The notes under the pieces are model-generated. The model was not told the origin of the DNA. It saw nothing but the letters and a program-made list of their open reading frames with translations, and did no database searches. This document shows, piece after piece, positions 1 through 32,240 of a stretch of 32,240 nucleotides of DNA. The translations under genes and the position numbers were made by a program. The stretch comes from Winogradskyella sp. (GTDB lineage: Bacteria > Bacteroidota > Bacteroidia > Flavobacteriales > Flavobacteriaceae): contig NZ_JAOARH010000073.1 in the NCBI RefSeq assembly GCF_025210595.1, positions 1-32,240 on the forward strand, read 5' to 3'. How positions within the stretch are numbered: the first letter of the stretch is position 1; each line of letters starts with the position of its first letter.

Positions 1-101
1 TCAAGACATTAACATTTAGCAGATGAAATTAGGCTGTTTAGCGTGATTACTGCTATTTATTAAGAATCATTGAATATATTTCGACCAGAACCAAATCTAC
101 T

Positions 102-141
102 TTGACAATTAAATTGTTACCCTAACCAATTAACTTGTCAA
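102..141. promoter_or_regulatory. Imperfect inverted repeat before the acetyltransferase gene
   Basis: Positions 102-116 and 127-141 form an imperfect inverted repeat of about 15 bp around a 10-base loop, with outer arms TTGACA and TGTCAA. It ends 11 bases before the ATG at 153. It could be a 5' leader hairpin or an operator. The possible TTG start at 135 lies inside its right arm, which is one reason to prefer the ATG. The rest of positions 1-134 shows nothing recognisable. Confidence 0.3.
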
Positions 142-152
142 TACTTAATGAG

Positions 153-818
153 ATGAAGAATATATTAATTTATGGTGCTTCTGGCCATGCTAAAATGATT
201 GTAGATATTATTTTAAAGAATAATGACTACAATCTTATTGGATTTATAGACTCCTACAAACCAATAAACGATAAAGTTTATGGTCATAAAGTTATAGGTA
301 ACTTAGACTCCCTTTCTGTTTTAATTAAAAAATTTAATATTAGTGGTATTGTTATTGGTATTGGAGATAACGAATTAAGACATAGTACTTATAAAAGTAT
401 TAAAAAGATAGCGCCTCATATTGAGTTTGTACCTATTGTTCATCCTAGTGCTATTTTAGCAGAAGATATTTTAGTACCAGAAGGTGCTGTACTTATGGCA
501 GGAACCATAGTTAATGCTAATGCAAAGCTAGGAAAGTTCTGCCTACTCAATACAAAGGCATCTTTAGGACACGATTCTATAATGTCTGATTTTTCTAGCC
601 TGTCCTCTGGTGTTACTATTGCTGGTAATGTAAAAATTGGATTATGCTCTTCTATATGCCTGAGTGCTTCCGTAAGCCAAGGCGTAACAATTGGTGACCA
701 TACAATTATTGGCGGAGCCTCATTGGTTTTAAAGCCTGTTGGTGATTATAAATTGGCCTTTGGTGTACCAATTAGCACCATTAAGGATCGTGTATTAGAT
801 CTAGTCTATTCCGCGTAA
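153..818 (+). CDS. NeuD/PglD-type sugar O/N-acetyltransferase
   Basis: Predicted acetyl-CoA-dependent acetyltransferase acting on a nucleotide-linked sugar for surface polysaccharide or glycan synthesis. The N-terminus (ILIYGASGHAKMIVDII) is the Rossmann-like sugar-binding half of the NeuD/PglD family. From about residue 95 the protein becomes a left-handed beta-helix of hexapeptide repeats (VPEGAVLMAG, GDHTIIGGA). The family's general-base histidine is present in an NT...GHD context at about residue 140. The second family histidine, near residue 149, is replaced by serine in DFSSLSSG. The chosen ATG begins MKNILIYG as in homologues; a TTG at 135 would add six residues. The stop codon directly abuts that of the convergent CapK gene, so no terminator fits between them. 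Its position beside two CapK genes suggests the end of a polysaccharide cluster. The sugar substrate is unknown. Confidence 0.85.
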   Translation: MKNILIYGASGHAKMIVDIILKNNDYNLIGFIDSYKPINDKVYGHKVIGNLDSLSVLIKKFNISGIVIGIGDNELRHSTYKSIKKIAPHIEFVPIVHPSAILAEDILVPEGAVLMAGTIVNANAKLGKFCLLNTKASLGHDSIMSDFSSLSSGVTIAGNVKIGLCSSICLSASVSQGVTIGDHTIIGGASLVLKPVGDYKLAFGVPISTIKDRVLDLVYSA

Positions 819-2174
819 TTATTTATAATATTCATTAACGACTTCTCTTCTTTTACCCGATGATAAAAGCGGAATCTCATTAACATAGTGAATTTTTATA
901 ATAGCATTTTGCCCAAAATGTACTTTGTAATCCTTAATAATTTTGGCTTCATTAACTTTTTTATCTGTATTAAAATTAATGTGGTACTCCGTTTTACTTT
1001 TTTGAATTAGTTGAAATTGTTTAAAATCACCATAATTTAACAATCCAACTGATAAATGAGACGGTATTAAATCTCCTTTTGTATTGTAAAGCTGATCTAC
1101 TTTTCTACCCGAAATTTCTGTGAAATATAGCATCCCATCTTTACCCTCTTGCATAACTCCAATATCTCCTGTATCGTATCTAATAAGTGGTGTTGCAAAA
1201 TTGAACAAATCTGTAAGTACAATTCTACCTGGTTGCCCATTAGGAACTGGTCTATCGCTATCTAATGTTAAAACCTCAATAACATAACTAGATTCATTAA
1301 CTCTAAATCGTTGATCATTAGAATTCATTTGCTGAGCTATAATACCTGTTTCGCTATTTGAATAGCGAGATAATGGTGTTATACCAAAATATTTTTTTGT
1401 GTTTCCCCTAGCATAAGTACTCAAAGATTCTGAGACCGTAATTATAGATTTTGTTTTAAATTTTATCGGATTCTCATCTAAACCATCAATGTATTTACAT
1501 GTTTTTTCTAAAGCAGCAGGATAAGTTAAAAAGCATACTTGTCCCTTTCTTTTATTTAATTTTAAAATAAACTTGTTTATATCCTTTTCTGTGTGGTTTA
1601 AAATACTCCAAGGCATAAAGTTTTTTAAAAAGAAACTAAGCCTTAGTTTAAAATTTATTCGTTTTGGCCAAATTCTTATAAAAGTTAAAAAGTCCCCTAC
1701 TTGATAACCAGATTTTGATGAAAAATAAATATTATCTGCATGGACTTTATTTACTTTCTCTGAGTTTTGATATACACTAAATGGCGTACCTGTAGATCCA
1801 CTTGTCGTTACAATCTTACACTCACTTTTTTTAAACTTAGAAGAAAAAAAGGAGTCAAAATCGTTTCTTATTATGTTTTTATCAACTACTGGAAAATCCT
1901 GTAAAACCTTATAATTTGTTTTTTTATAAAAGGAAGTCGTTTGCTGTGCATGCACCATCAATTTATTCAGTTGATTTGCATTTTCAATTTTTGACCATTT
2001 ATGATCTTCTGTTTCTAATATCTTATGCGTGTAGTGATACGCCTTTTTTATTGGGCTTCCTTTTAATTGATCTAGAAACCAAAAAAAACTTCGTCTTAAA
2101 TTCAATTGAAAAATGTATATCTTAGAGTCGCTATTTTTCAGACCATTTGTATAAGTCAAAATAATCTGACGCAT
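819..2174 (-). CDS. CapK/PaaK-like adenylate-forming enzyme (copy 1)
   Basis: Member of the phenylacetate-CoA ligase-like (CapK) branch of adenylate-forming enzymes, often found in capsule and LPS loci, where it is thought to activate an acyl or amino-acyl group as an AMP ester. The P-loop SGSTGTPF is at residues 125-132. Later motifs are SRYSNSETGIIAQQ, TPLIRYDTGDIG (the conserved Tyr-Asp-Thr-Gly-Asp) and, near the C-terminus, SSGKRREV, which carries the expected catalytic lysine. Length 451 aa is normal. The start overlaps the end of the upstream membrane gene by 44 bases. Similarity to its paralogue at 3515 begins only near residue 25 (LNLRR), so the true start could lie further inside, but no ATG is available there. 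Substrate unknown; 'phenylacetate-CoA ligase' would be an over-call. Confidence 0.83.
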   Translation of the reverse strand: MRQIILTYTNGLKNSDSKIYIFQLNLRRSFFWFLDQLKGSPIKKAYHYTHKILETEDHKWSKIENANQLNKLMVHAQQTTSFYKKTNYKVLQDFPVVDKNIIRNDFDSFFSSKFKKSECKIVTTSGSTGTPFSVYQNSEKVNKVHADNIYFSSKSGYQVGDFLTFIRIWPKRINFKLRLSFFLKNFMPWSILNHTEKDINKFILKLNKRKGQVCFLTYPAALEKTCKYIDGLDENPIKFKTKSIITVSESLSTYARGNTKKYFGITPLSRYSNSETGIIAQQMNSNDQRFRVNESSYVIEVLTLDSDRPVPNGQPGRIVLTDLFNFATPLIRYDTGDIGVMQEGKDGMLYFTEISGRKVDQLYNTKGDLIPSHLSVGLLNYGDFKQFQLIQKSKTEYHINFNTDKKVNEAKIIKDYKVHFGQNAIIKIHYVNEIPLLSSGKRREVVNEYYK

Positions 2175-3510
2175 ACAAAAGTATACTATTTTCAGGTATT
2201 GAAGGGTTAAAAAACGGACTTCCTGGCCCAGGATATAAATCGTTGTGTCCTTTGTTTTGCTTTAAGAATAAAATGTCATCGTATTTAGATGTAATAGTAT
2301 CATTTATCTTTATATGAGATTGTGCCATTTTAGTTTTTAATTGCCAAACCACCCACCAATCAAGTCCATGTCTTACTATTATTATGGTTTCATTAGGATT
2401 TAAAATTTTATTTGACATCTCTGATAAATCATTGTAAGCATCAAGGCTTATACTATTTGTTTTTGGAAATACCAGGTTAAAAATTACAGATACACCAATA
2501 ATAACACTTAGTAATACAGTAAATTTCTTTTTATAAGACGCCTTTAAATAAGGAAACACTAAAACCAAAGCTATCAATTGCGGTATAAATAACATTAGGT
2601 TAAAACGCCTCCAAAGCTCGAATCGTAATAATGGAATAGACAACAAAACTATAAACCACATGAAAACAGTAAACATTTGTTTATGGCTGGTTTCTACCTT
2701 TTTATTTCTAATGGTTAAAAACAACATCAACACTACAAAAACGCTAAGAATAAAACTTGCAATACCAGCAGGATAAAACGCTATTCGCCATGGCAAGCCA
2801 AACCATTTTTCAAAAATATTTATAGCATTAAAAGCTCTAAAAGGGTCTAACCACCATACTATTAAAAAACCTATAACAGATGTTATAAGTATTGGCACTA
2901 CAGCACGTACTTTATAAACACAGATTAAAAACAATAACAAAAAGATGAGTGCTATTGCAAAAACACCAAAATGCGTTACACCAATCAGCAATAAAGTAAA
3001 TACTGACAATAAAACATACTTATTGGATTTTTCTTTAAAAAACCTGATAATGAAATAAATAAAATAAGTAAATCCGACAAGCGCATAAGCGTTTTTCATC
3101 ATCTCAGCACCCAAACAAAGCGATGAAAATGAAAACAAAGCAAACCCAAGTATTAAATATTCAAATGGTTTGGTGAGTCTATAAGCTAAGTAATGATGTA
3201 TAAACTTATATAGTGGAAACACAAGCAATGATATACTCAATGCTCCTAATATTTTTATTACCAAAATAATAATAAAATCTATTGGTTGCGAAGGCAAAAT
3301 AAAAGCAAACACTTTTACAACAAAAGCATTAACGTAAAACACTAATGGCATATCCTTCATGGCTAAATGACCATGCTCTAAGACATGTCTTACTTGCACA
3401 GGATAATAACCTCCATTAATCCCAGTAATGATACTCGATTGAAATTCTAAAAACAATCTAAAGCTAAAAGAGAGCAATCCTAAAACACCATAAACGGCTT
3501 TTTTATCCAT
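2131..3510 (-). CDS. Polytopic membrane protein, GT-C-like, in polysaccharide locus
   Basis: Integral inner-membrane protein of about 460 residues with roughly ten hydrophobic segments and a short soluble C-terminal domain (about the last 90 residues). The first luminal loop (NGGYYPVQVRHVLEHGHLAM) resembles the conserved loop of GT-C-fold glycosyltransferase-like proteins. I do not see the canonical Asp-Asp/Glu pair, so a transferase activity is inference only. The start chosen gives MDKKAVYG, lysines before the first helix, 4 bases after the upstream CapK stop. An upstream ATG at 3537 would add nine residues and overlap that gene. The gene is sandwiched between two paralogous CapK genes with overlapping ends, which indicates one translationally coupled operon. 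Confidence 0.7.
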   Translation of the reverse strand: MDKKAVYGVLGLLSFSFRLFLEFQSSIITGINGGYYPVQVRHVLEHGHLAMKDMPLVFYVNAFVVKVFAFILPSQPIDFIIILVIKILGALSISLLVFPLYKFIHHYLAYRLTKPFEYLILGFALFSFSSLCLGAEMMKNAYALVGFTYFIYFIIRFFKEKSNKYVLLSVFTLLLIGVTHFGVFAIALIFLLLFLICVYKVRAVVPILITSVIGFLIVWWLDPFRAFNAINIFEKWFGLPWRIAFYPAGIASFILSVFVVLMLFLTIRNKKVETSHKQMFTVFMWFIVLLSIPLLRFELWRRFNLMLFIPQLIALVLVFPYLKASYKKKFTVLLSVIIGVSVIFNLVFPKTNSISLDAYNDLSEMSNKILNPNETIIIVRHGLDWWVVWQLKTKMAQSHIKINDTITSKYDDILFLKQNKGHNDLYPGPGSPFFNPSIPENSILLYASDYFDLYKWSEK

Positions 3511-3514
3511 ACAA

Positions 3515-4816
3515 TTACTTTGCATTATAATACTCATTAACCACTTCTCTACGCTTTCCAGAATTTAATAACGGAATATCATCTACATAATTAATCTTAA
3601 CGATAGCATCTTCACCAAAATAAGACTTATACTCTTCAATAAGTTGTATCTCATCTACTTTTTCATCGGTATTAAGGTTAATCTCATACTCTTTCAAGCC
3701 TTTTTGTACCAACTGAAACTGCTTATAATTACCATATTTACAAAGCTTGGCAGAAATATGTGATGGCACTAAATTGCCTTTTGTATCATACAATAAGTCT
3801 AATACTCTACCAGATATTTCAGAGAAAAAAGGCTTATTGTTTTCATCTAACTCCATGACGCCAACATCTCCTGTATCATATCTTATAAGTGGTGTTGCTA
3901 GATTGTGCAAATCGGTTACTACAATTCTTCCTCGTTCTCCGTAACCTAACTTCTTGTTAGAATTAAGGTCGAAAATTTCGACGATGTAACTCGATTCATT
4001 AATTTTAAATCTTAAATCATCAGTTACTGTTTGTTGTGCTATAATTCCATTTTCATTATTAGAATATCTAGACATTGGTTGTATTCCAAAATACTTTTTA
4101 ACTAAGTTTCTAGTATAATCATTTAAAGCCTCTGAAATTGTAATTATTGATTTTGTTTTGAATGCTATTGGATTTTCATTCAACGTATCGAGGTACTTGC
4201 ATATTTTTTCAAAAGAAGAAGCATATCCAATAAAGCAAACTTCGGATGTTTGTCTATTCAACTTTTCAATAAATGCTTTTATTTCATCATCAGATAAATT
4301 AAAAACACTTAATGGCTGCATATTTTTTAGCTGAAATTCTACACGCTTCTTTAGGCTAAAACTATCAGACCAAATTTTCACATAGATCAAATGATCACCT
4401 AAATTATAATTTGATTTTGATGAAAAATAGATGTTATCCGCAATATTTTTTTGAAGCTTTTCTTTATTGTGATAAACACTAAATGGAGAACCTGTAGAAC
4501 CACTAGTTGATACTTTTCTACATTTAGAAATATTATATTTTGAAGATATAAAATCATCAAAATTATCTCTTATAATATTCTTATTGATAATTGAAAAGCC
4601 ATCTAAACCATCTTGCACATTGTGTTTTTTGTAAAATTGAGTAGTAGAAACTGCGTGATTTAATAATTCTTTGAGTGAGCCTTCTATTGCTTTTTTATTG
4701 TCTTTTGGATTATCTAGTAACCTTTGCGTATTAGCTAAAACCTTATTAATTGGCTTACCGCTTACAGCATCTTTTAGCCAAAAAAATTGTTGTCTAAGGT
4801 TTATTCCTCTTTTCAT
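3515..4816 (-). CDS. CapK/PaaK-like adenylate-forming enzyme (copy 2)
   Basis: Paralogue of the enzyme encoded at 819-2174, with the same motifs: SGSTGSPF (residues 105-112 from this start), SRYSNNENGIIAQQ, TPLIRYDTGDVG, FSEISGR and the C-terminal LNSGKRREVVNEYY containing the catalytic lysine. Both are expected to adenylate a carboxylate during surface-glycan decoration. The start ATG at 4816 (MKRGINLRQQ) gives a few residues before the conserved NLRQQFFWL segment. An ATG at 4837 would add seven residues with no counterpart in the paralogue. It is the first gene of the minus-strand operon with the membrane protein and copy 1. The 138 bp upstream contain no clear TAnnTTTG box. The two copies are clearly diverged, so they probably have different substrates or act as a heteromeric pair. 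Confidence 0.83.
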   Translation of the reverse strand: MKRGINLRQQFFWLKDAVSGKPINKVLANTQRLLDNPKDNKKAIEGSLKELLNHAVSTTQFYKKHNVQDGLDGFSIINKNIIRDNFDDFISSKYNISKCRKVSTSGSTGSPFSVYHNKEKLQKNIADNIYFSSKSNYNLGDHLIYVKIWSDSFSLKKRVEFQLKNMQPLSVFNLSDDEIKAFIEKLNRQTSEVCFIGYASSFEKICKYLDTLNENPIAFKTKSIITISEALNDYTRNLVKKYFGIQPMSRYSNNENGIIAQQTVTDDLRFKINESSYIVEIFDLNSNKKLGYGERGRIVVTDLHNLATPLIRYDTGDVGVMELDENNKPFFSEISGRVLDLLYDTKGNLVPSHISAKLCKYGNYKQFQLVQKGLKEYEINLNTDEKVDEIQLIEEYKSYFGEDAIVKINYVDDIPLLNSGKRREVVNEYYNAK

Positions 4817-4920
4817 TATAATATAATTGATAGCCAATAAACCTTAACATGCTAATTTTAAGACTTATACTACAATTATAACAAAAAGTTTTTCTTTTAG
4901 TTATAATTATGGATAAAGTG

Positions 4921-4957
4921 AAAAAAAAACGCAATCAAATCAATGATTGCGTTTTTT
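4921..4957 (-). terminator. Rho-independent terminator of the BspA-like gene
   Basis: A perfect 14-bp stem, AAAAAACGCAATCA (4924-4937) with TGATTGCGTTTTTT (4944-4957), has a 6-base loop and is followed on the minus strand by a run of nine T. It lies 18 bases after the stop of the gene at 4976. The core CGCAATCA...TGATTGCG is the same as in the terminator at 8102-8138. Confidence 0.85.
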
Positions 4958-4975
4958 AAATTATGGATTTTAGCT

Positions 4976-7900
4976 TTAATTTTTTATAATTCTTGAATTA
5001 AACATTCCCAAATTGGTTTTTATTGAAAGTAAATAAACACCTGAAGATAATTGATTAACACTTATATAACCTGTATTATTCTCTTCTTTAATTAAAACTT
5101 TACCTTGTAAATTCAATATAGATACAGTGTTAACTTCTACTCTATTATTAGACTTTATGTGAATACTATCTTCAACAGGATTTGGATAAACTGAAATTAA
5201 ATTTTCTTGTGTAACATCATCTACTCCTAAATTTTCTACTACTGTTGTAGAAACTGTATTAGTTATTATTGGTAAATTATAGTCAAAATAGATACTCGCA
5301 TCTCCACTCATTACATCACCTAATTGAATTGATTCTATAGGTTTTATTTTATAAGCAATATAACCATGACTATTAGCCTCATCTAAAGTTTCATAAGGTA
5401 AATTAATATTATCAAAAAAGAATTCAACTTCATTTCCATTAGTTATCTCAACAGTATAGTTATGGCTCGCGCTTGTAATTTGTATGGTACTCCAATCTAA
5501 ATCTGCATCAAGCTCATCCTCTATGCGTACAAAGGTGGCATTAGCAGATCCTGTATTTTGAAATCTAATGATGTAATCTAAATATTCTTCTGTCTCATCT
5601 GTGGTAATTGAGTTGCCTTGTAGAACCTGCTTATCATTTGGATCGTAAGCATTAACCACTACTTGTTCTAATATATATGTATTATCATTTGTTGTATAAT
5701 CGCTAGCACTTGGTAATACTGAAGCTGTAAAATTAAGCACATCTTCTCCATTTACTGTTGGAGGTACAAAGGTTTGCATTATAATTTCTATTTCTTCAAC
5801 TTCAAAAGGATTTAGACTTGCAATAGAAAAATCAATACTATTTGTTGAGCTATTAGTTTCTGATGGCACAGCCGAAACAAAAGACTGCATAGTACCATCA
5901 AACACTAAACTTGCAGAAATATTATTAATTGATTGAGTCCCAACATTTTTAATTATCAATTTATAATTAGCTTCAAAACCTGGTCTAGCTTCATCTAATG
6001 GCAATATTGTAATGTTTAAATCTTCTATTGATTGATTTGCTGTTAAACAAAAATCTACTTGTTCAGAAGACGTTGATGTAAAATCTACTAAAACAGATTC
6101 TGGAGATACAGAAAAATATGATGGTAAGTTTTGAATAGACACATTAAAACTATCAGCATAAACTGAGAGATCAAAGTCACCGTTAATAACGTTTGTAGAA
6201 TAACTACCTTCAGCACCTTCAGCATTAATAAGATAATTTGAAACCAACACATCTGTCATTGAACAGCCATTATTATCAGAATCAAATACAACAGAACCAA
6301 ATATATTGCTACAATCTGGTGATAGATTATCGAAAAAAATAGACCAACCGTTATTTATTAAATAATTTCTTGCTTCAACATTACAATATTCTAATCCACT
6401 AACACCTACTTGCTGATTCTCTCTTCCTGAATTAGCAAAGCTTAATAATAATGCATCATAATTGGGAACATCTAAGTTTGTAAAACTTACAAAGTCTGTT
6501 AAATACATAAAGCCATCATCTTGATAAAAATCCCAATCTGAAAGATCTTGATTAAAATTACTGGCATTATAGAATGTTCTAAATAAATTCCACGCATTAG
6601 AAACATTCCATTGATTTAACGGTTGATTAAAAGCACTGGCGTTATTAAACATATCTCGCATGTTTTCTACATTAGAGACATTCCAATCGTTTATTGGACT
6701 ATTAAAGTTATTTGTATCCTGAAACATACTCTCCATTGTTGTAACATTAGAAGTATCCCAGTTATTTATATCTTGATTAAACTCATAAGCTCTAAAAAAC
6801 ATATCACTCATATCTGTAACATTAGATGTATTCCAATTGCCTATGGATTGATTAAATACATTAGCATCGCTAAACATTTTTGACATATCTATAACATTAG
6901 CCACATTCCAATTAGCTAGAGGTTGATTAAATGATATTGCATTTTCAAACATACTAGACATATTAGTAACGCTAGACACATCCCAATTAGTGAGAGGTTG
7001 GTTAAAATCCCAATTGTTATAAAACATACCTTCCATATTTGTTACACTAGAAACGTCCCAACTATCTAATGGCTGATTATAAGAGCTTATATTATAAAAC
7101 ATTCTTCTCATATTGGTGACGTTAGAAGTATCCCAGTTATTTAACAACTGAGTAAAAGAAAATGCACTATCAAACATCTCTTCCATATCTGTTACATTTG
7201 AAACATCCCAGCTATTAATTGGTTGATTAAAAGTATTAGCACTAGAGAACATTCCACTCATATCAGTTACATTTGACACATTCCAATTGATTAGCGATTG
7301 ATTAAAACTATTAGCGTCAGCAAACATACGTTTCATGTTAACAACTTGAGAAACATCCCAACTCTCTACAGAATAACTAAAATCGCTGTTACCCTCAAAC
7401 ATAGCCTCCATATTTGTTACACTAGAAACATTCCAACCATTTAATGGCTGATCGAAATCAGTGTTCTTAAACATTGCTGACATATTTGTTACATTAGAAA
7501 CATTCCAATTTTCAATTGGTTGATTAAAATTATCTGCATTTTCAAATAGAGATGCCATATTAAGTACATTAGAAACGTCCCAATTTCCTATAACACCATT
7601 CATAGCATCAGCATTATAAAACATTCTAGACATATCTATAACCTGTGATAAATCTGGTGTATCATTAGCATTGATGACCATATTAGTACAATTTTCAAAC
7701 GTAGATACCATAGATTGCCACTGTATATCTCCCCATTGCTCAATACTTAGTAACTTATACGCATCTACATAAAAACCATTTGGATCATTTAATGTAAAAT
7801 AAGGAAAATCCCCTGAAATTGTAATTGTATGCTCGCCTATTGAAAGATTATGGGAAACATCTCCAGTAACATTACTTAAAACTGTACCATCACCAAAGTC

Positions 7901-8050
7901 TATACTATAATTATAAGTATAATCTGGTGAAGTATATATTGTTAGGTCATTGTTTCCAGAAACTGCATTCCAAGTAAAAACAAAAGGCTCTTGGGCATTA
8001 ACTAAAAATGAAGTAACAAAAAAAATGAGTAAAAAGTATAAGTTCTTCAT
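4976..8050 (-). CDS. BspA-like DUF285-repeat surface protein with T9SS tail
   Basis: Large secreted or surface-anchored protein of about 1,024 residues. ATG at 8050 gives a clean signal peptide (MKNLYFLLIFFVTSFLVNA, then QE); a TTG at 8077 is less likely. A PKD-like segment follows (DFGDGT near residue 53). Residues about 135-506 are BspA/DUF285-type repeats of the form NWDVSNVTNMSxMFxxAxxFNQPL. Fifteen tryptophans recur every 25 residues, with one 24-residue step. The C-terminal half carries Ig/DUF11-like beta domains (YDPNDKQVLQG, YLDYIIRFQNTGSA, IYFDYNLP) common in Bacteroidota secreted proteins. The last 75 or so residues, from SVYPNPVED, are a type A T9SS sorting domain. Function is probably adhesion or interaction with other cells; no partner is visible. 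It shares its C-terminal half with the product of 28280-31528. Terminators stand on both sides, so it is likely monocistronic. Confidence 0.88.
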   Translation of the reverse strand: MKNLYFLLIFFVTSFLVNAQEPFVFTWNAVSGNNDLTIYTSPDYTYNYSIDFGDGTVLSNVTGDVSHNLSIGEHTITISGDFPYFTLNDPNGFYVDAYKLLSIEQWGDIQWQSMVSTFENCTNMVINANDTPDLSQVIDMSRMFYNADAMNGVIGNWDVSNVLNMASLFENADNFNQPIENWNVSNVTNMSAMFKNTDFDQPLNGWNVSSVTNMEAMFEGNSDFSYSVESWDVSQVVNMKRMFADANSFNQSLINWNVSNVTDMSGMFSSANTFNQPINSWDVSNVTDMEEMFDSAFSFTQLLNNWDTSNVTNMRRMFYNISSYNQPLDSWDVSSVTNMEGMFYNNWDFNQPLTNWDVSSVTNMSSMFENAISFNQPLANWNVANVIDMSKMFSDANVFNQSIGNWNTSNVTDMSDMFFRAYEFNQDINNWDTSNVTTMESMFQDTNNFNSPINDWNVSNVENMRDMFNNASAFNQPLNQWNVSNAWNLFRTFYNASNFNQDLSDWDFYQDDGFMYLTDFVSFTNLDVPNYDALLLSFANSGRENQQVGVSGLEYCNVEARNYLINNGWSIFFDNLSPDCSNIFGSVVFDSDNNGCSMTDVLVSNYLINAEGAEGSYSTNVINGDFDLSVYADSFNVSIQNLPSYFSVSPESVLVDFTSTSSEQVDFCLTANQSIEDLNITILPLDEARPGFEANYKLIIKNVGTQSINNISASLVFDGTMQSFVSAVPSETNSSTNSIDFSIASLNPFEVEEIEIIMQTFVPPTVNGEDVLNFTASVLPSASDYTTNDNTYILEQVVVNAYDPNDKQVLQGNSITTDETEEYLDYIIRFQNTGSANATFVRIEDELDADLDWSTIQITSASHNYTVEITNGNEVEFFFDNINLPYETLDEANSHGYIAYKIKPIESIQLGDVMSGDASIYFDYNLPIITNTVSTTVVENLGVDDVTQENLISVYPNPVEDSIHIKSNNRVEVNTVSILNLQGKVLIKEENNTGYISVNQLSSGVYLLSIKTNLGMFNSRIIKN
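6530..7650 (-). repeat. 75-bp tandem repeat array inside the BspA-like gene
   Basis: About fifteen diverged units of 75 bp encode the 25-residue DUF285-type repeats. Each contains a W-[ND]-[VT]-S-N-V-T-[ND]-M core and an FNQP-type end. Exact period with heavy third-position divergence indicates an old expansion kept under protein-level selection. Units 5-12 are the most regular, and the last unit (ending near 6533) is degenerate. Confidence 0.9.
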
Positions 8051-8101
8051 CAGCAAATTGAATCGATTGGTTAACAATCAAATATGGTCAATTTTTCTGA
8101 T

Positions 8102-8138
8102 AAAAAAAAACGCAATCAATTTGATTGATTGCGTTTTT
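8102..8138 (-). terminator. Rho-independent terminator of the DUF6252 lipoprotein gene
   Basis: A perfect 15-bp stem, AAAAACGCAATCAAT (8106-8120) with ATTGATTGCGTTTTT (8124-8138), has a 3-base loop and is followed on the minus strand by nine T. It lies 31 bases after the stop at 8170 and 52 bases before the BspA-like start. The core stem matches the terminator at 4921-4957. Confidence 0.85.
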
Positions 8139-8169
8139 GTACTTAATTGATATATCAGCTCAGTGTAAA

Positions 8170-9090
8170 CTAATAATATGTTACTGAAAAAGAACCTTCA
8201 GTAATATTTACGTTTGATGTAGCTGTACTTCCTGGACTTGGCTCTGCTGTAAACTCAAATGTACCAACAATTACTTTATTTGTTGTATCATGAGACTCAA
8301 TGACAAATGAACCATTGGCAAGATAAACATCTGTTGCAGAATCACCAATATATTGACCAACATTAGAAAGACTTCCAAAAGAATCAAAAGTATAATTTCC
8401 AGGTGCTATATCAGCATCAAAAGATAGCCCTATAGTCTCTCCATTATTTTTAGTTGCAGAAACAGAAATAGTAGTCATTCCATTTAAGGATAGTTCTGTT
8501 CCAAAAACGGCATCTTCAACAAACTCATTACCATTTACATTTGCAAAAAATGTGCTTTCATTTGGAGTTTCTAAACCATCTTGATAGGCAACATTTGTAA
8601 AGCTACCATTTGTAAACTCAATAACATCACCACTTATACCTGTTCCTGTGAAATGAAATGTCCCTGAAATTGTTTGACTTTCAGAATCAATTTCAGAGAT
8701 AATCACCTGACCCTGTGAAGTATCAGTTGCATTTAAATCTAAAGAAATATAAGGGTTGGATCCTCCATTTTGAGAGGAGTAGGTTGCTGAATTCGTCTGT
8801 AAATTACCTATACCTAAGTCGTAAGTTCCTTCAGAAATACCAAAAAGAGTTATTATAAATAATTCCTCTTGCGCACCTCTTATTGCAGAAATATTAATGA
8901 CTTCATCTGTTATAGTAGCAACAACAGTTGTAGCCACATAAGTCTCATTATTAAAATCTACTTGAAAGTTTGAAGGACCAGAAGGATTCGGATTATTAGA
9001 GTTTGCTAATTCTGAATCTACTGGTTCGTTATCACATGATACAAAAGCTAAGGCTAGGAATAGTGCTGGAATGATTTTTAAAAATTTCAT
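8170..9090 (-). CDS. DUF6252-type lipoprotein with an internally duplicated domain
   Basis: Predicted outer-membrane or periplasmic lipoprotein of about 306 residues. The signal peptide ends in the lipobox AFVSC, followed by an acidic/Asn/Pro linker. Two similar beta-rich modules of about 130 residues follow. The first starts NFQVDFNNETYVAT and ends ISGTFHFTGTG...NGSFTNVAY. The second starts FFANVNGNEFVED and ends VGTFEFTAEP...EGSFSVTYY. The pattern (GNxF near the start, GTFxFT and xGSFxVxY at the end) resembles the DUF6252 family; function is unknown. The start is decided by a strong promoter at 9111-9140, whose expected start site near 9104 excludes the upstream ATG at 9111 and favours the ATG at 9090. 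Its own terminator at 8102-8138 makes it a single-gene unit. Confidence 0.75.
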   Translation of the reverse strand: MKFLKIIPALFLALAFVSCDNEPVDSELANSNNPNPSGPSNFQVDFNNETYVATTVVATITDEVINISAIRGAQEELFIITLFGISEGTYDLGIGNLQTNSATYSSQNGGSNPYISLDLNATDTSQGQVIISEIDSESQTISGTFHFTGTGISGDVIEFTNGSFTNVAYQDGLETPNESTFFANVNGNEFVEDAVFGTELSLNGMTTISVSATKNNGETIGLSFDADIAPGNYTFDSFGSLSNVGQYIGDSATDVYLANGSFVIESHDTTNKVIVGTFEFTAEPSPGSTATSNVNITEGSFSVTYY

Positions 9091-9110
9091 ATTTATAATT
9101 ATATAGTACA

Positions 9111-9140
9111 CAAATTTAAATTTATTTATTAAAAAGCAAA
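9111..9140 (-). promoter_or_regulatory. Bacteroidota-type promoter for the DUF6252 lipoprotein
   Basis: On the minus strand a -7 element TAAATTTG (9118-9111), matching TAnnTTTG, is preceded after 18 bases by TTTG (9140-9137). This is close to the published Bacteroidota consensus TTTG-N17-20-TAnnTTTG. The expected start site is near 9104, giving a leader of only about 14 bases before the ATG at 9090. Confidence 0.65.
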
Positions 9141-9212
9141 GAAAGTGTCTAAAAACTATAAAAAAACGCTCTGTAAATTGAATATATGATAGTCACTCTA
9201 AGATAAAAAAAC

Positions 9213-9248
9213 AAAAAGCCGTTTCACTGAATTATGAAACGGCTTTTT
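9213..9248 (-). terminator. Rho-independent terminator of dnaK
   Basis: A perfect 14-bp stem, AAAAAGCCGTTTCA (9213-9226) with TGAAACGGCTTTTT (9235-9248), has an 8-base loop and lies 36 bases after the dnaK stop. T-rich sequence follows on the minus strand. Confidence 0.88.
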
Positions 9249-9283
9249 TATACAAATCCTACCTTAGCAGGAATGGTAATTCA

Positions 9284-11188
9284 TTATTTTACTTCTTCGA
9301 AGTCTACGTCTTCTACATCGCTTCCCTCATCTGCTGGTTGTCCTTGTGCGCCTGCATCAGGACCTGGTGCACCACCTTGAGCTTCTGCTTGTGCTTTGTA
9401 CATTTCTTCACTAGCAACTTTCCAAGCCTCGTTAATTTTTTCTAAAGCCGGATCTATTACTGCTAAATCTTTAGTTTCGTAAGCTTTCTTCAACTCTTCT
9501 AAAGCATCTTCAATTGGCTTTTTCTTATCAGCAGATAATTTATCACCAAATTCTTCTAATTGCTTTTCAGTTTGGAAAATCATTCCATCTGCCTGATTTA
9601 ATTTATCAGCAGTTTCTTTTGCTTTAGCATCTGCATCTGCATTAGCCTCTGCTTCTGCTTTCATCTTTTGGATTTCTTCTTCTGTTAATCCTGATGATGC
9701 TTCTATACGAATATCTTGTTTCTTACCAGTAGCTTTATCTTCTGCAGATACTTTAATAATACCATTAGCATCAATATCAAATGTTACTTCAATCTGAGGA
9801 GTTCCTCGTCTTGCTGGTGGAATACCATCTAAATGGAAACGACCAATCGTTTTGTTATCTGCTGCCATTGGACGCTCACCTTGTAATACGTGAATCTCTA
9901 CTGATGGCTGATTGTCTGCTGCTGTTGAGAATACTTGAGATTTCTTAGTAGGTATCGTTGTATTAGCATCTATGAGCTTTGTCATTACATTACCCATAGT
10001 TTCAATACCAAGAGATAATGGTGTTACGTCTAATAAAAGAACATCCTTAACATCTCCTGTTAATACACCACCTTGTATACCAGCACCAAGAGACACAACC
10101 TCATCTGGATTTACACCTTTACTTGGCGACTTTCCGAAGAATTTTTCTACTGCTTCTTGTACCGCAGGAATACGTGTAGAACCACCTACTAAAATTACTT
10201 CGTCTATATCAGATTTAGATAAACCTGCTGCTTTTAATGCTGCCTCACATGGCTCTATTGTACGCTTAATTAAATCGTCTATTAATTGCTCAAACTTAGA
10301 ACGCGTTAATGTACGCACCAAGTGCTTTGGCCCACTAGCCGTAGCTGTTACATAAGGTAAATTAATCTCTGTTTGTGCAGAAGATGATAACTCTATCTTA
10401 GCTTTTTCTGAAGCCTCTTTAAGACGTTGTAAAGCCATAGGATCTTCTCTTAAATCCATACCTTCATCGTTCTTAAACTCTTCAGCTAACCAATCTATAA
10501 TTCTTTCATCGACATCGTCACCACCTAAGTGCGTATCACCATCTGTAGATAATACTTCAAAAACTCCGTCTCCTAATTCTAATATAGAAACATCGTGAGT
10601 ACCACCACCAAAATCGAATACTACGATTTTTTGATCAGTAGATTTTTTATCTAATCCATAAGCTAAAGCTGCTGCTGTTGGCTCATTAATAATACGTCTT
10701 ACTTTTAAACCTGCAATCTCACCAGCTTCTTTAGTAGCTTGTCTTTGTGCATCGTTAAAATATGCAGGCACTGTAATTACAGCTTCAGACACGTCTTGTC
10801 CTAAGTAATCCTCTGCAGTTTTCTTCATTTTTTGAAGTACCATTGCAGATAATTCTTGTGGAGTATATAAACGACCATCGATATCTACACGTGGTGTATC
10901 GTTATCTCCTTTTACCACTTTATATGGTACACGTTCTGCTTCTCTTTTAGACTCAGAATATTTATTACCCATAAAACGTTTAATAGAATAAACGGTTTTT
11001 GTTGGATTAGTTACTGCTTGTCTTTTTGCTGGATCACCAACTTTAATTTCACCTCCTTCAACGAAAGCAATCACAGAAGGTGTAGTTCTCTTACCTTCAG
11101 CGTTTGGGATTACAACAGGCTCATTACCTTCCATTACAGAAACACAAGAGTTCGTTGTTCCTAAATCAATTCCAATAATCTTACTCAT
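9284..11188 (-). CDS. dnaK: Chaperone DnaK (Hsp70)
   Basis: Cytosolic ATP-dependent Hsp70 chaperone of 634 residues, a normal length. The ATPase domain begins [18 protein letters not shown] (phosphate-1 loop) and contains [15 protein letters not shown] and [13 protein letters not shown]. The interdomain linker is [15 protein letters not shown]. The substrate-binding domain includes the conserved [17 protein letters not shown] region, followed by the helical lid. The C-terminus is Gly/Pro/Ala-rich and ends EDVDFEEVK, close to the usual EEVD-like bacterial tail. grpE and dnaJ are not adjacent, which is common in Bacteroidota. Regulation: a sigma-54-like -24/-12 element with an upstream palindrome lies 97-138 bases before the start. 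A strong terminator follows, so the gene is monocistronic. Confidence 0.99.
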
Positions 11189-11284
11189 AATTTATTTTGA
11201 TAATTAGTTTTTCCACTCCTGCCTTCCCTAAGGTTAATTCGCGGAAATAATAGTATTTTTTAATTTTTAAACTCGTTTTCTAAA

Positions 11285-11326
11285 TGTCAATGATTATGCC
11301 ATCCCAAAAAATGTGACATGATGTCA
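11285..11326 (-). promoter_or_regulatory. Sigma-54-like promoter with palindromic operator before dnaK
   Basis: On the minus strand, reading 11301 to 11285, the sequence TGGCATAATCATTGACA fits the sigma-54 -24/-12 layout (TGGCA, then TTG at the right spacing). Twelve bases further upstream is the near-perfect palindrome TGACATCATGTCA (11326-11314). The expected start site near 11276 gives an 88-base dnaK leader. The last -12 base is A rather than the consensus C. Assignment is by motif only; no sigma-54 or activator gene is in the window. Confidence 0.45.
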
Positions 11327-11427
11327 TATTGAAATTGAAGACGACGATGAAATCGAAACTTTAAAAAAATTTATTAATCTGTTAAGTTTGGAATACGATT
11401 TGATACTATTGTAAAAAACTATTAATT

Positions 11428-11922
11428 ATGAAACGCATTTTATCCTTTATTACCGTATTAACGTTATTATTAACTTCCTGTAGTGGTGAAGACGGGAGAG
11501 ATGGAAGAGATGGACTTGATGGAGCCATCATTGCTTCCTCTGCCTTTGAAATTGTCTTAGACTTTACTCCAGAAAATAATTATTCATTTGTAGAACCTTA
11601 TGGTTTTAATGTGCTTCCTACAGATGTTACTTTAGTTTATATTTCTTGGGAAGTTGACAACGGACAAGATGTATGGAGACTTCTACCTCAAACAGAATAT
11701 TTTGATCATGGTGAGTTGGTCTATAATTTTGATTTTACACAAAATGATGTTCGCTTTTTCTTAGATGGAACTGCTGATTTTTCATTATTAGATACTTCTT
11801 ACACAAATCAACAAGTATTTAGAGTTGTTGTCGTACCTGCTGATAATGTTGGGCGTATAGACCATTCAGATTTAAACACTGTAATGGATATGTATGGCAT
11901 AGAGTCCTTTGAGAAAAGATAA
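11428..11922 (+). CDS. Small lipoprotein with collagen-like Gly-Asp-Gly triplets
   Basis: Lipoprotein of 164 residues. The signal peptide (MKRILSFITVLTLLLTSC) has the lipobox LTSC at residues 15-18. Immediately after the lipidated cysteine come short collagen-like triplets (GEDGRDGRDGLDG), which would form a stiff tether. The rest is a beta-rich globular domain (YSFVEPYGFNVLPTDVTLVYISW...). The layout 'lipobox, Gly-Asp-Gly run, about 130-residue domain' recurs in small flavobacterial lipoproteins of unknown function. It is transcribed divergently from dnaK. A long hairpin follows at 11938-12039 and probably ends both this gene and the convergent gene at 12044. I cannot assign a function. Confidence 0.75.
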   Translation: MKRILSFITVLTLLLTSCSGEDGRDGRDGLDGAIIASSAFEIVLDFTPENNYSFVEPYGFNVLPTDVTLVYISWEVDNGQDVWRLLPQTEYFDHGELVYNFDFTQNDVRFFLDGTADFSLLDTSYTNQQVFRVVVVPADNVGRIDHSDLNTVMDMYGIESFEKR

Positions 11923-11937
11923 TCTCAAACTATTGAT

Positions 11938-12039
11938 AAAAAGGACTGCGTAAAAAGTATGAAACTGTCATTGTGAATTTATTTCAGAATCTGAAACGAG
12001 TTCAGATTAACAAAATATAGACTTTTATGCAGTCTTTTT
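11938..12039. terminator. Long branched hairpin between convergent genes
   Basis: Left arm 11938-11958 (AAAGGACTGCGTAAAAAGT) pairs imperfectly with right arm 12021-12039 (ACTTTTATGCAGTCTTTTT). Inside is a second perfect 8-bp hairpin, AATCTGAA (11988-11995) with TTCAGATT (12001-12008). The outer arms end in A and T runs on both sides, so it can act as a bidirectional terminator. The interior (GTCATTGTGAATTTATTTCA) resembles intergenic repeats of the kind GTCATTCTGAACTTGTTTCA that I know from flavobacterial genomes. Confidence 0.6.
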
Positions 12040-12043
12040 AATT

Positions 12044-12502
12044 TTATTCATTACAACCTTCTCTCCGTCTGGTATCTACTAAATAAATAATTTTCCAATC
12101 ACCCTCTTCTTTTATAAGCTGAAAAGAATTAACTCCACAATGGCTAAAATTATCGTTAAACCAAAACTCATATGGTGTCCAAGCATTTGCCATATTACCA
12201 TCTACCTGTATACTATAGCTTAGTAATTTCTCTTCAAAAGTCTTATCCTTAGGTATGCTGGCAATACTCTTTATAAATTGGCTATAATCACTTTCGTGTA
12301 AAACTGTTTTCCCTTCTCTATTAAGTGAAATAGACTGTAGTTTTATATTTCCTTTTACCATAGTTTTTAAAGCTATAGTGTCTTGTTTATGAAACGCATC
12401 AAAAAACTCAACAATTGTAGATTTCACTTGCTCTTTTTCTGAATCTTGAGCGTTTAAAACAAGTCCTAAACACAATACTAATGCCAGTAGATTTTTTTTC
12501 AT
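12044..12502 (-). CDS. Secreted NTF2-like (SnoaL/DUF4440-type) protein
   Basis: Small protein of 152 residues with a signal peptide (MKKNLLALVLCLGLVLNA, then QDSEKE), so exported to the periplasm. The mature part has the nuclear-transport-factor-2-like cone fold pattern: an initial helix EQVKSTIVEFFDAFHKQDTIALK, then beta strands, then a late VNSFQLIKEEGDWKIIYLVDTR strand pair that is the usual end of this fold. The family includes ligand-binding proteins and enzymes, so no specific reaction can be named. ATG at 12502 is chosen because it starts the signal peptide; longer reading-frame extensions run into the divergent panB promoter region. It converges on the collagen-like lipoprotein and is divergent from panB, 110 bases away. 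Confidence 0.75.
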   Translation of the reverse strand: MKKNLLALVLCLGLVLNAQDSEKEQVKSTIVEFFDAFHKQDTIALKTMVKGNIKLQSISLNREGKTVLHESDYSQFIKSIASIPKDKTFEEKLLSYSIQVDGNMANAWTPYEFWFNDNFSHCGVNSFQLIKEEGDWKIIYLVDTRRREGCNE

Positions 12503-12612
12503 AATTGATATAGTTTTTGTAAAATTTAAGGATTTATTGGTATTTACAGATTTGATTAAAGAAAGTTTAACAAAACTCATTATTTTTACAGACAATAAAT
12601 ATTTAAAATACT

Positions 12613-13431
12613 ATGTCAGTAGCTAAAAAAGCATATAAAAGAATTACCGTAAAAACCTTAATAGACATGAAGTCTAAAGGTGAAAAAATATCCATGCTAA
12701 CCGCTTACGATTATACCATGGCAAAAATTGTTGATGGTGCTGGTGTAGATGTTATTTTAGTTGGTGATTCTGCAAGTAATGTTATGGCAGGTCACGAAAC
12801 CACACTTCCTATTACTTTAGACCAAATGATTTATCACGCTTCTTCAGTTGTAAGAGCCATTGATAGAGCTTTGGTGGTTGTAGATTTACCTTTCGGAACT
12901 TACCAAAGTGATCCTAAAGAAGCGCTTCGCTCTGCGATTCGTATTATGAAAGAATCTGGCGGACATGCTGTAAAACTAGAAGGAGGTAAAGAAATTAAAG
13001 ACTCTATAAAACGTATACTCAATGCAGGAATTCCTGTAATGGGTCATTTGGGATTAACTCCTCAATCTATATACAAATTTGGAACATATACCGTTAGAGC
13101 AAAAGAAGAAGCCGAAGCGCAACGCTTAAGAGAAGATGCCAAAATGCTAGAAAAAGCGGGTTGCTTTGCTATTGTATTAGAAAAAATTCCTGCTGAATTA
13201 GCCAAAGAAGTTGCAAAAAGTGTTTCTATTCCTGTTATTGGTATTGGTGCTGGAGATGGTGTAGATGGACAGGTTTTGGTGCTTCATGATATGATTGGGA
13301 TGACTCATGAGTTTAATCCTAGGTTTTTACGTCGATATATGAATTTATATGAGGATATGACTAAAGCTATTGGTCAGTACGTAACAGATGTAAAGTCTGA
13401 AGATTTCCCTAATGAGAAGGAGCAGTATTAA
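12613..13431 (+). CDS. panB: 3-methyl-2-oxobutanoate hydroxymethyltransferase
   Basis: Catalyses transfer of a hydroxymethyl group from 5,10-methylene-THF to 2-oxoisovalerate, giving ketopantoate, the first committed step toward pantothenate and CoA. The 272-residue TIM-barrel protein shows the family motifs: [23 protein letters not shown] (metal ligand Asp52), VVDLPFGTY (Asp91), KLEGG (Glu123) and the catalytic Glu190 in VLEKIP. The C-terminal FNPRFLRRY segment is also typical. Length matches the usual 260-280. panC and panD are not adjacent. It is followed after a 76-base gap with a hairpin repeat by an RluA-type gene on the same strand. Confidence 0.98.
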
Positions 13432-13434
13432 AAG

Positions 13435-13467
13435 CCCCTTTGTCCTTAGGACACTTCCCAAAAGGGG
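13435..13467. repeat. Hairpin-forming intergenic repeat after panB
   Basis: Outer arms CCCCTTT (13435-13441) and AAAGGGG (13461-13467) enclose an inner hairpin TGTCC-tta-GGACA (13441-13453). It resembles the 'GCCCCTctgTC...GACA...AAAGGGG' intergenic elements frequent in Bacteroidota genomes. There is no T run on the plus strand, so it is not a standard terminator for panB. Confidence 0.45.
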
Positions 13468-13507
13468 AAAACATCAGTGGTACTAAATAAAAAATATCCG
13501 TGTATTT

Positions 13508-14218
13508 GTGGCTAACTCTTCAAGCAAAATACTTACAAACAAAGACAATCTTCAAATTCTACAAGAAGACAATCACATTATTGTGGTTAATAAACGTGCT
13601 GGTGATATTGTGCAAGGTGACAAAACTGGCGACCAACCTCTAAATGAGATTGTAAAAACCTATATAAAAGACAAATACAATAAACCAGGAAATGTTTACT
13701 TAGGTGTGGTTCATCGTTTAGATAGACCTACTACTGGTATCGTTCTTTTCTCTAAAACCAGTAAAGCCTTACCAAGGCTAAACAAATTATTTGCTGAAAA
13801 GAAAGCAAAAAAAACATATTGGGCTTTGGTAAAAAACCAACCACCTAATGAGGAAGGCAGATTAATTCATTGGTTAAAAAAGAATCCTAAAAACAATAAA
13901 TCAACCGCTTATAACAAAGAGGTTGAAGGCAGTAAAAAAGCAATCTTAAACTATAAGATTCTAAAAAAACTAGACCACTTCTTTTTATTAGAAATAGATT
14001 TAGAAACTGGTAGACACCACCAAATACGTTGCCAATTATCTAAAATTGGTTGCCCAATTAAAGGAGATTTAAAATACGGATTTGCAAGAAGCAATAAAGA
14101 TGCTAGCATAAGTCTACATGCTAGACGCTTAGAGTTTACACATCCTGTAAAAAAAGAAAAGATAGCTATAACAGCTCCTTTACCAAATGATGCGTTATGG
14201 CAAGCTTGTAAAGCTTAA
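13508..14218 (+). CDS. RluA-family 23S rRNA/tRNA pseudouridine synthase
   Basis: Cytosolic enzyme isomerising specific uridines in structured RNA to pseudouridine. The 236-residue protein has the RluA core: EDNHIIVVNKRAGDIVQGD, then GVVHRLDRPTTGIVLFSKTSKA, in which the HRLDRxTxG motif supplies the catalytic aspartate. Near the C-terminus is LETGRHHQIRCQLSKIGCPIKGDLKYG. It lacks an N-terminal S4 domain. Start: GTG at 13508; no ATG, GTG or TTG is available between it and the conserved LQILQEDNH segment. The GTG sits in sequence like a common flavobacterial intergenic repeat (ATCCGTGTATTTGTGGC). The stop overlaps the convergent histidine kinase stop, both sharing the bases TTAA. The exact modified position cannot be told. 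Confidence 0.92.
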   Translation: MANSSSKILTNKDNLQILQEDNHIIVVNKRAGDIVQGDKTGDQPLNEIVKTYIKDKYNKPGNVYLGVVHRLDRPTTGIVLFSKTSKALPRLNKLFAEKKAKKTYWALVKNQPPNEEGRLIHWLKKNPKNNKSTAYNKEVEGSKKAILNYKILKKLDHFFLLEIDLETGRHHQIRCQLSKIGCPIKGDLKYGFARSNKDASISLHARRLEFTHPVKKEKIAITAPLPNDALWQACKA

Positions 14219-15039
14219 ACCTGCCTATAAGGATACTTTAGTTTTAGCGTTGTACCATTATTCTTTTGAGACTCTAATTGAAATTGGGCATTAATTAATT
14301 CAGCACGTTTTTTCATATTCGTCATTCCTGCACCTTGCTGTACACGTTTTGTATCAAAACCAACACCATTATCTTTAACATTAATATTAAGCCTTTCTGG
14401 TGTATAATCTAGATCAACTTTTAGAGAATCTGCTTCAGCATATTTTAAGGTATTTGAGAAAAACTCTTGCAGAATTCTAAATAAAATAATTTCATCTTTT
14501 TGGTTTTCTAAATTTGCCTTTTCGCCATTAACATTAAGAACAGCTTCTATTAAACCAGATTTATTTAAACGGTTTATTTCATTCTGTAAAGTAGCTTCTA
14601 AGCCTAAATTAAAAATTACATCGCTATTTAAAGACCTAGATAATGCTCTAACTTCTGCTAAACTTTCTTTTAAAGCTTCTGAAGCATTACCCACTTTAGA
14701 CTTAACATCATCTCCAGCAACTTTTACCACACTATTCATCTGCATTGATGCAAAAGCCAGCAACTGTCCAACATTATCGTGTAATTCTCTCCCAACGTGC
14801 ATTAAAGTTTCTTCTTGTATTTCTTGTTGGGTTTTGGTAAGCTCTTCCTCAAACGCTTGTTTCTGCTTTATTTGCTCTACAAGCAGTTGATTTTTTCTTT
14901 TTTGAAATACTGTAAAAAAGACTACAAATGTACCAACCAACACTAAAGTAAAGAAAATAACATAAGTAATTAAAGCGATTTCTTCAGCTTTAATTTCTTC
15001 TTGTGATATAGTGAAAATAAGAAAGCAAAAACGTAACAT
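14215..15039 (-). CDS. Sensor histidine kinase, LytS/NarL-type (HisKA_3)
   Basis: Membrane-anchored histidine kinase of 274 residues. It has one transmembrane helix (about 21-43, IALITYVIFFTLVLV), a coiled linker, the HisKA_3 motif GRELHDNVGQLL with phospho-acceptor His87, and a HATPase domain. The ATPase shows the N box with Asn196 in LQEFFSNTLKY, the G1 box DNGVGFD (223-229) and the G2 box GAGMTNM (236-242). There is no extracellular sensor domain. The first 70 bases overlap the 3' end of the upstream membrane-protein gene, so translational coupling is likely and that protein is a candidate sensor. Usually such kinases are followed by a LuxR-type response regulator; here none is adjacent, because the next gene is the convergent pseudouridine synthase. 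The start is uncertain, since homology probably begins near residue 17, but no other start codon is available. Confidence 0.88.
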   Translation of the reverse strand: MLRFCFLIFTISQEEIKAEEIALITYVIFFTLVLVGTFVVFFTVFQKRKNQLLVEQIKQKQAFEEELTKTQQEIQEETLMHVGRELHDNVGQLLAFASMQMNSVVKVAGDDVKSKVGNASEALKESLAEVRALSRSLNSDVIFNLGLEATLQNEINRLNKSGLIEAVLNVNGEKANLENQKDEIILFRILQEFFSNTLKYAEADSLKVDLDYTPERLNINVKDNGVGFDTKRVQQGAGMTNMKKRAELINAQFQLESQKNNGTTLKLKYPYRQV

Positions 15040-15695
15040 GAGTATAGTATTATATTAGATACAGAAAGGGTTATACGCCTAAAATCAATAAAATCAGGAT
15101 TTATAGTGCTAAAATATTCATTATAAAAAAACAACGGTGTCATACAAATGTAAAATAACATCATTGCTATACAAATATAGAAAACATGAGATTTATAAAA
15201 ATTTAGAATTTCATCACTCTGTACAAGCTCTCTAAGATACATTAGTACCATGGCAAAAAGAGCAATTGTAAAAATAGCCATATCATATTCAATAATCGTT
15301 TTAAAAAAACTTCCGCTAATAACATGATATAACACAAAAAAACTAAAGCTTAACCAAAATACTACATTTATAGTCTTGTGCGAAAACTTTGTATGTGTAT
15401 TCCTTTTTATAAAAATCCAAAATAGCAATATGGTACCAGGATCATATATATTATAAATCCAAGTATTTCTTCTCATAAACGAGTGTTCTAACCAATTAAT
15501 TAGCGTATTATCTACTCTACCATACAAATAAGGATACATAGCTAAAGTTTCTATAACAACAACAAACCATAAATACCATACAAATGGTCTTATGGCTTGT
15601 TCTTTAGTTTTAAACCAAAAATAAGAACCCGACAAAGCAGCAAATAACTCGAATAAATGAATTAAAATCAATTCTAGTTCTAGTTCTAATTTCAT
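14970..15695 (-). CDS. Multi-pass membrane protein, tandem copy B (next to kinase)
   Basis: Integral membrane protein of 241 residues with about seven hydrophobic segments and an N-terminal MKLELELELILI run. I do not recognise a named family. Residues 1-75 are identical to copy A except His13/Tyr13; after MR at 74-75 the two diverge abruptly. The C-terminus (SLYHKKKLKLKKSL) is lysine-rich and cytosolic-looking, and its coding bases overlap the kinase start by 70 bases. The arrangement, a 7TM-like protein coupled to a kinase without its own sensor domain, suggests a two-protein sensor; this is inference. A TAAATTTG box and a hairpin-rich leader precede the ATG. Confidence 0.72.
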   Translation of the reverse strand: MKLELELELILIHLFELFAALSGSYFWFKTKEQAIRPFVWYLWFVVVIETLAMYPYLYGRVDNTLINWLEHSFMRRNTWIYNIYDPGTILLFWIFIKRNTHTKFSHKTINVVFWLSFSFFVLYHVISGSFFKTIIEYDMAIFTIALFAMVLMYLRELVQSDEILNFYKSHVFYICIAMMLFYICMTPLFFYNEYFSTINPDFIDFRRITLSVSNIILYSCYVFAFLFSLYHKKKLKLKKSL

Positions 15696-15714
15696 GCTAT
15701 ATATGATGAATTCT

Positions 15715-15751
15715 GTTAGATGAAACCGCTAATGATAAATCTAACGGTTTC
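15715..15751 (-). promoter_or_regulatory. Leader with two mutually exclusive hairpins (copy B)
   Basis: In the transcript direction the order is GAAACCG, GTTAGAT (sharing one G), an AT-rich loop, then CGGTTTC, ATCTAAC. The first and third segments can pair, or the second and fourth, but not both in one nested fold. It starts about 5 bases after the TAAATTTG box, so it would form the very 5' end of the messenger, and it ends 20 bases before the ATG at 15695. Confidence 0.4.
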
Positions 15752-15755
15752 TATA

Positions 15756-15763
15756 CAAATTTA
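15756..15763 (-). promoter_or_regulatory. TAnnTTTG -7 box before membrane copy B
   Basis: The minus strand has TAAATTTG, an exact match to the Bacteroidota -7 consensus, 61 bases before the ATG. I see no good TTTG element 17-20 bases further upstream. The same box is kept in the duplicated region before copy A. Confidence 0.45.
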
Positions 15764-15771
15764 ATAAAGGA

Positions 15772-16494
15772 TTAAAGTTTAATTTTTTTCTTGTGATATA
15801 GTGAAAAGAAAAATGCAAAAACGTAACATGAGTATAGTATTATATTAGACACTGTAAGGGCAACACGTCTAAAATCAATAAAATCAGGATTTATAGTGCT
15901 AATATATTCACTATAAAAAAACAACGGTGTCATACAAATGTAAAACAACAACGTTACTATGCAAATATAGAAAACATGAGATTTGTAGAAATTTAGAATT
16001 TCATCACTTTGTAAAAGTTCTCTAAAATACATCATTACCATAGCAAAAATAGTAAATGTAAAAATAGCCACATCATATTCATTGATTGATTTAAAAAAAT
16101 TACCATTAACAATCAAATACAAAATGTAAATCACAAAAAAACTAAAACTGAACCAAAACACTACATTTATAATTTTGTGTGAAAATTTTGTACTTGTATT
16201 TTTTTTTATAAAAATCCTAAATAGTATTATAGTGCCCACATTATAGAAATGATAGATCCAAGAATTTTGCCTCATAAACGAGTGTTCTAACCAATTAATT
16301 AGCGTATTATCTACTCTACCATACAAATAAGGATACATAGCTAAAGTTTCTATAACAACAACAAACCACAAATACCATACAAATGGCCTTATGGCTTGTT
16401 CTTTAGTTTTAAACCAAAAATAAGAACCCGACAAAGCAGCAAATAACTCAAATAAATAAATTAGAATCAGTTCTAGTTCTAGTTCTAACTTCAT
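15772..16494 (-). CDS. Multi-pass membrane protein, tandem copy A
   Basis: Paralogue of the preceding membrane protein: 240 residues, about seven hydrophobic segments, the same MKLELELELILI start and a lysine-rich end (SLYHKKKIKL). It is conserved with copy B over residues 1-75 and at SDEILNFYKSHVFYIC and NPDFIDFRR. The duplication includes about 85 bp of upstream leader and promoter, so each copy has its own regulatory region. Beyond the common MLRFC-like overlapping frame, this copy has no kinase after it; that frame stops after about 16 codons. Copy A may be a redundant or specialised version of the putative sensor. No known family name. Confidence 0.72.
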   Translation of the reverse strand: MKLELELELILIYLFELFAALSGSYFWFKTKEQAIRPFVWYLWFVVVIETLAMYPYLYGRVDNTLINWLEHSFMRQNSWIYHFYNVGTIILFRIFIKKNTSTKFSHKIINVVFWFSFSFFVIYILYLIVNGNFFKSINEYDVAIFTFTIFAMVMMYFRELLQSDEILNFYKSHVFYICIVTLLFYICMTPLFFYSEYISTINPDFIDFRRVALTVSNIILYSCYVFAFFFSLYHKKKIKL

Positions 16495-16517
16495 GGCTAT
16501 ATATTAGGATGAATTCT

Positions 16518-16567
16518 GTTAGACGAAACCACTAATGATAAATCTAACGGTTTTCCATACAAATTTA
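16518..16567 (-). promoter_or_regulatory. TAnnTTTG box and duplicated hairpin leader (copy A)
   Basis: The minus strand has TAAATTTG at 16567-16560, followed by AAACCG, GTTAGAT, loop, TGGTTT, GTCTAAC (to 16518). Compared with copy B, two bases of the downstream arms changed (C to T and A to G in the transcript sense). In RNA both changes keep pairing as G-U or U-G wobble. Confidence 0.4.
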
Positions 16568-16583
16568 ATAAAGGATTTAAATT

Positions 16584-16973
16584 TTATTGTGGATAATTGG
16601 CACTTGGAGGCACTCCACCTTGACCTCGATTCAACCCATTAGCTCCAATTATATCTGAGCTAGAGCCACCACCATCTTTACCCAAGCTATCACTTGTCGT
16701 AGGAATAATAAATGATGTAGAATACCCAGCTTTTTCTTTTTCTTCAGGATAAGCACCACAATAAATACGTATACCATCCATTTCATAGCCTAGCTCTTTA
16801 GCTTGTGCTTTGGCATACGCTAAAAAAGATTCTATCTCTTCTAAAGAATACCATGAAGAACGATTATCTGGTCGTTTAGTAATGTCTTTGCTTATAAGCT
16901 CATGTCTTTCAGAATAAGCATTATTCAATTCTTTCGCCTCATCTGGCGTAATTAAACCTTTTGGACTTTTCAT
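16584..16973 (-). CDS. Small conserved flavobacterial protein with PPSANYPQ tail
   Basis: Cytosolic-looking protein of 129 residues without signal peptide or membrane helix. Residues 1-95 look like a compact folded domain (LITPDEAKELNNAYSERH, NRSSWYSLEEIESFLAYAKAQ, MDGIRIYCGAYPEE). The last 30 residues are low-complexity Gly/Ser/Asn ending GLNRGQGGVPPSANYPQ. I recall similar proteins with the same tail in other Flavobacteriaceae, but no function is known to me. It is the first gene of a probable unit with the duplicated membrane proteins and the histidine kinase, which makes a signalling role possible. An 8-bp inverted repeat stands 25-47 bases upstream. The start ATG at 16973 is the only sensible one. 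Confidence 0.7.
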   Translation of the reverse strand: MKSPKGLITPDEAKELNNAYSERHELISKDITKRPDNRSSWYSLEEIESFLAYAKAQAKELGYEMDGIRIYCGAYPEEKEKAGYSTSFIIPTTSDSLGKDGGGSSSDIIGANGLNRGQGGVPPSANYPQ

Positions 16974-16997
16974 TGTTTGTTAGTTTTTAGAAATAAA

Positions 16998-17020
16998 AGT
17001 TAGTATAGAATGTACTAACT
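16998..17020. terminator. Inverted repeat between pxpC and the PPSANYPQ gene
   Basis: The perfect 8-bp repeat AGTTAGTA (16998-17005) and TACTAACT (17013-17020) has a 7-base loop, followed on the minus strand by TTTTATTT. It may be a weak terminator of the pxp operon or an operator of the next gene. There is no other terminator after pxpC. Confidence 0.4.
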
Positions 17021-17088
17021 AAGGGTTTTAACCTAAAAGTATACAATTTATTATAGACTACAAGTTTTTATTATAATTTTTCTCACTT

Positions 17089-17937
17089 TTATTCCTTTAG
17101 TCTAATTCTTACTTTGTCACCTTCCTTTTTTTGAGCTAATATATTTATGGCTTTTTCGGTTAATTGCAGTACTCTTGGGTAACCTCCTGTAGTTTGGCAA
17201 TCTCGCATTAATACTATTAAATTTCCTTTTGGTGTTAATTGCACAGTTCCTGGTAAAACTGGTGAGGTTAAAATTGGTTTTAGACTATTTGTAATAAGAG
17301 ACTCTAACTGATATGCCATTCTATTATTAAACTTTGAAATGTTCAATTGGCTGTTGCATAAAATTTGTTGTTGACTATTGGTTAAATTATTAAACTCTCG
17401 TCCTTTGTAAGCTTCTACAGTATAATTAAACAAAAATGAGTTTTCATATTTGACCAAAGCGTTAGGTTCACTAAAACCATCTTCTAACCTTAAATATTCT
17501 AACAAATCATTTTCGCTTATTGTTGGATTTAGAGTAATGGGTAAGTACATGCTTCTACTATTAAGTATCTTCTTAGATGTTATTCCTCCTTTTACTGCCA
17601 AATAACACCTAAAACCCTTTTTAACTCTCCCAAAGCTCAATATATCATTAGCTTTAATGGTTATAATTCTATTCTGTTGAATCGGACGACCATTCAATTT
17701 TGGGCACATATTTGCTCCAGAAACAGCAATTAAAGTAGGTTCTAAAAACTGAAATGTTGCGCCAAGCATGGTCATTTCAATCACAGCAGCATCTTTACTA
17801 TTTCCTAACAATGCATTAGCAAACTGACTCGAATATAAATCCATAGCTCCAGAAACAGGAACACCAAACGCTCTAAACCCAAAACGACCAGTATCTTGAA
17901 CCGTAGAATAAAAACCAGATTTTAAAACTTTAAGCAT
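17089..17937 (-). CDS. pxpC: 5-oxoprolinase subunit C (biotin-dependent carboxyltransferase-like)
   Basis: Subunit of the prokaryotic ATP-dependent 5-oxoprolinase PxpABC, which opens 5-oxo-L-proline (pyroglutamate) to L-glutamate in the cytosol. The 282-residue protein shows the KipA/PxpC (AHS2) fold signals: the start LKSGFYSTVQDTGRFGFRAFGVPVSGAMD, then AVIEMTMLGATFQF, VSGANMCPKLNG, GFRCYLAVKGGI, and near the end LPGTVQLTPKGNLIVLMRDCQTTGGYPRVLQL. Length is a little below the usual 290-320. It overlaps pxpB by 8 bases. It is the last gene of the five-gene operon. Confidence 0.95.
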   Translation of the reverse strand: MLKVLKSGFYSTVQDTGRFGFRAFGVPVSGAMDLYSSQFANALLGNSKDAAVIEMTMLGATFQFLEPTLIAVSGANMCPKLNGRPIQQNRIITIKANDILSFGRVKKGFRCYLAVKGGITSKKILNSRSMYLPITLNPTISENDLLEYLRLEDGFSEPNALVKYENSFLFNYTVEAYKGREFNNLTNSQQQILCNSQLNISKFNNRMAYQLESLITNSLKPILTSPVLPGTVQLTPKGNLIVLMRDCQTTGGYPRVLQLTEKAINILAQKKEGDKVRIRLKE

Positions 17938-18661
17938 TAGGTTGAATTTGTTTTAACTGAAATGAAGATGAGACAACTTGCTGCTTTAAATCTTGATATT
18001 CTAATTTGCAGATGGGCTTAAATTTTAACTGATCACCTGCTTGAATTTGACATGGTGGATTAAAATTTGGATGGAATAAATCTATTGGTGTTTTACCAAT
18101 AATATGCCATCCGCCTGGACTATCTTGAGGATAAATTCCGGTTTGGTTTCCACCAATAGCAACTGACCCTTTTTTAACGTTAAAACTTGGTGTTGATTTT
18201 CGGTCTAAATGCAACCTTTCATCTAGTTCTCCTAAGTATAAAAAACCTGGTAAAAAGCCTATAAAAAAAACAGTGTAAACAACGTTAGAATGAAGCTTTA
18301 TAATTTCTGATATTGACAGCTTTTTTTCTTTAGAAAAAGTTTCTAAATCTACAGCAAATTCTTTATCATAGCACACAGGAATTTCCCAAATTTTAAAACT
18401 TTCATTAAAATCATTATCTTGATCTTCATAAATTGATTTTAATTCAAATATTTCACCATTGACGTTATCAATAGTTGATTTGTAAATTATTAATAATGAA
18501 TTATATCCAAAGACTAATTCAACTATTTCTTTAATACATTTGTTTTGAATGTGTTTTTTGAAATTTAATATATTTTTTAGAAGATCTTTATCAATAACAC
18601 TTGGCCATTCTATTAAAATAGAGCGTTCATTATAACGTGAATATCGTAACTTGTAATGCAT
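17930..18661 (-). CDS. pxpB: 5-oxoprolinase subunit B (KipI-like)
   Basis: Second subunit of the PxpABC 5-oxoprolinase, homologous to the Bacillus kinase inhibitor KipI and to AHS1 domains of urea amidolyase. At 243 residues it has the expected length. The C-terminal cyclophilin-like half is highly typical: GFLPGFLYLGELDERLHLDRK, AIGGNQTGIYPQDSPGGWHIIGKTP and FHPNFNPPCQIQAGDQLKF. The N-terminal half (about 1-95) is weakly conserved, as usual. It lies 6 bases after pxpA and overlaps pxpC by 8 bases, so PxpB and PxpC are probably made in equal amounts. Confidence 0.95.
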   Translation of the reverse strand: MHYKLRYSRYNERSILIEWPSVIDKDLLKNILNFKKHIQNKCIKEIVELVFGYNSLLIIYKSTIDNVNGEIFELKSIYEDQDNDFNESFKIWEIPVCYDKEFAVDLETFSKEKKLSISEIIKLHSNVVYTVFFIGFLPGFLYLGELDERLHLDRKSTPSFNVKKGSVAIGGNQTGIYPQDSPGGWHIIGKTPIDLFHPNFNPPCQIQAGDQLKFKPICKLEYQDLKQQVVSSSFQLKQIQPNA

Positions 18662-18667
18662 AAAAAA

Positions 18668-19408
18668 CTATTGAATTTTCACACCATTTTTCGGCAATTC
18701 TTTGTTTAAATATTTAAGAATTTTTAATGCATTTTTTGTGTCACCATGCACACAAAATGTCGATGCTTTTATAGGCACTTCCACTCTATTTATCGTCATT
18801 ACTTTTTGCTGCTTCACCATCCTTAAAACATGGTTTAAAACCACCTCTTTTTCATTCAAAACAGCATAGTTATTTTCTCTAGAAACCAATGATAAATCTT
18901 CATTGTAATTTCTATCAGCAAAGCCTTCATAAGTCACTTGAAGCTTTTCGTCTAATGCTAATTTTGCAAAAACAGATTGGTAAGGCACATACAGTTTTAC
19001 AGGCAAGGCTATACTTTTTATAACCTCAATAATAACATTAGCTGTTTTTTCGTCTTTAGCAGCTAAATTATATAGAGCTCCATGAGGTTTTATATGATGT
19101 AGTTGGCGGTTTTCATTGTAAAGCACAGATTGCAAAGTTCTTATCTGCTGTTTTAAAGCCGTATATAAATCTGCTGCAGACATGTTTACAATAGTTCTTC
19201 CAAAATTTTCTTTATCAGGAAACGAAGGATGCGCACCAATCTTTACCTTATGTTTTTTAGCTAGTTTTACAATAGTAGTCATTGTTTGCAAATCACCTGC
19301 ATGTCCACCACAAGCAATATTGCACGAAGACAAATACTGCATTAATTGCGACTCGTTATTTAAGCCTTCACCTACATCTGCATTGATATCTATTGAATAA
19401 CCATTCAT
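18668..19408 (-). CDS. pxpA: 5-oxoprolinase subunit A (LamB/YcsF family)
   Basis: Subunit A of the 5-oxoprolinase, the LamB/YcsF family member. The 246-residue protein begins YSIDINADVGEGLNNESQL and continues with SSCNIACGGHAGDLQTM and VKIGAHPSFPDKENFGR, the three hallmark motifs; the Asp and His residues of GxxAGD and GAHPSFPD are kept. HIKPHGALYN and the closing FCVHGDTKNAL are also typical. It starts 5 bases after the Nramp stop. The enzyme removes pyroglutamate formed spontaneously from glutamine or from peptides and feeds glutamate back to metabolism. Confidence 0.97.
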   Translation of the reverse strand: MNGYSIDINADVGEGLNNESQLMQYLSSCNIACGGHAGDLQTMTTIVKLAKKHKVKIGAHPSFPDKENFGRTIVNMSAADLYTALKQQIRTLQSVLYNENRQLHHIKPHGALYNLAAKDEKTANVIIEVIKSIALPVKLYVPYQSVFAKLALDEKLQVTYEGFADRNYNEDLSLVSRENNYAVLNEKEVVLNHVLRMVKQQKVMTINRVEVPIKASTFCVHGDTKNALKILKYLNKELPKNGVKIQ

Positions 19409-19413
19409 TACAA

Positions 19414-20640
19414 TTACACTAAATTAAAAACACTAAGTATTCCTTTAACACCCAAAACTAAAGTAATAAGCACAATAACAAACCCTAAACCATTTTGAAA
19501 CAACGAGTTTTTATATGTTCCTAAGACTGAAGTTTTATTCATAATCCAAAGTAAAAATCCTGCTATTATTGGCAACAATAAGCCATTTGTAACTTGAGCA
19601 AATTTGATAATCTGTATGGATTTAAAACCTATTGACGAAAACAACACTCCTAAAGTTAAGATAAACAACCAAACCATCCTAAATTTAAACGACTTAAGGT
19701 TAGAATGCCAACCTAAACAACCACTTGCCACAAATGCTGCTGCTAAAGGAGCTGTAATAGCACTTGTTATACCTGCTGCAAACAACCCAATAGCTAAAAA
19801 GTATTTAGCATTAACTCCAAATAAAGGCTCTAAACCTTTAGCTAAATCTGAAGCATTAGCAATACTTTGTGACTGAATTGCAGAAGCCGAAATAATAATA
19901 CACATAGATACTACACCACCTAAAACAACTGCTATTACAGTATCTTTTCTTGCGTAAACTAAATCTGTTTTATTCTTCCATTTAGATTTTGCTAAAGACG
20001 CATGCAAAAAGAGATTATAAGGCACTACAGTAGTACCAATGAGTCCGATTATAGTTAATATACCTTTTTCTGGTATACGAGGCAGAAAAACACCTTTTAG
20101 AAGCTCCACAACGCTTGGCTTTGTAATGAACGCTGTAATTATAAATGCTAAACTCATTAAAACAACTAAAACAACCAGTGTTCTTTCTAAGATTTTATAA
20201 TTACCTATATACAAGATAACAAAAGCACAAATACCTATTACCAAAGGCATTATTTTAATTTTATAATCTAATATAACCGTTGATGCATCTCCGAAAAGTG
20301 TTTCTAAACCCAAAGCACCTCCACTTATGTTTCCGGCTTCATAAGCTGCATTACCAACAACTATAGCACTAATAATCAAAAACAACGCGAGACCTTTTAC
20401 AAATGGGTGTTTTATTTCTTCTCTTATAATTTCTGATAGTCCCTTTTGAGAAACAACTCCCAATCGCGCTGCCATTTCTTGCAAAACAATAGTGGCTATA
20501 ACAGATAAAACCATTGCCCAAAGCAATGCATATCCAAAATTAACTCCTGCTAAAGTGCAAACCGTTACTGTTCCTGGTCCAATAAAAGCAGCAGCAACTA
20601 ATGGTCCTGGACCAATATTTTTAAACCAATTTTTAATCAC
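19414..20640 (-). CDS. Nramp-family transporter, non-canonical metal site
   Basis: Inner-membrane protein of 408 residues with about 11 helices, homologous to Nramp/MntH transporters. In helix 1 the canonical DPGN is replaced by GPGT (residues 21-24). In helix 6 the canonical MPH is replaced by VPY (206-208, in TTVVPYNLFLHASL). The residues that coordinate transition metals in MntH (Asp, Asn, Met) are therefore all missing. Calling it a manganese importer would not be safe. Nramp relatives accompany pxp genes in other bacteria, for example ycsG next to ycsF in Bacillus subtilis, so a role in uptake of the 5-oxoprolinase substrate or a cation is an inference from context. It overlaps the DUF2891 gene by 8 bases and pxpA starts 5 bases after it. 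Confidence 0.9.
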   Translation of the reverse strand: MIKNWFKNIGPGPLVAAAFIGPGTVTVCTLAGVNFGYALLWAMVLSVIATIVLQEMAARLGVVSQKGLSEIIREEIKHPFVKGLALFLIISAIVVGNAAYEAGNISGGALGLETLFGDASTVILDYKIKIMPLVIGICAFVILYIGNYKILERTLVVLVVLMSLAFIITAFITKPSVVELLKGVFLPRIPEKGILTIIGLIGTTVVPYNLFLHASLAKSKWKNKTDLVYARKDTVIAVVLGGVVSMCIIISASAIQSQSIANASDLAKGLEPLFGVNAKYFLAIGLFAAGITSAITAPLAAAFVASGCLGWHSNLKSFKFRMVWLFILTLGVLFSSIGFKSIQIIKFAQVTNGLLLPIIAGFLLWIMNKTSVLGTYKNSLFQNGLGFVIVLITLVLGVKGILSVFNLV

Positions 20641-21751
20641 GAGCTACAGAATTCAACGCATAAATTGCAAAACTACCCAACCAATGACCACCTTCGTAAC
20701 TATCTCCTACGATGCTTGGTAACGAGTAGTTAATGTGTTGATTGGCTATGTTTTTAAGATGTGTGTAATCTGGTAAATCTTTAGCAATGTAATTTAAACT
20801 CCAAGCTCTAGAAAAGTTAACACCATCGAGATGCACTAACTTGCCATCTGTTCTATCAGACACCTTTCCTGTTTCTATTTTAAAAGATTTTTCTTTTAGC
20901 TGAGGCAAAAACTTATCCATCCAAACTTTAAATTCTTCAGTAGCTAAAATTCGTTTCATTAATGCTGCTTCCTCTAAACAAGGTGACAAAAAATCGAAGC
21001 CGCTTGGCTCCCAACCTAATGGACAAGCTTCATCATCACCATAAAAATATTTAGCTCTTTGCTCTATAAGTGATTTTAATTCTGGATGATTTACTGTTAC
21101 TGCATAATCATAAGCAAAACTTAGTCCGAATGCTGTATTAGGATGCTCACCTACTCTAATTGGATAATTTAATTTTGGAAGAAACTCTAAATAACGTGCT
21201 ACTATTAAATCGGTTAAAGGTTGAAGGTTATTCTCTACTTTTCTAGCAATCTCATGATCCCATTTATGTAATTCTTCAGCCAACTTTAACAACCAAGCCC
21301 AACCATAAGTACGCTCATAAGATTTGTTGTGTTTGCCCTTAAAATAATCTATTTCTTTTAGAATATTGTCTTTTGAAATACTAGAAAGCAACCATTCGTT
21401 AATCTCTGTTTGTTTTTCAAGCTCTGAAAACTGACGCATTAAACTCACCAAACTCCAATGACCATGTACAGCAGAATGCCAATCAAAACAACCATAAAAC
21501 GCTGGATGCAATGCTTTGGGCGACTGTAAATCTTCACCACTTCCTAAAACCTGACCAAGTTTGTTTGGATATTCCGTATCTACACAAGCCAATGGCAATT
21601 CTGCTAAACGATTGGCTTGTTCTAAGTTTAATATCGGTGCTTTTACAATTTCAATTTCAGTAGCATCAACAGATGTGCTCTCTTGGTTTTCCTTAGAATT
21701 TTTACAATTAGATAATAAAATCAAAAAAAACAATAGCTTATAATATCGCAT
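20633..21751 (-). CDS. DUF2891 lipoprotein, first gene of the pxp operon
   Basis: Exported lipoprotein of 372 residues. The signal peptide MRYYKLLFFLILLSNC ends in the lipobox LLSNC. The body is a helical protein with the DUF2891 hallmark HPAFYGCFDWHSAVHGHW (about residues 80-97) and further motifs RTYGWAWLLKLAEEL and HLDGVNFSRAWSLNYIA, a pattern that recalls alpha/alpha-barrel enzymes. Two conserved His-rich stretches suggest a catalytic or metal site. The reaction is not known. It overlaps the Nramp gene by 8 bases and heads an operon for 5-oxoproline use, so it may release or bind a pyroglutamyl compound in the periplasm; this is inference. No strong promoter box was found in the 123 bp upstream, though an inverted repeat (GCTTAT/ATAAGC, 21819-21835) is present. 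Confidence 0.85.
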   Translation of the reverse strand: MRYYKLLFFLILLSNCKNSKENQESTSVDATEIEIVKAPILNLEQANRLAELPLACVDTEYPNKLGQVLGSGEDLQSPKALHPAFYGCFDWHSAVHGHWSLVSLMRQFSELEKQTEINEWLLSSISKDNILKEIDYFKGKHNKSYERTYGWAWLLKLAEELHKWDHEIARKVENNLQPLTDLIVARYLEFLPKLNYPIRVGEHPNTAFGLSFAYDYAVTVNHPELKSLIEQRAKYFYGDDEACPLGWEPSGFDFLSPCLEEAALMKRILATEEFKVWMDKFLPQLKEKSFKIETGKVSDRTDGKLVHLDGVNFSRAWSLNYIAKDLPDYTHLKNIANQHINYSLPSIVGDSYEGGHWLGSFAIYALNSVARD

Positions 21752-21874
21752 ACTTTAATAGTTTGTTAGTCTAGTAAAAATACGCTAAAAAGTGGTTTTG
21801 CAGAAAATGATGTTCTAAGCTTATGAATTATAAGCGAATTGCAATACTAAAAATCTGCTATTATTCATCATTCA

Positions 21875-23293
21875 TTAAAGTTTGAATTGCAATCCGAATA
21901 AAAGCCTAAACTGTGTGTTTTTAAAATCCTGAACCTTTGTATCTATTGGTTTTTGAAAATAATTATAGCTTGGTTCTACAAACAAAATTGCTTTCTTAGT
22001 AAGATTATAAGACAAATTTGAGTTTATTAACGCACCAAACACTGTACTACTTACACCTAAATTTTCACCAATTTCTTCATCGTTGAGATAGGCTTTGTTT
22101 TTTGCTATAAAATTTACATTACCACCAAAACCAAGAGCAACACCAAACCTATTTTTAGAGATTATTTTATACGAAATTTCTAATGGCACCTGAATATAAT
22201 CTAACTGCTGTTGCAACGTTCCATTTTCGGTAATCTCATCAGGCGATGATAATGTATCAGCAAATTCTGGTGATCCAAAAAACAAAACAGATTCATCATT
22301 TACAATATTCAGGCTATTTTCTGTAGAAAATGAATTTCCCAAACCTACACTTGCACTAGCATAAGCAATATTATTAATTTCTTGCCCTAAACTATTTTTA
22401 CCAATACCTGTTTTAACAATTAACCTATCTGAAACAGCATAACCAACCTTAAAGGCATAAACAAAATCATTCTGTGCTGTTGTATTTATTGACGCACCTT
22501 GCAAAGATGCATCTGAAACAGTATTAGATAATCCTCCCAAAACTTCTACAGACCATTTAGCAGCATGTGCGGCTTTAACACTTAAAGTATCGCTCTCGTT
22601 GTTGTTTTCCGCCATTAACTCTTTAGCTATATCCAATTCTACATCTGCTTTGGCTTTAGAAATAGAATCATTAACAGCAATTGCTGTTTCTTTTTCATTA
22701 TCTATTATGCTTTTATTATCGCTTTTTAAATTAACAGCATCTTTAATATTGCGTTTAAGGCTTTTATCTTTTGCAATATTTTGCGCATAATTTTCTGTTA
22801 CATTAGGCTTTTCGGTGGTTTTATTAAAATTTTCCTCTTTTTGCTGTTTGGTGAATTTCTCAATACGCCTGTTCTTATTTTGTTTATCTGAAAAATCGCT
22901 GTTTACTAATTGATCTTTACTCGTTGATTGCTGTAAAAGATTTTTAGCTTCATTTGTTATTGCATCAAAAGAATCTTTAGTTGTTTCATTTGTAATAAGT
23001 TCTTCAACTACTTTAATAGGTTGCGACTCTACACTATTCGCTTCTATTGTATCCATAGAGTGCTCTACATCCGAAATTTCCTTAATCGGCTTATTATTCT
23101 CAGCTGAATTAGTAAGCATATACCCAACAAAAACTATCAGTATAGCTGCAGCAGATCCCCAAAACCAGAAAATTCCTCGTCGTTTCTTTTTAGGAAGAAG
23201 CCTTGCTTCTATATTATCCCACAATTCTTTAGGAGGCTCCTTAGAATAGGTTTTTAGTTCGCCATATATATCTTCTATATCATCCTTCTTCAT
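21875..23293 (-). CDS. Trans-envelope protein: anti-sigma-like head, one helix, beta-barrel
   Basis: 472-residue protein with three parts. Residues 1-40 are a charged cytosolic segment (IEDIYGELKTYSKEPPKELWDNIEARLLPKKKRRG), as in anti-sigma-type proteins. Residues 41-61 are one transmembrane helix (IFWFWGSAAAILIVFVGYML). Residues 62-245 form a long Lys/Asn/Glu/Ser-rich periplasmic linker. From about 247 the sequence turns into alternating beta strands (WSVEVLGGLSN, FVYAFKVGYAVSD, IKTGIG-like turns) ending RLLFGLQFKL, as in 8-strand outer-membrane barrels. It overlaps the preceding ECF sigma gene by 14 bases, so it is the likely regulator of that sigma factor. A single chain spanning both membranes is unusual but recurs next to ECF sigma genes in Bacteroidota. 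No zinc-binding motif is seen. Confidence 0.7.
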   Translation of the reverse strand: MKKDDIEDIYGELKTYSKEPPKELWDNIEARLLPKKKRRGIFWFWGSAAAILIVFVGYMLTNSAENNKPIKEISDVEHSMDTIEANSVESQPIKVVEELITNETTKDSFDAITNEAKNLLQQSTSKDQLVNSDFSDKQNKNRRIEKFTKQQKEENFNKTTEKPNVTENYAQNIAKDKSLKRNIKDAVNLKSDNKSIIDNEKETAIAVNDSISKAKADVELDIAKELMAENNNESDTLSVKAAHAAKWSVEVLGGLSNTVSDASLQGASINTTAQNDFVYAFKVGYAVSDRLIVKTGIGKNSLGQEINNIAYASASVGLGNSFSTENSLNIVNDESVLFFGSPEFADTLSSPDEITENGTLQQQLDYIQVPLEISYKIISKNRFGVALGFGGNVNFIAKNKAYLNDEEIGENLGVSSTVFGALINSNLSYNLTKKAILFVEPSYNYFQKPIDTKVQDFKNTQFRLLFGLQFKL

Positions 23294-23843
23294 GACACTT
23301 TTTACTTAATTCCTCATTAATTTTTACCCTTAATATGCTTTTTGCTCTACTTAACAACGATTTTGAAGTTCCTATTGCTATATTCAATTTTGTTGATATT
23401 TCCTTATGACTATAACCCTCAAAAACAAAGAGATTGAATATCATTCTATAATTATCTGGCAATTGTTGTATATACTTTAATAATCTATCTTGAGGCACAT
23501 AAACATCAACGGTATTAGTAGAGACTTCAACACTATTATCTTCATTAGCATCTTCTATTGCAATATATAATTGACGTTGTTTTTTTCGCAACACCTCTAA
23601 CGCTTCATTTACAAAAATGCGTTTTGCCCAGCCCTCAAAACTTCCTTTAAATTTGTATTGGTCAATCTTTTGAAAAAGAATAATAAAGGCATCTTGAAAC
23701 ACATCATCAGCTTCGGTTTTATTTTTCATATACTTTAAACAAATACCATACAACACAGGAGAAAGCAACGTGTATAATTCGCGTTGCCCTTCCCGATTTT
23801 TATCCACACATTTTTGTATGAGTATTCGTAGTTTATTATCCAA
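23280..23843 (-). CDS. ECF-type RNA polymerase sigma factor
   Basis: Sigma-70 family factor of the extracytoplasmic-function group, 187 residues. Region 2 spans about residues 22-92 (YTLLSPVLYGICLKYMKNKTEADDVFQDAFIILFQKI, GSFEGWAKRIFVNEALEVLRKKQR), with the -10-recognition DDVFQDAF segment. Region 4 spans about 122-180 (LLKYIQQLPDNYRMIFNLFVFEGYSHKEISTKLNI, SRAKSILRVKI), a helix-turn-helix. There is no region 3 or C-terminal extension. The start is TTG at 23843; an in-frame stop a few codons upstream excludes any earlier start. It overlaps the trans-envelope protein, which is the expected anti-sigma partner. A 7-bp inverted repeat (23908-23930) lies upstream and may serve autoregulation. Confidence 0.93.
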   Translation of the reverse strand: MDNKLRILIQKCVDKNREGQRELYTLLSPVLYGICLKYMKNKTEADDVFQDAFIILFQKIDQYKFKGSFEGWAKRIFVNEALEVLRKKQRQLYIAIEDANEDNSVEVSTNTVDVYVPQDRLLKYIQQLPDNYRMIFNLFVFEGYSHKEISTKLNIAIGTSKSLLSRAKSILRVKINEELSKKCHEEG

Positions 23844-23946
23844 GCTGGTATTAATCTATATATTTACCGATAAGATTAAATTCATTAATTACTAACAACA
23901 TCCATAGACTTCATCACCTTTTTATGAAGTTTTCACAATAAGGTAT

Positions 23947-25224
23947 TTAAAATTGAACTGTACTAATAAGCTCTAGCCCAAAGTTATCAGCATAATTGTA
24001 CTGATGAATTACATTTTCTCCAACAGAAATAAGGTGAGACGACAACGGAATAACATCTTTTGCTTCAACATTGTAGGTGTTTTCCAATACTATCGCATTA
24101 GGATTTTGCGCATTAAACACGTTTATACCCATATCATTACACACATATAAGACCTCATCTTTAACACCTAAACCATAAGGGCTAGATAAAAAGTAAGTTG
24201 AATATTCTACTGGCGACGTAATGTCTGAAACATCAATAACATTAACCTGATCTTCAATTGCTCCACAACTATTTCCACCTCTAACTGTAATATACGCTGT
24301 ATCTTCTTCAACAACTACAGGATCACAACCTGTTGCATGCAAAAAAGACGATGTATAAGTTGGATTAAATTCATCTTGTAAACCAACAATATGCATACCA
24401 TTTGTTGCACCAATAAACATATATTCCTTTCTAATAAATGTTGTCTCTAACTCACCACCAAACCAACTTTCCATCCAAGTTTCTGAAACTTGAGTAATTG
24501 CACTATAGTTTGTAATGTCATAGGTTAATAATGAATAATCACTTATAGTGTAAAGCGCATTATTAAAAATCTGAAACTTAGCATATGAACCACCTACACC
24601 AACTTCATTTGATAAAGCTAATCCATCAAAATTACCTAAGAAAATATCAGAATTCCAACCATAGATATCAGGATTGTTTTCAGCCTCTTCCCTTTCCATA
24701 TATACTGTGTCATAATAAGCAACAAATTCATCGTTATCTGTTGGATAAACATTAGACTGATAATATAATACTTCATTAGGAAACGTTGCATAATATGGCA
24801 GTATATCTTCTTCTACATTAACCATTTGAATGTTTGACAAATCACTAATATCAAAGACTACCAAATCCATAAAATTATCTGCATACAAAATATTATTCTT
24901 TACAGAAATATCATTAACTCCTTCTAATTGGATAAATGCTAAATTTTGTGGTGATGCAGGATTTTGATTATTAAAAATATGTATACCTGAGTTTTGTGCT
25001 ATATAAAACAACAGATCTGTATAAACATATATTTTTCCATCAGAGTTTGTTGTTTGTGCACTTTCTATAGAAATTGAATTTCTAAACTCTGACTTGTTCA
25101 TTATCACAGGAACTGTTACAGCAACCGGATCTACAAATTCAGTGGTATCATCATCTTTATCGCAGTTGGTTAATTGAAAACATACTGCAATTAAAAGAAC
25201 TAAAGGGAAAATTTTATACTTCAT
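23947..25224 (-). CDS. LVIVD-type beta-propeller lipoprotein
   Basis: Secreted lipoprotein of 425 residues. The signal peptide ends in the lipobox LTNC (residue 21), followed by an Asp-rich tether (CDKDDD). The rest has repeating strands of the LVIVD pattern, for example NNILYADNFMDLVVFDISDLSN, NALYTISDYSLLTYDITNYS, MFIGATNGMHIVGLQD, DQVNVIDVSDITSP and EVLYVCNDMGINVFNAQNP, which would form a beta-propeller. Function is unknown; such proteins are probably exposed binding proteins. No neighbour is close enough for an operon: the sigma gene lies about 100 bases away on the same strand, and upstream is a 308-base region without a gene. Confidence 0.82.
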   Translation of the reverse strand: MKYKIFPLVLLIAVCFQLTNCDKDDDTTEFVDPVAVTVPVIMNKSEFRNSISIESAQTTNSDGKIYVYTDLLFYIAQNSGIHIFNNQNPASPQNLAFIQLEGVNDISVKNNILYADNFMDLVVFDISDLSNIQMVNVEEDILPYYATFPNEVLYYQSNVYPTDNDEFVAYYDTVYMEREEAENNPDIYGWNSDIFLGNFDGLALSNEVGVGGSYAKFQIFNNALYTISDYSLLTYDITNYSAITQVSETWMESWFGGELETTFIRKEYMFIGATNGMHIVGLQDEFNPTYTSSFLHATGCDPVVVEEDTAYITVRGGNSCGAIEDQVNVIDVSDITSPVEYSTYFLSSPYGLGVKDEVLYVCNDMGINVFNAQNPNAIVLENTYNVEAKDVIPLSSHLISVGENVIHQYNYADNFGLELISTVQF

Positions 25225-25341
25225 AACAACTATTTTATTATAAGATGAAAAAAATACAAAAGGTTGCAGTTAGCTTTGAAAAAATATTCGTTAATCTGTA
25301 ATATTATGAGAATTCAATTCCTATTGATATTAATATAAGAG

Positions 25342-25361
25342 ATTCCTGCGAAAGCAGGAAT
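25342..25361. repeat. GAAA-tetraloop hairpin repeat
   Basis: An 8-bp perfect stem closes a GAAA tetraloop. It resembles the 'ATTCCTGCGAAAGCAGGAAT' intergenic element common in Bacteroidota and other bacteria. It lies just after the stop codon of the comM remnant and probably followed the original comM 3' end. Confidence 0.6.
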
Positions 25362-25364
25362 TGT

Positions 25365-25447
25365 TTAGCCCAACCAACCTTCTCTATCTAAACTTCTGTA
25401 TTGAATAGCCTCGCTAATATGATTTCCGAACACACTTTCAGAGCCTT
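25365..25447 (-). pseudogene. Remnant of the comM 3' end (83 bp, with stop codon)
   Basis: The 83 bases match 26584-26666, the true end of comM, at 81 positions. The differences are one synonymous base in the last glycine codon (GGC for GGG) and one change giving Phe for Ile. The remnant keeps the reading frame of the last 27 codons and its own TAA. Immediately upstream in the reading direction an in-frame TAA appears, so it is not expressed as a protein. It flanks the WG-repeat gene as a direct repeat of the intact comM end. Confidence 0.9.
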
Positions 25448-25532
25448 ATAAATATAATATAGCTAACTAGTTTAATTAAACAACCTCTTATTATAGACAG
25501 TTTTCAAACACATTCTAATTTTAAAAAGCATA

Positions 25533-26513
25533 TTATTCCTTTTTCATTAGGGTATCTAGATCTAACAATATCTTCGCCTTATCCACATTATAAGGAATAA
25601 CCATTTTATTTTTATCATTAAACACAGAATATTCATTATTCTTCCGTACTAAAAAATATACTCCGTTAGTCACACCTAAATCTTTAGTAGTAAAATAATA
25701 ATCTATTTCGTCATAATCTATGGGTAAAACCTCTTTTGAATTAAAATCAAATACACCATATTTTTGATTTAATTTAACAATCACGTATTTATCAGCTTCA
25801 GATTGATAGCTCTTATAATGCAATTGAATAATTTCATCATATATAGCTTCTAAAATTACTCTTTGATCATAAAAAAAACCTTCTTTTTTATCACTCACTA
25901 ATAACATCCCTTTAGTTCTACCCAAAAAGCCCATCTCCTGAATATTGTCATAAATCATTGGAGCTACAATACTGTAATTTCTTCCAATTATCCCATACTT
26001 ATTATTCTTTTGGGCTATGAAAATTTCATTTTTTAAATCAAAATATTTGATAAAATCATACTCTAATGGAACTAAAACATTGAAATTAGGATCAATAATT
26101 CCAGTTTTAGCATTCTTTGAAACTACATAGTGCTTAGATTCTTCGAAATTATTTACAAAATAATTATTACACTTTGCAAAATATCCTTCCCTCTTCTTCT
26201 TATAAAAAAAAGTATAACATTTAAATTTATCCTTTTCATCAACCATAATATATTTAGCCCTATAATTAAAGTAATAAAGGTGCTTAAATTTCTTTTTTTT
26301 ATCTATTCTTTTCTTCTTCTTATCGTAAAAATAGAATGTAGAGTCATTATTAGAAATAGCTAAATCGTATTGCTCAACTCTTTTGAGCACATCATCAAAA
26401 GCAGCATACTGAGGTTCATAAAGATATATAGTATCCTTTACAGGTTTTTGAGAATAAACGAATTTAAACGATATAAGAAATAAGGCTATTATTGCTGAAA
26501 ACTTATTAATCAT
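25533..26513 (-). CDS. Secreted WG-repeat protein, inserted behind comM
   Basis: Protein of 326 residues with a signal peptide (MINKFSAIIALFLISFKFVYS, then QKP); the ATG at 26513 is chosen because the longer frame begins at a TTG inside the comM terminator. The mature protein is rich in Lys and Tyr. It has degenerate WG (beta-stranded) repeats, for example KTGIIDPNFNVLVPLEYD, KYGIIGRNYSIVAPMIYD, and KYGVFDFNSKEVLPIDYD. WG-repeat proteins are of mostly unknown function, often secreted and sometimes neighbouring effector genes. The gene stands alone between two copies of the comM 3' end and appears even more AT-rich than its neighbours (judged by eye), which suggests acquisition. Confidence 0.78.
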   Translation of the reverse strand: MINKFSAIIALFLISFKFVYSQKPVKDTIYLYEPQYAAFDDVLKRVEQYDLAISNNDSTFYFYDKKKKRIDKKKKFKHLYYFNYRAKYIMVDEKDKFKCYTFFYKKKREGYFAKCNNYFVNNFEESKHYVVSKNAKTGIIDPNFNVLVPLEYDFIKYFDLKNEIFIAQKNNKYGIIGRNYSIVAPMIYDNIQEMGFLGRTKGMLLVSDKKEGFFYDQRVILEAIYDEIIQLHYKSYQSEADKYVIVKLNQKYGVFDFNSKEVLPIDYDEIDYYFTTKDLGVTNGVYFLVRKNNEYSVFNDKNKMVIPYNVDKAKILLDLDTLMKKE

Positions 26514-26538
26514 ACTCAAAAATTTTTTAGACAAAAAT

Positions 26539-26559
26539 CATTTTTAATAATTAAAAATG
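26539..26559 (-). terminator. AT-only palindrome after comM
   Basis: A 21-base perfect palindrome, CATTTTTAAT-A-ATTAAAAATG, lies 25 bases after the comM stop, followed on the minus strand by ATTTTTG. It is probably a weak terminator for comM. It overlaps the leader of the WG-repeat gene. Confidence 0.5.
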
Positions 26560-26583
26560 GTAGTAAAATTAAAGAAACTTATT

Positions 26584-26666
26584 TTACCCCAACCAACCTT
26601 CTCTATCTAAACTTCTGTATTGAATAGCCTCGCTAATATGATTTCCGATCACACTTTCAGAGCCTT
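26584..26666 (-). repeat. Direct repeat unit: intact 3' end of comM
   Basis: This copy ends the full-length comM gene and is repeated at 25365-25447, offset 1,219 bases, with two mismatches. The WG-repeat gene is the only gene between the two copies. Confidence 0.9.
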
Positions 26667-28123
26667 CTAAGTCTGCTATAGTCCTAGCAACTTTTAGAAT
26701 TCTATCATAAGCTCTTGCTGATAGGTTTAAGCGTTCCATCGCAGATTTTAGTAACTGTAAGGATGCATCATCTAACTTACAGTATTCACGTATTTGTTTG
26801 GTATTCATCTGCGCATTATAATGCACATTTTCTAGATTTGAGAAACGTTGTGTTTGCAGCTCTCTTGCTAAAGTCACTCGCTTTCTTATGTCTACAGAAG
26901 ATTCACCTTTTCTGTCATCAGATAGCTTTTCAAAAGGTACAGGAGTTACTTCAATATGTATGTCTATACGATCTAATAATGGTCCTGAAATCTTACTTAA
27001 ATAGCGTTGCATTTCAGCAGGACTAGAGGTTACTGGAGCATCAGGATCGTTAAAATATCCTCCTGGACTCGGATTCATACTAGCCACCAACATAAAAGAA
27101 CTTGGATACGTCACTGTAAATTTTGCTCTAGAAATCGTAACTTCTCTATCTTCTAAAGGCTGTCGCATCACCTCTAAAACTTCGCGTTTAAACTCTGGAA
27201 GCTCATCCAAAAACAACACACCATTATGCGATAAGGAAATTTCTCCTGGCTGCGGATAGCTTCCACCTCCGACTAAAGCAACGTTACTTATAGTATGATG
27301 AGGGCTACGAAACGGTCGTTGTGCCATTAATCCTGCATGTGCTTTAACTCGACCTACAACGGAATGAATTTTTGTAGTCTCTAAAGCTTCGTGCAAAGTC
27401 ATTGGTGGCAAAATACTTGGCAATCGTTTTGCCAACATAGTTTTGCCAGAACCTGGTGGACCAATGAGAATGATATTATGACCTCCTGCTGCTGCAATTT
27501 CCATACAACGCTTAATACTTTCCTGTCCTTTGACATCTGCAAAATCAAACTCTGGAAAATCGAGATTTTTATAAAATTCTTCCCGTGTATTGATAACGGT
27601 TTCCTCTAATGATTCCCCTTTATCAAAATGATGAATAACCTGCATAATATTATCTACACCATAAACCTTTAAACCATCTACTATTGCTGCTTCTTTTGCA
27701 TTTTGACTTGGCAGAATAAACCCTTTAAAGCTTTCTTCTCTAGCTTTAACTGCAATTGGCAAAGCTCCTTTTATGGGTTGCAAGCTTCCATCTAAAGATA
27801 ATTCGCCCATAATGAGATAATCTTCTAAATCTTCAGCTTGTATTTGATTAGATGCCGCTAAAATGCCAATAGCCAAAGTTAAATCATAAGCACTGCCTTC
27901 TTTACGCAAATCGGCAGGAGCCATGTTTATAGTAATCTTCTTTCCTGGAATTCTATAACCGTTATTCTGAAGTGCAGCTGCAATACGATAATTACTCTCT
28001 TTTATAGCATTATCTGGCAATCCGACCAAATGATACCCAACTCCTTTATCTACATTAACCTCAACGGTAACCGTTGAAGCTTCAACACCAAAAACAGCAC
28101 TAGCGAAAACTTTTTTTGAGCAT
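26584..28123 (-). CDS. comM: ComM/YifB-family Mg-chelatase-like AAA+ ATPase, 5' frameshift
   Basis: AAA+ ATPase of the YifB/ComM family; in Vibrio and Haemophilus ComM is a hexameric helicase that promotes branch migration during integration of transforming DNA. The expected order is present: N-terminal Lon-like domain (SAVFGVEASTVTVEVNVDKG, YHLVGLPDNAIKES), Walker A GPPGSGKT (about residues 221-228), a Walker B region (GVLFLDELPEF), and C-terminal LSARAYDRILKVARTIADLEGSE. The natural start is MLKKVFASAVFG at 28123, giving 512 aa, but the A7 run at 28111-28117 has one A too many, so this ATG runs into a stop after seven codons. The only in-frame upstream ATG (28185) lies inside the terminator of the previous gene. 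Either a one-base sequencing error or a real frameshift is present. The 3' end is duplicated at 25365-25447. Confidence 0.9.
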
Positions 28124-28167
28124 AAATAATTGATTTGCTTAAAAGTAGAAAAAATGAAGTAAATAAA

Positions 28168-28202
28168 AAAAACCTTACAAAACATAATTTTGAAAGGTTT
28201 TT
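28168..28202 (-). terminator. Rho-independent terminator of the LRR gene
   Basis: The stem AAAAACCTT-a-CAAAA (28168-28182) pairs with TTTTG-a-AAGGTTTTT (28188-28202), with one A-A mismatch and a 5-base loop, followed on the minus strand by further T. It lies 78 bases after the LRR stop. The false comM start at 28185 falls in its loop. Confidence 0.85.
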
Positions 28203-28279
28203 AAGCAACATACACATAATATGGTGCTCTATTAAATTCACATCTAATCTTCTACAAACTCATAGCGATAGAACAATGG

Positions 28280-31200
28280 CTAATGCTTTACAAACCTCTT
28301 AGCTGTTTTATAATTATCTGATTCTATTTCTAAGAAATATACACCTTTTGATAAACTTGAAATGTCTAAACTGTAATCTGCTATAGACATTTCTATCGTC
28401 TTTAAAGTTCTGCCATTAATATCATAAACCCTAAGTTTTTCTATAACTTTGTTTGAAGTAATCTTAATATTATTTTTTGCAGGATTTGGATATAATTTTA
28501 TCGTTTCAATGTTGACATCAGTAATACTTAAGGGAGCTACAACTTCTGTATTAACTGTATTTGTAGTAATTGGAGTATTAAAATCAAAATAAATATCTGC
28601 TACTCCACTAATGATATCTCCTACTTCTACATCATTTTTTGGTTTAACTCTGAAAGCTATATAACCTTGCGACAATTCCTCACTATCGGATTGAGGCACA
28701 AGGTTAATATTATCATAGATAAACTCTACTTGATTATCATTAGTAATTTCTATACGATAATCATGACTAGATGATATAGGCTGAAGTGATGTCCAATCTA
28801 ATTTTTCGTCCAACACATCTTCTATTCTAACATTAATGGCACTCGCCGTACCTGTATTTTGAAAGCGCACTATATAATCTAAATAATTAGCTGTTTCGTC
28901 TTCAAATATTGAAGTTCCCTGTAATACTTGTTTGTCGTTAGGATCAAAAGAGTTAACAACAATTTGTTCTAAATCATAAACATTATCATCTGGAGTATTA
29001 TCTAAAATTATTGGTAAAACTACCGCATTAAGATTTATAATATCACCATCATTTACTGTTGGTGGTGGTAGAATATTAAATTCCAGATTAATTAAACGTG
29101 TTTCAAAAGGATTTAAATCTAAATAATCAATGGTTATACTATTTGAGGTTTGCGATGAAATAACAGCTGTAGTGCTAACAAAATTCATCATGGTCTCATC
29201 ATAAGTCAAGGTTAAAGAACCATCTAATTGCGTGGTTCCATTATTATTTAAAGCTATTTGATAAGTGGCTTCAAAACCTGGTCTTGCAACATCAATAGGT
29301 ATAATAGTTACATTAGCATCGTTTACAGTTTGTGTGGCTTCAATACAGAAATCGATGGTGTCAGCAGAATTATAATCAGTAAAAGTTGTAGAAGCAGACT
29401 CTGGTGAAACCGAAAAATAATCTGGTAATGCAGATTGCAGTGAAGTGAGATAGGTATTTGCAGTCACATAATTAACATAAGTACCACTAGCACTCGAAAA
29501 TGTTGCAGTAGTATCTACAACACTAGCCGATTTTATCATTAGATTTTGCACTGTTAGATCTGCCATATCACAACCATTAGCATCTAAATCATAATATACA
29601 TTACCTGTAATTTCATTTAGACAATCTTCCGTTACATTTATTTCCTGACTTGTAAGCGCTTGAATTCTAGCTGCCAAAAGATTATTAACATCATCCACAC
29701 ATATGGTATCTAAATTAGGAAGTCCTGGAAAAGTCGTTGAATAGAACTGATCGATATCATCATTTCCTCCACTCTTAAAATTCACATAAGTTAAATTTGG
29801 ATTATTACCTATATAAAATATATTCATATTAGTGCTGTTACTTAAATCTAAAGTTTCTATTAATGTATTAGTACAATTTAATGTTCTTATATTAATATTC
29901 CTTAAATCTAAAACCGTTAGAGGATTGTTATAAGCAAACACATTCTTTAATGCTAAATTATTAGTAACATCTAAAGCCGTTAAATTATTATTTCCAACCG
30001 ATAAACCTGTTAAAGCTGGCAAACCTGAAACATCTATTGTCGCTATGTTATTACTCGTTAAATTAAGAGATATTAGATTTGGATTGTTTCCCAAAACAAC
30101 TTGCTCTGTACCGCCATAACTAGCATTTAAAGTCTCTAAAGTTAAAACACCAGACACATCTATAAGATCAATATTATTATAAGCGCAATTCAAACTTTCT
30201 AAAGCTGAAAAATCTTCAATACCTGTTAAATCTGTTATTAATGAACTATGAACATCTAATGCTGTAATAGTATTAATTTTACTTGTTGGAATTTCTCCAT
30301 TAGATGGTGTAGAATCAAATCCTTGACTTATTAATTCTTGTTCAAACTTAATATCTGGAATTAAAGTTACAACAGAAGCTGCATCGCATTCTGCCTCTGT
30401 AGCAATCTGAGTAACAGCACCTCCTCTGTACCAATTAGCATAATTAATATTAGGATTATCTACAAACAAACAATACAATTTAGGATTGTACCTTAGTCTT
30501 AAGGCACTAAGAGAATTATTATTGCCATTTCTTAAATAAACAGATTCTAATAAATTATTTTCAATTTCTACATTAGTCAAATTAGGATTACTCTCTAAAT
30601 CTACAGTAACTAACAGATTATCATTCAATTCTAAAACCTCAAGATTTGTATTCTGTGATACATCTATAGATGCCATTTGATTATCATTAAGTATTAAAGA
30701 CGTTAAACCTGAAAGCATTGATGTATCAATTACTGACAAAGGTGATGATTGGCATTCAACAGATGCTAATACTGTATTATTAGAACCAAAAATAAGATTA
30801 GACACCTGACCGACAGAGCAATCTAACTCAGTAAGCAAAGTATTATTAGTTACATCTAATGTAGAAAAACCACCACTCGAACAATCTAGAGTCTCTAATA
30901 ACGTATTATTAGAAATATCAAAAGTAGACAATTGCGTAAGCGAGTGTGCATTTAGAGTCTTTAAAGCTGTATTAGTACTTAAATCTAAACTCGTAAATTG
31001 GTTAATAGAACAATTTAATTCTTCTAGCTGCGTACAGTTATTTACATTAAGAGAAGTCATCTGCATATTAGTACAGCTCAACACTCTAAGATTAACATTA
31101 CTAGACACATCTAAAGTGCTTAGAGGATTGCTACCAACATCAATTATTTCTAAAGCCGTATTGTTAGAAAAGTCTATAGCTGTAAGATCATTACCGTTTA

Positions 31201-31528
31201 AATCTATTTGTATCAATGCAATATTACTCGATAAATCTACTGTAATTAACTCATTATCGTCCGCTTCAATTTCTGTTGCATTAATAAAATACGCTATACC
31301 TGTTAAATCTGTTATTCTTCCGGTACTCCCATTTCCTCTTATTTTTAATTTGCCTGTTACAGCGGCAGCTTCAGCAACGGAGATTTCATTATCATTATCA
31401 GTATCAATCGTGGGATTGGATTGGTTAACCAATTTAGTTTTAAAATTAGCATCTGGAAAATTTATTATTTGACTCATTGAAGTTTGAGTAAACAAAAGCC
31501 CAAAGAATAGAATATAAATGTGTTTCAT
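28280..31528 (-). CDS. Leucine-rich-repeat surface protein with EF-hand loop and T9SS tail
   Basis: Secreted protein of 1,082 residues. The signal peptide is MKHIYILFFGLLFTQTSMS, then QIINFPD; the ATG at 31528 is preferred over one nine bases earlier. Each of two LRR blocks opens with a 'FPDANFKTKLV' or 'IPDIKFEQELI' motif and 'DLTGI'. They then run as xLxxLxCxxNxLxxLDVSxNTxL-type repeats of about 21 residues (about 75-345 and 385-600). A canonical 12-residue EF-hand loop, DTDNDNEISVAE (residues 42-53), sits only in the first block. From about 610 come Ig/DUF11-like domains (FDPNDKQVLQG, YLDYIVRFQNTG, IYFDFNTP), and the last 75 or so residues from KLYPNPAKN are a type A T9SS sorting domain. 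The C-terminal half closely matches that of the BspA-like protein. Likely a surface adhesin or binding protein; ligand unknown. Confidence 0.9.
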   Translation of the reverse strand: MKHIYILFFGLLFTQTSMSQIINFPDANFKTKLVNQSNPTIDTDNDNEISVAEAAAVTGKLKIRGNGSTGRITDLTGIAYFINATEIEADDNELITVDLSSNIALIQIDLNGNDLTAIDFSNNTALEIIDVGSNPLSTLDVSSNVNLRVLSCTNMQMTSLNVNNCTQLEELNCSINQFTSLDLSTNTALKTLNAHSLTQLSTFDISNNTLLETLDCSSGGFSTLDVTNNTLLTELDCSVGQVSNLIFGSNNTVLASVECQSSPLSVIDTSMLSGLTSLILNDNQMASIDVSQNTNLEVLELNDNLLVTVDLESNPNLTNVEIENNLLESVYLRNGNNNSLSALRLRYNPKLYCLFVDNPNINYANWYRGGAVTQIATEAECDAASVVTLIPDIKFEQELISQGFDSTPSNGEIPTSKINTITALDVHSSLITDLTGIEDFSALESLNCAYNNIDLIDVSGVLTLETLNASYGGTEQVVLGNNPNLISLNLTSNNIATIDVSGLPALTGLSVGNNNLTALDVTNNLALKNVFAYNNPLTVLDLRNINIRTLNCTNTLIETLDLSNSTNMNIFYIGNNPNLTYVNFKSGGNDDIDQFYSTTFPGLPNLDTICVDDVNNLLAARIQALTSQEINVTEDCLNEITGNVYYDLDANGCDMADLTVQNLMIKSASVVDTTATFSSASGTYVNYVTANTYLTSLQSALPDYFSVSPESASTTFTDYNSADTIDFCIEATQTVNDANVTIIPIDVARPGFEATYQIALNNNGTTQLDGSLTLTYDETMMNFVSTTAVISSQTSNSITIDYLDLNPFETRLINLEFNILPPPTVNDGDIINLNAVVLPIILDNTPDDNVYDLEQIVVNSFDPNDKQVLQGTSIFEDETANYLDYIVRFQNTGTASAINVRIEDVLDEKLDWTSLQPISSSHDYRIEITNDNQVEFIYDNINLVPQSDSEELSQGYIAFRVKPKNDVEVGDIISGVADIYFDFNTPITTNTVNTEVVAPLSITDVNIETIKLYPNPAKNNIKITSNKVIEKLRVYDINGRTLKTIEMSIADYSLDISSLSKGVYFLEIESDNYKTAKRFVKH

Positions 31529-31547
31529 AAAATACATATAGTTTCTT

Positions 31548-31555
31548 CAAAAGTA
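31548..31555 (-). promoter_or_regulatory. TAnnTTTG -7 box before the LRR gene
   Basis: The minus strand has TACTTTTG, an exact match to the Bacteroidota -7 consensus, 20 bases before the ATG at 31528. No TTTG -33 element is present at the usual spacing, so support is partial. Confidence 0.4.
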
Positions 31556-31571
31556 GGAAATTATACGTATT

Positions 31572-32240
31572 CTATATGTTAAATATAAAATCTAAAGCAC
31601 GCTTTTCGTTATAATACACATTCCCTTTATCGATAAACCCAACATGCCCTCCGCATTTAGGCATTTCTAAATAGAGATTTGGATTTTCTTTAGCTTCCTT
31701 AACAGGATAACATTCCGCAGATAAAAACGAATCGTTTAAGGCATTAATAATTAATGATGGCACTTTAATGTTTGGAAGAAACTGCAAACAGCTTGCCTTC
31801 TCGTAGTAATCATAAGCACCTTTAAAGCCATGTGCTTTAGAAGTGTATACATTATCAAAATCAATTAAACTTTTAATAGAAGTAAAGTCTTGCATGCTTA
31901 TTTTATCTGGAAATTGCTCTAGCTTTGGCTTTAGTTTTTTCTTTAGATGATCTAAAAACCTAATGGCATAATGCTTATTCTTTAAGCTTAATAATTCATT
32001 GCAAGAGCCTTTTAAATAACATGGAACCGAAACCGCTACAACTGCTTGTATTGCTTTAGGTAATTCATCACGTTCACCCACATATTTTAATGCCATATTA
32101 GCACCAAGACTAATGCCTTTTATGTAAATATTATCGTAACCCTTTTCAACAATATGATTAACCACAGCTTCTAAATCTTCGGTAGCACCAGAATGATAAC
32201 TTCGATATAATAAATTAGGCTCACCACTACAACCTCTAAA
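31572..32240 (-). CDS. YheT-family alpha/beta hydrolase (5' end beyond the window)
   Basis: C-terminal two thirds of an alpha/beta-hydrolase of the YheT/ABHD1-3-like family; the open frame continues to the right edge (RGCSGEPNLLYRSYHSGATEDL precedes the first internal GTG), so the gene is cut by the window, not truncated. The nucleophile elbow is KGISLGANMALKY, with the serine in GxSxG. The acid is probably the Asp of INALNDSFL, and the catalytic histidine lies in CGGHVGFID. Family members are esterases or lipases acting on small or lipid esters; the substrate here is unknown. It lies 44 bases upstream of the LRR gene on the same strand, with a -7 box in the gap. Confidence 0.9.
   Translation of the reverse strand, partial: FRGCSGEPNLLYRSYHSGATEDLEAVVNHIVEKGYDNIYIKGISLGANMALKYVGERDELPKAIQAVVAVSVPCYLKGSCNELLSLKNKHYAIRFLDHLKKKLKPKLEQFPDKISMQDFTSIKSLIDFDNVYTSKAHGFKGAYDYYEKASCLQFLPNIKVPSLIINALNDSFLSAECYPVKEAKENPNLYLEMPKCGGHVGFIDKGNVYYNEKRALDFIFNI

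Follow-up and report, generated by a model that had tools for sequence, protein, structure and literature searches.

ComM is a recombination helicase of DNA uptake, and for mobile elements the disruption of competence genes has been proposed as a protection against curing by transformation. Several described systems resemble parts of what is reported here. In Acinetobacter baumannii, AbaR and other elements break comM, and recovery of the gene by recombination has been considered and found not to be more frequent than chance (PMC11472951). The present loci are similar in that elements break the gene and an intact copy is possibly regained from other strains; they differ in that recovery in A. 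baumannii was sought as recombination tracts, whereas the orphan comM ends described here, in another phylum, would be direct scars of repair. Through TnsF, comM is also targeted close to Walker B by Tn6022 and Tsy, the latter leaving a 3' part of the gene beyond its cargo (PMC10293859). The target is the same, but those elements are Tn7-like or use a tyrosine recombinase, whereas the elements found here carry large serine recombinases. For the T6SS effector-immunity arrays of Vibrio cholerae, homology-facilitated illegitimate recombination has been proposed (PMC5361080). That process shares with our loci the homology-anchored additive insertion and the old 3' part displaced downstream; there the anchor is a T6SS cluster that contains effector genes, whereas here it is a housekeeping gene and the cargo is unrelated. 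The WHO elements at yeast FBA1 likewise comprise a whole gene, cargo and 3' fragments with recurrent starts (PMC7282813), but their cargo is one nuclease family, whereas the scanned cargo here has no nuclease in common. In Riemerella anatipestifer, transposon mutants of a YifB-family gene showed lowered transformation (PMC8459023). In a literature search that mostly left subscription journals uncovered, and is thus no proof, neither orphan comM ends nor serine recombinases in Bacteroidota comM were found described.

The comM locus of the window

The window, the whole 32,240-nt stretch of Winogradskyella sp. DNA that was analyzed, contains the following features around comM.

26584..28104, minus strand: intact comM, encoding a YifB-family Mg-chelatase-like AAA ATPase of 506 aa (Pfam Mg_chelatase, ChlI and Mg_chelatase_C)
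26584..26694, minus strand: proximal copy, the last 111 nt of comM, homologous to the part beyond the cargo
25533..26513, minus strand: cargo gene for a WG-repeat protein of 326 aa (Pfam WG_beta_rep, one stretch, E 3e-8)
25365..25473 (far edge approximate), minus strand: distal copy, representing the orphaned earlier end of comM, with 81/83 identity beside the stop
25342..25361, no strand assigned: terminator-like hairpin, 3 nt past the stop of the distal copy
23947..25224, minus strand: gene that directly follows comM in insertion-free relatives, without a Pfam match, which we take to be LVIVD-type
21875..23843, minus strand: presumably sigma-factor-like and anti-sigma-like genes, belonging to the variable module between comM and DUF2891

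Beside the stop, 81 of 83 nt are identical between the two copies of the comM 3' end. As direct repeats they occupy 25364-25462 and 26583-26681, with a start-to-start spacing of 1,219 nt and 93% identity over 99 nt, and since the last 200 nt of comM match the downstream DNA at E 7e-38 (blastn), the repeat is not a chance resemblance. Weaker homology extends to about -111 of comM (99 of 109 columns), and the copies combine a fresh right part, at 98% identity, with an old left part, at 64% over 28 columns (permutation p 0.003). Their differences show no third-position bias (1 of 6). The hairpin is the single terminator-like site within 25200-26800, where shuffles lead one to expect 0.5; it has 11 copies in the genome at no more than one mismatch, and a hairpin of the same kind lies 3 nt past comM in 3 of 68 loci examined (L058, L068, L098). 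As a general partner of orphan ends it was rejected, being present with 2 of 41 copies. The insert holds the WG gene alone, with no recombinase and no known element junction, its inner edge lies at -111 and not at -712, and neither a transposase nor terminal repeats were seen in the window. The sequence-only reading had proposed a duplication of the comM 3' end around one WG gene, a hairpin behind the far copy and an insert free of integrase, and for the window itself all of this proved correct. The genome is a draft of 157 contigs, which might suggest chance or an assembly artefact, but the same layout occurs in the one-contig genomes G122 and G111 and in many genera, and we give that explanation almost no credence.

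The distal copy can be identified as the original comM end because relatives have empty sites and because flanking sequences agree between two congeners. At 12 genus loci the counterpart of the next gene (window 23947-25224) starts 61 to 174 nt past the comM stop, with nothing inserted. In genome G103, the 70 nt past the distal copy resemble those past comM of its congener G333, the next gene stands at +70 in both, and the flank of the G103 proximal copy is by eye unrelated to that of G333. Locus L058 has its hairpin 3 nt past comM, just as the window has past its distal copy, and over 150 nt the global identity of the two flanks is not above that of shuffles. The far copy in the window is thus the old comM end, at a site that is insertion-free in relatives. 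Of 68 genomes in the genus, one carries the complete WG gene and two others have partial WG matches; a search for relatives in the named collection matched 43 stretches, 0 of them confirmed. Vertical inheritance of the WG gene together with both repeats was rejected on the strength of the 12 empty loci and the 1/68 distribution, so that the earlier reading of an addition behind an intact comM withstood the comparison with relatives.

Two further arrangements in the window were noted by eye. Adjacent, near-identical membrane-protein ORFs lie at 14970-15695 and 15772-16494, only one of them adjoining a histidine-kinase-like ORF, and paralogous ORFs of 440-451 aa lie at 819-2174 and 3515-4837, on either side of a membrane-protein ORF.

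Frequency and anatomy of orphan comM ends

Among the 66 genus genomes that have a comM locus, in some cases with little downstream DNA, two contain a tail copy of their own comM: the window's genome and G036. In G036 (L047), a 43-nt comM end (93%) is found apart from comM, at +5319 to +5361 from the comM stop, where it lies behind an anti-sigma-like gene and abuts the stop codon of a TPR gene; in other genus members that TPR gene sits directly behind comM. When other genus loci were scored for worn tails, values clearly above shuffles were obtained only for the window, L047 and L109, the last from another family, and L108 was marginal (28 versus a shuffle maximum of 23).

A wider search scanned 397 genomes of the family with a degenerate 30-nt pattern that represents the end of comM. 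The pattern occurred in 337 of them, two or more times in 39; 33 of the 397 (the window's own included) have at least two comM ends on the same strand of a single contig, within a span of 10.3 kb. A reversed control pattern gave 3 matches. In the rest of the order, 3 of 53 matching genomes outside the family had a second copy nearby. These counts are lower bounds because worn tails are missed by the pattern. Across 149 shared genomes, a second end downstream on the same contig was found 14 times for comM, 0 times for PanB and once for DnaK (Fisher p 4e-5 and 4e-4, respectively, for the enrichment of comM), an additional second DnaK row in G169 sitting on another contig. In 39 stretches of 20 kb, 3 of 487 genes had a tail match, at 70-76%, and were judged to be tandem paralogs from spacing and identity alone; a head match was found for 2 of 444 genes. 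The dnaK case (L200, G103:C8:632000-641500) consists of dnaK, an 870-aa ORF and a 92% copy of the last ~540 nt, and because of it the orphan-end layout is not confined to comM. G103 holds both this dnaK-end copy and an orphan comM end. The 3' end of comM is a real and recurrent hotspot: what the window alone had suggested as a place of gene exchange is borne out by the 33 of 397 family genomes with repeated comM ends, whose cargo is mostly unrelated.

The anatomy of the orphan ends was examined in 41 copies from 35 loci, kept under the rule that the end of a copy may be no more than 12 nt away from the stop of comM. This rule dropped, for example, pieces in L110, L119, L126, L128, L136 and L143 as well as DUF6090 DNA matches in L116, and loci L126, L139, L140 and L145 yielded no copy. 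A full-length comM frame is present in 30 of the 35 loci; L116, L124 and L136 begin with the 3' part of comM, the frame is broken in L141, and L121 runs off its contig. Inner edges span -42 to -717 of comM. An edge near -111 recurs in six copies (the window, L116, L117, L121, L124 and L138) by at least one of two alignments, and an edge at -701 to -717 in five (L118, L119, L128, L134 and L143); recurrence near -111 and -712 was indicated by a rough simulation that treats copies as independent and whose input edge at -948 is an artefact. Apparent splits at -111 in G172, G169 and G125 were left out because they look like contig breaks.

The cargo varies as much as the edges. From the intervals, 75 ORFs of at least 100 aa remained after removal of 10 comM pieces and 11 DUF6090 repeats, and the 70 scanned against Pfam are diverse: besides surface, regulatory and unknown proteins they include a HigB-type toxin and its partner, one OLD-type ATPase, a single resolvase piece and three Y1 transposases; no tyrosine integrase or recombinase was found among them. 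Thus, of the single-gene cassette proposed earlier, the addition stands and the fixed one-gene form does not, since mostly one to few genes are present and the inner edges vary. As a general description, a defense island was rejected: PADLOC, run on 10 proteins, matched L109, the L113 pair and, weakly, L128. Three further features of the intervals were observed. An IS200-like Y1 transposase, presumably RAYT-type, is the first gene after comM or its 3' part in L112, L116 and L118, from three genera; ten DUF6090-like ORFs lie between two comM 3' parts in L116 (G393, +1068 to +10197); and a TACACATTCGGGTG-like motif precedes five orphan ends (L123, L125, L131, L116) in four genera, once with unrelated cargo. 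Homing by a nuclease encoded in the cargo, as at yeast FBA1, would produce the same layout with recurrent fragment starts (PMC7282813), but 67 of 102 interval ORFs lack a relative elsewhere in the set, and a scan of 70 of the 75 cargo ORFs revealed no nuclease in common, which makes homing highly improbable.

Serine-recombinase elements that split comM

In relatives, comM is split by elements with serine recombinases. In five genomes the gene is split, with 11.7 (G180), 20.2 (G393), 11.3 (G108), 11.6 (G088) and 19.6 kb (G153) between the parts, the C parts of G108 and G088 having been placed from separate searches. A large serine recombinase with Resolvase, Recombinase and Zn-ribbon domains (Pfam) starts no more than 50 nt past the broken comM ORF in G088, G180 and G108, a recombinase homologue starts 69 nt past it in G393 (tblastn), and the G153 recombinase is located 13 kb into the element. 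The cut falls at the codons HHTISDV (about -712), some 80 nt away from the codons for Walker B at -633; in G108, which has a different recombinase, it falls at about -657.

Relatives of the recombinase in the named collection gave a consistent picture. For 12 of the 18, the surrounding locus contains a comM that is interrupted at aa 267-283, several of the 18 being genomes already counted here and so not all of them new cases. Among the 12, the N part is present in 9 (31-73 nt before the recombinase in 8 and at 890 nt in one) and the C part in 3; the remaining 6 of 18 are without comM in the examined stretch, two of them on short contigs. The elements inserted in comM therefore combine a recombinase beside one junction with a constant target place. 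The comM-cutting recombinases (L214-L220, L223-L226, L231; L210, L213, L209) occur in Flavobacteriaceae and also in Fluviicola and Aureispira. A serine-recombinase match no more than 250 nt from the edge of a comM fragment is also present in 8 of 43 viral contigs, where these comM edges lie at aa 209, 274, 325-343 and 375. L267 and L280 were rejected as comM fragments, because by eye they are comM-like domains in other proteins. A phage-like viral contig (L242, 9970-10113) ends in the 3' part of comM from about -130, with its letters partly masked; its proximity to the -111 edges is a lead only.

Proposed loss and restoration of comM

One class of orphan ends can be traced to such elements. 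In L119, L128 and L143, the inner edge reads by eye as a CACATTA-type stretch followed by GATGT, which is the right junction of split comM, whereas whole comM genes read differently at the -712 junction. The edge of L118 reads like the 3' part in L124, with a different flank, and L134 was missed by the junction pattern and has its edge at the same place. Because these edges carry a split-comM junction beside an intact comM, the orphan ends of the -712 class are leftovers of the element's far junction, and this class is thereby shown to originate as an insertion junction. Integrases are consequently part of the story elsewhere, if not in the window. In L119, a serine-recombinase piece of a family also present in the comM-splitting elements lies behind comM; the other tail loci contained no relative of the queried serine recombinases.

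Unless the element supplied a comM end itself, an intact comM beside such a junction has to be a restored one. An integrative element that carries a replacement comM 3' end, so that comM is never lost, and whose recombinase disappears later would leave the same end state, and G284, in which a whole comM is followed after 39 kb by a comM part from about -717, would fit it. Against this, the five split genomes show no replacement comM end past the N part, and no tyrosine-integrase match was found within 25 kb of comM ends on the comM contig in 13 genomes, the nearest being a 191-aa piece 28 kb from the comM end in G129; we consider such an element improbable. In the same contig, G284:C2 (L145, L204, L205, L124), the -717 part is followed by a 243-aa ORF and then by a comM end from about -110.

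The differences between the copies also bear on their origin. With the searched 45 nt excluded, 373 of 521 differences in 19 copies fall at third codon positions, so that intact and orphan ends look like two once-functional alleles; in copies shorter than 300 nt the figure is 45 of 95. Identity is high at the left in L143, L119 and L115 and high at the right in the window, L138, L134 and L118, and because it switches in either direction, one history does not fit all copies. Duplication of the comM end within a genome, followed by decay and gain of an unrelated gene, would account for the longer orphan ends being closest to their own comM and for the 99-100% identity of the L109 and L135 copies. 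Duplication also finds support in G103, where the two copies differ at 20 sites and the congener agrees with the proximal one at 13 of them and with the distal one at 5. The third-position bias of the long copies and the element junctions disfavor duplication as the origin of long copies, and overall we regard it as decidedly improbable. Against the congener, the proximal end of G103 scores marginally higher than the orphan end (399 versus 391 of 424 identical), which fails to mark the proximal end as foreign and counts against a restoration by foreign DNA.

The best reading, to which we assign a probability of about one half, is that an element breaks comM, foreign DNA restores it and the old end remains as a scar; it is preferred because of the element junctions and the third-position differences expected of two functional alleles. 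First, comM would be split by mobile elements that integrate at fixed positions within it, a step shown in relatives by the cuts near -712 and -657 with large serine recombinases. Next, comM DNA from another strain or species would recombine with the remaining 5' part and make the gene whole again; all or most of the element would be replaced, and a neighboring gene of the donor might arrive or remnants might stay. The recipient's old comM end, from the cut to the stop, would then remain with its original downstream DNA, a structure that is shown by the orphan ends, with the cut junction still readable in the -712 class. Later exchange between comM ends may explain why the window copies are nearly identical in the right 83 nt only. 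In 15 congener comparisons aimed at a restoring donor, the cargo was never found in the comM downstream stretch of a congener.

The main rival requires no element: in homology-facilitated illegitimate recombination, incoming DNA anchored in comM would join by chance inside the gene and leave the old end behind. Such plain additive recombination would account for the many kinds of inner edges between -42 and -717, the scarcity of recombinases in the cargo, the empty sites in relatives and the identity switches within comM in L143, L119 and L115. The dnaK case, which has no known element, likewise favors it and counts against restoration after breakage, just as the dependence of the third-position result on long copies counts against the reading as alleles. 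The chance-level recovery of comM by recombination in A. baumannii (PMC11472951) is a further point against restoration. On the other hand, element junctions are present in some members of the -712 class, and edges recur near -111 and -712 in the rough simulation. On balance, this rival is unlikely, though it deserves to be taken seriously.

The window shows the same end state as the loci in which comM appears to have been broken and mended: comM, the WG gene, the old comM end, the hairpin and the next gene. No element was found cutting at -111, or at most other edges; by analogy with the -712 class, we infer that the -111 edge in the window may have been an element's cut. The locus is likely to be such a scar, perhaps altered afterwards by exchange between its two comM ends, but it may instead be a product of plain additive recombination. 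More broadly, we tentatively suggest that in Flavobacteriales and other Bacteroidota comM has been broken repeatedly by several element families and regained via the very exchange that comM serves, each cycle leaving an orphan end, and often a new gene, as a countable record. If this is true, orphan comM ends would allow the regaining of a competence gene by its hosts to be counted across thousands of genomes and would show which DNA did the mending. They would also mark a place where unrelated genes arrive without an element of their own, and the family of comM-targeting serine recombinases with its split sites offers a concrete new lead.
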